Origin: Malaciobacter marinus
Lineage (GTDB): Bacteria; Campylobacterota; Campylobacteria; Campylobacterales; Arcobacteraceae
Direction: 5' to 3'
DNA length: 64,000 nucleotides
NCBI RefSeq assembly: GCF_003544855.1
Contig: NZ_CP032101.1
Coordinates: 558,001-622,000 of the forward strand
Shown here: positions 1 to 64,000 of the stretch, piece after piece
How positions within the stretch are numbered: position 1 is the stretch's first letter
Layout of the letters: each line of letters begins with the position of its first letter
Position numbers and translations under genes: made by a program
The notes under the pieces: generated by a model
Told to the model about the DNA's origin: nothing
Databases searched by the model: none
Seen by the model: only the letters and a program-made list of their open reading frames with translations

Positions 1-1211
1 AATCCCTCATATGGAATTTTATAAAAGTTTGCTAACTCTTTTAATGTATCAAATTTTCTAATAACTTTTTTATGAATACCTCTGTAAACATTCTCTTTTC
101 TTGTTCCTGTTGCTCCAACGCTATCACAAAATACAATTGGATGAGTTAATGAACCATCTGGATTTTCATGGATATTTAAAATAGCATCAGCTCTTACTTT
201 TCTATCTGCTAATTCATTTACAAATCTTTTACCAGTTCGTGCATCAACCATAACTCCATAAGCAAACGCAGGGATAGCAAACACAGGAGAAATACCAAAT
301 CCTTTTTCATCAGGTGACCCCCAAGGTCCAAGTTGTACCCAACCTAAATCTCTAGTTTTAACATTGTTTCTCATCATCATTCTAAGGGCATAACCAGTTG
401 CACCATAATGATTTGTACAGTCTAAATCAGGAGTAAGTTTAGGATCAAGTTTTTGTCTAAAGTTTACATCATATGCAAACCCACCAGTTGCCATAACAAT
501 ACCACCATTGATTTTATAATATTTTGTTATACCTGATTTGTTATCTTCTTCATTAGACATAGGATCAAAACTAAATTTATAGTTTTCTCTTACTTTAATA
601 CCAATAACTTTTTTACCACTTTTATCAAAGATTAAGTCATCTAAAATAACTCTTGTTCTAATAGTTGCACCATTCTTTTTCCCATAAGCTTGTAAAGGTA
701 ATGTAATTTTACCACCTGAGTTTATTGCTGGCCAAATAGTTCTTGGAACTGAGTGTCCACCAAAGTGTCCTAGATTATCTCTATAAAACACTCCTCTTTT
801 TGTAGTAAATTTATATGCTTCATAACCATTTTTAGCAATAACTTCAACTAATTCTCTTTGGTTTAATCCAAGTCCTGCTTTAAAGATGTCTTTTACATAT
901 AATTCATGTGAATCTTTAATTCCTCTTTTTTCTTGTTGAGGTGATCCTACAATTGAAAAAGCTCCACCATTAATTGCTGAGTTTCCTCCAAGTACTGGCA
1001 TTTTATCAATCATTAATGTTTTTGCACCTAAATCTATTGCTTGGCATAAAGCAGCTGATCCAGCAAAACCAGAACCGGCAACAATAACGTCCCATTCTTC
1101 ATCCCACTGAATATCTTCTTCATTAGCGAATAAATTTGTTTTCATTCCCATCATAGCAATACCACTTAAAATAGTACTGTTTTTGACAAAATTTCTTCTA
1201 CTAATTTTCAA
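1..1211 (-). CDS. Tat-exported flavocytochrome c-type FAD reductase (3' end missing)
   Basis: This is an FAD-dependent periplasmic reductase of the fumarate/urocanate reductase (flavocytochrome c) family; the last part of the gene lies outside the window. It starts at a TTG preceded by AAAGGAG. That start gives a twin-arginine signal (S-R-R-N-F-V-K at residues 4-10), so export of the folded flavoprotein is expected. An FAD-binding GSGFAG lies at residues 46-51, a GGNSAINGG stretch follows, and near the visible end GKRFVNELADR matches the family's active-site region. No haem CxxCH motif is seen in the 403 visible residues, so electrons must come from a separate cytochrome. The gene diverges from a Cache-type sensor kinase across 134 bp, which suggests substrate-responsive control. 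The substrate cannot be read from the sequence. Confidence 0.85.
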   Translation of the reverse strand, partial: MKISRRNFVKNSTILSGIAMMGMKTNLFANEEDIQWDEEWDVIVAGSGFAGSAALCQAIDLGAKTLMIDKMPVLGGNSAINGGAFSIVGSPQQEKRGIKDSHELYVKDIFKAGLGLNQRELVEVIAKNGYEAYKFTTKRGVFYRDNLGHFGGHSVPRTIWPAINSGGKITLPLQAYGKKNGATIRTRVILDDLIFDKSGKKVIGIKVRENYKFSFDPMSNEEDNKSGITKYYKINGGIVMATGGFAYDVNFRQKLDPKLTPDLDCTNHYGATGYALRMMMRNNVKTRDLGWVQLGPWGSPDEKGFGISPVFAIPAFAYGVMVDARTGKRFVNELADRKVRADAILNIHENPDGSLTHPIVFCDSVGATGTRKENVYRGIHKKVIRKFDTLKELANFYKIPYEG

Positions 1212-1345
1212 AATAAACTCCTTTGTAAGTTTTGTCAAGTGCAATTATAAACAAACTACTAGGTCTAAAAAATAACTAAAATTTTCAGTTTAATATAAAA
1301 ACAAAAGGTATATAATTTTTATAAATAAATAATTAAAGAATAAAA

Positions 1346-3361
1346 ATGAAAAAACCTTTTTTTAAAAATATAAAATTAATTTTGATATTTAGTTTTATTT
1401 TTTTAGGGCTAATTTCAAGTAACTATATGGTCAATTTGCAAATTCTTCAAGGAATGATAAAAGATCAACAAACAAATACTATAAAAAGTGCCTCAAAAAG
1501 AATAAGCAAATGGCTAGATCAAAAAATTGACAGTATGAATGTAATTAAAACATTTATTAAAAATCTAGATCATGAAACACATCCTGAATATATACAAAAC
1601 TTACTATTACAAAGTAAAGAAGTTGCAAACTTTGCAAATGTTTATGTAGGATATGAAGATGATATTATATTATCTGGATTAAAATGGGATAGACCTACAA
1701 ATTATGATACGATTAAAAGACCTTGGTATATTAAAACAACAAATAGAAATAGTACTACTATAACTGATCCATATTATGATGTAGGATTTAAAAAAGTTGT
1801 TGTAGCTATTTGTACGCCATTTTTAGAAAAAAACAAAAAGCAAGCAGTTGTTTGTGGGATTTTACCTTTAAATAATATAAGAAATGAGGTTTTAGATATT
1901 CCTTTACCTTATGATGGAATTGCATATTTAATGGATCGTCATGGAAAGATTTTATTGCACCCTAATAAAGAGCAAGAGTTGAAAAATTCTGTGTATGGTT
2001 TATTAGCTAAAGAAAGAACTACTACTGTAAATAATGAATTAAATGAGTATATTTTTTCCCATGATCATATAAATCAATCAAATTGGTTTATCATAGCCCA
2101 ACTTAATAAAAATAGTGTTTATGAAAAAATAAATTTGCAACTTATTATAAATTTAACTATTTATGGTTTAAGTCTTTTAGGATTTATATTTTTAAATATG
2201 CTTTATACAAAAAAACAAAATATTAGTGATGAAAAACTAAAAAAGACAGAAACTTTACTTAATCATTTTATTGATTATGGGGGTAGGGGTATTTTAATAG
2301 CTGATTCTAAAAATAAAATTTTATTTTTCAACTCTTTATTTACAAAATATCTTAAATTGAAAAAAACTGATATTAATGATACTTATTTAGAAGCTACTAA
2401 TAATATCTTTAAAGTTTATGATTCAAAAATACATACACAAATATATAAAAAGATTGCATATGCAAAACATTTTAAGAAAAGTGAAGAACATAGCTTTGAA
2501 TATATATTTGAGAATAAGACATTCTATTTCGAAATAACTATTCTTCCTGTATTAAGTAGTGATAAAGTTTATCAAGGACTTATGATATTATTAAAAGATG
2601 CTACGGAAAAAGAGAAAGAAAAAATATATAAAAAAGAACAAGAAGATATTCTTTTTCAACAAGCAAAAATGGCAGATTTAGGAGAGATGATTGCAGCTGT
2701 TTCCCATCAATGGAGACAACCTTTAAACTCTTTATCTATAATGGTTGGAAACTTACTACAATTTAGACAATTTGGTCGTTTATCAGATGAAATGTTTGAA
2801 GAAAATTTAAATCATTGTATGACAAATATCCATTATTTAGCAGATACGATTGAAACTTTTAGAAACTTTTATAAGCCAAGTAAAAAATGTCAAAAATTTC
2901 ATGTAGATAAAGCAATTGATGAAGTTTTTTATATAATTTCTCCTCATTTTAAAACTCTTGGTATAAATTTACAAATTATAAAAGATGAAAGAGAAGATAT
3001 GACTTGTTTAAATTATAAAAATGAGTTTCAACAAATAGTTGCAAATTTAATGCATAATGCAAAAGATGCTATAATAGAAGATAAAAATTATTCAAAAACT
3101 ATTGAAGTAGAGATTAAAACACTTGATGATAATTTTTATATTAGTTTCAAAGATTATGGTTGTGGTATTTCTAAAAAAATACAAAATCAACTATTTCAAT
3201 CTTTTGCAACAACAAAAAAAGATAAAGGCACAGGAAAAGGTCTTTATTTGTCAAAGCTTATTGCAAAAAATAAATTAATGGGAAGTTTAACTATTAAAAA
3301 TTATAGTAATCCTACTGAATTTTTAATTGTATTACCATCACAAAAGGAAGAAAATGGTTGA
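1346..3361 (+). CDS. Cache-domain sensor histidine kinase
   Basis: This 671-residue membrane sensor kinase has a transmembrane segment at about 10-30, a periplasmic double-Cache-like ligand domain to about 265, and a second transmembrane segment at about 268-287. A PAS-like linker follows, then a HisKA domain with the Campylobacterota-style S-H-Q-W-R-Q-P-L-N box (phospho-accepting His near 453). The C-terminal ATPase domain has N-box LMHNAKDAI and G-boxes DYGCGIS and GTGKGLYLSKL. The response regulator start overlaps its stop by 8 bp, so the two are an operon. Because it diverges from the flavin reductase, it plausibly senses that enzyme's substrate; this is inference from position only. Confidence 0.9.
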   Translation: MKKPFFKNIKLILIFSFIFLGLISSNYMVNLQILQGMIKDQQTNTIKSASKRISKWLDQKIDSMNVIKTFIKNLDHETHPEYIQNLLLQSKEVANFANVYVGYEDDIILSGLKWDRPTNYDTIKRPWYIKTTNRNSTTITDPYYDVGFKKVVVAICTPFLEKNKKQAVVCGILPLNNIRNEVLDIPLPYDGIAYLMDRHGKILLHPNKEQELKNSVYGLLAKERTTTVNNELNEYIFSHDHINQSNWFIIAQLNKNSVYEKINLQLIINLTIYGLSLLGFIFLNMLYTKKQNISDEKLKKTETLLNHFIDYGGRGILIADSKNKILFFNSLFTKYLKLKKTDINDTYLEATNNIFKVYDSKIHTQIYKKIAYAKHFKKSEEHSFEYIFENKTFYFEITILPVLSSDKVYQGLMILLKDATEKEKEKIYKKEQEDILFQQAKMADLGEMIAAVSHQWRQPLNSLSIMVGNLLQFRQFGRLSDEMFEENLNHCMTNIHYLADTIETFRNFYKPSKKCQKFHVDKAIDEVFYIISPHFKTLGINLQIIKDEREDMTCLNYKNEFQQIVANLMHNAKDAIIEDKNYSKTIEVEIKTLDDNFYISFKDYGCGISKKIQNQLFQSFATTKKDKGTGKGLYLSKLIAKNKLMGSLTIKNYSNPTEFLIVLPSQKEENG

Positions 3362-4049
3362 TTCAAAGGTACTGAATAAATTATCAAATATTCATGTTTT
3401 AATTGTTGAAGATGATGAAATGACTGCCCATGTGATTCATCAATCATTGAACTTTTATTGTAAAAAAGTTGATATTGCAAACAATGGGATTGAGGGTTTT
3501 GAACTTTATGAAAAAAATAAGCCTGATGTTGTTATTGCTGATATAAATATGCCAGAAATGAGCGGTTTAGAAATGGCAGAAGCTTTACATGAAATTTGCC
3601 CTCATTTGCCTATTATTATAATGACTTCATATGATAGTTCTGAAAATATGCTTGAAAGTATTAATCAAGGTGCATATAGTTATTTAAGAAAACCTATAAG
3701 AATTGAAGAGTTACAAACAGCACTTTTAATGGCAACAAAAAATATTTATAACTCAAATATAAAATTAGAAGATGATTTTCATTATGATTGTGCTTCAAAG
3801 AACTTATATGATGGGTACAAATTAATAAAACTTACAAAAACAGAAAAAGAGTTGGTTCATTTGCTTATGTCAAATATAAATAAAGTAGTTGATTTTACAA
3901 CTATTGAAAGTTATGTATGGCAAGAAAAAAGTATGAGTATTGAAGCTTTGAGAATGTGTGTAAAAAAAATAAGAGCAAAAAGCTATTTGAAATTAATTGA
4001 AAGTGTTCCTGGGTGTGGATATATAATCAATGAAAAAAGTAATGATTAA
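3354..4049 (+). CDS. Response regulator, receiver plus winged-helix output
   Basis: This is the DNA-binding partner of the preceding kinase. The receiver domain (about residues 10-130) has the acidic pair in EDDEMT, the phospho-acceptor in DINMPEMSG and the conserved Lys in LRKPI. The C-terminal 100 residues look like an OmpR-type winged helix (LTKTEKELVHLL, then VKKIRAK and a final PGCGYII hairpin). I chose the ATG at 3354, which has AAGGAAG just upstream, over an in-frame TTG at 3327. The gene converges on the rhodanese gene and the two stop codons overlap by 4 bp inside the palindrome AATGATTAATCATT. Confidence 0.88.
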   Translation: MVDSKVLNKLSNIHVLIVEDDEMTAHVIHQSLNFYCKKVDIANNGIEGFELYEKNKPDVVIADINMPEMSGLEMAEALHEICPHLPIIIMTSYDSSENMLESINQGAYSYLRKPIRIEELQTALLMATKNIYNSNIKLEDDFHYDCASKNLYDGYKLIKLTKTEKELVHLLMSNINKVVDFTTIESYVWQEKSMSIEALRMCVKKIRAKSYLKLIESVPGCGYIINEKSND

Positions 4050-4729
4050 TCATTACTTTTTGGTTTATATAAAGTAAAAGACATAGAGTTCCAACTATGT
4101 ATTCCTCCTCTATACCATAAGATTTTCTCTTGTGGATAGCCTATTTTTATTAGATTATTAATAGCATAAAAAGATTGCTTACACCAAGCTCCATTACAAA
4201 ATATTACTACTTGTTTCGCATCTTTAAAACTATATTGATCATTTATTTTTTTTACATTTAATTTTTTCATACTATTTTCAAATAAATCCATAAAAAACTC
4301 ATCTTTTTCAAATTCATCAAAAGGAATATTTATAGCAGTTGGAATAGTTCCTAGTTTGAACCATGACTCTCTTCTTACATCTATTAGTGCATATTTTTGT
4401 GGTTCTTTTAATAGTCTATTTTTTATGAAATCTAATACTTCAAGTTCTCCAATAGTTTTAATATTTTCATTATACTTTATGGGTAAAACTACTCCTTTTG
4501 TAGTTATAAAGCTTTTTTTACATTTTGAAGAGACATTCTTACTTGCAAAATCTTCACTCCAAAAAAGTTCTGGAACCATTCCAAACTCTATACATTCACT
4601 TGGAATTTCTCTTTCAATAATAATTTGCTTATTATCAATATTTGCTTTTACTCCACTTATTTGAAGCATTTGAAGGTTTGAGGCAAAAACAGAAAAATTA
4701 AGCATTGCAAACAATATTAAGATTCTCAT
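4046..4729 (-). CDS. Periplasmic rhodanese-like sulfurtransferase
   Basis: This 227-residue protein has an N-terminal signal peptide (about residues 1-16, hydrophobic, ending in VFA). Its C-terminal half is a rhodanese domain: ALIDVRRESWF, a PTAINIPFDEF segment, and a catalytic loop VVIFCNGAWCKQS with the persulfide-carrying Cys. The N-terminal half is not recognised. It lies 32 bp downstream of the flavocytochrome c sulfide dehydrogenase-like gene on the same strand, so the two probably act together on reduced sulfur compounds or polysulfide in the periplasm. The product has both possible loop cysteines, so activity is likely. The physiological sulfur donor is unknown. Confidence 0.85.
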   Translation of the reverse strand: MRILILFAMLNFSVFASNLQMLQISGVKANIDNKQIIIEREIPSECIEFGMVPELFWSEDFASKNVSSKCKKSFITTKGVVLPIKYNENIKTIGELEVLDFIKNRLLKEPQKYALIDVRRESWFKLGTIPTAINIPFDEFEKDEFFMDLFENSMKKLNVKKINDQYSFKDAKQVVIFCNGAWCKQSFYAINNLIKIGYPQEKILWYRGGIHSWNSMSFTLYKPKSND

Positions 4730-4761
4730 ACTTTTTCCTTTAATATAGATTTATTTAAACT

Positions 4762-6066
4762 CTATCCTAAGATATCTTCTGTTAAGCCAAAATACCAAGC
4801 TTTTGCAGTTTGTGCTACTTCTTTGCTTATATTTGAAACATCAGCTTTAACTTTTAGTTTATCATTTTTATATGAATATTCATGCATTATTGAAACAGCT
4901 TTTGTTTTAGTAATCATAGAATAGCAAACATTTCCTGGTAGATTTGACTTGTAGTCAAAAGTTTTATTATCTAATCTACTTATTAACTCTTCTGATAAAA
5001 CATAAGCACATGAGTTTGCCATTTGAGCTGATTTGGGAAATGGATATTGTCCTTGTGCGTCTCCTACTACATAAATGTAAGGAGAACTAATTGACCTAAA
5101 AGTTGGTTCTTGTAACTTTGCAAAGCCATTGTTAGTTTCAAGTTTTGCAAGTTGTATTAATTTATTTGCTTTATTTGGAGGAATAATATTTGCTTCTTCA
5201 AAAGAGAGTTTTTTTGTTTTATAATCAAGTTCTAACATATCAAAGCTTTCAAAAGTTATCTCTTTTTTTTCAAAATCTATATCTTTAAAATTTGTGTATG
5301 GCTTATAGTTTATATAGTCTTTATAATAAGTATTAAATGCATTTAAGAATTTATTTGGTTTTGATGCAGGTTTTTCTCTTGGGTCTAGTACTACAACCTT
5401 TGCTTTAATTTTATTTGACTTAAAATATTGTGCAATTAAACAAGCTCTTTCATATGGTGCTGGTGGGCACTTATATGCTCCACTTGGAATAGAGATTATA
5501 AAGTTTCCACCTTTAAAGTTTTGAATCATCTTTTTCAAAGTTAAGTGTTCACTTCCTGGCTTTAATCCTGCTGGTGCTTTAAATTTACATTCTTTGATTT
5601 TTTCATTATCTTTAAAAATCTTTTCATAATCATAATCAATACCTGTTGATAAAATCAAATATTCATATTTTAAGATTTTATTATTAGACATATAAAGAAG
5701 TTTTTTATCTTTGTCTATATTTATAACTTTTTCATTAATAAAATTATAGTTATATCTATTTATACTGTTGTAATAACTAAAATTCAAATCTTCATATGAG
5801 ATATTTGAAATATTAGTTAACCATTGGTTTGAAAAGGGACAAGAACTAAAGCTATTATTTTGTTCTATTAAAGTGATATCTAAATTTGGTTTTAACTCTT
5901 TTAATCTTTTTACACAAGAAAGTCCAGCAAAACCAGCACCACATATTGCAATAGTAGTTTTTAGATAATTGTTATTTTTATTAAAAGAAGTATTTGCTTG
6001 TAAGTTATTAAAGTTTAAAGCTATGGTACTAAACATGGAAAATTTAAAAAAATCTCTTCTAAACAT
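4762..6066 (-). CDS. Flavocytochrome c sulfide dehydrogenase flavoprotein (FccB/SoxF-like)
   Basis: This is a 434-residue FAD/NAD-linked oxidoreductase fold protein. An N-terminal R-R-D-F-F-K-F followed by a hydrophobic stretch is a Tat-type signal. An FAD-binding CGAGFAG lies near residue 43. Two cysteines typical of this family are present: one in SSCPFSNQW and one in the C-terminal FCSD flavin-binding region (PGNVCYSMI). A second FAD contact, YVVGDAQGQYPFPKS, lies before the C-terminal domain. FccB and SoxF oxidise sulfide and pass electrons to a cytochrome c subunit; no cytochrome partner is adjacent here. The downstream rhodanese gene supports a sulfur role. Confidence 0.82.
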   Translation of the reverse strand: MFRRDFFKFSMFSTIALNFNNLQANTSFNKNNNYLKTTIAICGAGFAGLSCVKRLKELKPNLDITLIEQNNSFSSCPFSNQWLTNISNISYEDLNFSYYNSINRYNYNFINEKVINIDKDKKLLYMSNNKILKYEYLILSTGIDYDYEKIFKDNEKIKECKFKAPAGLKPGSEHLTLKKMIQNFKGGNFIISIPSGAYKCPPAPYERACLIAQYFKSNKIKAKVVVLDPREKPASKPNKFLNAFNTYYKDYINYKPYTNFKDIDFEKKEITFESFDMLELDYKTKKLSFEEANIIPPNKANKLIQLAKLETNNGFAKLQEPTFRSISSPYIYVVGDAQGQYPFPKSAQMANSCAYVLSEELISRLDNKTFDYKSNLPGNVCYSMITKTKAVSIMHEYSYKNDKLKVKADVSNISKEVAQTAKAWYFGLTEDILG

Positions 6067-6184
6067 ACTTTCTCCTATTTAAATATAGTAATTATATTCT
6101 ATCAAAAAAAGAAGAATAAATTAATTATATTTTATATTTAAAATAAGTGAATTTTATAATATTTTTTGTATAGTAATTATATAC

Positions 6185-6240
6185 GATTAAGATTTGATTA
6201 ACATCTAGTTTATAAGCTGTTAAATACCTAAGTGTATAAT
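6185..6240 (+). promoter_or_regulatory. Promoter with possible response-regulator direct repeat upstream of the Spy-like gene
   Basis: A TATAAT lies at 6235-6240, 29 bp before the Spy-like start. GATTAA occurs at 6185-6190 and again at 6196-6201, an 11-bp period on one face of the helix. OmpR-family regulators often bind such direct repeats, and one is encoded two genes downstream. No good -35 hexamer is visible. The regulatory link is inference. Confidence 0.35.
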
Positions 6241-6268
6241 TTCAGTATATAAACTAAAGGAGATTAAA

Positions 6269-6757
6269 ATGAAAGTTTTAACAAGTATAATAGCAAGTTC
6301 AGTTTTAGCAACAGGTCTTTTTGCATATGGTAATGGAATGCAAGGTAATTGTAATATGCAAAATAATCAAGGGAAAAATTATAATTGTGGACAAAATTAT
6401 AAAGGTGGAAACTATAATTGTGTAAATAATTATCAAAATACAAAGATGATGAAAAGAGGTTCAGGGTATTCAAAAGGAATGGGTATTTTAAGAGTTGTAA
6501 GACAGTTGGATTTAACAGTTGAACAAAGAACTGATATTAGAAATATCATGTTAAAAACAAGGTCTCAAAGACAAACTATTAATTCAGCATTTACTAAATC
6601 AAGTTTTGATAAAGATAAATATATTGAAATAATTACTTCTAAAAGAGATAATATGATAAAATTAAAAGCTCAGATGATAGAAGATATTTATAAAGTTTTA
6701 ACAGACAAACAAAAAGAACAAGTTAAAGTATTATTGGACTTAAGAACTAATAGATAA
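6269..6757 (+). CDS. Spy/CpxP-like periplasmic protein
   Basis: This 162-residue protein has a cleavable signal peptide (residues 1-19, ending in FAYG). A low-complexity segment to about residue 60 is rich in Asn, Gly and Tyr, with three Cys. The C-terminal helical region has LTxxQ-type motifs (LDLTVEQRTDIRNI and VLTDKQKEQ), as in the Spy/CpxP family of periplasmic stress chaperones and metal-responsive regulators. The strong site AAAGGAG precedes the ATG. It is immediately upstream of an OmpR-type regulator and a histidine kinase (12 bp gap), which matches a CpxP/CpxRA-style module in which the periplasmic protein modulates the kinase. The Cys/Asn-rich N-terminus could bind metal; that is inference. 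Confidence 0.72.
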   Translation: MKVLTSIIASSVLATGLFAYGNGMQGNCNMQNNQGKNYNCGQNYKGGNYNCVNNYQNTKMMKRGSGYSKGMGILRVVRQLDLTVEQRTDIRNIMLKTRSQRQTINSAFTKSSFDKDKYIEIITSKRDNMIKLKAQMIEDIYKVLTDKQKEQVKVLLDLRTNR

Positions 6758-6769
6758 AAAGGATAAATT

Positions 6770-7450
6770 TTGATTAAAATTGCGATGGTAGAAGATGACA
6801 TTCAATTAGCTGATCTTTTAACACAATACTTAAAGCAATTTAATATTGAAGTTACGAACTTTGAAGAGCCATTTTTGGCTCTTTCAAGTTTAAGAATACA
6901 TAAATATGATTTGCTTATTTTAGATTTAACACTTCCTGGAATGGATGGACTTGATGTATGTAAAGAAGTAGTAGAAAAGTTTAATATACCTATTATTATT
7001 TCAAGTGCAAGAAGTGATATTACAGATAAAGTTACAGCTTTACAATTAGGTGCAGATGATTACTTACCAAAACCATATGATCCAAGAGAATTAGAAGTTC
7101 GTATAAAGACAATTCTTCGAAGATATAATCAAAATAATGAAGATGTAAAAGAAGATAAGAAAAAACTTTTTAAACTTAATATTGAAAAAAGAGAGATAAC
7201 AAAAAAAGATAAATACATAAAATTGACAGCTGCTGAGTATGAAGTTTTATCTTTATTAATAACAAGAGAAGGTTTTGTTGTAACAAGAGAAGAGATTTTT
7301 GATAATTCTGATTTATTAAATCATGATTATGAGAGTTCTGGATCTTTAGCTGTTATTATCAATAGAATTAGGCAAAAAATTGAAGATAACCCAAAAGAAC
7401 CAATTTATTTACAAACTATAAGAGGAATGGGGTATAAATTTTTACAATGA
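6770..7450 (+). CDS. OmpR/CpxR-type response regulator
   Basis: This is a 226-residue two-domain regulator. The receiver has acidic residues in VEDDIQL, the phospho-acceptor Asp in LILDLTLPGMDG, and KPYDPREL containing the conserved Lys. The winged helix ends in the classic INRIRQKIE...TIRGMGYKFL. It starts with TTG, preceded by AAAAGGA. Its stop overlaps the kinase start by 4 bp (ATGA). The obvious target is the Spy-like gene just upstream. Confidence 0.92.
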   Translation: MIKIAMVEDDIQLADLLTQYLKQFNIEVTNFEEPFLALSSLRIHKYDLLILDLTLPGMDGLDVCKEVVEKFNIPIIISSARSDITDKVTALQLGADDYLPKPYDPRELEVRIKTILRRYNQNNEDVKEDKKKLFKLNIEKREITKKDKYIKLTAAEYEVLSLLITREGFVVTREEIFDNSDLLNHDYESSGSLAVIINRIRQKIEDNPKEPIYLQTIRGMGYKFLQ

Positions 7451-8700
7451 ATAGAGAATCAATATTTTTTACAATTACAGTAAGTTTTTTTATATCAGTT
7501 ATTTTAGTAATAGCAAGTTTTACTATTTTGATGACTCACAATTATCAAAATAAAGAAGAACAATTACTTGAAAAATATATACCAATAATTAAAATGGTTG
7601 TAAGACAACATAATAGAGGTATAGTAGATGAAGGCTTTTTAAAAACTCTTGAAGAAATTAACTATACAATGTTTACAAGCAAAGAACAAATAAACAAAAT
7701 AACTTATAATCCTAAAACAAAAGTACTAGTAGAAAAAAAGAATTTTAGAAATAGAACTGTATTTAGGGTGTTAAAATTAAAAGATAAAAATTATATCTAT
7801 ATGAAAAAACATAGAAAAAGTTTATTAATTAGAGATAATATTCCCCATGCAAATTTAACTCAATTATATATTATTCTTGTTTTTGGAATAGTTATTATAA
7901 CAATTGTATTGATGTATTTGATAACTTTAAGAAAGTTGATGCCTTTAAAAATATTAAAAGATAAAGTAAAACATTTAGGTGATGAAAATTTTGATTTTGA
8001 GTGTTGTGATACAAATAGAAAAGATGAAGTTTCCCAATTGGCTTTAGAGTTTAAAAATACTGCAATAAAATTAAAGAGTATAAAAGAAGCAAGGAATGTT
8101 TTTATTAGAAATATTATGCATGAATTAAAAACACCAATTACAAAAGGGAAATTTTTAGTAGAAATAAAAAAGACTGAACATACAGCTGATAATTTAAGAG
8201 AAGTATTCAATAGATTAGAATTACTAATAAATGAATTTGCTTCAATTGAAGAGCTTATCTCTTCAAGTAAAAATATTGAAAAAAACTATTATTATATAGA
8301 TGATATCGTTGATAATGCAATTGATATTTTGATGATAGATAATGAAAATGTAGAACAAAAATATGAAAATAAAAAAGTGTTTGTAAATTATAAACTATTT
8401 TCTGTCGCAGTTAAAAATATAATTGATAATGCAATAAAATATTCAAAGGATAAAAAAGTTACTATTAAATCTGAGGGCGAAAATATAATCTTTGAAAATA
8501 AAGGAGTAATGCTCAAACATGATTTAAAGTCATATTATGAACCTTTCTTTGGTTCCAATGAAAATAACTCAAACTCTTTTGGCTTAGGTTTATATATTGT
8601 TTTTAATATCTTAAAAGCAAATGGATATAAATTAGAGTATGAATACATAGATGATACTAATATATTTAAGTGTATAAAGGAAGAGATATCTACGAAATAG
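7447..8700 (+). CDS. Sensor histidine kinase (CpxA-like arrangement)
   Basis: This 417-residue kinase has transmembrane segments at about 10-28 and 138-160, enclosing a small periplasmic domain of about 110 residues. A HAMP-like linker follows, then HisKA with IMHELKTPITKGKF (His near residue 225). The ATPase domain has NIIDNAIKYSKDKKV and GLGLYIVFNIL. The small periplasmic domain and the neighbouring Spy-like protein suggest an envelope or metal stress sensor. The start of the next gene lies inside its final codons. Confidence 0.9.
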   Translation: MNRESIFFTITVSFFISVILVIASFTILMTHNYQNKEEQLLEKYIPIIKMVVRQHNRGIVDEGFLKTLEEINYTMFTSKEQINKITYNPKTKVLVEKKNFRNRTVFRVLKLKDKNYIYMKKHRKSLLIRDNIPHANLTQLYIILVFGIVIITIVLMYLITLRKLMPLKILKDKVKHLGDENFDFECCDTNRKDEVSQLALEFKNTAIKLKSIKEARNVFIRNIMHELKTPITKGKFLVEIKKTEHTADNLREVFNRLELLINEFASIEELISSSKNIEKNYYYIDDIVDNAIDILMIDNENVEQKYENKKVFVNYKLFSVAVKNIIDNAIKYSKDKKVTIKSEGENIIFENKGVMLKHDLKSYYEPFFGSNENNSNSFGLGLYIVFNILKANGYKLEYEYIDDTNIFKCIKEEISTK

Positions 8701-9821
8701 CAATTATAGGAGCGGGTGCTAGTGGTTTAATGTTGGCATCTTCTTTAAAAAATAGAAAAACTTGTATTATTGAGACAAATGATAAAATTGCTCAAAAAAT
8801 AAAAGTAAGTGGTGGAGCTAAGTGTAATATTACAAATAGTTTAGTTACCTGTGATAATTATCTTGGTAATAAAGATTTTATTAAAAAAGTATTAAGAAAT
8901 TTTTCAAATGATGACTTACTTAAATTTTTAAATTCAAATGGTGTTTATCCAAAAATTAATCCAAAATTAGTAAAAGGAACATATTTTTGTAAGAGTTCAC
9001 AAGATGTAATTGATATGTTTACAAAACTAACTACACATGTAAAAAAAATATTAAATACAAAAGTAGTTGATATTGATTTTAAAGATGAGGTTTTTATAAT
9101 AAAAACTTCAAATACTATTATTAAAGCTAAAAAATTAGTAGTAGCTAGTGGTGGATTATCTTATGCTTCTTTAGGTGCTAGTAGTCTTGCATATGATATT
9201 GCAAAAAAATTTGGACATGATGTTTCAAAACTTGACCCAGCTTTGGTAGGATTTACTGTTCAAAAAGAGCAGTTTTGGTTTAAAAAGTTAAGTGGTTTAT
9301 CAATTATGGCAAGAGTAAAAGTAGAAGATAAGATTTTTAATGGCTCTCTTTTATTTGCACATAAAGGTTGTTCAGGACCACTTATTTTAAATAGCTCACT
9401 TTATTGGAAAAAAGGAAAAATAAGTTTTGATTTTTTACCAAAACAAAATTATAAAGAGCTACTAAAATCAAATGCATTAATTAGCTCAAAACTTCCACTT
9501 CCAAAAAGATTTGTACAAGAGTTCTTAGAATCTATTAAAGTAAAAGATAAATCGTGCAATACTTTGACTAAGGAAGAGTTAGAAGCTTTAAGTATAATTC
9601 ATAATTATGAATTATCACCAGCAGGAAACTTTGGATATACAAAAGCAGAAGTTACAAAAGGTGGGATTAATACAGATGAAATTGATGTAAATTCTATGGA
9701 AAGTTTAAAACAAAAAAATCTTTATTTTTTAGGTGAATGCTTAGATGTAACAGGTGAACTTGGTGGATATAATTTTCAATTTGCATTTTCAAGTGCAATA
9801 ACTTGTGCTAGAAATATATAA
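8670..9821 (+). CDS. HI0933-family NAD(P)/FAD-dependent oxidoreductase
   Basis: This 383-residue flavoprotein of the HI0933 (BaiN/YhiN-like) family has the dinucleotide-binding IIGAGASGLMLA near its N-terminus, the family signature VSGGAKCNITNS, the central GGLSYASLGASS, and a C-terminal GECLDVTGELGGYNFQFA. The reaction catalysed by most members is unknown. The annotated start is a GTG at 8670, inside the kinase gene, but no ribosome-binding site precedes it. The only good one (AAAGGAAGAG, 8676-8685) lies downstream and points to an in-frame ATC at 8688 or ATA at 8697. The true start is therefore uncertain. Confidence 0.85.
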   Translation: MYKGRDIYEIAIIGAGASGLMLASSLKNRKTCIIETNDKIAQKIKVSGGAKCNITNSLVTCDNYLGNKDFIKKVLRNFSNDDLLKFLNSNGVYPKINPKLVKGTYFCKSSQDVIDMFTKLTTHVKKILNTKVVDIDFKDEVFIIKTSNTIIKAKKLVVASGGLSYASLGASSLAYDIAKKFGHDVSKLDPALVGFTVQKEQFWFKKLSGLSIMARVKVEDKIFNGSLLFAHKGCSGPLILNSSLYWKKGKISFDFLPKQNYKELLKSNALISSKLPLPKRFVQEFLESIKVKDKSCNTLTKEELEALSIIHNYELSPAGNFGYTKAEVTKGGINTDEIDVNSMESLKQKNLYFLGECLDVTGELGGYNFQFAFSSAITCARNI

Positions 9822-9900
9822 TTTTTTTATTTATAAAATGACTAATACGATATAAATGTTAATTACAATACAATTTTAAAAATTAAAATAAAGATTTTAA

Positions 9901-10713
9901 ATGAGAATAGCGTTTATTGGTGATATTGTAGGCAGACCTGGAAGAAAAATAATAAAAGATAATTTACAAACAATAAGAAAAAAGTTTGAAATTGATTATG
10001 TAATTGCAAATGCAGAAAATGCTTCTCATGGTTTTGGCTTAACAATTAAAAATTGTGATGAGTTATTAAAATGCGGGATTGATATTATAACAGGAGGTAA
10101 TCACTCTTTTGATAAGAAAAAAGAGATGATAGCTTTGCTTGAAACAAAACCTGTGTTAAGACCTGATAATTATCCTTTGGGATTAGTAGGAAGTGGTGTA
10201 AAAGTAGTTGAAATAAATGGTGAAAAATTAGCGGTTATAAACTTAATGGGACAGTTTTCAATGCCTACTGTTGAAAATCCTTTTAATTGGGCAAAAAAGT
10301 TAATACAATCATTACATGAAGAAAATGTTAAAAATATATTTATTGATTTTCATGGAGAAGCTACAAGTGAAAAAAGAGTAATTTTCATGATGCTTAAAGG
10401 TCAAGTTAGTGCGATTTGCGGTACGCATACTCATGTAAGTACAGATGATTTACAAATTGAAAATTCAACAGCATATTTAACTGATATTGGATTAACAGGT
10501 TGTAGGGATAATGTAATAGGAATGGATAGCAAAGTCCCAATTTTAAAAGCTACAACAGGACTTGGAGGGCACTTTCAAATTCCAAGTTCATGCAAATCAA
10601 TTTTACAAATGATGGTAATTGATATAGATGATGGAAAAGCAATAAATGCCTTTAAAATAAAAAAACTATGTAATAAACAAGAGTTAATAATAACAGATGC
10701 AATCACTGAGTAA
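9901..10713 (+). CDS. ymdB: YmdB-family metallophosphoesterase
   Basis: This 270-residue protein matches the TIGR00282/YmdB family: an N-terminal metal-binding MRIAFIGDIVGRPGR, NAENASHGFG, GGNHSFD, and the later IDFHGEATSEK and GTHTHVSTDD metal ligands. Bacillus YmdB is a cyclic-nucleotide phosphodiesterase that affects RNA turnover and biofilm; the role in this lineage is not established. Family members have usual length and all metal ligands are visible here. It overlaps the following glycosylase gene by 17 bp, so they are cotranscribed. Confidence 0.88.
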   Translation: MRIAFIGDIVGRPGRKIIKDNLQTIRKKFEIDYVIANAENASHGFGLTIKNCDELLKCGIDIITGGNHSFDKKKEMIALLETKPVLRPDNYPLGLVGSGVKVVEINGEKLAVINLMGQFSMPTVENPFNWAKKLIQSLHEENVKNIFIDFHGEATSEKRVIFMMLKGQVSAICGTHTHVSTDDLQIENSTAYLTDIGLTGCRDNVIGMDSKVPILKATTGLGGHFQIPSSCKSILQMMVIDIDDGKAINAFKIKKLCNKQELIITDAITE

Positions 10714-11338
10714 TTCATATGAGCTTTTAGAGTTTCTAAAAGCTTTAAACTTAATACAAAAAGAACCAAAATATTGGTGGCCAAGTAATGATGAATTTGA
10801 AATACTTGTGGGTTCAATTTTAACACAAAATACAAAATGGACTAACGTAGAAAAATCTTTAAAAAATTTAAAATCTTTAAACTATTTAAGTTTAGAAAAT
10901 TTGGCAAATAGTGATGTTGTTTTATTGACAAATGCAATTGCACCAAGTGGTTTTAAGAATCAAAAATCAAAAAGATTAAAACAACTTTGTATAAATATAA
11001 TAAAAGAGTATGGCAACTTTGAAAAGTTTAAAGAATATACTAACTCTTCTTGGTTACTTTCTCAAAAAGGAATAGGACAAGAAACAAAAGATGCAATTTT
11101 GTGTTATGCTTGTAAACAAGAATATATGGTAGTTGATAAATATACAGCAAGATTGCTTTTTCGTTTTGGATATGAATTTGACTCATATGATGATATACAG
11201 ACATGGCTAGTATATGGAATTAATGAAAATTACGATAAAATAGTCAAGCTTTATGGCTATGAAATATCACTAAATGAAATTTATAGTAGGTTTCATGGCA
11301 AAATTGTCGAATTTATGAAACGCAATCCAAAGGATTAA
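10697..11338 (+). CDS. magIII: 3-methyladenine DNA glycosylase III (MagIII), HhH-GPD family
   Basis: This 213-residue base-excision repair enzyme excises alkylated purines such as 3-methyladenine. It closely follows the Helicobacter MagIII pattern: the WWPSNDEFE start of the fold, LTQNTKW, the helix-hairpin-helix SQKGIGQETKDAILCYAC, catalytic-region VVDKYTARLL, and C-terminal RFHGKIVEFMKR. The C-terminal 4Fe-4S cysteine cluster of true endonuclease III is absent, as expected for MagIII. It starts within the end of the YmdB gene. A second alkylation-repair gene (AlkD-like) lies elsewhere in the window. Confidence 0.88.
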   Translation: MQSLSNSYELLEFLKALNLIQKEPKYWWPSNDEFEILVGSILTQNTKWTNVEKSLKNLKSLNYLSLENLANSDVVLLTNAIAPSGFKNQKSKRLKQLCINIIKEYGNFEKFKEYTNSSWLLSQKGIGQETKDAILCYACKQEYMVVDKYTARLLFRFGYEFDSYDDIQTWLVYGINENYDKIVKLYGYEISLNEIYSRFHGKIVEFMKRNPKD

Positions 11339-12133
11339 TTGATGATTATAATTCCACAAACAAAAGGTGGAGTAGGTAAATCTACTGTTGCAATGCAAGT
11401 TATTGCTCCATACCTTTATAAAAAACATGGTAAAAAAATCAAATATATAGAAATAGATGACGAAAATAATGATAGTAGGTCTTTTACAAGAACAGAAATA
11501 GTTGAAAAGCAAATGCTTGGAACAAATAAATTATCAGATTTAGATGAATTAATTTTGATGGATGATAACCATGAAATTATAGTTGATGTTGGTGGAAATA
11601 AAACGTCATCACTTGTTCTAGAAGAGATAAAAAAAGTTGGTTCATTTGGTAATATTAAATGGATTATTCCCTTAGGTGATGGTGAACTTGATGGAAAGAA
11701 TGCAATTGCGACTATGAAAAAAATAAAAAAAATAGAGAGTAATCCTGAACAAAATATGATATTTGCTTTAAATAGAGCTATTTCAATGGAAGATGATTAT
11801 ATTGAAGAGCAATTTATTAACTTTTTTGGTCACAAGTATTTAGGAACTAACTCAGCACTATATGATTTTGTAAAAGATCCAAAGTACTTTCCTGTAAAAA
11901 ATGATAAAATTATTACAATGAGTAGATATTTAGGAAGTACTGTTTGGGAAATGGCTTATAATAATACAGATTTTGCTGCAAAAGCAATTAAAGCAAAAGA
12001 GTTAGGAGATGTTGAAAAAGCTAGAAAATATCTATTTTTTAGAAGAATTCAAACAGAAGCAAAAGATTATGTACTTGGTGTATTAAATAGAATTTTTAAT
12101 GATTTAGATAGATGGATAGAAATTAAAAAATGA
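11339..12133 (+). CDS. ParA/MinD-like ATPase
   Basis: This 264-residue P-loop ATPase has a deviant Walker A, KGGVGKST (residues 9-16), with the signature Lys of the ParA/MinD/VirC1 group. IEIDDENND follows as the switch region, and IIVDVGG as the Walker B-like segment. The remaining 130 residues match no function I can name. There is no ParB gene or parS-like palindrome nearby. Its stop overlaps the next gene's ATG (ATGA), and that gene encodes a tiny membrane-anchored protein, so the pair is likely one functional unit. Such ATPases position plasmids, chemoreceptors, flagella or other complexes; which cargo applies here is unknown. Confidence 0.78.
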   Translation: MMIIIPQTKGGVGKSTVAMQVIAPYLYKKHGKKIKYIEIDDENNDSRSFTRTEIVEKQMLGTNKLSDLDELILMDDNHEIIVDVGGNKTSSLVLEEIKKVGSFGNIKWIIPLGDGELDGKNAIATMKKIKKIESNPEQNMIFALNRAISMEDDYIEEQFINFFGHKYLGTNSALYDFVKDPKYFPVKNDKIITMSRYLGSTVWEMAYNNTDFAAKAIKAKELGDVEKARKYLFFRRIQTEAKDYVLGVLNRIFNDLDRWIEIKK

Positions 12134-12399
12134 GTGAAATGAGCTTTAAACAAGCCAAAGAAATAGTTGAAAGGCTTGAGTTTTCTGAACTTGCACTTAG
12201 GAAATCATTTAAAGATATTAATACATCAACTAAGACTTTAACTGAATCATCAACTTCTTTAGAAAAGTCTTTAGAAAAACAAAAACAAGTATTAACTCAA
12301 ATACCAAAAATGAATGCAAAACTTACTGTTTTGAAATCCCTTATTATGATAAATATAGGATTTATTATTGGTATTTTTGTGGGAAAATTTTTATTATAA
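12130..12399 (+). CDS. Small tail-anchored coiled-coil protein, partner of the ParA-like ATPase
   Basis: This 89-residue protein has a charged, Ser/Thr-rich helical N-terminal two-thirds predicted to form a coiled coil (repeated LEKSLEKQK-type heptads). A single C-terminal hydrophobic segment (about residues 68-88, IMINIGFIIGIFVGKFLL) would anchor it in the inner membrane with the helix in the cytosol. Overlap by ATGA with the ParA-like gene means translational coupling. I do not recognise the family. A reasonable inference is that it recruits the ATPase to the membrane or acts as its adaptor. Confidence 0.7.
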   Translation: MSEMSFKQAKEIVERLEFSELALRKSFKDINTSTKTLTESSTSLEKSLEKQKQVLTQIPKMNAKLTVLKSLIMINIGFIIGIFVGKFLL

Positions 12400-12412
12400 A
12401 TTAGGAATATAA

Positions 12413-13123
12413 ATGGGTAAACAAGAAAAAATTGTATCAATGTTTAATGATATCTCTGGAAAATATGATATTGCAAATAGAGTACTTAGTATGGGAATTG
12501 ATAAAAGCTGGCGAAATAAAGCTTGTAAATTGACATTTGATTTTTATGATAAGAGCAAAATAGAAAAAATAGCTGATGTTGCATGTGGAACTGGAGATAT
12601 GATAGATTTTTGGTTAAAAATAGCAAAACAAAATGCAATTGAAATTGAGAATATAGTAGGAATTGATCCTAGTGTTGGTATGATGGATGTTGCAAAAAAG
12701 AAATTGCCAGAAGTTGAATTTATAGAAGCAGGAGCTTCTGATATGCCACTTGAAAGTGAATCAACTGATATTATTTCTATTTCGTATGGAATAAGAAATG
12801 TAGTACAAAGACAAGAAGCATTTTATGAATTTGCAAGAGTATTAAAGAAAAATGGTCTTGTAGTAATTAGTGAATTTACAAAAAATGAAAAAACTTCACC
12901 AATTGATTATTTGACAGATTTTTATATGAATAAAATTTTACCAACACTTGGTGGAATAATTACAAAAAATAAAGAAGCTTATACATACTTACCAAACTCT
13001 ATTGATGAGTTTTTAACTACTGATAATTTATGTAAAGAGCTAAAAGAGGCTGGACTAGAGCCAATTTATACAAAAGCTTTTTCTATGAATATTTCAACAC
13101 TAATAATAGCAAGAAAAGTTTAA
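12413..13123 (+). CDS. ubiE: Demethylmenaquinone/ubiquinone C-methyltransferase
   Basis: This 236-residue SAM-dependent methyltransferase of the UbiE/MenG family performs the final ring methylation in quinone synthesis, here most likely menaquinone. It shows the N-terminal FNDISGKYDIANRVLSMGIDKSWR signature region, SAM motif I VADVACGTGDM, and SYGIRNVVQRQEAFYEFARVLKKNG. Length is usual for the family. It begins 13 bp after the small coiled-coil gene and is followed by xseA. Confidence 0.93.
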   Translation: MGKQEKIVSMFNDISGKYDIANRVLSMGIDKSWRNKACKLTFDFYDKSKIEKIADVACGTGDMIDFWLKIAKQNAIEIENIVGIDPSVGMMDVAKKKLPEVEFIEAGASDMPLESESTDIISISYGIRNVVQRQEAFYEFARVLKKNGLVVISEFTKNEKTSPIDYLTDFYMNKILPTLGGIITKNKEAYTYLPNSIDEFLTTDNLCKELKEAGLEPIYTKAFSMNISTLIIARKV

Positions 13124-13158
13124 AATAGGGCGTTAATGCCCTGTTGCAAAGAGGAAAA

Positions 13159-14346
13159 ATGAACGCACCACTAACAGTTACAGCTTTAAATACTCAAATA
13201 AAATCACTTTTAGAAACAACTTTTTTAGAAACATATGTAGAGGGTGAAATTTCTAACCTTACTTATCATAGTTCAGGACATATTTATTTTTCAATAAAAG
13301 ATGACAAATCAACAATTTCATGTGTAATGTTTAGAGGTAATACTAAATATTTGAAATTTAAACTTGAAGTTGGGCAAAAAATAAATATAAGAGGTAATCT
13401 TACTGTTTATACTCCAAGAGGAAGTTATCAATTAATTTGTTCTAGAATTGAGCCATCAGGTCAAGGAGCTTTGGCCTTAGCTTATGAGCAGTTAAAAAAG
13501 AAACTTCAAGAAAAAGGTTATTTTGATTCTCAAAGAAAAAAGAGCTTACCAAAATATCCAAAAAAAATTGTGCTTGTAACTTCACCAACGGGTGCAGCAA
13601 TAGAAGATATGAAAAAAGTTGCAACAAATAGATGGCCTTTAGTTGAGTTTATTTTAGTTCCTACTTTAGTTCAAGGTGAAATGGCAAAAAATGATATAGT
13701 TAATTCTATTAAGTATGCTGATAGCTTAGCTTGTGATATTATGATTGTAGGTCGTGGTGGAGGAAGTATTGAAGATTTGTGGGCTTTTAATGAAGAGATA
13801 GTTGCAAATGCTATATATGAAACAAATACACCTATTATTTCAGCTGTTGGACATGAAGTTGATTTTTTAATTTCTGATTTTGTTGCTGATGTTAGAGCTG
13901 CTACACCTTCAAATGCAATTGAAATATCTTTGCCTGATATAAATGAACATAGAATTTATTTAGATAGTTTACATAAAGAGTTTGAAAATAGATATAAAAA
14001 TATTTTATATACTAAAGAGCAAAATATAATACATTTGAAAAGAATGTATGAACAAAACTCTATTGAGTCAAAGTTTAATCTTATTGCATCTGAAATAAAA
14101 ATATTAAAGCAAAGCTTTGAAAATAGATTTTCAAATATTATTATCTCTTCACAAAATAGTTTAAATATGTTAAAAAACTCTTTTGAATTAAGTAATCCAA
14201 AGAACAAAGAGAAAAAGGGTTTTGTTCAAATAAGTAAAGATGAAAAAATAATTGATTTAGATACTTTAAAAATTGATGATATTGTGTCATTGCAAACACC
14301 AAAATATATCGCAACTGCTAAAATTGAGGCTATAAAAAAACAATAA
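13159..14346 (+). CDS. xseA: Exodeoxyribonuclease VII large subunit
   Basis: This protein is the large subunit of the single-strand DNA exonuclease ExoVII. It has an N-terminal OB-fold (about residues 1-105, including YVEGEISNLTYHSSGHIYFSIKD) and the central catalytic domain (VTSPTGAAIEDM, VGRGGGSIEDLWAFNEE, SAVGHEVDFLISDFVADVRAATPSNA). A coiled-coil tail follows, shorter than in E. coli. I chose the ATG at 13159, preceded by AGAGG, instead of an in-frame TTG 15 bp upstream. The small subunit gene xseB is not adjacent and is not seen in the window. Confidence 0.93.
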   Translation: MNAPLTVTALNTQIKSLLETTFLETYVEGEISNLTYHSSGHIYFSIKDDKSTISCVMFRGNTKYLKFKLEVGQKINIRGNLTVYTPRGSYQLICSRIEPSGQGALALAYEQLKKKLQEKGYFDSQRKKSLPKYPKKIVLVTSPTGAAIEDMKKVATNRWPLVEFILVPTLVQGEMAKNDIVNSIKYADSLACDIMIVGRGGGSIEDLWAFNEEIVANAIYETNTPIISAVGHEVDFLISDFVADVRAATPSNAIEISLPDINEHRIYLDSLHKEFENRYKNILYTKEQNIIHLKRMYEQNSIESKFNLIASEIKILKQSFENRFSNIIISSQNSLNMLKNSFELSNPKNKEKKGFVQISKDEKIIDLDTLKIDDIVSLQTPKYIATAKIEAIKKQ

Positions 14347-14398
14347 AGTTTAAGTTTATAATAGATAAAATAAATAAATCTTATAAAAGGGTGCATTA

Positions 14399-14830
14399 AT
14401 GTTTGGTTCTGTATCAAAAAATGAGTTAAAAACAATCAACAAAATACTTGCTTTGTTAGATCCAATTATGCATAATATAAAAGATAATTCAAAATTATAC
14501 TCAAATAATGACTATACAAAACAAATATCAATATCATCAAAATTAAAAGAAAAAGTGTTGTTAGTAATAAAAGGAGTAAATGCCTTAGAAAAAGTATTAA
14601 GAACAGTAAAAATAAATCTATCAAATGAAACAATACATATAATAGAAAATGTAAGTGCAGCCTCAAAAGAGCAAATGACAGGAATCGAACAGATAAATGA
14701 TACAATAACAATGCTAGATAGAGTAACACAAGAGAATGCAAGTGAAGCAACACAAATATCAAATATAGCATCAGATGTATCAAAAATGGCAAAAGAGTTA
14801 GTAAATGATGCCAAAAGTAAACAATTTTAA
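14399..14830 (+). CDS. Mini chemoreceptor signalling-domain protein, no hairpin tip
   Basis: This 143-residue, entirely helical protein resembles part of a methyl-accepting chemotaxis protein. The segment NVSAASKEQMTGIEQINDTI plus MLDRVTQENASEATQIS is the return helix of a receptor. It lacks the conserved hairpin tip (no LLALNAAIEAARAGE) that binds CheA/CheW, has no membrane segment, and has no sensor domain. It carries AAGGG before its ATG and stands 11 bp before a PAS protein. It may be an internally deleted receptor still working with that PAS protein, or a remnant. From about 14500 onward its codons are strikingly A-ending, unlike the first 100 bp. Confidence 0.6.
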   Translation: MFGSVSKNELKTINKILALLDPIMHNIKDNSKLYSNNDYTKQISISSKLKEKVLLVIKGVNALEKVLRTVKINLSNETIHIIENVSAASKEQMTGIEQINDTITMLDRVTQENASEATQISNIASDVSKMAKELVNDAKSKQF

Positions 14831-14841
14831 CGGAGCTAAAT

Positions 14842-15240
14842 ATGGCAGCAGGACAAGAAACAGTACTAGATGAATATGCATTTTTAGTAAGTGAAACAAA
14901 TGAAAAAGGTATAATATCATTTGCAAATGACGATTTTTGTAAAATAGCAGAGTATAGCTTGGAAGAATTGATGGGACAACCACATAATATGGTAAGACAT
15001 AAAGATATGCCAAGAAAAGCATTTAAAAGTTTGTGGGAGACAATACAAAGAGGAGATATTTGGACAGGATATGTAAAGAATGCGACAAAAACAGGAGGGT
15101 ATTATTGGGTATTTGCCACAATATATCCATTTGAGAGTTGCGATGGTTCAAAGGGATATTTATCATGCAGAAGAAGAGCTTCTGAAGCTGAAATTAAATC
15201 TGCTCAAGAACTTTATGCAAAATGGAAAAATGAAGAGTAA
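14842..15240 (+). CDS. PAS-domain energy-taxis protein (CetB/Aer-like)
   Basis: This 132-residue soluble protein is a single PAS domain of the Aer/CetB type: FLVSETNEKGIISFANDDFCKIA, LMGQPHNMVRHKDMPRKAFK, and GDIWTGYVKNATKTGGYYWVFATIYPF. In Campylobacter, CetB binds FAD in such a PAS domain and signals redox state to the separate receptor CetA. Here it follows a receptor-like fragment and precedes cheW, consistent with a split energy-taxis receptor. The ligand or flavin is inferred from family membership. Codon use is A-ending up to about 15175 and returns to normal near the end. Confidence 0.8.
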   Translation: MAAGQETVLDEYAFLVSETNEKGIISFANDDFCKIAEYSLEELMGQPHNMVRHKDMPRKAFKSLWETIQRGDIWTGYVKNATKTGGYYWVFATIYPFESCDGSKGYLSCRRRASEAEIKSAQELYAKWKNEE

Positions 15241-15259
15241 TCTTATATAAGGAGAAAAA

Positions 15260-15784
15260 ATGGAAACAATAAATAGTAATGGAAATAATAGCTCAAATAT
15301 CAATAATCCTCAAGAACATGATGTAATTGATTATGAGAATACAAGTGAGTATATGACTTTTGAACTTGGTGCTATGAAATATGCAATTGAACTACCAAAA
15401 ATAAGAGAGATTCTTACATATCCAGATATTATTACACATTTACCAAATACAGAGGATTGGGTAAAAGGTCTTATTAATTTAAGAGGGGAAGTTGTACCTA
15501 TTTTGGATATTAGAATAAAGTTTAATACAGGAGAACCTATATACGATAGTAATACAGCAGTAATTGCAGTTATTACAGAAGATAAAAGAATGATTGGAAT
15601 AATTGTAGATAAAGTTGATGATGTGCAAAGACTTGATACTTCTTCTCTTGCTCCTGTTTCAGATATGGGTTCAGCAATACCATCTAGGTATTTAAAAGGT
15701 TTTGTAAGATTAGAAAATAATCAGATGCTTGTTATTATGGATATTGAAGCTGTAGTACACAAAGACGAATTAAAAGACTCATAA
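15260..15784 (+). CDS. cheW: CheW-like chemotaxis coupling protein
   Basis: This 174-residue CheW-domain protein couples chemoreceptors to the CheA kinase. About 28 N-terminal residues are Asn/Ser-rich and disordered. The domain follows with YMTFELGAMKYAIELPKIREIL, WVKGLINLRGEVVPILDIR, and a C-terminal LKGFVRLENNQMLVIMDIEAV. AGGAGAA precedes the start. The TAATG junction with the next receiver gene indicates coupling. Whether it is the main CheW of the cell or dedicated to this cluster cannot be told here. Confidence 0.9.
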   Translation: METINSNGNNSSNINNPQEHDVIDYENTSEYMTFELGAMKYAIELPKIREILTYPDIITHLPNTEDWVKGLINLRGEVVPILDIRIKFNTGEPIYDSNTAVIAVITEDKRMIGIIVDKVDDVQRLDTSSLAPVSDMGSAIPSRYLKGFVRLENNQMLVIMDIEAVVHKDELKDS

Positions 15785-16188
15785 TGGAAGAAAAAATCTT
15801 TGAACTTAGAAAATTAAAGCTTCTTTTTGTAGAAGACGAAGATGATTTAATAAATATAATCACAGATACTTTAAATAAATTAGAAGCAAATTTTCTAACT
15901 GCACAAAATGGTCAAGAGGCTTTAGATCTAATAGAAAAAAACCCAGATTTAGATGCAGTTATAACAGATATAAATATGCCAATAATGAATGGTTTGGAAA
16001 TGATAAAAATATTAAAAGAAACAAATCCTAATTTACCAATAATAATAATGTCTGCACATACTGAAATTGAGTATATTGATAAAGCAAAAGAGTATGGAGT
16101 TAAAGATTATTTATTAAAACCATTTGATTTTATGAAATTTATTGAACTAATAACTACAATGGAATTAAATAAAAATGTCAATAGATAA
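15784..16188 (+). CDS. Single-domain CheY-like response regulator
   Basis: This 134-residue receiver has no output domain. It shows LFVEDEDDL (acidic pair), the phospho-acceptor in VITDINMPIMNG, IIMSAHTE with the switch Ser, and the conserved Lys in LLKPFDFMKF. It overlaps the cheW stop by one base and the next gene by 14 bp. It is likely a diffusible output or phosphate sink for this taxis/signalling cluster. Confidence 0.88.
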   Translation: MEEKIFELRKLKLLFVEDEDDLINIITDTLNKLEANFLTAQNGQEALDLIEKNPDLDAVITDINMPIMNGLEMIKILKETNPNLPIIIMSAHTEIEYIDKAKEYGVKDYLLKPFDFMKFIELITTMELNKNVNR

Positions 16189-17548
16189 AGATGTTTTAAA
16201 AAGATTAAGAGCTTTATATGTTGAAGATGATGATAACATAAGAAATGAATTATCTTCTTTATTATCTAATTTTTTTGGAAAGATTTTTGTTGCAAAAGAT
16301 GGAAAAGATGGAATTGAACAATATGTCAAAAATAGTGGTAAGATTGATGTAATTATTTCAGATATAAATATGCCATATTTAACTGGAATAGAGATGGTAA
16401 AAAGAATTAGAGAGCATAATAAAGAAATTCCTGTTATTTTTACCACTGCATATTCAGATAATGAGTATTTAGCAGATGCTATAAAACTTAAAGTATATGA
16501 TTATATTATAAAACCTATTGATATAAGAAATTTACTTGTAGTATTGAATGAGCTTGCTACAATTTTACATCAAAATGAACTTATTGCTAAACAAAATGAA
16601 GAGTTAGAAAAATATAAAGATGTTATTGATGTAAATAATATAGTTATAAAAACTGATGCACAAATGAAAATAGTTTATGTAAATGAACTGTTTTGTAAAA
16701 CTACTAATTTTACTTCAGAAGAGTTAATAGGTAGTGAACTAAGTATTTTAAAGCACAGTGATACTGATTCTAAAATATATGAAGAGATATACTCAAATAT
16801 TCTTAGTAATAATCAATGGAAAGGGCGAATAAAAAATAGAACAAAAGAGAATGGCTATTATATTAGTGATACTTATATAATTACCACAACAGATGATAAT
16901 AATAAAATCACTGGTTCTTTATGTGTTCAAAAAGACATCACTGATGAAATAACCAAAAAAAGAGAAGTTCAATTAGCACTGATGAAAGATAAAGGTGATA
17001 TTTTTATTAAAAGTAAAGCTGGCTCTGCTGAACAAACTGTAGTAATAAATAATTTGAAACACGATATAAAACAATTACAAAAAGAGGTTATTTCTATAAA
17101 AACAGAAAGGGATAAATACCTTTATAAAATTGAAAATTTAAGTAAAGATAATAAGAAATTAAGATCTGAACTTAATTATTACATTAGCAATGAACAAAAA
17201 AGTAAAAAAGATAGTACCTTCACTCTTAAAACAAATAAAGAGAATGCAGATTTAAAAATACAAGTTAAAAAATTGAATGTAAAACTAGAAGATACAATTG
17301 AGTATTATGAAAAAAAATGTAAACAAATAGAAGTTACTTCTCAAATAGAAATAGAAGAATTAGAACAAGAATTACACGATATGAAAAGAAAACTAGGAAA
17401 AATTGAAAATGCTGAAATGATGGAACAAAAAATTGAGTACTGGCAAGAAAAAGCAAAAGCAGAGGCTAAAAAAGCTGAAAAAATGGAAAAAGAAATAATG
17501 CAAACAGGTGATAAATCATTGATTCAAAGGATTTTTGGAACAAGATAG
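16175..17548 (+). CDS. Receiver-PAS-coiled-coil signalling protein
   Basis: This 457-residue cytosolic protein has three parts. An N-terminal receiver (about 8-130) has YVEDDDN, DINMPYLTG with the acceptor Asp, and IIKPIDIRN. A PAS domain (about 150-265) has VNELFCKTTNFTSEELIG and WKGRIKNRTKENGYY. A long charged coiled coil (about 280-445) follows, rich in Lys and Glu. No catalytic output domain (GGDEF, EAL, HD, kinase) is visible, so the coiled coil is probably the effector or a scaffold. It ends 15 bp before the convergent cyclophilin gene, separated by a hairpin. Confidence 0.85.
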   Translation: MSIDKDVLKRLRALYVEDDDNIRNELSSLLSNFFGKIFVAKDGKDGIEQYVKNSGKIDVIISDINMPYLTGIEMVKRIREHNKEIPVIFTTAYSDNEYLADAIKLKVYDYIIKPIDIRNLLVVLNELATILHQNELIAKQNEELEKYKDVIDVNNIVIKTDAQMKIVYVNELFCKTTNFTSEELIGSELSILKHSDTDSKIYEEIYSNILSNNQWKGRIKNRTKENGYYISDTYIITTTDDNNKITGSLCVQKDITDEITKKREVQLALMKDKGDIFIKSKAGSAEQTVVINNLKHDIKQLQKEVISIKTERDKYLYKIENLSKDNKKLRSELNYYISNEQKSKKDSTFTLKTNKENADLKIQVKKLNVKLEDTIEYYEKKCKQIEVTSQIEIEELEQELHDMKRKLGKIENAEMMEQKIEYWQEKAKAEAKKAEKMEKEIMQTGDKSLIQRIFGTR

Positions 17549-17570
17549 AGTATATAAATACTCTATTTTA
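17545..17570. terminator. Bidirectional hairpin terminator between convergent genes
   Basis: ATAGAGTAT pairs with ATACTCTAT around a short loop (17545-17566), followed by TTTTA on the plus strand. It separates the convergent receiver-PAS and cyclophilin genes and overlaps both gene ends. Confidence 0.6.
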
Positions 17571-18093
17571 TAGTTATTGTTTTTATCTTTTGTTCAGATA
17601 AAGGTTTGTTTCCTTCATATTGTCCTGATGTTGGAACATTTTCAAGTTTTTTTACAATATCCATTCCTTTTTTTACATATCCAAAAATAGTATGTTTACC
17701 ATTTAACCAATATGCTGGAACAGTTGTAATGAAAAATTGACTCCCATTTGTATTAGGACCTTTATTTGCCATTGCTAGAATACCAGCTTTGTCAAAAATC
17801 GCATTTGGCGCAAATTCATCTTTAAATGGTTTTTCCCAAATTGATTCTCCACCTCTTCCTGTACCTGTTGGATCTCCAGTTTGAATCATAAAATTTTTTA
17901 TAATTCTGTGAAAAATAACATTATCATAATAACCATTTTTTGCATGTGTAACAAAATTTTCTACTGCTTTTGGAGCTAAATCTTTTCTTAATTCAACTTC
18001 AATTTTTCCTTTGTTTGTGTCAATAACAGCAATTGGATTTGCAGCTTGTAATAAAAAAGTTAATGAACAAAGAAGAAAAATAATTTTTCTCAT
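17563..18093 (-). CDS. Periplasmic cyclophilin-type peptidyl-prolyl isomerase
   Basis: This 176-residue protein is a PPIase of the cyclophilin class that accelerates prolyl isomerisation during folding. A signal peptide (residues 1-17, ending in LQAA) indicates export. The domain shows FHRIIKNFMIQTGDPTGTGRGGESIW, LAMANKGPNTNGSQFFIT, and LNGKHTIFGYV, all hallmarks including the active-site Arg and Phe. Length is typical of bacterial cyclophilins with a signal. It is transcribed alone, towards the taxis cluster. Confidence 0.92.
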   Translation of the reverse strand: MRKIIFLLCSLTFLLQAANPIAVIDTNKGKIEVELRKDLAPKAVENFVTHAKNGYYDNVIFHRIIKNFMIQTGDPTGTGRGGESIWEKPFKDEFAPNAIFDKAGILAMANKGPNTNGSQFFITTVPAYWLNGKHTIFGYVKKGMDIVKKLENVPTSGQYEGNKPLSEQKIKTITIK

Positions 18094-18224
18094 AAATTTC
18101 CTTTTAAAAATATTTATAAAAAGTATAATATTAAAATTTTTAATCTATTATTAAAAGTAGTATTTTATAAAGATTTAATAATTGTTTGTTAGAATTTAAT
18201 AAATAGATGTTTATAAGGAAAATC

Positions 18225-18602
18225 ATGGAAATGCAAGTTAATCCTCAACCAACATTTTATATTTTTAAATGTGAACAAAGTGCACCTCCTGGGATGCCAA
18301 AGCCATCATGTGTTGATGATAATACACAAGATTTATTCAATTATTTATCACAAACATTGATGCAAAAAGGTCTTATGGGAGCTGTTCAGCCTATAAGAAC
18401 TTCATGTTTAGGAAGATGCCAAATGGGACCATTGATGTTAATAGAGCCTGGTCATTATATGTATTGTCAATTATCTAAGGAAAAAATTGATAGAATAGTA
18501 GATGAACATATATTAGGTAATGATCCTATAACTGAGTTTTTAATCCCAAAAGAGTTTTGGGGTGAGCCAGTTAGTTTGGAAAATAAAGGGTTGAAAAAAT
18601 GA
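18225..18602 (+). CDS. Thioredoxin-fold [2Fe-2S] ferredoxin-like protein
   Basis: This protein of about 125 residues has a Cys spacing like that of thioredoxin-like [2Fe-2S] ferredoxins: [14 protein letters not shown] near the start, then [11 protein letters not shown]. The rest, including a C-terminal GEPVSLENK, fits the fold. I chose the ATG at 18225, which follows AAGGA at a proper distance; an in-frame ATG 18 bp upstream has no such site. It overlaps panD by 4 bp (ATGA), so it is in an operon with panD, ybaB and ispA. Its redox partner is unknown. Confidence 0.8.
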
Positions 18603-18982
18603 CATTTGATATGTTGTATAGTAAAATTCATAGAGCAACTGTTACAGATGCTAATTTGAACTATGTTGGTTCAATTACAATTGATGAAGAGTTGATGGAA
18701 GCAGCACATTTACTTGTTGGACAAAAAGTCGAAATAGTAAATATTAATAATGGTGAAAGATTTGCTACTTATGTAATAAAAGGCAAAGCTGGAAGTAAAG
18801 ATATGTGCTTAAATGGAGCAGCAGCTAGAAAAGTAGAAATTGGTGATAAGATTATTGTTATATCATATGCTTCTTATAATGAAGAAGAATTAAAAAATTA
18901 TAAACCAACAGTAGTTATTGTAGATGAAAAAAACAATATTGATACTGTGACAAATGAACTTGTAGGAAGTGACCATGTTTGA
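18599..18982 (+). CDS. panD: Aspartate 1-decarboxylase
   Basis: This pyruvoyl enzyme makes beta-alanine from aspartate for pantothenate and coenzyme A. The 127-residue proenzyme shows the N-terminal [22 protein letters not shown], with the self-cleaving Gly-Ser at residues 24-25. [12 protein letters not shown] and [20 protein letters not shown] are also typical. It overlaps the preceding ferredoxin-like gene, and ybaB begins inside its last codons. Confidence 0.95.
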
Positions 18983-19298
18983 TGGAATTGATTTAAGTAA
19001 AATAAATTTAAATGATATGATGAGCCAAGTTCAAGATATGGCAAATCAAGCAAAAGAAGATAATGCTTCTAAGATTTTTACTGCAAAAGCAGGTGGAGGA
19101 ATGGTTGAAATTTCAATCAATGGAAATAGTGAAGTTATTGATTTGAAAATTGATGATTCTTTGATGGATGATAAGGACTCTTTACAAATACTTTTAATCT
19201 CATGTATGAATGATGTTATTAAACAATCTGATGAAAATAAAAAAATGATGGCCATGAATATGATGGGTGGAATGGGTTCATTTGGACAAAAATCTTAA
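18975..19298 (+). CDS. ybaB: YbaB/EbfC-family nucleoid-associated protein
   Basis: This small DNA-binding protein of about 107 residues has the family pattern: an N-terminal helix ending in DMANQAKE, then [25 protein letters not shown], and a helical C-terminus with a Met/Gly-rich tail. I prefer the ATG at 18975, which has AGGAAG five bases upstream, to the GTG at 18969. The gene overlaps the end of panD by 8 bp and lies 2 bp before ispA. It lacks its common partner dnaX/recR here. Confidence 0.88.
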
Positions 19299-19300
19299 AA

Positions 19301-20161
19301 ATGGAACAATTATTAAATAAATTTGAAGATTACTTAAATAGTAATCTTCCCTCTTCAAAAACATTTCATCCACATTTTGAATCAGCTTTAGAAGAGATGT
19401 TAAAAGCAGGTGGAAAAAGATTTAGACCAATGCTTTTATTATCTGTTGTTAATTCTAAAAATCCACTTTTAGTTAGTAACTCTTTACCTATTGCTTTAGG
19501 AATAGAATTTTTACATACTTACTCATTAGTTCATGATGATTTACCAGCTATGGATGATGCAAATTTGAGAAGAGGTTTTCAAACTTTACATAAAAAGTAT
19601 GATGAAGTAACAGCTATTTTAGTAGGAGATGCTTTAAATACTCATAGCTTTAATCTTTTGGCTAATGCACCACTTAGTAATGATATAAAAATAGAATTGA
19701 TTAAAACACTTTCAAGTGATGGTGGTATTGATGGTATGATTATTGGTCAAGCAATTGATTGTCATTTTGAAAATCACAGATTAAAACTTGATGAATTGGA
19801 ATTTTTACATATTCATAAAACTGCAAAATTAATTGCAGCAAGTTTAAAGATGGGGGCGATTATTGCTCAATATGATTTAACTTTACAAGATAAACTTTAT
19901 AATTTTGGAATTGATATTGGCTTATTGTTTCAAATACAAGATGATATCATTGATGAAACACAAAGCGAACAAGAAGCAGGTAAGACTACACAAAATGATA
20001 ATGAAAAAAATTCATTTGTTAATCTTTTAGGTTTAGATGGTGCAATTGAATCTGCTGATAAATTAGCAAACAAATGTGAAGAGCAATTAAGATCTTTAGA
20101 TGATAAATTAAAAGACTCTTTAGAAGAGTTATTACTTAAATATCTACATAGACACAAATAA
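19301..20161 (+). CDS. ispA: Polyprenyl diphosphate synthase (farnesyl/geranyl type)
   Basis: This 286-residue trans-isoprenyl diphosphate synthase has the first Asp-rich motif DDLPAMDDANLRRG, the second DDIIDE, an AGGKRFRPMLL segment near the N-terminus and KTAKLIAAS in the middle. Short-chain length regulation features fit an IspA-type enzyme supplying farnesyl diphosphate to quinone and lipid carrier synthesis. It ends the panD-ybaB-ispA operon, upstream of the heat-shock promoter. Confidence 0.92.
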   Translation: MEQLLNKFEDYLNSNLPSSKTFHPHFESALEEMLKAGGKRFRPMLLLSVVNSKNPLLVSNSLPIALGIEFLHTYSLVHDDLPAMDDANLRRGFQTLHKKYDEVTAILVGDALNTHSFNLLANAPLSNDIKIELIKTLSSDGGIDGMIIGQAIDCHFENHRLKLDELEFLHIHKTAKLIAASLKMGAIIAQYDLTLQDKLYNFGIDIGLLFQIQDDIIDETQSEQEAGKTTQNDNEKNSFVNLLGLDGAIESADKLANKCEEQLRSLDDKLKDSLEELLLKYLHRHK

Positions 20162-20195
20162 TATTAAAACTTTTAGTCAAAATAACTCAAACTAC

Positions 20196-20251
20196 TTGAC
20201 AAAAAATAAAAAATTTTATAAAATTTAGCACTCAAAAAAATAGAGTGCTAA
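20196..20251 (+). promoter_or_regulatory. groESL promoter with perfect CIRCE operator
   Basis: TTGACA (20196-20201) and TAAAAT (20219-20224) are spaced by 17 bp. Immediately downstream is a perfect CIRCE inverted repeat, TTAGCACTC-N9-GAGTGCTAA (20225-20251). This is the binding site of the heat-shock repressor HrcA, so groESL here is expected to be HrcA-controlled. hrcA itself is not in the window. Confidence 0.95.
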
Positions 20252-20283
20252 TTTTATTTTATAACTTGATAGGAGATACTATA

Positions 20284-20541
20284 ATGAATTTTAAACCACT
20301 AGGGGAAAGAGTTCTGGTTAAAAGAACTGAAGTTGAGAACAAAACAGCAAGTGGAATTTATATTCCAGATAATGCAAAAGAAAAACCACATACTGCTACA
20401 GTAGAAGCAATTGGTTCAAAAGTAGAAGATGTTAAAGTGGGTGATACAATAGTATTTGAACAATTCAGAGGAACTGAATTGAATCTTGAGGGACAAGAAT
20501 ACTTAGTATTAAATGTTGAAAATATTATAGGAGTTATGTAA
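20284..20541 (+). CDS. groES: Co-chaperonin GroES
   Basis: This 85-residue co-chaperonin caps the GroEL folding chamber. It begins MNFKPLGERVLVKR, contains the mobile loop region ASGIYIPDNAKEKP, and ends VLNVENIIGVM. I chose the ATG at 20284, preceded by AGGAGA, over an upstream in-frame ATG that lies just outside the CIRCE element. It is the first gene of the CIRCE-controlled operon. Confidence 0.97.
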   Translation: MNFKPLGERVLVKRTEVENKTASGIYIPDNAKEKPHTATVEAIGSKVEDVKVGDTIVFEQFRGTELNLEGQEYLVLNVENIIGVM

Positions 20542-20579
20542 TTGCATTTGCAATTACATAATTAATTTAAAAAATTTAA

Positions 20580-22238
<1,659 letters not shown>

Positions 22239-22268
22239 AAATAGTTAAAACTTATTTAACTATTTGTT

Positions 22269-22300
22269 AACCGCACCTTTTTATAAGGTGTGGTTTTTTT
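22269..22300 (+). terminator. Intrinsic terminator of groESL
   Basis: AACCGCACCTT pairs with AAGGTGTGGTT in an 11-bp stem (one G-U pair) around a 5-nt loop, followed by a run of T. It is the strongest intrinsic terminator in the window. Confidence 0.93.
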
Positions 22301-22387
22301 ATTTCTATTTTTTTAGATTCTTAAGTTCTACCTTTTATTTGATAAAAAAGGTGATATAATTGCTATTTTTAAAATTAAAGGTTTATA

Positions 22388-22924
22388 ATGTTTTCAAATA
22401 AAGTATATATTGCTGTTAGTTTAGATGGATATATTTCACATAAGAATAACAGTGTTAAGTGGCTAGATATTGTACCTATGGATAAAAAAATAGAAATTGA
22501 ATTTTTAGATTTTATGAATAGTATTGATTGTGTAGTAATGGGTAAAAATACATTTAATGTTGTTAAAAGTTTTAACGATAAATGGCCTTATAATAAAAAA
22601 GTTTTTGTTCTTAGTAGCTCTATGAAGAGTATTCCAAAAGGTTATGAAGATAAAATAGAATTACTTAATATGAAACCCTCAATATTAGTTAACTTTTTAA
22701 ATAATAAAGGATATAAAAAGTTGTATATTGATGGAGGAAAAACAATTCAAAACTTTTTAGAAGAAGATTTAATTGATGAAATGACTATTTCTACAATACC
22801 TGTTTTACTAGGTGAGGGGAAACCGCTATTTTCAAAGTTAACAAAATCAAAACTTTTTAAAGTTATTAATACTAGAGTTGTTGCACAATTTTATACTCAA
22901 ACAGTATATAAAAAACAAAAATAA
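22388..22924 (+). CDS. Dihydrofolate reductase-family (RibD C-terminal-like) protein
   Basis: This 178-residue protein has the RibD_C/DHFR-like fold: an N-terminal KVYIAVSLDGYISHKNNSVKWL, VMGKNTFNVV, a central VFVLSSS strand, and LYIDGGKTIQNFL with the dinucleotide-binding turn. These YwjB/YyaP-type proteins are usually annotated as dihydrofolate reductase family but their substrate is generally unknown. It stands alone between the groESL terminator and a convergent AlkD-like gene. Confidence 0.8.
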   Translation: MFSNKVYIAVSLDGYISHKNNSVKWLDIVPMDKKIEIEFLDFMNSIDCVVMGKNTFNVVKSFNDKWPYNKKVFVLSSSMKSIPKGYEDKIELLNMKPSILVNFLNNKGYKKLYIDGGKTIQNFLEEDLIDEMTISTIPVLLGEGKPLFSKLTKSKLFKVINTRVVAQFYTQTVYKKQK

Positions 22925-22928
22925 AATA

Positions 22929-23639
22929 CTATATTGTACCTTTTAAATAGTTTTGTCTTAACTGCTCAGGTAGTTTTTCTATTGCATATCTTAACATTGT
23001 CCTTGGCATCTTTTTATATCTTTGATTTAAAAACTCAATCATTGTATTTTCATCTTTTTTACCTACATTTCTAATAGCCCAACCTACAGCTTTGTGAATT
23101 AAATCATGTTCATCTTTTAGTAATATATCTGCAATTTTTAATGTATCTTGATAATTTCCATTATTTATAAAAGCAAAAGTACTAATAATCGCCACTCTCT
23201 TTTTCCATAAGTTATTTGATCTTGCAAACTCATAAAGTATTGATTTGTCTTCTTTTATTAAGTAATCACCTACAATGTGAGGAGAAGTTACATCAATTAA
23301 ATCCCAATTATTAACCCAAGATATATTTTGAATATAAAAATTAAATATTTCTTCTTTTTTATTAAGCTTTTTTGATTTATATTGATATGTTAAAACTAAA
23401 AGTGCAAACATTCTATATTCATGGTATGGTGAATGTAAAAACTCATCTATATGGCTAAAGCAAAGATCTAAAAAATACTTTTTTACTATTTTCCTAATAT
23501 CTGGAACTTTTATACCTAAAAAAACATCTTTATGTGCATAGTCACCAGCTTTTGTCTTAAAAAAACTCTTATATGTTTGAACATTATTAATATTTGTAAA
23601 TATTGCTAAATCTTCTTTAATTTGCTTTGTTATATTCAT
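22929..23639 (-). CDS. AlkD-like DNA alkylation repair protein (HEAT-like repeats)
   Basis: This 236-residue helical-repeat protein of the DNA_alkylation family includes the AlkC/AlkD glycosylases that remove 3- and 7-alkylpurines. The family core is clear: GIKVPDIRKIVKKYF, the HEYRMFALLVL helix, NWDLIDVTSPHIVGDYL with the catalytic-type Asp, and HKAVGWAIRNVGKKD. It converges with the DHFR-like gene with only 4 bp between stops. Together with magIII this gives the segment two alkylation-repair enzymes. Confidence 0.85.
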   Translation of the reverse strand: MNITKQIKEDLAIFTNINNVQTYKSFFKTKAGDYAHKDVFLGIKVPDIRKIVKKYFLDLCFSHIDEFLHSPYHEYRMFALLVLTYQYKSKKLNKKEEIFNFYIQNISWVNNWDLIDVTSPHIVGDYLIKEDKSILYEFARSNNLWKKRVAIISTFAFINNGNYQDTLKIADILLKDEHDLIHKAVGWAIRNVGKKDENTMIEFLNQRYKKMPRTMLRYAIEKLPEQLRQNYLKGTI

Positions 23640-23701
23640 ATGGACTCACTTTTTAATTATTCTTATTATATTTTAACTTAAGTTATAAAAAAATCAATTA
23701 A

Positions 23702-23761
23702 ATAAACCAGTAGTTTATGAAAAAGAAAGTAAAAACAAACTATAATAAACCACTAGTTTAT
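23702..23761 (+). promoter_or_regulatory. Two TetR-type operator palindromes
   Basis: Two near-identical 17-bp palindromes, ATAAAC-CAGTA-GTTTAT (23702-23718) and ATAAAC-CACTA-GTTTAT (23745-23761), lie 43 bp apart just upstream of the TetR gene. They are the obvious sites for autoregulation and for induction of the downstream efflux gene. Binding is inferred from symmetry, number and position. Confidence 0.75.
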
Positions 23762-23774
23762 AAAAAGGTTTATT

Positions 23775-24359
23775 ATGCCAATAATAGTAAATAAAGAAGA
23801 AAAAATAGATGAGATATGTCAAAAAGCATATAATGAGTTTAAAAAAAATGAGATTGAAACTATCTCTTTAAATCAATTGATACAAAAGATTGATATTTCA
23901 AAAGGTCAGTTTTATCACTATTTTAAAACTAAAGAAGAGTTAGTATTTGAAGTTATGAAAAGAAAAACAATTGAATATTTTAATATATGCGAAAAAGATT
24001 TAGAAAAGTGCAAAAGTTTTGAACAATGTTTACTAATATTTTTTAGTGTTTATATTAGCAATGATGATTTATGCAAAACTTTAAGAAAGCTTTTTTTTGC
24101 AAGCTTTCATACATATGTATATTCAAAGAAAAAAGAAGTAAGCCAATATAATCATTTTTATTATGAGTATATTGATAAAAAATTGTTAAATATTTTTGAA
24201 CAATATGAAATAAACTATACAAAAAAAGAGTTTATTAAATCTATTTGTGCAACTGCGGATGGGATGTATTTTAGAGATTTAGTAGATAATAGTTTTAATC
24301 TTCAAAATGAATTATCACTTTATATAAAACAGATTTCTATTATTTTGAAAAAAGGATAA
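23775..24359 (+). CDS. TetR/AcrR-family regulator of the SMR efflux gene
   Basis: This 194-residue repressor-type protein has the N-terminal TetR helix-turn-helix (about residues 8-55: LNQLIQKIDISKGQFYHYFKTKEELVFEV). The ligand-binding C-terminal domain contains several Cys and aromatic residues. It is 2 bp upstream of the SMR transporter gene and is preceded by paired palindromes, so it most likely represses this operon until a toxic cation or other ligand binds. Confidence 0.9.
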   Translation: MPIIVNKEEKIDEICQKAYNEFKKNEIETISLNQLIQKIDISKGQFYHYFKTKEELVFEVMKRKTIEYFNICEKDLEKCKSFEQCLLIFFSVYISNDDLCKTLRKLFFASFHTYVYSKKKEVSQYNHFYYEYIDKKLLNIFEQYEINYTKKEFIKSICATADGMYFRDLVDNSFNLQNELSLYIKQISIILKKG

Positions 24360-24361
24360 AA

Positions 24362-24679
24362 ATGCATTGGTGGTATTTATTTGCTGGAATTATATTTGAA
24401 GTAATGGGAACTTTATGTATTAAACAAACATCAATAACAAATAGTTATTATTGGGCAGGTGCAGTTTTAATATTTTATATTATATCTTTTAGCTTAGTTG
24501 GCCTTGCTGTAAAAAAAATCGATATAGGTACAGCATATGCAATATGGGCTGGTTTTGGAACTGTTGCTATAACACTTCTTGGTTGGTTAATTTTTAAAGA
24601 ATTAATGAGCACACAAAAGTTTATTGCTATTTTATTAATCGTAATGGGAACTGTTATGTTAAAGTTAGGACATGCTTGA
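24362..24679 (+). CDS. Small multidrug resistance (SMR) efflux protein
   Basis: This 105-residue, four-helix inner-membrane protein belongs to the EmrE/SugE family of proton-coupled exporters. The conserved membrane-embedded Glu is in GIIFEVMGTLCIK (residue 13). Helix 3 has IGTAYAIWAGFGTVAITLLGW, and helix 4 ends in KLGHA. Substrates are probably quaternary ammonium or guanidinium compounds; the sequence alone does not decide. It forms an operon with the upstream TetR gene and is followed by a strong terminator. Confidence 0.93.
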   Translation: MHWWYLFAGIIFEVMGTLCIKQTSITNSYYWAGAVLIFYIISFSLVGLAVKKIDIGTAYAIWAGFGTVAITLLGWLIFKELMSTQKFIAILLIVMGTVMLKLGHA

Positions 24680-24697
24680 GTTATTGAGAGTTAAAAT

Positions 24698-24730
24698 AAA
24701 AAAGGGGAAAGTTTAACTTTCCCCTTTTTT
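24698..24730 (+). terminator. Intrinsic terminator of the TetR-SMR operon
   Basis: AAAAGGGGAAAG pairs with CTTTCCCCTTTT around a 5-nt loop, ending in T6 on the plus strand. It lies 18 bp after the SMR stop. Confidence 0.93.
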
Positions 24731-25034
24731 CATTATTTGTTAGAAGTAAATTTATCTTACTTCCCAAGTCTTTATTATTGACTTTTATTTTAATTTTTTT
24801 GTAACAGTGATAAGTTTTCTATTTAAACTATTTATCTAAAACTCCTATCTTTTACAACCTCCGTTACATTGGATAAAATAAGTATAGCACTTTACTAGCT
24901 TAAAAGTAAATTAAATTTGCAGTATATGTTAAAAAAATAATCTAAAAGATATATAGAATCAATTTTTAAACCATATATAGGTTATTTTTTGGGGTTTGTG
25001 CTTTATTTTATATAATTTTTTTTATTTATAAAAC
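24731..25034. other. Intergenic stretch with two inverted repeats, function unknown
   Basis: These 304 bases hold no open reading frame I would call. A 7-bp inverted repeat, GAAGTAA/TTACTTC with a 7-nt loop, lies at 24743-24763. GTAAC (24801-24805) and GTTAC (24863-24867) bracket a stretch that carries GGAGG on the minus strand without a usable start codon. It lies between the SMR terminator and the 3' end of the minus-strand YkgJ gene. It could be a small RNA or decayed sequence. Confidence 0.35.
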
Positions 25035-25637
25035 TCATTTTATAGCTTTTAAATAGTACTTATCAATATTTTTTAAAGATTCTAGGTGCATATTTACATA
25101 TTTATCATTAAAATCTTTTACAAATTTATAAAAATCAATACCATTTAAAGTAATAGCTTTTGTTAAATTATCACTATTATTTATCTCATGAAAACAAAAG
25201 TGAGTATTTATATACCTTATTTGATAATCAGAAAAACTATAATTATTAAACTCTTTGTTTATTTTTCCATTTTTTACTATTTCAGTTCCCTCATTTGCAA
25301 TAGCTGGGCAATTTTTATCTACATAGATTGAATTATCCAAGTGAGCACTTAAAGGGTAATTTCTACAAGTTGATGGTCTTTTTTCATAAATAGTGCAAAG
25401 ATTATTTTCTAAATATCTACAAAACTCTTTACCATTAGTAAGAAGAATTACAGGTTTTAAATAACCAAGTTCACCATACATAAAAACAATAGGGAAGTTT
25501 TCATACACTTTTTCAAAATCTTCAAGAAGTATTTGTGCATATAATATACCTCTTTCTCCATCACAACAATGAGCCTCGCAAGTTTCGCATGAACTAAAAT
25601 AAAGTGTTTCGTTTTCTATTCTTTCAAAAGTTTTCAT
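25035..25637 (-). CDS. YkgJ-family cysteine-cluster protein
   Basis: This 200-residue protein has the Fe/Zn-chelating CxBxC cluster pattern: CETCEAHCCDGERG near the N-terminus, FCRYLENNLCTIYEKRPSTCRNYP in the middle, and a further Cys in KNCPAIANEG. Family members are thought to bind metal, and their biochemical role is not established. It is transcribed alone and diverges from the inositol monophosphatase-family gene. Confidence 0.82.
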   Translation of the reverse strand: MKTFERIENETLYFSSCETCEAHCCDGERGILYAQILLEDFEKVYENFPIVFMYGELGYLKPVILLTNGKEFCRYLENNLCTIYEKRPSTCRNYPLSAHLDNSIYVDKNCPAIANEGTEIVKNGKINKEFNNYSFSDYQIRYINTHFCFHEINNSDNLTKAITLNGIDFYKFVKDFNDKYVNMHLESLKNIDKYYLKAIK

Positions 25638-25741
25638 AACATAGGTTTTAACATATTTTCTTTTACTTTTTTATAAAATATAAAATTATTTAGTCTTATA
25701 TAATAAATCTTAGATAAAATATAAAAAAAATTGGATAAAAA

Positions 25742-26509
25742 ATGAAAAAAAAATTAATTAAGATAATCAAAGAGGCTTCAAAAATTTTAGTTGAGGGTTA
25801 CTATAATGAAAAAGAAGTAACATTTAAAGCAAAAAAAGATTTAGTTACAAAATATGATGTGGCAGTTGAAGAGTTTTTAAAAGAAAAATTCAAAAAAGAG
25901 TTTAGTGATTTTAATATAATTGCAGAAGAGTCTGATAATAGTAATTTAAAATTTGATAATTCTATTATTATAGATCCAATTGATGGTACAACAAACTTTG
26001 TAAATAAAGTACCACATACTGCTATTTCTGTTGGAGTTTATAAAAATAAAAAACCATATATGGGAGTAGTTTATAATCCTATTTTGGATGAATTATATTA
26101 TGCTAAAGTAAATAAAGGTGCTTATTTAAATAAAAAGAAAATAGAAGTTTCTAAGGAAAAAAACTTTCAAAAAGCATTGATTTCTACTGGTTTTCCATAT
26201 TCTTGTGGAACATGTAGTGATGATTTAAATGCTGTTATGAAACAAATGAAAAATATACTTCCAAATTGTCAAGATATAAGAAGATTAGGTTCAGCATCTT
26301 TAGATTTATGTTATGTTGCAAAAGGTACGTATGAGGGATATTATGAAATGAATTTAAAAGCATGGGATGTGAGTGCTGGAATAATTATTTTAAGTGAAGC
26401 TGGAGGAAAAGTAACAAATGAAAAAGGAAAAAAATATAAACTTTTCAGTGATAAATATATAGTTGCAACAAATAGTAAAATTCACAAAAAGCTTTTAAGC
26501 CATTTATAA
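25742..26509 (+). CDS. Inositol monophosphatase-family phosphatase
   Basis: This 255-residue Mg-dependent phosphatase of the SuhB/IMPase superfamily has metal-binding motif 1 IDPIDGTTNFVNKVPHTAIS with the upstream AEES Glu, and motif 2 LKAWDVSAGIIILSEAGGKV. The substrate may be inositol phosphate, a sugar phosphate or PAP. In Campylobacter a homologue neighbours accD; here glmS and metK lie between, so the neighbourhood is only partly conserved. Confidence 0.9.
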   Translation: MKKKLIKIIKEASKILVEGYYNEKEVTFKAKKDLVTKYDVAVEEFLKEKFKKEFSDFNIIAEESDNSNLKFDNSIIIDPIDGTTNFVNKVPHTAISVGVYKNKKPYMGVVYNPILDELYYAKVNKGAYLNKKKIEVSKEKNFQKALISTGFPYSCGTCSDDLNAVMKQMKNILPNCQDIRRLGSASLDLCYVAKGTYEGYYEMNLKAWDVSAGIIILSEAGGKVTNEKGKKYKLFSDKYIVATNSKIHKKLLSHL

Positions 26510-26580
26510 CATAAAAGAAGAATTTTAGTAATTTTTTAGTAAAATATCAGCTTCAAATTTGAAATGAAGGTTTAGCATTT

Positions 26581-28383
26581 ATGTGTGGAATAGTTGGATA
26601 CATCGGCAATAAAAATACAGCAAAAGTACTACTTGATGGTTTAAAAGAGCTTGAATATAGAGGTTATGATTCAGCAGGTTTAGCACTTTTGAATGAAAAT
26701 AATATTGATGTATATAAAGCTTTGGGAAAACTTGAAAACTTAAGAGAAAAAACAAAAGATATTATAAATAAAGAGTTTTACTTAGGAATAGGTCATACAA
26801 GGTGGGCTACTCATGGAAAACCAACTGAATTAAACGCGCATCCTCATTTAGGAGAATATTCTTATGTAGTTCACAATGGAATAATTGAAAATTATAAAGA
26901 GTTAAAAGATGATTTGATAAGCCAAGGACACAAATTTGTATCACAAACTGATACAGAAGTTATAGTTCACTTATTTGAAAATATTAATAATAAAATTAAT
27001 GATACAAAACAAGCTTTTAAAGATACAATTTCAAAACTAAAAGGTGCTTTTTCTATACTTTTAGTTTCTAAAGCGGATCCTAAAAAAATCTTCTTTTTTA
27101 AAAATGGAAGTCCATTAATAATAGCAAAAGGAAATGAGCAAAAGGAGATTCTTTTCTCATCTTCGGATGCTCCTTTGATAGGGTTATGTAAAGAAGTGGT
27201 ATATTTAGAAGATGGAGTTGGTGGCATTGCAAGTGCTGATGAAATCGAGTTTTTTGATGATAATTACACTTGGAGTTCATTACCATCTTCAAAACAGTAT
27301 GCACAAAAAGATGGCTTTAGATTTTTTATGGAAAAAGAGATTTATGAACAAAGTGATGTTGTAAGTGATTGTATGCTTGAAAGAGTAAAAGATGAAACAA
27401 CATCATTTGATGAGATTAATGATTCTATTTTAGATGGAATTAATGAAATTAAAATTTGTGCATGTGGTACTAGTTATCACGCAGGAATTACTTCTTCTTA
27501 TCTTTTTGAAAGATTAAGTAAGATTAAGTGTAATGTTGAAATTGCAAGTGAATTTAGATATAAACAGCCTTTATTAACAAAAGACACGCTTTTTATAGTT
27601 ATTTCGCAAAGTGGAGAAACTGCAGATACTTTAGAAGTTTTAAAAATGGCAAAAAAAGCTGGGCTTAAAACTTTAGTTATTTGCAATGTTGATAACTCTT
27701 CTATGACAAGACTTGCTCATTATTCAATTTTAACAAGAGCAGGGATTGAAAAAGGAGTTGCTTCGACAAAAGCTTTTTCAACGCAAACAGTAACACTTTG
27801 GATGTTAGCTTTATATTTTGCAAATGTAAAAAAATCTATAAGTAATGAAGTTATGCAAAAAGAGTTAACAGCCTTAAGAGAAGTTCCAAATGCACTAAAA
27901 ATTGAAGATAAAATTCATGAAAAAACAAGAAGATTATCTAAAAGATACCTTCACGGTCATGGGTTCTTTTTTATTGGTAGGGATGTATTTTATCCTTTAG
28001 CTTTAGAAGGAGCTTTAAAGCTTAAAGAGATTTCTTACTTACATGCTGAGGGGTATCCAGCAGGTGAGATGAAGCATGGACCAATTGCACTAGCTGATCC
28101 AGAGCTATTTACAATTGCTTTAATGCCTCAAAATCTTCTTTATGACAAGGTTAAGTCAAATGTTGAAGAATTAAGTGCTAGAGATAGCACTATTTGCTCG
28201 ATTTCATCGCTTGATTTTGAGTTAAGTGATGATTTTGTAAAAATACAAGAAACTAATCACTATATGCTGGAATTTTTTGAGATGTTAGTTGTTGTACAAC
28301 TTTTATCAATGGAGATTTCAATAAGATTAGGAAATGATGTTGATATGCCAAGAAACTTGGCAAAATCAGTAACTGTAGAGTAA
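26581..28383 (+). CDS. glmS: Glutamine-fructose-6-phosphate aminotransferase
   Basis: This 600-residue enzyme makes glucosamine-6-phosphate, the first step towards UDP-GlcNAc for peptidoglycan and lipopolysaccharide. It starts MCGIVGYIG, with Cys2 the glutaminase nucleophile (hence the start is certain). The N-terminal Ntn-amidotransferase domain shows HTRWATHGKP and HNGIIENY. Two SIS isomerase domains follow (ACGTSYHAG, ISQSGETADT, AEGYPAGEMKHGP). It ends KSVTVE as usual. No glmS ribozyme is seen upstream. Confidence 0.97.
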   Translation: MCGIVGYIGNKNTAKVLLDGLKELEYRGYDSAGLALLNENNIDVYKALGKLENLREKTKDIINKEFYLGIGHTRWATHGKPTELNAHPHLGEYSYVVHNGIIENYKELKDDLISQGHKFVSQTDTEVIVHLFENINNKINDTKQAFKDTISKLKGAFSILLVSKADPKKIFFFKNGSPLIIAKGNEQKEILFSSSDAPLIGLCKEVVYLEDGVGGIASADEIEFFDDNYTWSSLPSSKQYAQKDGFRFFMEKEIYEQSDVVSDCMLERVKDETTSFDEINDSILDGINEIKICACGTSYHAGITSSYLFERLSKIKCNVEIASEFRYKQPLLTKDTLFIVISQSGETADTLEVLKMAKKAGLKTLVICNVDNSSMTRLAHYSILTRAGIEKGVASTKAFSTQTVTLWMLALYFANVKKSISNEVMQKELTALREVPNALKIEDKIHEKTRRLSKRYLHGHGFFFIGRDVFYPLALEGALKLKEISYLHAEGYPAGEMKHGPIALADPELFTIALMPQNLLYDKVKSNVEELSARDSTICSISSLDFELSDDFVKIQETNHYMLEFFEMLVVVQLLSMEISIRLGNDVDMPRNLAKSVTVE

Positions 28384-28391
28384 TATTCAAC

Positions 28392-28424
28392 TTGCTGCAA
28401 TATTTGTTATTTTTTAGGCAGCAA
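28392..28424 (+). other. Stem-loop between glmS and metK
   Basis: TTGCTGC (28392-28398) can pair with GCAGCAA (28418-28424) around a 19-nt T-rich loop, about 58 bp before the metK start. No T-run follows the stem, so it is a poor terminator. It may be a processing or regulatory structure in the metK leader. No known SAM riboswitch pattern is visible. Confidence 0.35.
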
Positions 28425-28481
28425 TAATGGTAATTAAAAATAATGGAAAACAAAAATGGAAAACCTAAGAGGAAAACAAAG

Positions 28482-29693
28482 ATGGAAAACAAAAATCAAT
28501 ATTTATTCACTTCTGAAGTAGTAAGTGCAGGTCATCCTGACAAATGTGCTGATATTATTGCAGATACAATAGTAGATAAATTAATTATAGAAGATAGTAA
28601 TAGTAGAGTTGCTTCTGAAGTATTTGTTGCAGGTAAAAATGTAGTAATAGGCGGAGAAGTTAAATCAAATTGTCAGTTAAGTAATGAAGATTATGAAAAA
28701 TTAGTAAAAGATGCCCTTGCAAAAATAGGCTATGATGGAAAATCTTCTTTTACAAAAGAACAATGTTTGCACCCTGATGATGTAAATGTGAAAGTATTAT
28801 TAAATCAACAAAGCCCTGATATTAATCAAGGTGTTGATCGAGATTCGGGTGAAATTGGTGCTGGTGATCAAGGTATTATGTTTGGTTTTGCTTCAACTGA
28901 AACAGCAGATTTAATGCCAGCTGCAATAACTTATGCTAGAATGCTTTGTGATAAAGTATATAATTATGCATTAAAACATAAGCATAAATTAGGTGTTGAT
29001 ATTAAAACACAAGTTACTGTTGATTATGGAACTAAAGAAAATTTTGAAAATTGTAATCCACAAAAGATTCATACAATTGTTGTTAGTGCACCTTCTGTTG
29101 AAGATATGCCAATTGAAGAAGTAAGAGAGTTAATCCAAGGATTAATTGATGACACAGGTCTTCCAACATCTATGTATGATAAAGATAATACAATTATTCA
29201 TATTAATCCAACTGGAAGATATGTATCTCATTCATCATTACATGATAGTGGATTAACAGGAAGAAAATTAATTGTTGATTCATTTGGTGGATATGCACCA
29301 ATTGGTGGTGGAGCTCAAAGTTCAAAAGATTATACAAAAGTTGATAGAAGTGGATTATATGCAGCAAGATGGATTGCAAAACAAATTGTAGCAGCAGGAC
29401 TTGCACAAAAAGCAGTAGTTCAAATTTCATATGCAATTGGTGTAGCTAGACCTACATCTATTTCTGTTGATACAATGGGAACTTATACAAGTGTAAATGA
29501 TGATAAGTTATCACAATTTGTAATGGACAATTATCCATTAACACCAAAATGGATTATTGATAAATTTGGATTAGATAAGCCATCAGAAGAGACATTTTTA
29601 TATGCAGATGTTGCAAGTAGAGGTCAAGTGGGACAAAGTGATTACCCATGGGAAAAACTTGACGAAGTAGAGAAATTTAAGAATATTAAATAA
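28482..29693 (+). CDS. metK: S-adenosylmethionine synthetase
   Basis: This enzyme converts methionine and ATP to SAM, the methyl donor used here by UbiE, PrmA and RlmH. The core motifs are SEVVSAGHPDKCADIIADTIVD, GAGDQGIMFGFA and GGGAQSSKDYTKVDRSG (loop and P-loop). I chose the ATG at 28482, preceded by AAGAGGA, giving MENKNQYLFTSE. The same 15 bases, ATGGAAAACAAAAAT, also occur 39 bp upstream in frame at 28443, but that copy lacks a good ribosome-binding site. Confidence 0.96.
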   Translation: MENKNQYLFTSEVVSAGHPDKCADIIADTIVDKLIIEDSNSRVASEVFVAGKNVVIGGEVKSNCQLSNEDYEKLVKDALAKIGYDGKSSFTKEQCLHPDDVNVKVLLNQQSPDINQGVDRDSGEIGAGDQGIMFGFASTETADLMPAAITYARMLCDKVYNYALKHKHKLGVDIKTQVTVDYGTKENFENCNPQKIHTIVVSAPSVEDMPIEEVRELIQGLIDDTGLPTSMYDKDNTIIHINPTGRYVSHSSLHDSGLTGRKLIVDSFGGYAPIGGGAQSSKDYTKVDRSGLYAARWIAKQIVAAGLAQKAVVQISYAIGVARPTSISVDTMGTYTSVNDDKLSQFVMDNYPLTPKWIIDKFGLDKPSEETFLYADVASRGQVGQSDYPWEKLDEVEKFKNIK

Positions 29694-29722
29694 AGATTAT
29701 GTAGTTTAGTAAAGGATTTAGA

Positions 29723-30592
29723 ATGGATTTAAAAGACTTGTTTAGCAAAATATCATTTGATAGGAAAAAGGAACAACCAAGTAAAAAAGATGCTCCTTCT
29801 CATTGGGTTAAATGCCCTGAGTGTAATGCTTTAATGTTCTTTAAAGAAGTAGAGAACCAAGAAAATATTTGTCCAAAGTGTAATTTTCATATGAGAATTG
29901 GAGCTAAAAAAAGAATAGAGTCTTTAGCAGATAATGACTCTTTTGTAGAGTATGATACTGACTTAAAACCAGTTGATCCATTGAATTTTGTTGATAAAAA
30001 ATCATACAAAAAAAGAGTAGATGAAGCACAGAAAAAAACTGGAAGAACTTCTGCTGTTGTAAGTGGTGAATGTACGATAAATTCAAAACCTGTACAAATA
30101 GTTGTTTTTGATTTTGCATTTATGGGTGGAAGTTTAGGCTCAGTTGAAGGTGAAAAGATTGTAAGAGCAGTAAACAGAGCAATGGAAAAACATCAAGGCT
30201 TAATAATTATTTCTGCATCAGGTGGTGCTAGAATGCAAGAGTCAACATTTTCACTTATGCAAATGGCAAAAACTTCTGCTGCACTTAAAAAACTTGATGC
30301 TTTAGGTTTACCATATATATCAATTTTAACAGATCCTACGATGGGTGGTGTATCTGCATCTTTCGCATTTTTAGGAGATATTATTATTGCTGAACCTGGT
30401 GCATTAATTGGTTTTGCAGGACAAAGAGTTATTAAGCAAACTATTGGAGCTGATTTACCTGAGGGCTTCCAAAGAGCAGAATTTTTACTTGAAAAAGGTT
30501 CTATTGATATGGTGGTTAATAGAGCAAAAATGAAAAAAACACTAAGTGATCTTTTAACAATGTTTTATAAAGAATCCACTCAAGCTAGTTAA
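29723..30592 (+). CDS. accD: Acetyl-CoA carboxylase carboxyltransferase beta subunit
   Basis: This 289-residue subunit transfers the carboxyl from biotin to acetyl-CoA in fatty acid synthesis. An N-terminal zinc ribbon is present ([10 protein letters not shown] ... CPKCNFHM). The crotonase-like core has [29 protein letters not shown] and [18 protein letters not shown]. The stop shares a base with the thiE-like start, so translation is coupled. Confidence 0.96.
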
Positions 30593-31206
30593 TGAATCCT
30601 ACTAAACTTGAGAGGCTTTTAGATATTGATTTAAAAGCCTCTTTTAACAATACTTATGGACTTTGTGATTTTGAAATTCTAAAAAGAAAAAATATAAATT
30701 TAGAAGAGTTTGTAAAAATTTGTAAAAAGAAAAATATAAAACTAGTTCAATATAGAGATAAAATCAATAATGATAATATTCAAATTGAAAATTTAAATTT
30801 TTTAAGATCTAAACTTAATATACCAATTATTATAAATGATAAGTTAAATATAATTGATTATGCAGATGGAATTCATCTGGGGCAAGAGGATTTTCATAAA
30901 ATTCATAAAGATAAAAAAATTGCGTTAAAACTAATAAGAGCTAAGATAAAAGATAAACTTTTAGGTCTTTCTACACATAATGAAGTAGAAATACTTGAAG
31001 CAAATGAACTTGATTTAGATATGATAGGTCTTGGAGCATATAAAGCAACTAAAACAAAAGATGTGTCAAATATTTTAGGTGATAAAATATCTTATTTAGC
31101 AAAAATTTCAAAACATCCTGTTTGTGCAATTGGTTCTGTAAAATGTGATGATGATATTAAAAATGTGCATTTTAATGTCGTAGGAAGTGGACTTTATGAA
31201 GATTAA
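30592..31206 (+). CDS. Thiamine-phosphate synthase-like protein
   Basis: This 204-residue TIM-barrel protein of the ThiE/TenI family shows LVQYRDKIN (diphosphate site region), IPIIINDKLNIIDYADGIHLGQEDF, LGLSTHNEVE, and a C-terminal phosphate-binding VVGSG. ThiE joins the pyrimidine and thiazole halves of thiamine. TenI-like paralogues share these motifs, so enzyme versus regulator is not fully settled. It sits between accD and rlmH in a tight operon. Confidence 0.8.
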   Translation: MNPTKLERLLDIDLKASFNNTYGLCDFEILKRKNINLEEFVKICKKKNIKLVQYRDKINNDNIQIENLNFLRSKLNIPIIINDKLNIIDYADGIHLGQEDFHKIHKDKKIALKLIRAKIKDKLLGLSTHNEVEILEANELDLDMIGLGAYKATKTKDVSNILGDKISYLAKISKHPVCAIGSVKCDDDIKNVHFNVVGSGLYED

Positions 31207-31657
31207 TATATACTCTATAATGAAACCATCAAATGATGAATTTGATAAATTAACAAAAGAATTTATCAAAATGAGTTTGAAATATGCAAAAGTAGAAATT
31301 CATTACATTTTTAATAAAAAAATAGCAAAAGCTCAAACTTTAAGTGAAGATGAGGCTAAAAAATCATATAGTGAAGTATATGAACCGCATCTAAAAAACT
31401 CAAGTTTAAATATTGCATTAGATGTATTAGGTAAAAAAATTGATAGTTTTAAATTTTCAAAAATTTTCGATAATAATTCAGAAATTAATTTTTTTATTGG
31501 AGGAGCATTTGGTTTTGAAAAAGAATTTTTAAATAAATGTGACACAATAATAAGCTTGAGTGAATTGACAATGGCTCATAAAATTGCCCATCTTGTATTG
31601 ATTGAACAAGTGTTTCGAGGTCTTTGTATTAAAAATAATCATCCTTATCATAAGTAA
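31196..31657 (+). CDS. rlmH: 23S rRNA pseudouridine-1915 N3-methyltransferase
   Basis: This SPOUT methyltransferase modifies pseudouridine 1915 of 23S rRNA. The ATG at 31196 gives the family-typical MKINIYSIMKPS and has TAGGAAG upstream; a GTG at 31187 is less likely. The knot region includes FFIGGAFGFEKEFLNKCD, LSLSELTMAHKIAHLVLIEQVFRGLCI-type elements, and a C-terminal HPYHK. It overlaps the thiE-like gene by 11 bp. Confidence 0.95.
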   Translation: MKINIYSIMKPSNDEFDKLTKEFIKMSLKYAKVEIHYIFNKKIAKAQTLSEDEAKKSYSEVYEPHLKNSSLNIALDVLGKKIDSFKFSKIFDNNSEINFFIGGAFGFEKEFLNKCDTIISLSELTMAHKIAHLVLIEQVFRGLCIKNNHPYHK

Positions 31658-31705
31658 TTTATTAAATTTTTTGTATAATACTCAAATTTTCAATAAGGGA
31701 TGAGA

Positions 31706-32062
31706 GTGGCTAATACAAAACAAATACAAGAGTTAAAAGATACTTTAGTTATTAGAAGAGAGCAAATAATAAAAAGTATTGATGGAAGTAGAGAAAGTAT
31801 AAACTCTTTAAAAGATACAGAGTGCAATGATGATTATGATTATGCAGAAGTTTCAAGTGATAGTTTTAAAGAAGGAATTATTGCAAATCAACAAGTTAAA
31901 GAGTTAAACGAAATAGAAGACGCCTTGAAAAGAATAGAAAAAGGTAAATATGGTATTTGTGAAATGTGTGATGAGTTAATCGCTATTGGTAGATTAAGAG
32001 CAAAACCATTTGCAAAATTTTGTACACCTTGTAGAGAAATATATGAGGTAGAACAACAGTAG
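31706..32062 (+). CDS. DksA/TraR-type zinc-finger protein
   Basis: This protein of about 118 residues has the DksA/TraR arrangement. A long coiled-coil N-terminal region with acidic residues at the turn (ECNDDYDYAEVSSDSF) is followed by a C4-type zinc finger, CEMCDELIAIGRLRAKPFAKFC and CREIYE. Such proteins bind RNA polymerase through the secondary channel and tune transcription with or without ppGpp. I prefer the GTG at 31706, six bases after AAGGGA; the in-frame ATG at 31700 is too close to that site. Confidence 0.85.
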   Translation: MANTKQIQELKDTLVIRREQIIKSIDGSRESINSLKDTECNDDYDYAEVSSDSFKEGIIANQQVKELNEIEDALKRIEKGKYGICEMCDELIAIGRLRAKPFAKFCTPCREIYEVEQQ

Positions 32063-32075
32063 AAAAGGAATAGTT

Positions 32076-33092
32076 GTGGGACTTAAAAAATATATTGTAT
32101 TTTCAATTTTATTAATAATTTTAATTTTTGGTTATGTGTTTAGTGTAGAACCTGGTGAGTATAAAATTACTGTTCTTGATATTTCACTTACATTACCAAT
32201 TGCGGTTTGGGTAATTTTACCATTACTTGTGCTTTTTATAGGAAGTGTTTCTCATATGCTTTATTATAGTTTAAAAAGCTATTTAAAATATAGAGCAATT
32301 TTAAAAGATGAAGAAAATATCATGCAAAGTATAAAAGCTTATTTATTACAAAAAGGTGATAAAACAAGTTATAAAACAAAAGCTTTTAAAGATATTTCTA
32401 ATATTCTTTCACAAATTAATTTCGAGGTTAAAGATTCAAGTTTTACAACTTCAAATAATGAAATTAATAAAATAGTTTCACTAATAAAAGATATTAATAA
32501 TGGAACTTATGTTCAAGATAAAGATTTAAAATTAGAACCAACTTCAAAATTAGCACATAAAAACTTATTAAATAAAGTAGATGCTGAGATTGATTTTTGT
32601 GTAGAAGTTTTAAAAAAACCAATGAATTATAGTTCTGATGTTATAAAAAAAGCTTTTTTAAATGTTGTTGAAGAAAAAAGTATGACAACTGTTAAGAAAC
32701 TTTATGAAAATGTAACTTTAGATAAAGAAATGGGAAAAAAACTTTTTGAAAAAAGTGCAAAAAATCCAGACTTTGCTATAATAAATGAAGAAGTTATAAA
32801 AATTACTAAAAACTTAGATTATGAAAAAAATGATTATTTAGAGTTAGCAAAACTTTATAAAGATGCATATCAACCTGATGATTTAATCTCACTATTTGAA
32901 GATTTGTCAAAAGAGATTGATTGTAGTACAGAAGCTTATCTTTATGTATTATTTGAGTTTGAAATGATAGATAGAATTAGAGAGTTATTAACAAGTTATA
33001 CAGATGAAGAATATCCTGCATTTAGAGCATTGATTGATCTTAAAGATTCTGGAAAACAATACTCTTTAGAAAGTCTTTGTTACAAAAGCTAA
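32076..33092 (+). CDS. Conserved membrane-anchored protein of unknown function
   Basis: This 338-residue protein starts at GTG after AAAAGGA. Two hydrophobic segments (about residues 5-24 and 40-62) form a membrane hairpin. The remaining 270 residues are mostly charged helices, probably cytosolic, with repeat-like acidic helices. I recognise no catalytic motif. I recall a hypothetical gene at the same position in Campylobacter, between the DksA-like and dihydrouridine synthase genes. Its stop overlaps the dus start by one base. Confidence 0.8.
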   Translation: MGLKKYIVFSILLIILIFGYVFSVEPGEYKITVLDISLTLPIAVWVILPLLVLFIGSVSHMLYYSLKSYLKYRAILKDEENIMQSIKAYLLQKGDKTSYKTKAFKDISNILSQINFEVKDSSFTTSNNEINKIVSLIKDINNGTYVQDKDLKLEPTSKLAHKNLLNKVDAEIDFCVEVLKKPMNYSSDVIKKAFLNVVEEKSMTTVKKLYENVTLDKEMGKKLFEKSAKNPDFAIINEEVIKITKNLDYEKNDYLELAKLYKDAYQPDDLISLFEDLSKEIDCSTEAYLYVLFEFEMIDRIRELLTSYTDEEYPAFRALIDLKDSGKQYSLESLCYKS

Positions 33093-34024
33093 TGAAAGAG
33101 AAAATTAATTTTAGCCAACCCCTTATGGTGTTGGCTCCACTTGCTGGATATACAGATTTACCTTTTAGAAGAGTAGTTAAAAAATTTGGTGCTGATTTAA
33201 CAATATCAGAAATGATATCTTCAAACGCTTTAGTTTATAAATCAGAAAAAACTTTAAAAATGATAGAGAAGTCCCCAACTGAAGATCCTTATTTTGTACA
33301 AATTGCAGGTAATAAACCAGAGTTAGTAAGAGATGCGGTTGAAATACTAAACGAAATTGATGGAATTGATGGAATTGATTTAAATTGTGGCTGTCCTGCT
33401 CCTAAAGTTTTCAATCATGGTTCTGGTTCAAATCTTTTAGGAGATTTGAAAAAATTAGAAGAGATATTAAGTACAGTTAAAAAATATAACAAGAAACAAT
33501 ATACAACAGCAAAAGTAAGACTTGGTGTAAATGAAAAAATACCAGTTGAAATTGGAAAAGTTGTTGAAGCTTGTGGTGTTGACTTTGTATCAGTTCATGG
33601 AAGAACAAGAGCTGGAAAGTATAAAGCTCCTGTTGATTATGATGCAATAAAAGCAATGAAGGAAGCTATTAATATTCCTGTAATTGCAAATGGGGATATA
33701 AAAGATTATAATAAAGCTAAAGAAGTATTAAATTATACAAATGCTGATGGTTTGATGATTGGACGTGGTGCAATTGGAAAACCATGGGTATTTTATCAAC
33801 TAAAAAATGGTGTTGAAGATATTTCAGAAGCTATGAAAAAAGAGATTATTTTAGAACATTATGATGCTGTCATTGATTTTCATGGCGAACATGGTGCTAA
33901 AATGTTTAGAAAATTACTACATTCATACTCTAAAGGTTACACTGGTGCCAATGAATTTAGAGATATAATAAATCGTGTTCATGATATTAAAATTATGAGA
34001 GATATGATAGAAAGCTTTTTTTAA
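33092..34024 (+). CDS. dus: tRNA-dihydrouridine synthase
   Basis: This FMN enzyme of about 310 residues reduces uridine in the D-loop of tRNA. It shows APLAGYTDLPFRRVVKKFGAD, IDLNCGCPAPKVFNHGSGSNLL with the catalytic Cys, VSVHGRTRAGKYK, and VIANGDIKD ... GLMIGRGAIGKPW. The TAATG junction with the preceding gene sets the start at 33092; an upstream TTG lies inside that gene. It is nearest to the DusB-type subfamily by pattern. Confidence 0.92.
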   Translation: MKEKINFSQPLMVLAPLAGYTDLPFRRVVKKFGADLTISEMISSNALVYKSEKTLKMIEKSPTEDPYFVQIAGNKPELVRDAVEILNEIDGIDGIDLNCGCPAPKVFNHGSGSNLLGDLKKLEEILSTVKKYNKKQYTTAKVRLGVNEKIPVEIGKVVEACGVDFVSVHGRTRAGKYKAPVDYDAIKAMKEAINIPVIANGDIKDYNKAKEVLNYTNADGLMIGRGAIGKPWVFYQLKNGVEDISEAMKKEIILEHYDAVIDFHGEHGAKMFRKLLHSYSKGYTGANEFRDIINRVHDIKIMRDMIESFF

Positions 34025-34079
34025 TGAATTTTAAACAGATATTTGGATAAAATATTTCACTTTTAGAAAAAGGAAATAT

Positions 34080-34886
34080 TTGTCTGAATATTATTTTGAA
34101 TTAACAATTAAACCTAAAAACAATTATGAACAATTTCTTGAACTATTGAGTGCTTTAACAAATGAAGCTATAGAAGAAAAAAATGGACTGCTTATAGCAA
34201 GAAGTGAAGATGATTTAACTCATATAGAGTTTGGAATAAATGAATTTGCAAAAAGATTAAATATCTCTTGTGAAACAAAATGTGAAAAAATAGAAAATCA
34301 AGACTGGATTTTGAATTATCAAAAAAGTGTAAAAGCAGTAGAAGTTGGAAACTTTTTTATTAGACCCTCTTGGGAAGATAAAAAAGAAGATAAAATTGAT
34401 ATAATCATAGATCCTGCTTTATCATTTGGTTCAGGTCACCATGAAACAACTTCTTCTTGCATTTTAGCAATAGATCAGTTTGTTAAAAAAGATAGTGATG
34501 TCTTAGATGTAGGGTGTGGTAGTGGAATATTATCAATTGCAGCTTCAAAGTTGGGATGTAATGTAGATATTTGTGACACAGATGAAGTTTGCATAGCTGA
34601 TACAAAAGAGAATTTTAAATTAAATAGTGTAAACTTTTATAATAGTTGGATAGGTTCAGCTAACAATGCAGTGAAAAAGTATGATGTTGTAATTGCAAAT
34701 ATTGTTGCTGATGTTTTAGTAATGATTCATAAAGATTTAAAAAATTGCTTAAATGATGGTGGTATTTTAATAGTATCAGGAATTTTGGATAAACATCTAG
34801 ATAGGGTTTTGAATAAATTCAAGGACTTAAAAGAATTAGAAGTTATTCACAAAAATGAGTGGGTAACAATAGTATTTTCTAAATAA
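34080..34886 (+). CDS. prmA: Ribosomal protein L11 methyltransferase
   Basis: This 268-residue SAM-dependent enzyme methylates ribosomal protein L11. It starts at TTG after AAAAAGGA. Motifs: DPALSFGSGHHETTSSCI, LDVGCGSGILSIAASKLG (motif I), and VIANIVADVLV. It is followed 18 bp later by ftsH, the same order I recall in Campylobacter. Confidence 0.93.
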   Translation: MSEYYFELTIKPKNNYEQFLELLSALTNEAIEEKNGLLIARSEDDLTHIEFGINEFAKRLNISCETKCEKIENQDWILNYQKSVKAVEVGNFFIRPSWEDKKEDKIDIIIDPALSFGSGHHETTSSCILAIDQFVKKDSDVLDVGCGSGILSIAASKLGCNVDICDTDEVCIADTKENFKLNSVNFYNSWIGSANNAVKKYDVVIANIVADVLVMIHKDLKNCLNDGGILIVSGILDKHLDRVLNKFKDLKELEVIHKNEWVTIVFSK

Positions 34887-34904
34887 AAAAAGGAGTTTTA
34901 TTTT

Positions 34905-36959
34905 ATGTCAAAAAAACAAGATAACAATAACGATAATGGAAAAGGGAATAACTTTTTTAACAATAATCCATTATTAGTTTTTGTGGTATTTTCTATAGTA
35001 ACAATATTAGCTTTTAAAGCTTTATTTCCAGAAGAACAAATGCAAAATGCAGGAAATTCAAATATTGCCTCTTATGGGAAAACAAAGCATAAAACTGTAC
35101 CTTATTCAGAGTTAAAACAGCTAATTTCAGGTGGTCAAATTGAATATGTAGGAATTGGCAATACTCAAATCAAAGCAGTTTCTAAACCTAGTTCAGGCGA
35201 AGTTGTTACTTATACTGCAAGAAGAGTGGTTCCTGATGAAACACTTATTTCAAAATTAGAAAGTAATAATATAGAATATGGTGGAATCAATGAAGAGAAT
35301 GTATTAGCTGATATATTATTTGGATGGGTACTACCTATTTTTATTTTCTTTGCAATTTGGATGTTTTTGGCAAAAAGAATGTCTAAATCTATGGGTGGAG
35401 GAGGAGGCGGTGGCCTTCTTGGAATAGGAAGCTCAAAAAAGATGATTAATTCAGAAAAACCTAAAGTTAAATTTGAAGATATGGCTGGTAATAAAGAAGC
35501 AAAAGAAGAAGTTCAAGAAGTTGTTGATTTTTTATCAGACCCAGATAGATATGTTAAGCTTGGTGCACAAATTCCAAAAGGTGTACTTTTAGTTGGACCT
35601 CCAGGTACTGGTAAAACACTTTTAGCAAAAGCAGTTGCTGGTGAAGCTGATGTACAGTTTTTATCTGTTTCAGGTTCTGCTTTTATAGAGATGTTTGTTG
35701 GTGTTGGTGCAAGTAGAGTTAGAGATTTATTTGAACAAGCTAAAAAAGTTGCTCCTGCTATTATTTTTATTGATGAGATAGATGCAATTGGTAAAAGTAG
35801 AGCAAGTGGTGGACCTATGGGTGGAAATGATGAAAGAGAGCAAACATTAAATCAGCTATTAGCTGAAATGGATGGTTTCTCAACAGAAGCGGCTCCTGTA
35901 ATTGTATTAGCTGCCACAAATAGACCTGAAGTTCTTGACCCAGCTTTACTTAGACCAGGAAGATTTGATAGACAAGTATTAGTTGATAAACCTGATTATG
36001 AGGGTAGAGTTGAAATTTTAAAAGTTCATATTAAAGATGTTAAGCTAGGTGAAAATGTTGATTTAAAAGAAGTTGCAAAAATGACAGCAGGTCTTGCTGG
36101 TGCAGATTTAGCAAATATTATTAATGAAGCAGCTCTATTAGCAGGTCGTGCAAAAAAAGAGCAAGTAGATCCTAGTGATTTTAAAGAAGCAGTTGAAAGA
36201 CAAATAGCTGGTTTAGAGAAAAAATCTAGAAGAATCTCTCCAAAAGAGAGAAGAATAGTTGCATATCATGAATCTGGACATGCATTAATTGCAGAAATTA
36301 CAAAAGGTGCAAAAAAAGTTAACAAAGTATCAATTGTTCCAAGAGGACTTGCTGCGCTTGGATATACTTTAAATACACCTGAAGAAAATAAATATTTAAT
36401 GCAAAAGCATGAACTAATAGCAGAAGTAGATACACTTCTTGGTGGTCGTGCAGCTGAAGAGGTATTTATTGGTGAAATTAGTACTGGTGCTGGAAATGAT
36501 TTAGAAAGAGCAACTGATATAATTAAATCGATGGCTTCTGTTTATGGAATGACTGAAGTTGCAGGTCTTATGGTATTAGAAAAAAGACAAAATCAATTTT
36601 TAGGTGGACAAACACAAAAAGATTTTTCTGATAATATGGCTAGAAATTTAGATGACTTTATAAAAAAAGCATTAAATGATAGATATGAAGCAGTTTTACA
36701 ATCTTTAAAAGACAATAAAGCAGCCATTGAAGAGATGACAGCTGAATTATTAGAAATTGAAGTTATTTCAGGTGAAAGAGTAAGAGAGATAATTAAAGCA
36801 AATGGTGGAATTGTTTTTGAAGCAGAAGATTTACATTCTGATGCTATAAGTGAAGAAGATACAACAACAAAAGAAGATACAGAAAAAACTGATGATAAGC
36901 CTGATGAGAAAGAGAATACGGATTCTTTGAAAAAAGAAGAAAATAGTGAAAATAAATAG
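34905..36959 (+). CDS. ftsH: ATP-dependent zinc metalloprotease FtsH
   Basis: This 684-residue inner-membrane AAA+ protease degrades misfolded membrane and regulatory proteins. It has two transmembrane segments (about 23-42 and 142-162) around a periplasmic domain and a Gly-rich linker. The AAA module follows with Walker [14 protein letters not shown], Walker [12 protein letters not shown] and [15 protein letters not shown]. The zinc site is HESGH. A Glu/Asp/Lys-rich disordered tail of about 40 residues ends the protein. Confidence 0.97.
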
Positions 36960-36967
36960 GCAAAGCT

Positions 36968-37549
36968 ATGCTAGATAAATATATATTAAAACAAGGACAA
37001 AAGATATCATTATATCTTCTTGTCTTTGCTGTGTTTTTACAAGTAGTTGATTTAGAGTTTTTATCAATAATAACTTTTTTTCTTTTTTTCTTGTGTTTAT
37101 ATGTGTATAGGGTAAAAAAAATAATTATTGATAATGAAGCTTTTATTGTATCTGCAATAAGTGGAAAAGTTGAAGCAATTGATTTTAATGATAACTATTA
37201 TTTAATCTATTTAAATGCTTCACTTTTTGATAATTCAGTTTTATTATCACCTGAAGACTCATTTGTAAAAATTGAAAGTTTAAGAAAAGGTCTTTTTTTA
37301 CCTTTTGATGAAAAAAAAGCAAAGCTTTTAAATGAAAAAATAGTTTTATCTACTAAAAATACTATAATGGAACTTGTCTCTTCTTTTGCTACTGCGCCTT
37401 TGGATAAACCTATTGAAAAAGAGTATAAAAAAGGTGATCAACTTGGAGTATTTACTCAAGGTGAATTACTTTTAAAAATAGAAAAAAGTTTTTCTCTTAA
37501 TATAAAAGTAGGGCAGACAATACAAGCAGGACAAACAATTTGCTATTAA
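36968..37549 (+). CDS. Phosphatidylserine decarboxylase-like membrane protein, probably inactive
   Basis: This 193-residue protein has two N-terminal membrane segments (about 13-48). A domain resembling phosphatidylserine decarboxylase follows (VSAISGKVEAI, LPFDEKKAKLLNEK, and KKGDQLGVFTQGELLLKIEKS). In true PSD the last element holds the self-cleaving Gly-Ser-Thr; here that position reads Gly-Glu-Leu, so the pyruvoyl cofactor cannot form. I recall a similar PSD-related protein next to ftsH in Campylobacter, followed there by pssA, which is missing here. A hairpin terminator ends the prmA-ftsH run. Confidence 0.72.
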   Translation: MLDKYILKQGQKISLYLLVFAVFLQVVDLEFLSIITFFLFFLCLYVYRVKKIIIDNEAFIVSAISGKVEAIDFNDNYYLIYLNASLFDNSVLLSPEDSFVKIESLRKGLFLPFDEKKAKLLNEKIVLSTKNTIMELVSSFATAPLDKPIEKEYKKGDQLGVFTQGELLLKIEKSFSLNIKVGQTIQAGQTICY

Positions 37550-37550
37550 T

Positions 37551-37583
37551 AAAACTTTAGGAAATTTATTTCTAAAGTTTTTC
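37551..37583 (+). terminator. Intrinsic terminator after the ftsH operon
   Basis: AAAACTTTAG pairs with CTAAAGTTTT, with an inner AAAT/ATTT pairing, followed by T. It lies directly after the PSD-like gene's stop codon. Confidence 0.8.
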
Positions 37584-37694
37584 TACTTATATCTATAAAT
37601 TTACTTAAAACTACATACTAACCTTTTAAATGACACTAATTTTTACTAGAATATATATAAAATAGTTTTACTTTAGCTTTCTAAAGGATTTATT

Positions 37695-39506
37695 ATGCAA
37701 GATGGTACGCAAATTTTAGGTTATTTATCGAAGATATCAATTTTATATGTTGAAGATGATAAATTTACACAAGATGAAGTAAGATATTTTCTTGAAACAA
37801 AAGTTAAGAACTTTTATTGTGCTAATAATGGCCAAGAAGGTTTGGATATTTTTTATAAAGAATCAATTGATGTAATTATTACAGATATACAAATGCCAAT
37901 TCTTACAGGTCTTGAAATGGCAAAAAAAATAAAAGAAGAAAATAGTAGTATTCCCATAATTATAACAACTGCATATAATGACACAAAATATTTATTTGAA
38001 TCAATAAATTTAGGTGTAAGTAATTATATAACTAAGCCTTTAAATTTAAAAGATATGATAGAAACTTTAGCTTCAATTGCAAAATCTATTCTTCTTGAAA
38101 AAGAGAAAGAACAAATACAAAATATTTTAACTCAATATAAAGATATTGTAGATGATCGCTCAATTATCTCAAAAACAGATATAAATGGAAAGATTATATA
38201 TGTGAATAAACCTTTTTTGGAAATATCAGGTTATAAAAAAGAAGAGTTGATTGGTAAACCACATAGTATAATAAGACATCCTGATACAAATAAAGAATTT
38301 TTCTTATCAATGTGGCATTTAATCAAAAATGAAAAAAAATCTTGGCAAGGTGAAGTGAAAAATCAAGCAAAAGATGGAACTGCTTATTATCTTGATATGA
38401 TTATAAAACCAATTTTAGATATTGATGGTAATATTGTTGAGTTTATCTCTTTATCAAATGATATTACTTATTTAACTCAAACTAAAGAGTATTTTAAAAA
38501 ACAAACTGAAAAAAAATCCTTTGATTTAGATTCATCTATAAATATTATAGAACAATATGAAAATGCAATAGATAGAAGTAATATAATTATAAGGTTAGAT
38601 TTAGATAAAAAGATAACTTATGTAAATGATGCTTTTGTTGATTCTTTAGGATATACAAAAGATGAAATAATTGGTTGTGATTACTCTATTTTAAAACAAA
38701 CAAATTTGAAAAAAGAAGAGTATGAAAAAAAGATTGAGGCAATTTTTTCAAAAGATGGATGGAAAGGAAAAATAACAAATGAAAGTAAAGATGGCACTTT
38801 ATTACATTTTGATGTGCATACTTTTCCTTTAAAAGATATAGATGGAAATATTTTTGAATATTTAGGCATTAGACATGAAATTACAGAAATAGTTAATTTG
38901 CATAAAGAAGTTGAAAATACACAAAGAGAGATAATTTATACATTAGGTGATGTGGGAGAATATAGAAGTCAAGAGACAGGACAGCATGTAAGAAGAGTTG
39001 CAGAATATTCAAAACTTTTAGCAAAAAAAGCAAAAATGAGTGATATTGAAATTGATGAAATTTTCACAGCTTCACCAATGCATGATATAGGTAAAGTTGC
39101 TATTCCTGATTCTATTTTAAATAAACCTGGAAAATTAGATGATAAAGAGTGGGAAATAATGAAAACCCATGCACAAATTGGTTATGAAATACTTAAAAGT
39201 TCACAAAGACCAATGTTAAAAGCAGCTGCAATGGTATCATATACTCATCATGAAAAATGGGATGGCAGTGGATACCCTAATGGTTTAAGGGGTGAAGATA
39301 TTCATATTTATGGAAGAATTACTGCAATTGCAGATGTTTTTGATGCACTTGGAAGTGCTAGAACTTATAAAAGAGCTTGGCCTTTAGAAGATATTTTAAA
39401 ACTTTTTAATGAACAAAAAGGTAAACATTTTGATCCAAATCTAATTGATTTATTTATGGATAATTTAGATGAATTTTTAGAAATTAAAGATAGGCTCAAG
39501 GATTAA
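37695..39506 (+). CDS. Receiver-PAS-PAS-HD-GYP cyclic-di-GMP phosphodiesterase
   Basis: This 603-residue cytosolic protein has a receiver (about 14-130: YVEDDKF, ITDIQMPILTG, ITKPLNLKD), two PAS domains (about 150-260 and 290-395), and a C-terminal HD-GYP domain (about 410-595). The last shows the metal HD in MHDIGKVAIPD (near 461), HHEKWDGSGYPNGLRGE and DVFDALGSARTYK. HD-GYP domains hydrolyse cyclic di-GMP. It begins a three-gene signalling operon (2 bp gap to the next gene), whose last member is a Cache-type kinase that probably phosphorylates it. Confidence 0.93.
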   Translation: MQDGTQILGYLSKISILYVEDDKFTQDEVRYFLETKVKNFYCANNGQEGLDIFYKESIDVIITDIQMPILTGLEMAKKIKEENSSIPIIITTAYNDTKYLFESINLGVSNYITKPLNLKDMIETLASIAKSILLEKEKEQIQNILTQYKDIVDDRSIISKTDINGKIIYVNKPFLEISGYKKEELIGKPHSIIRHPDTNKEFFLSMWHLIKNEKKSWQGEVKNQAKDGTAYYLDMIIKPILDIDGNIVEFISLSNDITYLTQTKEYFKKQTEKKSFDLDSSINIIEQYENAIDRSNIIIRLDLDKKITYVNDAFVDSLGYTKDEIIGCDYSILKQTNLKKEEYEKKIEAIFSKDGWKGKITNESKDGTLLHFDVHTFPLKDIDGNIFEYLGIRHEITEIVNLHKEVENTQREIIYTLGDVGEYRSQETGQHVRRVAEYSKLLAKKAKMSDIEIDEIFTASPMHDIGKVAIPDSILNKPGKLDDKEWEIMKTHAQIGYEILKSSQRPMLKAAAMVSYTHHEKWDGSGYPNGLRGEDIHIYGRITAIADVFDALGSARTYKRAWPLEDILKLFNEQKGKHFDPNLIDLFMDNLDEFLEIKDRLKD

Positions 39507-39508
39507 TT

Positions 39509-40393
39509 ATGCATAGTTTTAATAAAGAGACTTTTAAAGATATAACACTTTTATATGTTGAAGATGATGAAATGACATTGGAAGAGATTTCATATTTTTT
39601 AAAAAGATATGTAAAAGAACTCTTTATTGCAAAAGATGGTGTTGAGGGTTTAGAATTATTTAAAAAGAAAAGACCTGATATAGTAATAACTGATATACAA
39701 ATGCCAAAATTAAATGGATTAAATATGGCTGAAAAAATATTTGAAATTGATCCTAGTATTCCTATCGTAATTACAACAGCTCATAGTGAAAGTGATAGTT
39801 TAAGTAAAGCAATTGAGTTAGGAATTGATAAGTATTTATTAAAGCCAATAAATATGCAAGAAATATTAGCGATTATTAAAAAAAGTTTATATTTAGATAC
39901 TTTGGAAAAAAAGAATAATAGTTATGAAGAGTATATACAGTTTATACTAGATTGTAATTCTACCTTTATGTTTGTAATGAATTCAAATAATGTTGAGTAT
40001 GCAAATAAAAGCTTACTAGATTTGATGGGATTTGAAAACTTAGATACTTTTAATGAACAAATAAACAAGTGTAAAAATTTATTTGATATTGAAGAATTAA
40101 AAGCAAATGAAAACTGGATTGATTATGTTATTGCAAATAAACAAAGAAGACATTTAGTTAGACTTAAAAGTAGTAAATGTGAAAAGCTATTTAAAAGAGA
40201 GTTTTATGTTAGCTATAAATATTTTGAAAAAATGAATAAAAGTGTTTTTGTTTTTGTAGATAAAAATGAAGAGAAGTTAGACGAAATTCATAATATAAGT
40301 AATAAGTTAGTAAATGATTTAAATAATGGTATTTCAAATGAAAATTTGATGAATGAATTAAAAAGTATTTTAAATATTTCTAGTAGAAATTAA
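39509..40393 (+). CDS. Receiver-PAS-like response regulator without known output
   Basis: This 294-residue protein has a clear receiver (about 12-130: YVEDDEMT, ITDIQMPKLNG, LLKPINMQE). A degenerate PAS-like domain follows (about 140-245; FMFVMNSNNVEYANKSLLDLMGF), with a short helical tail. There is no DNA-binding, GGDEF or kinase domain. It sits between the HD-GYP protein and the Cache kinase with 1-2 bp gaps. It may compete for phosphate or bind the kinase or phosphodiesterase; this is inference. Confidence 0.82.
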   Translation: MHSFNKETFKDITLLYVEDDEMTLEEISYFLKRYVKELFIAKDGVEGLELFKKKRPDIVITDIQMPKLNGLNMAEKIFEIDPSIPIVITTAHSESDSLSKAIELGIDKYLLKPINMQEILAIIKKSLYLDTLEKKNNSYEEYIQFILDCNSTFMFVMNSNNVEYANKSLLDLMGFENLDTFNEQINKCKNLFDIEELKANENWIDYVIANKQRRHLVRLKSSKCEKLFKREFYVSYKYFEKMNKSVFVFVDKNEEKLDEIHNISNKLVNDLNNGISNENLMNELKSILNISSRN

Positions 40394-40394
40394 T

Positions 40395-42980
40395 ATGAAG
40401 AATTTAAGTATAAAAATAAAATTAATATTGCTTTTTATAATAATAAAAGTAGTACCTTTACTTCTTATTTCTTATATAGCTTTTATAGGAATTATAAAAC
40501 TTGATAAATATTTTTCAAGTAGTACTAAAGAGCTTTTTTTAGAAAATAAACAAATAATTTCAAATACTGCAAATAAAGCAATTAGTGATAGTATTGAAAT
40601 GCTTGATAAAAAATCACAACAATCTATAGAAAGGCTATCTTTTGAAATAGCAAAAAATGTAGCAAGCTTTTTATATCAAAGAGATGAAGATATTTTATTT
40701 CTTTCAAAAATTAAACTAGACCAAAAAGTATTAAGTGATTTTTATAAAAGTAAACAAAGAGAGATAATAGTACATGGAGAATACTATTATGATGAGAAAA
40801 GTAAAAGATGGGAATCAAGTAAGAGAATAAAAAGTATAAAAAGACAACAAAGAAAAGCCCAATTAAAAGATAATGAAAAAGAGTTTAATTATACAGACCC
40901 AAAAGAGTTAAAAAGAGTAAAAATACCAATCTATAAAGAAGTTAGCTACTTTGATATAAATGGAAAAGAGATATATAAAATATCACAAATAAATAAACAG
41001 TTGTTAGATATATCAAAAAAGAAAAATACATATGTAAACTCAGAAGAGTATTTTAAAAAAATAGAAGAGTTAAAAAAAGGGCAAATATATGTAAGTGATG
41101 TAATAGGGCAAAGTGTAAAAACAAATATAATAGGAACCTTTACAAAAAAGAAAGCAAAAGAAGCGAATATAGAATTTGAACCTCAAAATCATGGATATGC
41201 AGGGAAAGAGAATCCAAAAGGGAAGAAGTTTGAGGGAATAATAAGGTTTGTAACACCAGTATATAAAAAAGATAAAAAAGTAGGATATGTAAGTTTAGCA
41301 TTAGATCATGAACATATAATGCAATTTACAGATACAGTAAATCCAGTGGATAAAAATCCAATACAAGATATAGCAGATGCAAGTGTAGGGAATTATGCAT
41401 TTATGTGGGATTATGAGGGAAAGAATATTTCTCATCCAAGGGATTATTCAATAGTAGGGTATGATCCAAAGACAGGGAAACAAGCAATGCCATGGTTAAG
41501 TGAAGATGTGGCAAAGAAATATTATGCATCAAAAAAAGATATAAATGAATTTTTAAAAGATTATCCAAAGTTTGAAGAACAAAGTTTAAATAAAAAGCCA
41601 AATATGAAGCAGTTAATAAAAGATGGCAATGTAAATATAGATTGTAGATATTTAAACTTTGCACCACAATGTCAAGGTTGGATGCAGTTAACACAAAATG
41701 GAGGATATGGATCATTTATAATACATTGGAGTAATATATGGAAGCTATCAACAGCAGCAGCAATACCATACTATACAGGTAAGTATGCCAATAGTAAAAG
41801 AGGATTTGGTTTTGTAAGTATTACTGCAAATGTTGATGAATTTCATGCAGCTGCAAATAAAACGAAAGAGAAAATTAATGTTATTTTAGATTCTCAAACA
41901 AAAAATATGAATAAAAGTTTAGAAAAAAATAGAAATGAAATTGAAAAACTTATAATGCAAATGTTAAACGATATTACTATTTCTACAGTTGTAATGATTG
42001 TTTTAGTAATGATAATTGCCTTATTGATGTCAAGTTATATTAGTAAAAAAATCGAAAATATTTTATTAGGAACTAGAAAGTTTTCAAATAATGAGTTTAA
42101 TTATAGGTTGAAAATAACATCAAATGATGAAATAGGTCAACTTGAAAACTCTTTTAATGAAATGGCAAATAAAATAGAAACATTAGTAAAAACACAAAAT
42201 GATTTAAATAAAAGTTTAGAACAAAAAGTAGAAGAAGAGATAGAGAAACAAAGAAAACAAGAGCAGTTATTGATACAACAAAGTAAATTAGCAGCAATGG
42301 GAGAGATGATAGGAAATATAGCCCATCAATGGAGACAACCACTAAATGCATTGGGATTAGTAATGCAAAATATGCAGTTTGCATATAGTATGGGTGATTT
42401 GGATGATAAGTTTATGGAAAGAAGTATAAAAAAGACAAATATATTAACATCAAGTATGTCAAAAACAATAGATGATTTTAGAAACTTTTTTAAACCAAAT
42501 AAAACAAAAGAGTATTTTGAGATAAATAAAACAGTAAAAAAAGCGATATATTTAATAGAATCAACATTTGAACATAGCTATATAGAAATAGAAAAAGAGT
42601 TTAGCAAAGAAGATATAGAAGTATATGGATATACAAATGAGTTTTCACAAAGTATATTAAATATATTATCAAATGCAAAAGATGCATTAATAGAAAAAAA
42701 AGTAGAAGATGCAAAGGTAAAAATAAGAGTCTATAAAGATAAAAATAGTGCAATAGTACAAATAGAAGATAATGCAAAAGGCATAAGTGAAGATATAAAA
42801 GATAAAATATTTGAGCCATATTTTACAACAAAAGAAGAGGGAAAAGGAACAGGTATAGGATTATATATGACAAAAACCATTATTGAAAATAGTATGGGTG
42901 GTGCTATTATTGTAGAAAACATTAATCTTGGTGCTTGTTTTACTATTTGTGTGCCTCTTTTGATAAAAGAAAAGATATAA
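40395..42980 (+). CDS. Cache-domain sensor histidine kinase with HAMP
   Basis: This 861-residue kinase has a transmembrane helix at about 8-30 and an unusually large periplasmic sensor (about 35-520) with Cache-type elements such as GIIRFVTPVYKKDKKVGYVSLALDHEHI. A second helix lies at about 528-553, then HAMP, a coiled coil, HisKA with AHQWRQPLNALG (His near 643), and an ATPase domain (SILNILSNAKDALIE, EDNAKGIS, GTGIGLYMTKTI). The sensor (about 40740-41800) and the kinase core (about 42180-42870) use distinctly A-ending codons, while the HAMP region between them does not. It probably feeds the two receivers upstream. Confidence 0.92.
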   Translation: MKNLSIKIKLILLFIIIKVVPLLLISYIAFIGIIKLDKYFSSSTKELFLENKQIISNTANKAISDSIEMLDKKSQQSIERLSFEIAKNVASFLYQRDEDILFLSKIKLDQKVLSDFYKSKQREIIVHGEYYYDEKSKRWESSKRIKSIKRQQRKAQLKDNEKEFNYTDPKELKRVKIPIYKEVSYFDINGKEIYKISQINKQLLDISKKKNTYVNSEEYFKKIEELKKGQIYVSDVIGQSVKTNIIGTFTKKKAKEANIEFEPQNHGYAGKENPKGKKFEGIIRFVTPVYKKDKKVGYVSLALDHEHIMQFTDTVNPVDKNPIQDIADASVGNYAFMWDYEGKNISHPRDYSIVGYDPKTGKQAMPWLSEDVAKKYYASKKDINEFLKDYPKFEEQSLNKKPNMKQLIKDGNVNIDCRYLNFAPQCQGWMQLTQNGGYGSFIIHWSNIWKLSTAAAIPYYTGKYANSKRGFGFVSITANVDEFHAAANKTKEKINVILDSQTKNMNKSLEKNRNEIEKLIMQMLNDITISTVVMIVLVMIIALLMSSYISKKIENILLGTRKFSNNEFNYRLKITSNDEIGQLENSFNEMANKIETLVKTQNDLNKSLEQKVEEEIEKQRKQEQLLIQQSKLAAMGEMIGNIAHQWRQPLNALGLVMQNMQFAYSMGDLDDKFMERSIKKTNILTSSMSKTIDDFRNFFKPNKTKEYFEINKTVKKAIYLIESTFEHSYIEIEKEFSKEDIEVYGYTNEFSQSILNILSNAKDALIEKKVEDAKVKIRVYKDKNSAIVQIEDNAKGISEDIKDKIFEPYFTTKEEGKGTGIGLYMTKTIIENSMGGAIIVENINLGACFTICVPLLIKEKI

Positions 42981-43022
42981 ACTTAAAATAGAGTTGTTTT
43001 GTCAAAAAAATCAAAATAACTC

Positions 43023-43051
43023 TTGACAAAAAAAGTTTTTTAAAATATAAT
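43023..43051 (+). promoter_or_regulatory. Consensus promoter of the leuA leader
   Basis: TTGACA (43023-43028) and TATAAT (43046-43051) are exact sigma-70 consensus hexamers with 17-bp spacing. TTGACAAA at the -35 and TTTGTCAA at 43051-43058 form an inverted repeat around the promoter, and another TTTGTCAA lies at 42998-43005; these may be operator sites. Transcription would begin about 15-20 bp before the leader peptide start. Confidence 0.88.
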
Positions 43052-43075
43052 TTGTCAAATTTATGGGAGAGTACA

Positions 43076-43153
43076 ATGGAAATATTCGATTTTTATAATA
43101 ATCAATTCATCAAAAGTGTTAACACTCTTCTTCTGCTTTCAAAATCACTCTAA
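43076..43153 (+). CDS. leuA leader peptide (leucine attenuator)
   Basis: A 25-codon open reading frame starts with ATG after GGGAGA, about 25 bp downstream of a consensus promoter. Its second half reads NTLLLLSKSL. The four consecutive leucines at codons 18-21 are CTT CTT CTG CTT and the last codon is CTC. CTG and CTC are rare in this AT-rich genome, where TTA dominates, as expected if ribosome speed at these codons reports leucyl-tRNA charge. It lies 99 bp upstream of leuA, the first enzyme of leucine synthesis. I infer an attenuation leader; no homologous leader is known to me. Confidence 0.8.
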   Translation: MEIFDFYNNQFIKSVNTLLLLSKSL

Positions 43154-43252
43154 TAATTACACACAATAAATCAAAAAACAAATCAAGAATATAGTTTTTT
43201 TCTTTTAAAGAAAAATGGATATAATTAAGATACTTTTAAAAAGGTAAAAATC
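43154..43252 (+). promoter_or_regulatory. Leader region between the leucine peptide and leuA
   Basis: No GC-rich terminator hairpin is visible here, unlike classical attenuators. From 43121 to 43190 the plus strand has 16 C and only 2 G, a C-rich/G-poor bias that resembles a Rho-utilisation site. A T7 run occurs at 43195-43201 and ACTTTTAAAAAGGT could weakly hide the leuA ribosome-binding site. A second TATAAT at 43220-43225 might be an internal promoter but has no good -35. Mechanism is inference. Confidence 0.45.
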
Positions 43253-44806
43253 ATGGATAATAATAAAATAGTTGTATTTGATACAACATTAAGGGATGGG
43301 GAGCAAAGTCCTGGGTGTTCTATGAACACAGAAGAGAAGATTAAAGTTGCTAAGCAATTAGAAAAATTAGGTGTTGATGTAATTGAAGCAGGTTTTGCAG
43401 CTGCTAGTCCAGGGGACTTTGATGCTGTTAGTAGAATTGCTGAACAAGTTGAAAAGTCTTCAATCTGTTCTTTAAGTAGAGCTGTTGAAAATGATATTAA
43501 ACAAGCTGCTTTAGCAGTACAAAAAGCAAAAATGCATAGAATTCATACATTTATTGCAACTTCTCCTATTCATATGAAATATAAATTGAAAATGAGTGAA
43601 GAAGAAGTAATAAAAAGAGCAGTATATGCAGTTGAATATGCAAGAACTTTTGTTGATGATGTTGAGTTTTCTTTAGAAGATGCAGGAAGAAGTGAAATAT
43701 CTTTTATGAAAGAGGTAATGGATGCAGTAATTGCTGCTGGAGCTACAACTATTAATTTACCTGATACTGTTGGATATAGATTACCAACAGAATTGGGAGC
43801 AATGGTTAAAGAGTTATCTGATTTTGCAGCAAATAGAGCAATAATTTCTGTTCATAATCACAATGACTTAGGTTTAGCAACAGCAAATACTTTAGCAGCT
43901 GTAACAAATGGTGCTAGACAAATTGAAGTAACAATGAATGGCTTAGGAGAAAGAGCTGGTAATTCTGCTTTAGAAGAATCAGTTATGGCTATTAAAACAA
44001 GACGTGATGCTTTTAAGGATTTATATACAAGTATAAATACAAAAGAGATTTATGCAACTTCAAGATTAGTCGCAACTATTACAGGTGTTGAGCCACAACA
44101 AAATAAAGCAATTGTTGGTAAAAATGCATTTGCTCATGAAAGTGGAATTCACCAAGATGGTGTATTGAAACATCAAGAAACATATGAGATTATGAGACCT
44201 GAAGATGTTGGTGTTATTAAAGATTCTACTTTAATTTTAGGAAAACATTCTGGGCGTGCTGCATTTAAAGACAAAATAACTAACTTAGGTTTTGATACAG
44301 TAACAAGTGAAGAATTAAATTCAGCCTTTGAAAAATTTAAAATTTTAGCAGATAAGAAAAAAGAAGTAACTGATGATGACATAAGAATGTTAATTACTGA
44401 TGAGTCATTGAATCAAGATAAAATTTATGAGTTAGTTGGATTACAAATTTCTGACTGTTCAAACGGAGTGCCAACAGCAGCTGTTTCTATTAAACATAAT
44501 GATGAAATTTTAACTGATGCAAATATTGGTAATGGAACAATGGATGCAATATTCAAAACAATTGATAGACTTACAGGATATAGCGGGGAGTTACAAAGTT
44601 ATAATGTAATTTCTGTTACAGAAGGTAAAGATGCCTTAGCAAAAGTTACAACAAGAGTAGTTTTTGATGAAAGCTCTCCATCATTTGTGGGACATGGCTT
44701 AAGTGTTGATACAATGCTTGCAACGGCAAATGCATATGTTAGTGCATTAAACTCATATCTTTCACAAAAAGAAAGACTTGCAAAAAATAGTGAACATCAA
44801 GTATAA
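43253..44806 (+). CDS. leuA: 2-isopropylmalate synthase
   Basis: This 517-residue enzyme condenses acetyl-CoA with 2-oxoisovalerate, the committed step of leucine synthesis. The N-terminal TIM barrel has [30 protein letters not shown] and [13 protein letters not shown]. The C-terminal LeuA dimer domain (about 390-510), where leucine binds for feedback inhibition, is present ([32 protein letters not shown]). Expression is probably controlled by the leader peptide upstream. No leuB, leuC or leuD follows. Confidence 0.96.
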
Positions 44807-44808
44807 AA

Positions 44809-44835
44809 AATAAAGTAGTTTTAAACTACTTTATT
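44809..44835. terminator. Hairpin terminator after leuA
   Basis: AATAAAGTAG pairs perfectly with CTACTTTATT, with a further T-T/A-A pairing at the loop. The hairpin lies 3 bp after the leuA stop. The stem is AT-rich and the T-run is interrupted, so strength is uncertain. Confidence 0.6.
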
Positions 44836-44902
44836 AAGTTATTTATCTGTTTAAAAAGAAATTTTGATATAATCCTTATATTTTAATTTAGTAAGGATTT
44901 GG

Positions 44903-46504
44903 ATGCTAACAGTTATAGTAACTTCTCTTTTTTTAGCTTTAACTATAAACATACTTTTAAAAAAAATTAATCTTCCTACCATTATTGGTTATATATTTAC
45001 AGGTACAATTATCGCTTATGGTTTCAATCTTCATGATGCTGTTAATAATCATACATTAAAAGAGATTGCAGAGTTTGGTGTAGTATTTTTAATGTTTACA
45101 ATAGGACTAGAATTTTCACTTAGTCATTTAAAAAAGATGAAAAATGAAGTATTTGTAGCAGGTACATTGCAAATTTTGATTACGGCTGTAATTGTTTTTT
45201 CTATTAGTTATTTTTTATTGGGTATTGAAAAAAATGTTTCATTTATCTTATCTTTAGCTATTGCTTTATCTTCAACAGCAATAGTTTTAAAAACTTTTAA
45301 TGAAACTGGTGAAATAAATAGACGATATGGACAAAGAAGTTTAGGTATTTTGATTATGCAAGATATAGCAGTAATACCTATTTTATTAACAATTGGATTT
45401 ATGAGCAGCGCATCAAATAGTTCTGTAACAGATGTTTTAGGCGAGATGGTTTTACATGCTGCGATGTTATTAGCACTTATGGTAATTATTGGAAAATATT
45501 TACTTGAACCTTTTTTTAAAGCAATAACTAAAACAAACTCAGATGAACTTTTTGTTGGTACAATACTATTTTTAGCAATTGGTGCTTCACTTTTAGCTCA
45601 TGAATTAGGCTTTTCATATTCTCTTGGAGCTTTTATAGCAGGTATGTTAATTGCTGAAACTAGATATAAACACCAAGCAGAAGCTGATTTGGTGCCTTTT
45701 AGAGATTTGTTATTAGGTATCTTCTTTGTAACTGTTGGAATGCAGTTAAAGTTTGATATTATTTCTTTATATATTCATATAATTTTAGCTTTATTAGTTT
45801 CTGTGATGATTTTAAAATTTGTAATCATTTATGCTATTATTAGGATAAATGAAAATAAACGTGTAAGTATGAAAACAGCACTTAGTTTAGTTCAAGTTGG
45901 GGAATTTTCACTTGCATTACTTGAACTTGCAAGAACAGGTGGCTTAGTCCCAGCTCCATATGGCCAAATAATGATTGTAACTATTGTATTATCAATGATT
46001 ATTACTCCAATAATTTTAAAAAATCTTACTTTTATTACGGATAAATTTAATCAAGAAGAAGAACCAAATGTTAATCAAGATTTGACTAGTTCTATATTAT
46101 CAAATCATACTGTTATTTTAGGTTTAGGTGAGTTTGGAAGAAATATAGCAGATGATTTGTCAGCTTCTTCTGAAAAATATATAGCAATTGAAAATAACAT
46201 TGAAAGTTTTTATAAGTCAATAAATAGTGGATATAATGTAGTTTTTGGAAATGCCACAAATAAAGATTTATTAAGAACTGTAAATTTAAAAGCAGCAAAA
46301 TATGTAATTGTTGCAATAGATAATCCAAAAAAATTATATCAAGTATGTGATACAATTCAACAAGTTGTACCAATAGAAAAAATTATTGTAAAAATACATA
46401 CAAAAAAAGAATCAGATATAATAAATGAATTTAATATTTCTAATGTATTTGTTGAAAATAGAATAACTAGTACAAAAATTACTGAATTAATTATAAATGA
46501 GTGA
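44903..46504 (+). CDS. Kef/CPA2-type cation:proton antiporter with TrkA-N domain
   Basis: This 533-residue inner-membrane protein has about 12 helices (residues 1-380) of the Na+/H+ exchanger superfamily (GVVFLMFTIGLEFS, ALSSTAIVLKT, SYSLGAFIAGMLIAET). A cytosolic TrkA-N nucleotide-binding domain follows (about 400-510; VILGLGEFGRNIADDL, FGNATNKDLLRTVN). It resembles KefB/YbaL carriers, which export K+ or exchange cations for protons. No separate KefF/G ancillary subunit is adjacent. Confidence 0.9.
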   Translation: MLTVIVTSLFLALTINILLKKINLPTIIGYIFTGTIIAYGFNLHDAVNNHTLKEIAEFGVVFLMFTIGLEFSLSHLKKMKNEVFVAGTLQILITAVIVFSISYFLLGIEKNVSFILSLAIALSSTAIVLKTFNETGEINRRYGQRSLGILIMQDIAVIPILLTIGFMSSASNSSVTDVLGEMVLHAAMLLALMVIIGKYLLEPFFKAITKTNSDELFVGTILFLAIGASLLAHELGFSYSLGAFIAGMLIAETRYKHQAEADLVPFRDLLLGIFFVTVGMQLKFDIISLYIHIILALLVSVMILKFVIIYAIIRINENKRVSMKTALSLVQVGEFSLALLELARTGGLVPAPYGQIMIVTIVLSMIITPIILKNLTFITDKFNQEEEPNVNQDLTSSILSNHTVILGLGEFGRNIADDLSASSEKYIAIENNIESFYKSINSGYNVVFGNATNKDLLRTVNLKAAKYVIVAIDNPKKLYQVCDTIQQVVPIEKIIVKIHTKKESDIINEFNISNVFVENRITSTKITELIINE

Positions 46505-46570
46505 GACATATAAAAAAGAGGGGTTTATATTGAAAAGGAAATTAGTTTTACAATTTGAAAGTAGTACAAA

Positions 46571-48601
46571 ATGACACAGTTTAACTTTTTTTTAAAACTT
46601 TTAAGAGATTCATTTAGAGATTTACTTCCAATAATAATAGTAATTTTATTTTTTCAGCTTACAATTATTCAAGATGTACCTGAAAATTGGCTTTCTACTA
46701 CTATTGGATTAGTAATTGTTGGATTTGGGCTTGCTTTATTTTTACAAGGATTGGAAATAGGAATTTTTCCAATAGGGGAGAGTCTAGCAAGGGATTTTGC
46801 AAAAAGTAAGAATATAATTTGGATTCTTTTCTTTGGATTTTTGATTGGTTTTGGTACTACTATTGCTGAACCTGCACTAGCTGTTATTGCAGATAAAGCT
46901 GCTTCTATTTCTAGTGGTAGAATTGATGCAACAATATTAAGGCTTGTAGTTGCTGCTTCTGTTGGTTTTGCTATATTATTAGGTGTATTTAGAATAATAA
47001 AAGGTCATCCAATACACTACTATATTATTGCTGGATATATTTTAGTAGTGGGAGTAACTTTTTTTGCGCCAAAAGAGATAATTGGTTTAGCATATGATTT
47101 AGGTGGAGTTACAACTTCAACTGTAACAGTTCCATTAGTTGCAGCACTTGGAATTGGACTTGCAACTTCAATTAAAGGAAGAAACCCTGTAATTGATGGT
47201 TTTGGACTTATTGCTTTTGCTTCATTAACACCAATGATATTTGTGCAAATTTATGGAATTGCTGTATATAATCTATTTGAAGCAAAAGAAGTAGCCGATA
47301 TTGCAATTAATGCAACGGCTTCAAGTACAATAAATATAAATATTTCTACTATTGTTTCTGGAATATTATCTGTAATTAAAGATGTAGCACCAATACTAGT
47401 TATAATACTTTTCTTTCAATATATTGTCTTAAGAAAAAAAATACAAAATGTAAAAACAGTATTTTTAGGTTTTGGTTTAGTTATTATTGGTTTATATGCT
47501 TTTATCCTTGGTCTTGAAATGGGTCTATTTTCACTTGGTGAATCAATGGCTTTCCAACTTACAAAAGGTAAATCTGTATTAATAATCTATACATTTGCTT
47601 TTGCAATTGGATTTTCAACTACTATGGCTGAGCCAGCATTGATGGCTATTGCAAAAAAAGCAAAAGAGATAAGTGATGGTAAAATTAATGATTTTGCATT
47701 AAGACTATTTGTTGCTTTTGGTGTTGCAATTGGTATTGCTTTAGGTGCTTTTAGAATTGTAGATGGTGGACATATACACTACTATATTATTTTTGGGTAT
47801 ATATTAGTGATTATTTTAACTTTTATGGCTCCTAAGTATATTATTCCTATTGCTTATGATAGTGGAGGAGTAACTACATCAACTGTAACAGTTCCACTTG
47901 TTGCAGCCCTTGGAATTGGACTTGCTACTTCGATTGAGGGAAGAAGTCCTTTAATTGATGGTTTTGGACTTATTGCATTTGCTTCACTATTTCCTATGAT
48001 AACAGTAATGTTGTATGGAATATTTGTTGAAAAACTTGGAGTTAAATCTGATACTGAAATTGAAGCTGCAAATATTTTAAGAGATACTTTAATTGATGCT
48101 GAGAATATGGATTTAGCAACGGTTAATATTGATGGAAGTGATAGAAGACACTCATTGCCTATGGATTTTAGTGCAGTAGTTATAATAATTCCAGAAGATA
48201 AAAAACTTGATGCAATTCAAGCAGCAAGTAAAGCTGGTGCTGGAGGTGTAACTGTTTTAAAAGCTGATGGTATAGGACTTGATGGAATTGGCAATTTTTA
48301 TAGAACATCTTTTGAAGCAAATGGTGTTTTATTGCTTTTCCTTCTTCCAAGTGCAATGGTAAACTCAGTAATAAAAGAGATTATACATTCATTGCATATT
48401 ACTACTATTGGAAAAGGTATTGCTTTTGCTTTTCCTATTACACATATGAAAGGTATTAGTTTAACAAGACATGATATTTTTACACATAGAAAAGATCATA
48501 AAGATTCTAAAAATAATCCTGAAAATGCAAAAGAAGCAGAAGAGAGATTTAACCAAGAATTAGAAAAAGAATTATACAATGATACAAGTAAAAACAGTTG
48601 A
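46571..48601 (+). CDS. DUF1538 double-repeat membrane protein fused to a PII-like domain
   Basis: This 676-residue protein contains two copies of the DUF1538 membrane module (about 8-240 and 255-490). Each has GFGTTIAEPALAVIADKA-like, HYYIIAGYILV-like and GGVTTSTVTVPLVAALGIGLATSI elements. The C-terminal part (about 530-635) resembles a PII/GlnB fold (VVIIIPEDKKLDAIQAASKAGAGGVTVLKADG), followed by a His/Lys/Glu-rich tail. The function of DUF1538 is unknown. An attached PII-like domain suggests a transporter gated by a small effector. It overlaps the downstream thioredoxin-like gene by 23 bp. Confidence 0.82.
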   Translation: MTQFNFFLKLLRDSFRDLLPIIIVILFFQLTIIQDVPENWLSTTIGLVIVGFGLALFLQGLEIGIFPIGESLARDFAKSKNIIWILFFGFLIGFGTTIAEPALAVIADKAASISSGRIDATILRLVVAASVGFAILLGVFRIIKGHPIHYYIIAGYILVVGVTFFAPKEIIGLAYDLGGVTTSTVTVPLVAALGIGLATSIKGRNPVIDGFGLIAFASLTPMIFVQIYGIAVYNLFEAKEVADIAINATASSTININISTIVSGILSVIKDVAPILVIILFFQYIVLRKKIQNVKTVFLGFGLVIIGLYAFILGLEMGLFSLGESMAFQLTKGKSVLIIYTFAFAIGFSTTMAEPALMAIAKKAKEISDGKINDFALRLFVAFGVAIGIALGAFRIVDGGHIHYYIIFGYILVIILTFMAPKYIIPIAYDSGGVTTSTVTVPLVAALGIGLATSIEGRSPLIDGFGLIAFASLFPMITVMLYGIFVEKLGVKSDTEIEAANILRDTLIDAENMDLATVNIDGSDRRHSLPMDFSAVVIIIPEDKKLDAIQAASKAGAGGVTVLKADGIGLDGIGNFYRTSFEANGVLLLFLLPSAMVNSVIKEIIHSLHITTIGKGIAFAFPITHMKGISLTRHDIFTHRKDHKDSKNNPENAKEAEERFNQELEKELYNDTSKNS

Positions 48602-48905
48602 TTATATTAGTTCAAAGATTAATACAGGAGAAGCTGTATTAATCTATTTTAGTGGTGAGAATTGTTCTGTTTGTAGTGTTTTAAAATCAAAAATAGAGCA
48701 AGAAATATCAAAGAACTTTCCAAAAATACAAATGTATGAAGTCAAAGCTGAATTATATAAACAAGTAGCAAGTCATTTTACGGTATTTTCTATACCAACA
48801 ATATTGGTTTTTTTTGATAAAAAAGAGTTCAAAAGACAAGGAAGAAATTTAAGTGTTTCTTTATTTATAAAAGAGCTTGAAAGACCATATAATCTATTTA
48901 TTTAA
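48579..48905 (+). CDS. Thioredoxin-like protein
   Basis: This 108-residue thioredoxin-fold protein lacks a signal peptide. The redox motif is unusual: FSGENCSVCSVLK gives C-S-V-C instead of C-G-P-C. The cis-Pro is present in VFSIPTILVFFDKKE. It overlaps the end of the DUF1538 gene and is followed 20 bp later by a haem-binding protein. It may serve as a dedicated reductant for that neighbour. Confidence 0.85.
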   Translation: MIQVKTVDYISSKINTGEAVLIYFSGENCSVCSVLKSKIEQEISKNFPKIQMYEVKAELYKQVASHFTVFSIPTILVFFDKKEFKRQGRNLSVSLFIKELERPYNLFI

Positions 48906-48925
48906 TTTATCAACTAGGATTTTAT

Positions 48926-49345
48926 ATGAAAAAAACACTTCTCATTTTCTTTGTTATTTTTGTAGTTATGCAATTTATAAGACCAGAACAAAAAAATACA
49001 AAAATAGTAAAAGAGTTAGAAATTGTTGCAAAGCCTGAGGTTATGAATTTATTTAAAACTTCATGTTATGATTGTCATTCAAATAAAACAAATTGGCCTT
49101 GGTATTCTCAAGTAGCACCATTTTCTTGGGTTATTACTTCGCATGTTAATGACGGAAGAAGTGCTTTAAATTTCACACAATGGAATAACTATGATAAACA
49201 AAAGCAAGAAGAGAAACTAAGATCAATCTATAAAAAAGTTTATGCAGCTATGCCACTTAAAAGTTATACTTCTTTTCATGAAGAAGCAGATTTAACAAAA
49301 GAGCAAAGAGAAATGATTAGAAACTGGACTGGAGTGAGAAGATAA
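48926..49345 (+). CDS. Membrane-anchored haem-binding (cytochrome c-like) protein
   Basis: This 139-residue protein has an uncleaved N-terminal anchor or signal (residues 3-17, LLIFFVIFVVMQF) and one covalent haem site, CYDCHSNKTNWPWYSQVAPFSW, with the long Trp/Pro-rich segment of the Haem_bd family. WNNYDKQKQEEKLRSIYKKV and AMPLKSYTSFHEEA are also typical. It acts in the periplasm, probably in electron transfer. It ends 1 bp before the mutS7 start. Confidence 0.85.
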   Translation: MKKTLLIFFVIFVVMQFIRPEQKNTKIVKELEIVAKPEVMNLFKTSCYDCHSNKTNWPWYSQVAPFSWVITSHVNDGRSALNFTQWNNYDKQKQEEKLRSIYKKVYAAMPLKSYTSFHEEADLTKEQREMIRNWTGVRR

Positions 49346-49346
49346 A

Positions 49347-52301
49347 TTGAGACAAGAAGTTCAAGAACTATTAGATGATAAAAAAATCTTACTTACATAC
49401 ACATATTTTAAACTTCAAAAACTATTTGAAGAAAAATATGGTAAAAATACTATTGTTCTTATGGAAATAGGAACTTTTTTTGAAGTTTATGAAGTAAATA
49501 ATGATAAAGAGCAAATAGGTAAAGCAAAAGAGATTGCTGAGCTTTTAAATATACAACTAACAAGAAAAAACAAATCAATTTTAGAAAATTCTCAAGATAA
49601 TCCTATCATGGCAGGTGTTCCTGCTATATCTTTTGATAAACACCTTTCAAGAATAATAAATGAACAAAAATATACAGTAGTTGTTATAAGACAAAGAGGT
49701 CTTCCTCCTAAGGTCTCAAGATATTTAGATACAGTTATTAGTCCAGGAACAAATTTTGATTTTGTAGTTGACCAAGATGAAAATAATATTACTTCTTTAG
49801 TTGTTGATCAAGTAAAAGGAATATATCTAATAGGTTACAGTGCAATTGATGTAACAACAGGTAAGTGCTATTATAATGAAGTACATGGTACAAGTGAAGA
49901 TAAGTTTTATGCACTTGATGAAGCTTTTAACTATATGAATATGCATAAAACAAATGAAATAGTTGTAACCTTTGCAGATAAAAATATAAATCAAAAAGAA
50001 GTGATTGACTACTTAGAGTTAAAATTAAAAACTTTTCATATTGGAAGTTTTAGGCCAAAAATTACTTATCAAAATGAATTATTTAAAAATGTATTTAATA
50101 TTCAATCACTTCTTACTTCAATAGAACATCTTGATATGGAAAGAGTGCCTTTAAGTAGTGAAAGCTTAGCTATATTAATTGATTTTGTTATTGGTCATGA
50201 TTCAAATATTATTCAAAAGTTATCAATGCCTGTAAAACTTGATATTTCAAAATACATATATTTAGGAAACAATGCATTAGAGCAATTAAATATAATAGAA
50301 ACTTCTCATAATCCAAGTTTAATTAAACTTTTAAATAATACTTCAACTGCCATGGGAAAAAGACTTCTAAAAGAAAGACTTACTCATCCTGTAAAAGATA
50401 CAAAAGAGATATTAAGAAGATTTAATTTATCAAAAGAGTTATTTGATTATTATGCTCCAATAGAAAATGAATTAGCAAATATTTATGATATTGAAAGACT
50501 TACAAGAAGAATAAAACTTGCAAGATTACACCCTTTTGAATTAAACTATTTATATGACTCTTTATTAAGCATAAAAGAAGTCGTAAAGTTTATGGAAAGT
50601 TATAAGTTTTTTACTCCTCCTTGTAGTTCTAAAGAGTTGGAACTTTTTATTAATTCAATTGATTCTACTTTTGATTTAGATATATCTGGTAAGTATATGT
50701 TAAAAGATGTAGAAGCAAATATGGTTTGCGAGGGAATAAATGTTCAAATTGATGAATTAACTAGACAAAATGATGAACTTTACTCAAAATTAGAGTTATT
50801 AAAGTCACATATTTTAACATATTTAAAAAGTGATGATAAAAATCAAGTAAGTATAAATAGGCTTGATAAAGAGGGCTTTTATTTAGCACTTACTAAAAAT
50901 AGATACAATCTAATAAAAGATGAATTACTAAATTCACATATTATTATAGATGATGAGCTTTTATTAGTTAAAGATTTTAAAATAAAAGTGCAAACTACAA
51001 ATGTGAAAATATCGTGCAGTTTAACAGAGACTATTTCAGATAAATATGTACATAATCTAAGAAAAATAATAGAATTAAATAAACTTGTATTTAAAGAAAA
51101 ACTAGTAGAGTTTGAGAAAAAATTTGCAATATTATTAGAAGAACTTGTACAGTTTATAGCAGAGATTGATTTAACAGTTTCAAATGTAAAAACAGCTAAA
51201 AAATATAATTATACATGCCCTAAAATAGTAAAAACAAAAGATGATGAAAACTTTTTAGAGCTAGTTGAGCTTAGACATCCTATTATTGAAGCAAATGAAG
51301 AACAAGGTATTTATGTTCCAAATGATGTGGTTTTAGGAGAGCTAAGTTATGCCTCAAAAGAGCAAAAAAACAATGTAATAGTAAAAAACTCAAACCCTTT
51401 AAATATAACAGATAATAAAATGCATGGAGTTTTACTTTATGGTATAAACTCATCTGGTAAATCTTCACTTATGAAATCAATAGGAATTGCTGTTATTTTA
51501 GCACAAGCAGGTTTTTATGTACCTGCAAAATCTATGAGATTTTCAGTTTTTGATGCAGTTTATACAAGAATTAGTGGAGCTGATAATATTGCAAAAGGTT
51601 TATCTTCATTTGCTGTTGAGATGCTTGAACTTAAAAATATTTTCAATAGAGCAACAAAAAAATCTTTAGTTTTAGGAGATGAGATTTCTCATAGTACTGA
51701 AACTATGAGTGGTTTAAGTATTGTTGCAAGTGCTATATTAAAACTTGCAAAACTAGAATCAATTTTTGTTTTTGCAACGCACTTACATCAATTACCAGAG
51801 ATAAAAGAGATAGAAAAACTAAGAAATATTATCTCTTTACATCTATCAGTTATGTATGAAGATAAAGAAGATAAGCTTATTTTTGATAGAAAACTAGCCT
51901 TTGGAAGTGGTTCTTCTATGTATGGATTAGAGTATGCAAAATCACTTCATATGGATAAAGAGTTTTTAAGCGTTGCAAATGATATTAGAAAACGTTTAAC
52001 AGATGATTATGATAAAATAGAAAGACTTACACAGAAAAAAACCTCAAAATATAATAAAGATGTATTTGCCTCAACTTGTGTAATATGTGGAAAAGCTTGT
52101 GATGATGTTCATCATATAAAAGAGCAAGCAAGAGCAAACAAAGATGGCTTTATAGGTCATATGAATGCAAATCATAAATATAATTTAATTCCTTTATGCA
52201 AAGAGCATCATAAATTAGTTCATGAAGGCAAAATAAATATAAATGGATTTGTAGCAACCTCAAATGGTTTGGAGCTTCATTATACAAGTTTAGAAGAGTA
52301 G
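49347..52301 (+). CDS. mutS7: MutS7: MutS-family ATPase with C-terminal HNH nuclease domain
   Basis: This 984-residue protein has MutS domain I with the mismatch-reading F-x-E in EIGTFFEVYE (residues ~40-49), a connector, lever and clamp regions, and the ABC-type ATPase (Walker A GINSSGKSS near 698, Walker B LVLGDEISHSTE near 777). A C-terminal HNH domain follows from about 909 (CVICGKACDDVHHIKE ... NLIPLCKEHHKLVH). MutS plus HNH is the MutS7 class known from epsilonproteobacteria, octocoral mitochondria and giant viruses, thought to recognise and nick DNA without MutL. It starts at TTG, 1 bp after the haem-binding gene. Its last ~205 bp recur downstream as gene fragments. Confidence 0.9.
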   Translation: MRQEVQELLDDKKILLTYTYFKLQKLFEEKYGKNTIVLMEIGTFFEVYEVNNDKEQIGKAKEIAELLNIQLTRKNKSILENSQDNPIMAGVPAISFDKHLSRIINEQKYTVVVIRQRGLPPKVSRYLDTVISPGTNFDFVVDQDENNITSLVVDQVKGIYLIGYSAIDVTTGKCYYNEVHGTSEDKFYALDEAFNYMNMHKTNEIVVTFADKNINQKEVIDYLELKLKTFHIGSFRPKITYQNELFKNVFNIQSLLTSIEHLDMERVPLSSESLAILIDFVIGHDSNIIQKLSMPVKLDISKYIYLGNNALEQLNIIETSHNPSLIKLLNNTSTAMGKRLLKERLTHPVKDTKEILRRFNLSKELFDYYAPIENELANIYDIERLTRRIKLARLHPFELNYLYDSLLSIKEVVKFMESYKFFTPPCSSKELELFINSIDSTFDLDISGKYMLKDVEANMVCEGINVQIDELTRQNDELYSKLELLKSHILTYLKSDDKNQVSINRLDKEGFYLALTKNRYNLIKDELLNSHIIIDDELLLVKDFKIKVQTTNVKISCSLTETISDKYVHNLRKIIELNKLVFKEKLVEFEKKFAILLEELVQFIAEIDLTVSNVKTAKKYNYTCPKIVKTKDDENFLELVELRHPIIEANEEQGIYVPNDVVLGELSYASKEQKNNVIVKNSNPLNITDNKMHGVLLYGINSSGKSSLMKSIGIAVILAQAGFYVPAKSMRFSVFDAVYTRISGADNIAKGLSSFAVEMLELKNIFNRATKKSLVLGDEISHSTETMSGLSIVASAILKLAKLESIFVFATHLHQLPEIKEIEKLRNIISLHLSVMYEDKEDKLIFDRKLAFGSGSSMYGLEYAKSLHMDKEFLSVANDIRKRLTDDYDKIERLTQKKTSKYNKDVFASTCVICGKACDDVHHIKEQARANKDGFIGHMNANHKYNLIPLCKEHHKLVHEGKININGFVATSNGLELHYTSLEE

Positions 52302-52327
52302 TATGTTAATTTAAATGGTATTTATCA
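52096..52327 (+). repeat. Repeat copy A: functional 3' end of mutS7 plus downstream flank
   Basis: Positions 52096-52300 are repeated at 57556-57760 with 11 mismatches. The flank after the stop (52302-52327) recurs with 3 mismatches at 54221-54246, directly after the decayed copy B. Copy A lacks the hairpin terminator that follows copy C. It is the copy that completes the intact gene. Confidence 0.9.
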
Positions 52328-52546
52328 CAAGTTTTGCCTCACTTTTAAATTTTCTATGATTAATTATATAAAAGTCTTTCAATTATGAGACAAAAAATCT
52401 TATAGGTTAATTATTTGAAATATCATTTAGGATGTTAAAAACATATAATGAATAAACACATTGGGAAACTGAAAGTATTAATGTTATAATTGTATAGATA
52501 TTATTAAATATCATCTTTATTTATAATTCCTTTTAAATAAAATATA

Positions 52547-53635
52547 TTAAAATTCAATAATACTATTACTTTCCATTCCTATAAAATATATTCTACAAAC
52601 TACATTATAGTTTTGGTTATCTTTCTGTATTGATTTGATTTTTAGCATTACTTCTCCATCAAAGCCACTAGGTAATAAATATGTACTAGCAGAATTGCCC
52701 AAATAGTAAAAACTATTATATTCAAATACAAAATTAAAATTTTGTATTTTAAAAGTTCCCTTCATATCTTTTAAAGGATTGTTTATAGATTTTGTATATT
52801 TTATATTTCCTTTAAATAAAAGTAGTGCTTCTTTACGGTGTAAATTTTCTAGTTCTTTTATTGATTTTAATTTATGTAATAAAGGAAGTTGAAGTTTACT
52901 TAAAATAGAACCTACCATTGATTCCAAATATTCTCTTATATTTAGTTGTGTATTCATTCCACCTTTAATATCATTAAAAAATTTTCTATTTGTATTCCAT
53001 AATATAAGATTATTGTTAGTAAAAGCTCCTTTCGGGTTTATATAACCTTTTGTCAAAAGATCTTCAAAATTTTTTAATTTAGCCATTTTACATATATCAT
53101 TACCAAATAGTGAATAAAAAGTTTTTAATATATGTTCTATATTTACATACCATAGTCCGCCATCCTTATAGTTTAAATTACCAAATGTGAATTTATCTCT
53201 TAATTCTATAACTTTTTCATAATGTCTTTTTCTTGCGTCTTTTATATATTTTTCAGATAAAGTTTTTGCAAGTCTATGCGTTGTATGTGCATCATTATGA
53301 TGATTTGGACAAAGTAGTACTAAATTATCAATATCATGGCTTTTACTTCTATGCCATTCTTTGATGTGGTGTATAACAAAACTTGTAGAATTACAAATAA
53401 TACACTGATACATTGATTTATAAAATAAATCTTTTATTGTTTCATCTGGAATAGGTGGACGGGATGTTTTTCTTTTAATAATTTCAACGGTCTCCTTATT
53501 AAGATTATAATCTTCAAAAAGTCTCTTTTTTCCATATTGTTTAATTTTTGAAATAGTTAATTGTTTACTGATTCTTTCAGCTAAATTATTTTCTATCCCA
53601 AAATTAGAAATTAATTTTTTTTGAGTGTTGTTCAT
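52547..53635 (-). CDS. HNH endonuclease-domain protein in the mutS7 island
   Basis: This protein of about 362 residues has an HNH domain near residues 75-120: CIICNSTSFVIHHIKEWHR, NLVLLCPNHHNDAH, with Cys pairs and catalytic His. The N-terminal 70 residues contain a helix-turn-helix-like stretch. The C-terminal 240 residues are unrecognised. The start is the ATG at 53635, preceded by TAGGAAA; an upstream extension of 20 codons has no site. The gene lies between mutS7 copy A and decayed copy B. It could be a defence nuclease or a free-standing homing-type enzyme; neither is proven. Confidence 0.8.
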   Translation of the reverse strand: MNNTQKKLISNFGIENNLAERISKQLTISKIKQYGKKRLFEDYNLNKETVEIIKRKTSRPPIPDETIKDLFYKSMYQCIICNSTSFVIHHIKEWHRSKSHDIDNLVLLCPNHHNDAHTTHRLAKTLSEKYIKDARKRHYEKVIELRDKFTFGNLNYKDGGLWYVNIEHILKTFYSLFGNDICKMAKLKNFEDLLTKGYINPKGAFTNNNLILWNTNRKFFNDIKGGMNTQLNIREYLESMVGSILSKLQLPLLHKLKSIKELENLHRKEALLLFKGNIKYTKSINNPLKDMKGTFKIQNFNFVFEYNSFYYLGNSASTYLLPSGFDGEVMLKIKSIQKDNQNYNVVCRIYFIGMESNSIIEF

Positions 53636-54386
53636 GATGTCATTTCCTAATAATAATTGAATATGCATTGTATCTATTAATAAAATATTCTGCAAGCATA
53701 TCTAATAGATAGAGATAGATCATATAAACATCAAAAAAATAGATGGATTAACATAAATGAGTTAAATAGAAATAAATACTAAAATAATAAGAGCAAAAAA
53801 AAATATAATTGTAAAAAAGTTTACTTAAATATATAGTTTAGCTTGGCAAAGAAATAAATGAAGTCGAGTACATGATTATTTGCCATTTATACAAATTATA
53901 AGAGGTTAAAAATATTATATGATTTTCAAAAGTTGAAAACTGTTTTGTAAATAATACAATTTCGAGGTAATGGAGTATATAAATCATGTGTTTTTGATTT
54001 ATATTTTTAATAAGTAAAGAAGTAAACTTGGATGAAGAATATGATGATATTCATCATATAAAAGAGCAAATAAAGATGCTTCTATAGCTCATGTGAATGC
54101 AAATCAAAAGAGCATCATAAATTAGTTCATGAGGGCAAAAAATGGTTTTTCAACCTCTAATAGTTTGGAGCTTCATTGTACTGATATAGGAGAGAAAACT
54201 AATTAAAAAGTATATAAAGTTATGTAAATTTGAATGGTATTTATTATCTTGAATATAAAATCATATTATTTAAGAACATTTATTTTCTATAGTATAAAAT
54301 AGATTGAATTTTTTGTATCAAGTTGTATATTTAAAGTGGATAAACGAAATAAATTTTAACATATTTAATTAATATTAGAGAAAATA
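53636..54386. other. Non-coding 750-bp stretch holding the decayed mutS7 fragment
   Basis: No credible gene is seen. 53636-54025 is very AT-rich with nothing recognised except GAGGTAATGGA (53964-53974), which recurs in part (GAGGTAATGGAA) at 57421. 54026-54246 is repeat copy B. The rest (54247-54386) is the region after the receiver gene's stop. Confidence 0.6.
54026..54246 (+). pseudogene. Repeat copy B: decayed 3' fragment of mutS7
   Basis: This stretch aligns with the end of mutS7 through shared blocks such as TTCATCATATAAAAGAGCAA, AGAGCATCATAAATTAGTTC and AGTTTGGAGCTTCATT. It has several internal deletions (for example the segment encoding NHKYNLIPL is gone) and frameshifts. It is followed by TATGTAAATTTGAATGG, matching the flank of the intact copy A. 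It is a dead fragment, older than copy C by its divergence. Confidence 0.85.
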
Positions 54387-54767
54387 TTATGTTAAAAACT
54401 TTTTTGTGCCATTAAAAATTTCTTTATAATTAATTGGTTTTTGTAAGATAGGTATAAAATTATAACTTTTTTCATCAAGCTTTTTTCTAACTTGACTTGA
54501 ACCAGTAATAATAATTGTTCTTCTTAAAACTTCAGGTTTATATTCTTTTATATCATCAATAATACCAAATCCATCTTTTGCACTTTTTACAGATAAATCA
54601 ATATCAATTATGATTAATTTATAATCATCAACATTTGTTATATCTCCAAAATCTTGTGAGTTTGTGTAATATTTTATTTCCAATTCATTGTTATAATATT
54701 TTAAATTAAAAATTTTAAAAGAGTTTTCAACTTCACTAATTTCATTTTCAAAAACTAATATTTTCAC
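54387..54767 (-). CDS. Lone receiver-domain protein of the island operon
   Basis: This 126-residue protein consists only of a divergent receiver. FENEISE supplies the acidic residues, LIIIDIDLSVKSAKDGFG the phospho-acceptor Asp, ITGSS the switch residue, and ILQKPINYKE the Lys. Its start overlaps the kinase-like gene by 4 bp. With no output domain it would act by protein-protein contact, presumably with the kinase-like protein or the membrane protein of the same operon. Confidence 0.82.
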   Translation of the reverse strand: MKILVFENEISEVENSFKIFNLKYYNNELEIKYYTNSQDFGDITNVDDYKLIIIDIDLSVKSAKDGFGIIDDIKEYKPEVLRRTIIITGSSQVRKKLDEKSYNFIPILQKPINYKEIFNGTKKFLT

Positions 54768-56425
54768 TTTTCTTCTCCTTGAAAAACTAATTTAGTAATA
54801 TAGTATTTCTTATCCTCATTTAAACTTAATCCTACATCAATATTCAATTGTAAAGATAAATCCTTAATATGAGATAAACCAAAGTTATTTCTTCTATTAA
54901 TTTCTAATCTTTCATTATTGTTAAAATTTTCAATAGTTTTTAATAAAATTATTTTTTGATCATTATAGTTTTTAATATTATTTTTAATAGTAATTGTTAA
55001 TGGTTTATTGAAATCAAATTCTATTGATTGATAGCCATTTGAATATTTTTTCATATTTGTTAATAAGTCAATAAATATGAATTCAATTATTTCATCATTA
55101 CTTTCAACTTTTCTATTAAAGTTTTCATCACAAGTATTTATAAAAATTATATTAGATTCATTGAATTCTTGTATCCAAAGTCTCTTTATTAACATGAATA
55201 TATATTTATATTTTAAATTTCTTGTTGTTGTAGGTATAAATGGATTAGCTCCTTTATCTAGCAATTTATTCATTTTATTAGAAATATTTTCTAATGATGA
55301 TTTTGCTTTTTTTCTTTCATCTCTTATAATCTCTTTAATTTTTTTATCGTCAATAGTTTTAAATTTATTATTATCATAATCTTCACTACTTTGAATAAAG
55401 TTTTTAATTGTAGATAATTTATTTGAAAAGAAATGAGTAGAGTTCATTACTTCAAGAACATAATGTTGCTTATTTGATAATCTTTCAGTATGTCTAGTTT
55501 TTTCTTTTGCTAATATATTTTCTTGTTCTATAATCTTAGTGACTTTTTCAAATAAAAGTCTAGACAATTCATAGAGATAAAATTTTTTATACATACTTAT
55601 CTTTAATTCATTATAGGGGACTAGACATAAAAAATAATACTCCCCAGCACTAATTGTAATAACACTAAGATATTTTTTTTCATTAATTTCTATAGGTATA
55701 TTATTGAAATTTTTTCTTTCTTTATTAAGTAATGTTAAGTCTAATTTAAATTCATATATAAAAGAAGATGAGTTTATTAAATTTAGTTGATTTTTATCTT
55801 TTTTAAAACAACTTATTTGCTCTATTTTTACATTTGAAAAATCTGAAAATCTATTCATGATTAAATTATATATCTCATTGATTTGAGAATTATTAGATTT
55901 TTTTGAAATTAAATTATCTATTTCTTTATATACTTTGAATATTTTATGAAATAAATTTGATCTTGTTAATTCAAAAGTAGTAATAACTATTAAGAAAGTA
56001 ATCACTAAGAATATATATATAAACTTATTTAAATCAAATGTATTTGAAGTTATAAATAGTATTAAGAACATAAAAATAGTAAAAATATATAAAAATAAAT
56101 TATTTCTTTTCTTCCCCGTATGATTAGGTGAATTAAATATTGGTAGTAAAAGCATCATAAAATTCTCAATCAAAAAAATATCTTTTTCAAAGAGTATCAG
56201 AAATATAAATATAAAATCGTTTAATGTTCTTAAATAGGGTTGATTTCTTTTTACTAATTGAAAGTATGCAAATATATATATAATTGTTATAGCAATATAA
56301 ATCCCATAATGAAAAGTATTTGGATTTATTGTAAGTATAAAGATAGAATAAAGTATTATAACTATCCTATATAGTAAAGATGAAAGTGCTTTGTGTACAA
56401 AATCTACTGAATTAAAATATGTCAT
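54764..56425 (-). CDS. Membrane-bound kinase-like GHKL ATPase of the island operon
   Basis: This 553-residue protein begins with about six membrane helices (residues 15-155) and a central sensor-like region (about 180-300) of GAF-like length that I cannot assign firmly. A helical segment follows with a possible H-box (VMNSTHFFSNKLSTIKNF). The C-terminal GHKL-type ATPase has an N-box FIDLLTNMKKYSNG and a late NFGLSHIKDLSLQLN, but the usual DxGxG motif is missing or much altered. It may be a weak kinase or an ATP-binding switch. It overlaps both neighbouring genes by 4 bp. Confidence 0.72.
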   Translation of the reverse strand: MTYFNSVDFVHKALSSLLYRIVIILYSIFILTINPNTFHYGIYIAITIIYIFAYFQLVKRNQPYLRTLNDFIFIFLILFEKDIFLIENFMMLLLPIFNSPNHTGKKRNNLFLYIFTIFMFLILFITSNTFDLNKFIYIFLVITFLIVITTFELTRSNLFHKIFKVYKEIDNLISKKSNNSQINEIYNLIMNRFSDFSNVKIEQISCFKKDKNQLNLINSSSFIYEFKLDLTLLNKERKNFNNIPIEINEKKYLSVITISAGEYYFLCLVPYNELKISMYKKFYLYELSRLLFEKVTKIIEQENILAKEKTRHTERLSNKQHYVLEVMNSTHFFSNKLSTIKNFIQSSEDYDNNKFKTIDDKKIKEIIRDERKKAKSSLENISNKMNKLLDKGANPFIPTTTRNLKYKYIFMLIKRLWIQEFNESNIIFINTCDENFNRKVESNDEIIEFIFIDLLTNMKKYSNGYQSIEFDFNKPLTITIKNNIKNYNDQKIILLKTIENFNNNERLEINRRNNFGLSHIKDLSLQLNIDVGLSLNEDKKYYITKLVFQGEEK

Positions 56426-57126
56426 ATTGAATTAATCTTTTTTGAAATTTCTTTTACTAAAAAATATGTTATTAGAACATAAAAATATAATTTGATACTA
56501 CCAATTAAAAACAATTCATATATAGTTTTTAATTGAGTATCCTCAAAGCTAAAAAGTATATATAGTATATTTATAAAATAATTAATTCCTCTATCTCCAA
56601 CAAAGTCAACAATCTTAAATGGAAACTTTTCAGGGGAAAATGAATTTAAATTAAACCAAACGATAGCAAAAAATATTAATGACACTATTAATGTATAAAG
56701 TAAATTACTTAAATTTTTTGTTGATAATTTTATTAAGTATGAAAAATATTTTTTTTCTTCTTTCAAAGATTTAATTTCTAAATCTTTTTTATAGTTTTCA
56801 TAAATAGATATTTCTTCAATTAAGAATTCTTTATTTAAAAGTCTAATAAAATAATTGACTAATGGTATTTTCTGTTCAATTGGAACAAGCTCTATTTTTT
56901 TTAATACTTTATCAAATACAATTTCATCATAGGTAAAGTTTTTATTTTGGTTAACTTTTATATAAAGATATAACCATTTTTTTATATCTTTATACAATAA
57001 TTTTCTATAGTTTTCATAATCAGATTCTAAAGTTATTATATTTTCTAATAAACTAAATTTTTCATTATTGTCATTAGAATTCTTCATATTTTTAATCATA
57101 TTTTCTAAAAGTTCTTCCATAGACAA
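56422..57126 (-). CDS. Two-span membrane protein, first gene of the island operon
   Basis: This 234-residue protein has about 140 charged, helical cytosolic residues followed by two membrane segments (about 141-160 and 205-225). No catalytic motif is recognised. It opens the operon and its stop overlaps the kinase-like start (ATGA), so the three proteins are probably made in matched amounts and work together at the membrane. An effector (for example a pore-forming subunit) or an adaptor role are both possible. Confidence 0.72.
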   Translation of the reverse strand: MSMEELLENMIKNMKNSNDNNEKFSLLENIITLESDYENYRKLLYKDIKKWLYLYIKVNQNKNFTYDEIVFDKVLKKIELVPIEQKIPLVNYFIRLLNKEFLIEEISIYENYKKDLEIKSLKEEKKYFSYLIKLSTKNLSNLLYTLIVSLIFFAIVWFNLNSFSPEKFPFKIVDFVGDRGINYFINILYILFSFEDTQLKTIYELFLIGSIKLYFYVLITYFLVKEISKKINSI

Positions 57127-57555
57127 AAGTTATCCTTAATATTATTTAATTAGGATGATTACATAATAATTATTGTTAAAAATGTTTTTAAAGTTAATAG
57201 TTGCAAGCAAGTTAACAGAAAGATTATGTAAATCAATTAAATATGAATTTATGGATAAATAAATGAACTTTACAGAAAAATATATTAAGTATTAAGAGGA
57301 TTCAGGTAAAAAACATATAAGTGTAAAATAGTTTATAATACATAGTTATTCTTTAGAATGGTAAATAAATAGAAAAGGAAAAGTGCATAATAGATTACGA
57401 AAAAGTTGTAAAATCCTTATGAGGTAATGGAAGTTGTGATTTGGCTAAAAAAATGGTTTTCAATTTATACAAGTTTAGTTGTGAAAAAATTGTTAGATTT
57501 AATTTCATGTTTTCTACAGTCACCTAAAAAAAGCATTTTCTAAAAGATAAATGAA
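57127..57555. other. Non-coding 430-bp stretch with a possible fourth mutS7 remnant
   Basis: No intact gene is seen. It should contain the promoter of the minus-strand island operon near 57130-57200. At 57451-57478, AAATGGTTTTCAA and TATACAAGTTTAG match the end of mutS7. The first half shares with copy B the same compressed form (GGC, A-run, ATGG, T-run, CAA). An interrupted reading frame around 57390-57530 (including GNGSCDLAKKMVFNLYKF) looks like decayed coding DNA. Confidence 0.45.
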
Positions 57556-57761
57556 CTTGTGATGATGTTCATCATATAAAAGAGCAAGCACGAGCAAACA
57601 AAGATGGCTTTATAGGTCATATGAATGCAAATCATAAGTATAATCTAATTCCTTTATGTAAAGAGTATCATAAATTAGTTCATGAGGGTAAAATCAACAT
57701 AAATGGTTTTGTAGCAACTTCAAATGGTTTGGAGCTTCATTATACAAGTTTAGAAGAGTAA
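57556..57761 (+). pseudogene. Repeat copy C: displaced, well-preserved 3' end of mutS7
   Basis: This 205-bp fragment encodes the last 68 residues of a MutS7 HNH domain through to a TAA stop, without a start or upstream gene. It differs from copy A at 11 bases. Ten are synonymous (for example AGA/CGA, TTA/CTA, TGC/TGT); one changes His to Tyr in the KEHHK motif. The pattern shows it diverged under selection as part of a working gene before it was cut off. It retains a terminator that copy A lacks, so it is probably the original resident gene end. Confidence 0.9.
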
Positions 57762-57780
57762 AGAAAAATATCTTTACTCT
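57755..57780. terminator. Bidirectional hairpin at the original mutS7/HPP junction
   Basis: AGAGTAAAGA and TCTTTACTCT form a perfect 10-bp stem with a 6-nt loop. The stem overlaps the copy C stop codon and touches the stop of the convergent HPP gene, the expected layout for two genes ending face to face. Confidence 0.8.
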
Positions 57781-58289
57781 TATATCCAATAGTTTGGATA
57801 GACTCTTTTTTTGTGTAAATTATTATAAAAAACACCAACTAAAATTATAATAGCAGCTCCTAAAGCTGTTGGAAAAAATAGAAAATTCCAAGATGAACCC
57901 ATTATAAATACAATAACTGGATTTGAACCTGCTGGGGGATGAACTGTTCTTGTTAATAACATTACTGCAATAGCTAAAGCTAAAGCAAGAGCTAAACTCC
58001 ACCAATAATCACCAACAAAATGAAAAAAGAATAGTCCCATAAATGTTGATATAACATGACCAAAAAAGATATTTCTTGGTTGTGAAAAAGGACTATCGCT
58101 AAATCCAAATAGCAAAACACAAGTAGCTCCAAATGAACCCATGATAAATATGTTTTCATAACTATTTGTAAGATAAGCAACAACAGATATTGCAATAAAT
58201 GCACCAATAAAAGCAAAGGCAACTTCAATAGCATTTGCTTTTGGTGGAAGCTTTGCATTATTTCCTTTTATTTTTTTTATGTAATTCAT
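57780..58289 (-). CDS. HPP-family integral membrane protein
   Basis: This 169-residue protein has four to five membrane helices. It contains the family signature His-Pro-Pro in RTVHPPAGSNPVIVFIMG. FGSFGATCVLLFGFSDSPFSQPRN and GHVISTFMG are also typical. HPP proteins are small membrane proteins; some plant members are linked to nitrite transport in chloroplasts, but bacterial roles are unclear. A TetR-type operator lies 19 bp upstream of its start, matching one upstream of the next gene, so it is probably induced by a ligand of that repressor. Confidence 0.85.
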   Translation of the reverse strand: MNYIKKIKGNNAKLPPKANAIEVAFAFIGAFIAISVVAYLTNSYENIFIMGSFGATCVLLFGFSDSPFSQPRNIFFGHVISTFMGLFFFHFVGDYWWSLALALALAIAVMLLTRTVHPPAGSNPVIVFIMGSSWNFLFFPTALGAAIIILVGVFYNNLHKKRVYPNYWI

Positions 58290-58307
58290 AAACTCTCCTT
58301 AATCAAA

Positions 58308-58321
58308 CAAACGATTGTTTG
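58308..58321. promoter_or_regulatory. TetR-type operator upstream of the HPP gene
   Basis: CAAAC-GATT-GTTTG is an inverted repeat with 5-bp arms, nearly identical to the element at 58901-58914 before the TetR gene. Confidence 0.75.
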
Positions 58322-58340
58322 GTAATATAGGCAAAAAAAT

Positions 58341-58892
58341 TTAAACTTTAGTTAATAGGTTTTTTCCTATTTTTAAAAGTCTTTTTTTATTGTTTGTTAG
58401 ATTGAACATAATAATAGAACCTTGTAAAGAACAAATATATTCATATGCTAAATCTTGTGCTTCATTTTTAGGGTATTTTTCTTCTAAAATTTTAGCTAAA
58501 CAATCTTCCCAAGTTTTAAAATAATCTATTATAACTGTTTTGTATGCTTCATTTTGATTAGAAACTTCAGTTGCTAAATTTGCTAGTAAACAACCTCCAT
58601 TACTATTTAAAAAGTATTCATCAGTTTTTTTAACTATTTTTTTTAACTTTTCTTTTGTAAGTAGTGTTTCATCTTTTATTGAAAAAATATTTTTATCAAA
58701 GTATTCACTTATATATTTAAGTGCTTCAAGTCCTATCTCATCTTTATTTTTAAAATGATGATAGATACTTCCTTTTATTAATCCACATTCATCTGCAATA
58801 TTTGCCATTGAAGTATGATTAAAGCCTTGAGTTTTAAAAAGATTAATTGCTTTGTTTAGTATCTCTTCTTTTGATGTTTTTTTTATTGCCAT
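58341..58892 (-). CDS. TetR/AcrR-family regulator of itself and the HPP gene
   Basis: This 183-residue regulator has an N-terminal helix-turn-helix (about 10-55: FNHTSMANIADECGLIKGSIYHHFKNKDEIG) and a C-terminal ligand domain containing NGGCLLANLATEVSNQ, a sequence typical of the AcuR/NemR-like branch in which Cys can sense electrophiles. Matching palindromes lie upstream of this gene and of the HPP gene 52 bp downstream. Autorepression and control of the HPP gene are inferred. Confidence 0.9.
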   Translation of the reverse strand: MAIKKTSKEEILNKAINLFKTQGFNHTSMANIADECGLIKGSIYHHFKNKDEIGLEALKYISEYFDKNIFSIKDETLLTKEKLKKIVKKTDEYFLNSNGGCLLANLATEVSNQNEAYKTVIIDYFKTWEDCLAKILEEKYPKNEAQDLAYEYICSLQGSIIMFNLTNNKKRLLKIGKNLLTKV

Positions 58893-58900
58893 ACTTTTCC

Positions 58901-58914
58901 CAAACGATAGTTTG
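58901..58914. promoter_or_regulatory. TetR-type operator upstream of the TetR gene
   Basis: CAAAC-GATA-GTTTG is an inverted repeat 9 bp upstream of the TetR start and differs by one base from the operator before the HPP gene. Confidence 0.75.
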
Positions 58915-58950
58915 ATAAAATTGTATCATTTATTTCTTTTAATGTCAAAA

Positions 58951-59757
58951 TTAATTTTTATTTTCATCTTTTATAACTTGATAAGCTTGGTTTATCTTTT
59001 GTGTTTTTGCTGTTGCTTCTTCCATGTAGCTTTCATCTTTATCTTGTGAACTTATAATATCTGGATGGTATTTTCTAATTAATTTTCTATATGCTTTTTT
59101 TATAGTGTTCATATCATCACTTTGTTTTACTTCTAAAATCTCATAAGCTTCTTGCAAACTCATTGTTTCTTGCTTATTTTTCATCATATTTTCAAACTTA
59201 TTTACAATCTCATCATATACGCTAGGTTCTATATTTAACTCTTGCATAATTTCATGTAAAACTTTTTTTTCATCTTGACTAATTCCACTATCTATATAAG
59301 CTAATTGAATTAAAAAACTCAAAAACTGTTTACGCTTAATAATACTACGACCTAATATTTTATTTAAAGCTTGAGCGATTTCTTTAGTATTTCCTTCTTT
59401 TTGTTTTTCTTCATTGAAAATCTCTTTCATTATAGCTCTTGCTTTTTCTTTTTCATTGAAAATTTTAGAGATATCATCAAACATCATACTAATTAGTTGT
59501 GCTTCAAGTTCTTGTACTCTTCCATCTGCTTTAGCAACTTTAGCAACAAGGGCAACAAAAAGTCCTAGTTGACTTTTTTCAAAAGACTCTTTTGATTTTA
59601 CTAGCTTGTTTAACTCTCTTTTAGCATAAAATCTATATAGTTTAAATGCTATATATAAAGAAGCAATAATTGAAAGTGTTATAACTATATTTACTATAAA
59701 TGCATAATAAAAGATTACTAAAAAGATTGTTAAATATATCCATTTTTTTAATTTCAT
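58951..59757 (-). CDS. DjlA-like membrane J-domain protein with TerB domain
   Basis: This 268-residue protein has an N-terminal membrane region (about 5-40) and a TerB-like helical domain (about 62-180; VAKVAKADGRVQELEAQLISMM and IDSGISQDEKKVLHEIM). It ends in a C-terminal J domain (about 200-265) with the obligatory H-P-D in IRKYHPDII. It would recruit and stimulate DnaK at the inner membrane. The DjlA-type architecture is clear. It is monocistronic, between the TetR gene and the MFS gene. Confidence 0.9.
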   Translation of the reverse strand: MKLKKWIYLTIFLVIFYYAFIVNIVITLSIIASLYIAFKLYRFYAKRELNKLVKSKESFEKSQLGLFVALVAKVAKADGRVQELEAQLISMMFDDISKIFNEKEKARAIMKEIFNEEKQKEGNTKEIAQALNKILGRSIIKRKQFLSFLIQLAYIDSGISQDEKKVLHEIMQELNIEPSVYDEIVNKFENMMKNKQETMSLQEAYEILEVKQSDDMNTIKKAYRKLIRKYHPDIISSQDKDESYMEEATAKTQKINQAYQVIKDENKN

Positions 59758-59842
59758 TATTTATCCATTTTAAATTTAATTTTTAAGATTATATCTTTTT
59801 AACCTTATATTGTAGAAAATCTATTTATATTTTATTTGAGTC

Positions 59843-61153
59843 TTAATCTTCTTGTACTTCAGGAAGTTTATTTGCAAGATATATTGCTATAACTCCAATA
59901 ATAGATAACAACAAAATGATTCCGCTAACTCCAATAAGTGAGCTTAATGTTCCAATCAATCCACTAAGTAGTAAAATAAAACCTATTAGTGTATTACTTA
60001 CAGCTACATAATCAGTTCTTTTATTTCCTTGGGCCAAATCAACAATATAAGTTTTTCTTCCTATTCTTATACCTTGATAACCAATACTTAAAATAAAATA
60101 GATAATAGGCATAATCCAAATAATTGAAAAAAGTTCATCATAGAAAAAGTCTATAAAAACAACTACAAAACCAACACTTGTGGCAATAGTTGCTCCTATA
60201 ATCATAACTTTTTTACTTGAAATATCAGAAAACTTACCCCAAAAATTTGCAGATAATAAATCAGCTAATCCACTAGAGAGTATAAAAAGACCTAATAAAT
60301 AAGAGTTTGATTCAGAGTTTTGTTGAGCAATTATTACAAAAAATGGTGCAGATAATACAGAACATAAAAATAAAGCTCTTGTAATTACAAATAGTCTAAA
60401 AGGCTTATCTGTTTTTAAAATACCTAGTTTTGAAATAGCAACTTTAAAAGCATTTCCTCCACCATCTGTTTCTCCTTCAAACTCTTTTATTAAAGCATAA
60501 ACAATAGCTGCAAAAATCCAAAATAAGCCAGCAATTGAAAGAAGAATACTAAAGTTTTGTGATGAAAAAGGTTTTTCTCCATTTAGCAAAAAGTATACAC
60601 CCAAAACAACAACTAAAAGACCAGCAAGCATTGCTGAAAGACCATTTAAAGCTCCACGCCTTGTTTTAGGAATAGTTTTTCCTAAAACATCTTTTGCAGC
60701 AACTGAACATAATCCCCTTGCTAAACTCATACCAACAAGAAGAGCAATAATTGCAAGACCTGCACTTAAACCTTGCATATTCCAAGCAACAATTGCAATA
60801 CCAAACATACAAAGAGCTTGAAGTAAAGAGCCTAAAGACCAAATCCATTTTCTAATAGGTAGTTTTCTAATATATGCTGCAATAAATAGTTGAGGTAAGA
60901 GTGAACCTGACTCTTTAATTGGAACTAAAAAGCTTATTAAATATAAAGGAGCGCCAATACTTTGCATTATCCAAGGAAGTATAACTTTTGTATTAGCAAC
61001 AGCATCTGCTAGTTTACTAAAAAAATAACTAATTATTGTAAGAAAAAAGTTACCAGGAACTACTTTACAAGCACTTTCATCAATTGCTTTACATACTCTT
61101 GCATCTTCTTCATTTGCAAGTTTTGAGTATAAGTTATCAATCTTTTTTTTCAA
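59843..61153 (-). CDS. MFS-type transporter
   Basis: This 436-residue inner-membrane carrier has about 12 helices, with a charged N-terminal extension of about 30 residues (containing two Cys) before the first helix. Characteristic loops include GKTIPKTRRGALNGLSAMLAG and YIRKLPIRKW. The substrate cannot be told. The TTG start lies next to the stop of the small membrane protein encoded upstream, and this gene is the last of the hisH-hisA run. Confidence 0.82.
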   Translation of the reverse strand: MKKKIDNLYSKLANEEDARVCKAIDESACKVVPGNFFLTIISYFFSKLADAVANTKVILPWIMQSIGAPLYLISFLVPIKESGSLLPQLFIAAYIRKLPIRKWIWSLGSLLQALCMFGIAIVAWNMQGLSAGLAIIALLVGMSLARGLCSVAAKDVLGKTIPKTRRGALNGLSAMLAGLLVVVLGVYFLLNGEKPFSSQNFSILLSIAGLFWIFAAIVYALIKEFEGETDGGGNAFKVAISKLGILKTDKPFRLFVITRALFLCSVLSAPFFVIIAQQNSESNSYLLGLFILSSGLADLLSANFWGKFSDISSKKVMIIGATIATSVGFVVVFIDFFYDELFSIIWIMPIIYFILSIGYQGIRIGRKTYIVDLAQGNKRTDYVAVSNTLIGFILLLSGLIGTLSSLIGVSGIILLLSIIGVIAIYLANKLPEVQED

Positions 61154-61154
61154 G

Positions 61155-61304
61155 CTATTGCCTTTTTGATTTTATGAAATTTCTTATTAATAAAATAGAA
61201 AAAAGTAGGGCAATCCCTAGATTTATATAAAAGCCTTGCATATTAGAATCTTCATAAAAAGTGTAGGCTAATGCATAAAATACTAGGGATATAATTAAGC
61301 ACAT
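61155..61304 (-). CDS. Small membrane protein, 49 residues
   Basis: An ATG one base after the hisA stop opens a 49-codon frame that ends at TAG, one base before the MFS start. The product has two hydrophobic segments (MCLIISLVFYALAY and INLGIALLFSILLI) around a short acidic loop, and a basic tail (KSKRQ). The exact fit between two genes supports it being translated. There is no recognised family. It could assist the MFS carrier. Confidence 0.6.
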   Translation of the reverse strand: MCLIISLVFYALAYTFYEDSNMQGFYINLGIALLFSILLIRNFIKSKRQ

Positions 61305-61305
61305 A

Positions 61306-62013
61306 TTATAATATTTTAAAAGCTTCTTCTAAATCTAAACTACCTTCATAAAAGGCTTTTCCTACAATAACACCAGCAATATTACCATTGTTTTTGCAGT
61401 TTATAATATCAGAAATATCTTTTACTCCACCACTAGCAATAGTATCTACTTTACTAGCAAGTGCAATATCTTGTGTAAACTCTACATTTACTCCACAAAG
61501 CATACCATCTTTTGAAATATCTGTACAAATAATAGCTTCAACTCCAGCACTTGCAAACTCATTTGCTAAATCTGTTGCTTTCATATTAGATACTTCTGCC
61601 CAACCCTCAACTGCAACCATTCCATCTTTTGCATCAATTCCAACTGCAATATTATATTTTGAAGCCATATCTTTAACAAATTGAGGATTTTTTACAGCAA
61701 TAGAACCTAAAATTAATCTATCAACTCCAAGCTCTACATACATTTTGATAGTCTCTTCATCTCTAATTCCACCACCAAGTTCAATCTTTAAGTTGCAATT
61801 TTCTCTAATTTTTTTAATTTGTTCTAAATTGGCAGGTTTTCCAGCAAAGGCTCCATTTAAATCAACAATATGAACCCATTTACTTCCAAGTTCTTCAAAC
61901 CTTTTTGCCACTTGCCAAGGCTCATCTGAATAGATTTTTGCACTATCCATAAGCCCTTTACTCAATCTTACAGCTTTCCCATCTTTTAAATCAATCGCTG
62001 GTAATATATCCAT
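61306..62013 (-). CDS. hisA: Phosphoribosylformimino-5-aminoimidazole carboxamide ribotide isomerase
   Basis: This 235-residue TIM-barrel isomerase catalyses the fourth step of histidine synthesis. It has [20 protein letters not shown] (catalytic Asp8), [37 protein letters not shown] and [11 protein letters not shown]. hisH lies two genes upstream in the same operon, with a sugar-epimerase-like gene between. Confidence 0.96.
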
Positions 62014-62037
62014 ATTAATTTTTTCTCCCTTTTTTAA

Positions 62038-62877
62038 TTAAACCAAACTATCTACTGTTTCTTGTATATCTTTATATTTAAACTCAAATCCTAAATCTAA
62101 TAATTTTTTAGGTACTGCATCTTGTCCATCTGTAAGTACTTTTGCACCTTCACTAAAAATCAATCTTAATGCAAACTCTGGAACTGGAAAAATTGTAGGC
62201 TTTTTAAGTGCTTTACCTAAAGCTCTTGTTAGACCTAAATTTGTTGTAGGTTTTGGTGCTGTTAGGTTAAATGTTGATGTTAAGTTATTGTCAATTACAA
62301 ATTTATAAGCATTTAGTAAATCATCAATATGAATAAAAGAGAAAGCTTGTTTCCCACTTCCTATTATTCCACCAAGACCAAGTTTAAAAGGAGTTAGCAT
62401 TTTTGCAAAAGCTCCTCCTTTTTTACCTAATACTATACCAAATCTAAAAATCGATACATTTGTTTGAGCTTTATGTGCTTCTTCTTCCCATCTTTGACAA
62501 AGTTTTGATAAAAAATCATCTGAGTATTTGCCATCTTCTGCATAAGTGTCTTTATTATCATAAATTCCAACAGCAGAAGTTGAAATAAGTAATTCAGGTT
62601 TTGTTTCTACACTATTTATAGCTTCTACTAAATTTGAAGTAGTATTTATTCTACTTGAATAAAGTAGTTCCTTATACTCTTTTGTCCATCTATTTATGAT
62701 ATTTGCACCTGCTAAATTTATAACTATATTGCTTGATGATACTATATTTTGAAGTTCTTGTTTATTATTTAAAACTTCTCTATTTATAGCAACTACTTTA
62801 TAACCTTGTTTTTCAAAGAAGTTTCTAAGGGAAGTTCCTACAAACCCACTTGCACCTGTTATTGCTATAGTTTTCAT
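62038..62877 (-). CDS. TIGR01777-type NAD-dependent epimerase-like protein
   Basis: This 279-residue short-chain dehydrogenase-like protein of the YfcH/SulA-type family shows ITGASGFVGTSLRNFF (NAD site), NLAGANIINRWTKEYK, STSAVGIYDNKD, and a DUF1731-like C-terminus with GQDAVPKKLLDLGFEFKY. The enzymatic role of the family is not established. Its position between hisH and hisA is likely incidental operon sharing. Confidence 0.88.
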   Translation of the reverse strand: MKTIAITGASGFVGTSLRNFFEKQGYKVVAINREVLNNKQELQNIVSSSNIVINLAGANIINRWTKEYKELLYSSRINTTSNLVEAINSVETKPELLISTSAVGIYDNKDTYAEDGKYSDDFLSKLCQRWEEEAHKAQTNVSIFRFGIVLGKKGGAFAKMLTPFKLGLGGIIGSGKQAFSFIHIDDLLNAYKFVIDNNLTSTFNLTAPKPTTNLGLTRALGKALKKPTIFPVPEFALRLIFSEGAKVLTDGQDAVPKKLLDLGFEFKYKDIQETVDSLV

Positions 62878-62890
62878 AATATCTCCTTTA

Positions 62891-63502
62891 TTATAATTTT
62901 ATATTTATAAAGTTTTCAAGAATTTTTAATCCATTATCATGAGATTTTTCAGGGTGAGGCTGAAAACCAAAGATATTATCTTTATTAACAGCACTTGCAA
63001 ACTCATATCCATAAGTTGTCTTACCTATGATATTTTCTTCACTTGTAACTGCATGATAAGAGTGTACAAAGTAAAGATAAGGGTTTTTTAAACCTTCAAA
63101 AAGTTTGTGTTGCTTATTTTCAATAGTGTTCCATCCCATATGTGGGATTTTGAAATCTTCATGCATTTTAGATTTGTCAAATTTTTCAATTTTTCCTTTG
63201 ATTAACCCTAAACCCTCAGTGTGTCCAAACTCTTGTGAACTTTCAAAAAGTAGTTGCATCCCAAGACAAATTCCAATCATTGGTTTTCCACTTTTTGCAA
63301 ACTCCATTACAGCCTCTTTCATGCCAGTTGAGTTTAGATGTTCCATAGCATCACCATAAGCACCTACTCCTGGCAAGATGATTCTACTAAAGTTTTTTAA
63401 CTTTTCTGGGTCTTTTATAATCGATGCTTTAGTATCCAAAAGATGGCAAGCATTATATACACTTGCAAGATTTCCCATATTATAATCAATAATTCCTATC
63501 AC
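62891..63502 (-). CDS. hisH: Imidazole glycerol phosphate synthase glutaminase subunit
   Basis: This 203-residue class I glutamine amidotransferase supplies ammonia to HisF. It has the nucleophile elbow GICLGMQLLFESS (Cys near 80), the oxyanion-forming GVGAYGDAMEHL, and the catalytic His/Glu in GFQPHPEKSHDNGL. It is the first histidine gene in this run; hisF is not in the window. Confidence 0.96.
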   Translation of the reverse strand: MIGIIDYNMGNLASVYNACHLLDTKASIIKDPEKLKNFSRIILPGVGAYGDAMEHLNSTGMKEAVMEFAKSGKPMIGICLGMQLLFESSQEFGHTEGLGLIKGKIEKFDKSKMHEDFKIPHMGWNTIENKQHKLFEGLKNPYLYFVHSYHAVTSEENIIGKTTYGYEFASAVNKDNIFGFQPHPEKSHDNGLKILENFINIKL

Positions 63503-63532
63503 AATTTCGCCCTCTAAATAAAATAAATTATA

Positions 63533-64000
63533 CTAAATTTTTGCATCAGCTAGGGTTAAAGAAAAGATAACTTGATTATTTTTTTTCTTTAAAACTTTTT
63601 TCGCTTCTAATATTGTAGCACCTGTTGTGATTAAATCATCACATATAATTGTTGTTTGATTATATAAATTTGATAGTTTGAAATTCCTTGGATTATCTTG
63701 TCTATATTTTAAATTTTTTCCTGCATATTTTACTTTATTTGTTGCTTTTAAACAGTTTGTTTTTGCTTGTATATATTTTGATTGTAGATGTTTAGTTAGT
63801 ATTGCAGTATGTGAAAACTCATGTCTTGTATGATCATCAATTGGTATTGCATAAACTTTATATTTAAAATCAAAATTTTGTGCAAACTTTTTAAAAGATA
63901 AATTTGCTAATATATTATAAATTCTATCTCCATAAAAGTAGTATTTAGAGTTTAATAAATCTTCTATATCACTTAGAGCATAAAATGAGTAATTAAAAAA
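63533..64000 (-). CDS. comF: ComF-family phosphoribosyltransferase-like protein (5' end missing)
   Basis: A frame open to the window edge encodes the last 155 residues of a ComF-type protein: YAIPIDDHTRHEFSHTAILTKHL, the ring KYRQDNPRNFKL, and the PRPP-binding loop TIICDDLITTGATILEAKKVL. It ends in a TAG at 63533. ComF proteins are needed for uptake of transforming DNA in naturally competent bacteria. The N-terminal zinc-binding part lies outside the window. It is 30 bp upstream of hisH on the same strand. Confidence 0.85.
   Translation of the reverse strand, partial: FFNYSFYALSDIEDLLNSKYYFYGDRIYNILANLSFKKFAQNFDFKYKVYAIPIDDHTRHEFSHTAILTKHLQSKYIQAKTNCLKATNKVKYAGKNLKYRQDNPRNFKLSNLYNQTTIICDDLITTGATILEAKKVLKKKNNQVIFSLTLADAKI

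Follow-up and report, generated by a model that had tools for sequence, protein, structure and literature searches.

leuL, a leucine leader peptide conserved upstream of leuA in Arcobacteraceae, and its predicted control region

A 25-codon frame, leuL, lies upstream of leuA in Malaciobacter marinus and, as judged by comparison with its relatives, is almost certainly the LeuL leader peptide of a 2013 proposal for the phylum. It is a real, conserved member of this known kind of leader, newly resolved for Arcobacteraceae, with a control anatomy that is predicted to be unusual. The window that we analysed is a 64,000-nt stretch (contig NZ_CP032101.1, positions 558,001 to 622,000), and the features located below are on its + strand. 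The earlier study put LeuL forward for Campylobacter jejuni and "most Epsilonproteobacterial genomes", with three Arcobacter species among the genomes compared, as a link between leu gene expression and charged tRNA-Leu (PMC3847290). The start of LeuL translation in C. jejuni was detected by retapamulin ribosome profiling in 2025 (PMC11955535). Given these two reports, such a leader had already been put forward for the phylum, and the original prediction, which held that no such leader had been described for the group, was wrong at that level. What computation appears to add is a complementarity between the Shine-Dalgarno sequence (SD) and the Leu codons that covaries phylum-wide, conservation as amino acids of the residues before the leucine run, and, in Arcobacteraceae, a second TATAAT and a leuA-specific palindrome instead of the intrinsic terminator predicted in some Sulfurovum-like relatives.

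leuL (43076..43153) encodes MEIFDFYNNQFIKSVNTLLLLSKSL, with an ATG at 43076 and a TAA at 43151-43153, and is preceded by the SD GGGAGAGT (43065..43072), for which the alignment of relatives gave the consensus GGAGAGT; frame and ribosome-binding site are exactly as first predicted. The four consecutive CTN codons and the terminal CTC of that prediction are also in place: the leucine control codons CTT CTT CTG CTT occupy 43127..43138 and are retained as CTN across relatives, and CTC (43148-43150) is the last sense codon before the stop (CTC TAA, 43148..43153). The downstream gene (43253..44806), which we take from the original prediction and general knowledge to be leuA, encoding 2-isopropylmalate synthase, has ortholog-level matches with 62-94% identity in most Arcobacteraceae genomes. 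Its start is 99 nt from the leuL stop. Epsilonproteobacterial LeuL is defined as an SD-preceded ORF of 20-35 aa immediately before leuA; leuL (25 aa) agrees in size and position, but its peptide sequence differs from that in C. jejuni. The gene order differs as well: C. jejuni has leuABCD, whereas the gene after leuA in the window (44903-46504) is no obvious leu gene.

A sigma-70 promoter, P1 (TTGACA-N17-TATAAT, 43023..43051), drives leuL and matches the consensus at 12/12 positions, which bears out the claim of an exact-consensus promoter. The 2.9-Mb genome contains 28 exact TTGACA-17-TATAAT sites, whereas the reversed pattern, used as a control, occurs 8 times. Six of the 28 are one identical sequence, and a 16S rRNA motif follows the one copy of it that was checked; P1 is of the class used at this 16S locus. 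P1 (TTGACA plus TATA box) is retained in 67 of the 69 distinct Arcobacteraceae variants of the leader. The exceptions, L006 and L007, belong to the genus of the window itself; they retained leuL and lost the TTGACA promoter.

In the 29 long ORFs of the window, on which our codon usage is based, leucine is encoded by TTA (61%), CTT (22%), TTG (8.5%), CTA (8%), CTC (0.6%) and CTG (0.3%). The control codons of leuL are CTN, in contrast to the TTA preferred by the window genes. The leucine codons of the leader had been described as ones that the genome avoids; this holds for CTC and CTG but not for CTT, the second commonest codon.

DNA upstream of leuA was taken from about 100 Arcobacteraceae and from more distant Campylobacterota. 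Of the 231 loci, 182 yielded a LeuL-like frame, a lower bound because the ORF picker was strict; with the same picker, no recognisable leader was found at some loci, for example L163, L166-L168, L175, L177 and L178. The leaders represent 150 distinct ORFs, 69 of the Arcobacteraceae type and 81 from other Campylobacterota, the latter of altered form with unrelated N-terminal parts. The original prediction of a leucine leader peptide upstream of leuA turned on whether close relatives keep the frame and its Leu codons; in this comparison both were conserved, in 69 Arcobacteraceae variants, which supports the prediction. A well-supported family-wide LeuL set is added for Arcobacteraceae; leaders as short as these probably escape annotation.

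The Arcobacteraceae-type leader follows the pattern M-K-I-F-..-FIKSVN-(S/T)-LLLL-...-L. All 63 distinct variants of 25 aa have CTC as their last sense codon, as do 66 of the full set of 69. According to the per-codon table, the FIKSVNT segment (43106..43126) is conserved as amino acids while its synonymous third positions vary: at codons 11-16 the residues are constant and the third positions change (ATC/ATA/ATT, GTT/GTA, AAC/AAT), suggesting that the peptide is under selection. Other lineages have different leaders with the Leu run at the end, such as ..IFTKDTSLLLLLAL and ..LPKIEIKNxLL. Among 30 distinct leaders of the LPKIE type, LPKIE and the N that follows are invariant as amino acids, with changes at synonymous positions, and the Leu codons after the LPKIEIKN segment are mostly CTC, then CTG or CTA. 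LPKIEIKN precedes the Leu run in leaders of several families (for example L083, L090, L253 and L258) and resembles a nascent-peptide signal.

In most lineages the SD of the leader is complementary to the leader's own Leu run. In the window, GGGAGAGU would pair with ACUCUUCU, including two G-U pairs; the SD (43065..43072) would form the 5' arm of this predicted SD-Leu helix, and ACTCTTCT (43124..43131), which extends into the leucine run, its 3' arm. The helix lies within the MFE fold. Over 46 sequence clusters, SD-Leu pairing averaged -11.4 kcal/mol with the leader's own partner and to -10.3 kcal/mol with swapped ones (permutation P 0.0002, an optimistic value because the clusters share ancestry). 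When synonymous codons were permuted within each leader phylum-wide, 0 of 300 trials matched the observed mean complementarity; the N-terminal portion of these ORFs, taken as control, tends the opposite way. SD and run changed together in AGGAGGATAGA/TCTATCCTCCT (L218), AGGAGCA/TGCTCCT (L100) and AAGGAGGTTG/CAACCTTCT (L170), and pairs extending past the SD core appear to covary in L218, L062, L170 and L100, a pattern that is hard to explain otherwise. In Arcobacteraceae alone, SD-Leu pairing did not surpass that obtained by permuting the codon order (z 0.2) and was moderately stronger than with synonymous codons drawn at random (z -2.3). Folding of whole leaders was no better than that of shuffles (z -0.28 and 0.41; window fold z -0.28), and we therefore claim no stable global structure. 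The search for an antiterminator turned up the SD-Leu helix alone, and no partner competing with it was found.

Between leuL and leuA, a generic scan found no intrinsic terminator in the window, and a hairpin-plus-U-tract scan found none in any of the 69 Arcobacteraceae variants. In this family, an intrinsic terminator consequently cannot underlie the "terminate or read through" model as published. The A-rich spacer after leuL (43154..43203) has 7 C and 2 G in 50 nt and is a candidate Rho loading region; C exceeds G in 65 of the 69 Arcobacteraceae spacers, with only about 6 C per 50 nt, and rho is encoded in the genome. Since an intrinsic terminator is absent, we infer that termination at Arcobacteraceae leuL would most likely be of the Rho type, which is the reading we prefer. 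tnaC and MgtL are examples of Rho-dependent termination gated by a leader ORF. A further example is the TopAI-YjhQ uORF (PMC12121999). leuL shares with such systems a short upstream ORF, a C-over-G spacer and the lack of an intrinsic terminator; it differs in that its signal would be leucyl-tRNA supply and its Rho dependence is a prediction.

Taken from sequence comparison, leuL is quite probably a translated leucine-sensing leader, with leuA expression adjusted to how much charged leucyl-tRNA is available. With ample leucine, the ribosome would clear leuL and the SD-Leu helix would close behind it, blocking reloading; the ribosome-free C-over-G spacer would then let transcription end, most likely by Rho. 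When leucine is short, the ribosome would stall on the CTN codons, hold the helix open and cover the RNA, and transcription would run on into leuA. This detailed scheme of Rho and helix is tentative and somewhat more apt to need revision than to stand. If functional, SD-Leu complementarity would offer a simple means for each leader RNA to fire about once. More speculatively, Campylobacterota LeuL may constitute a distinct self-closing type of leader: its regulatory codons would also serve as anti-SD for its own start site, the residues before the Leu run would be a nascent-peptide signal, and control in Arcobacteraceae would rely on Rho, a palindromic second promoter at leuA, or both, without an intrinsic terminator; we regard this generalization as doubtful.

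A textbook attenuator, in which ribosome stalling decides whether an antiterminator or an intrinsic terminator forms ahead of leuA, is unlikely for leuL. The enterobacterial leu operon attenuator (the Rfam Leu leader) has a translated leader with a run of Leu codons before leuA. leuL has this run in common with it, and thus control codons for the product of the pathway in a leader whose translation is predicted, but it lacks the intrinsic terminator and any terminator/antiterminator pair, and its control codons are complementary to the SD of the same leader. The Rfam Leu leader model gave no match at E up to 10, and a search with the region gave matches at chance level only. Points in its favour come from relatives: nine leaders from other lineages, some of them Sulfurovum-like, have a hairpin and U-tract of -4.2 kcal/mol or better at a fixed place, 21-28 nt before leuA, and the leuL RNA of C. 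jejuni ends shortly past the stop codon (PMC3847290). In contrast to C. jejuni, leuL of the window is without a recognisable terminator and has a second -10 box and a palindrome adjoining leuA. That AT hairpin was considered as a terminator and rejected; its T-tract is on the 5' side and none follows the hairpin.

The AT-rich palindrome TTTTTCTTT-T-AAAGAAAAA (43197..43215) is conserved with compensatory change, occurring before TATAAT in other Arcobacteraceae as TCTTTTTTT..AAAAAAAGA, TATTTTTT..AAAAAATA and ATCAATTTT..AAAATTGAT. Its strict (core) form is present in 12 of 61 family genomes, once in each and always upstream of leuA. The second -10-like box, P2 (TATAAT, 43220..43225), is 27 nt before leuA and is kept in relatives: an exact TATAAT lies between leuL and leuA in 68 of 69 Arcobacteraceae variants, nearly always 24-29 nt from leuA. 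Most simply, P2 and the palindrome (43197-43225) can be read as a putative second, regulated promoter of leuA with an operator-like palindrome; the palindrome may alternatively act as RNA. Alongside the preferred leucine-sensing leader, P2 would probably supply a basal level of leuA independent of leuL. It could also make leuA largely independent of the leader, and leuA might then be driven mainly by P2 and a DNA-binding regulator at the palindrome, with leuL a minor separate input or a functional small protein. The fixed distance of TATAAT and the restriction of the palindrome to leuA speak for such an arrangement, as does, for a small protein, the conservation of FIKSVN in Arcobacteraceae and LPKIEIKN elsewhere as amino acids. 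Against it, no regulator was identified, and the Leu run with its biased codon choice recurs before leuA behind unrelated N-termini, which is not expected of a protein function. We therefore think this arrangement improbable as the main mode of control.

Post-transcriptional control of leuA by leuL, through translation start or mRNA stability and on mRNA from P1, P2 or both, would be consistent with the lack of a terminator and with the conserved AT-rich hairpin that closely precedes the ribosome-binding site of leuA. However, no conserved structure pairing that site was found, and the gap of about 100 nt between leuL and leuA is too far for simple translational coupling; this reading is quite unlikely.

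That leuL is a chance ORF is virtually untenable: although an ATG ORF of 14-40 codons with an SD arose in 3.6% of cases when the 272-nt intergenic region was dinucleotide-shuffled 20,000 times, only 0.005% gave one containing LLLL, and conservation of the frame in the family and beyond refutes it. In a pattern search of the genome, an SD followed by ATG and four CTN codons had 4 matches, of which leuL alone was recognised as a leader.

Three minor observations concern the surroundings of the leader. A perfect 12-bp palindrome, AGTGTTAACACT, lies inside leuL (43115-43126); it is not retained where relatives carry GTA or TCT codons at this position, and is therefore probably incidental. Just upstream of leuL, 37695-42980 holds three consecutive genes on the same strand, two of the response-regulator type (one PAS-like plus HD-GYP-like) and one for a large sensor histidine kinase, with domains named by eye. 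In the Sulfurovum-like loci L064, L070, L075, L099, L104, L114 and L118, a different inverted repeat, CTAATTAACC...GGTAnAATTAG, is present in about the same place between leuL and leuA, with compensatory changes (ACC/GGT, ACCC/GGGT and ATCC/GGAT).
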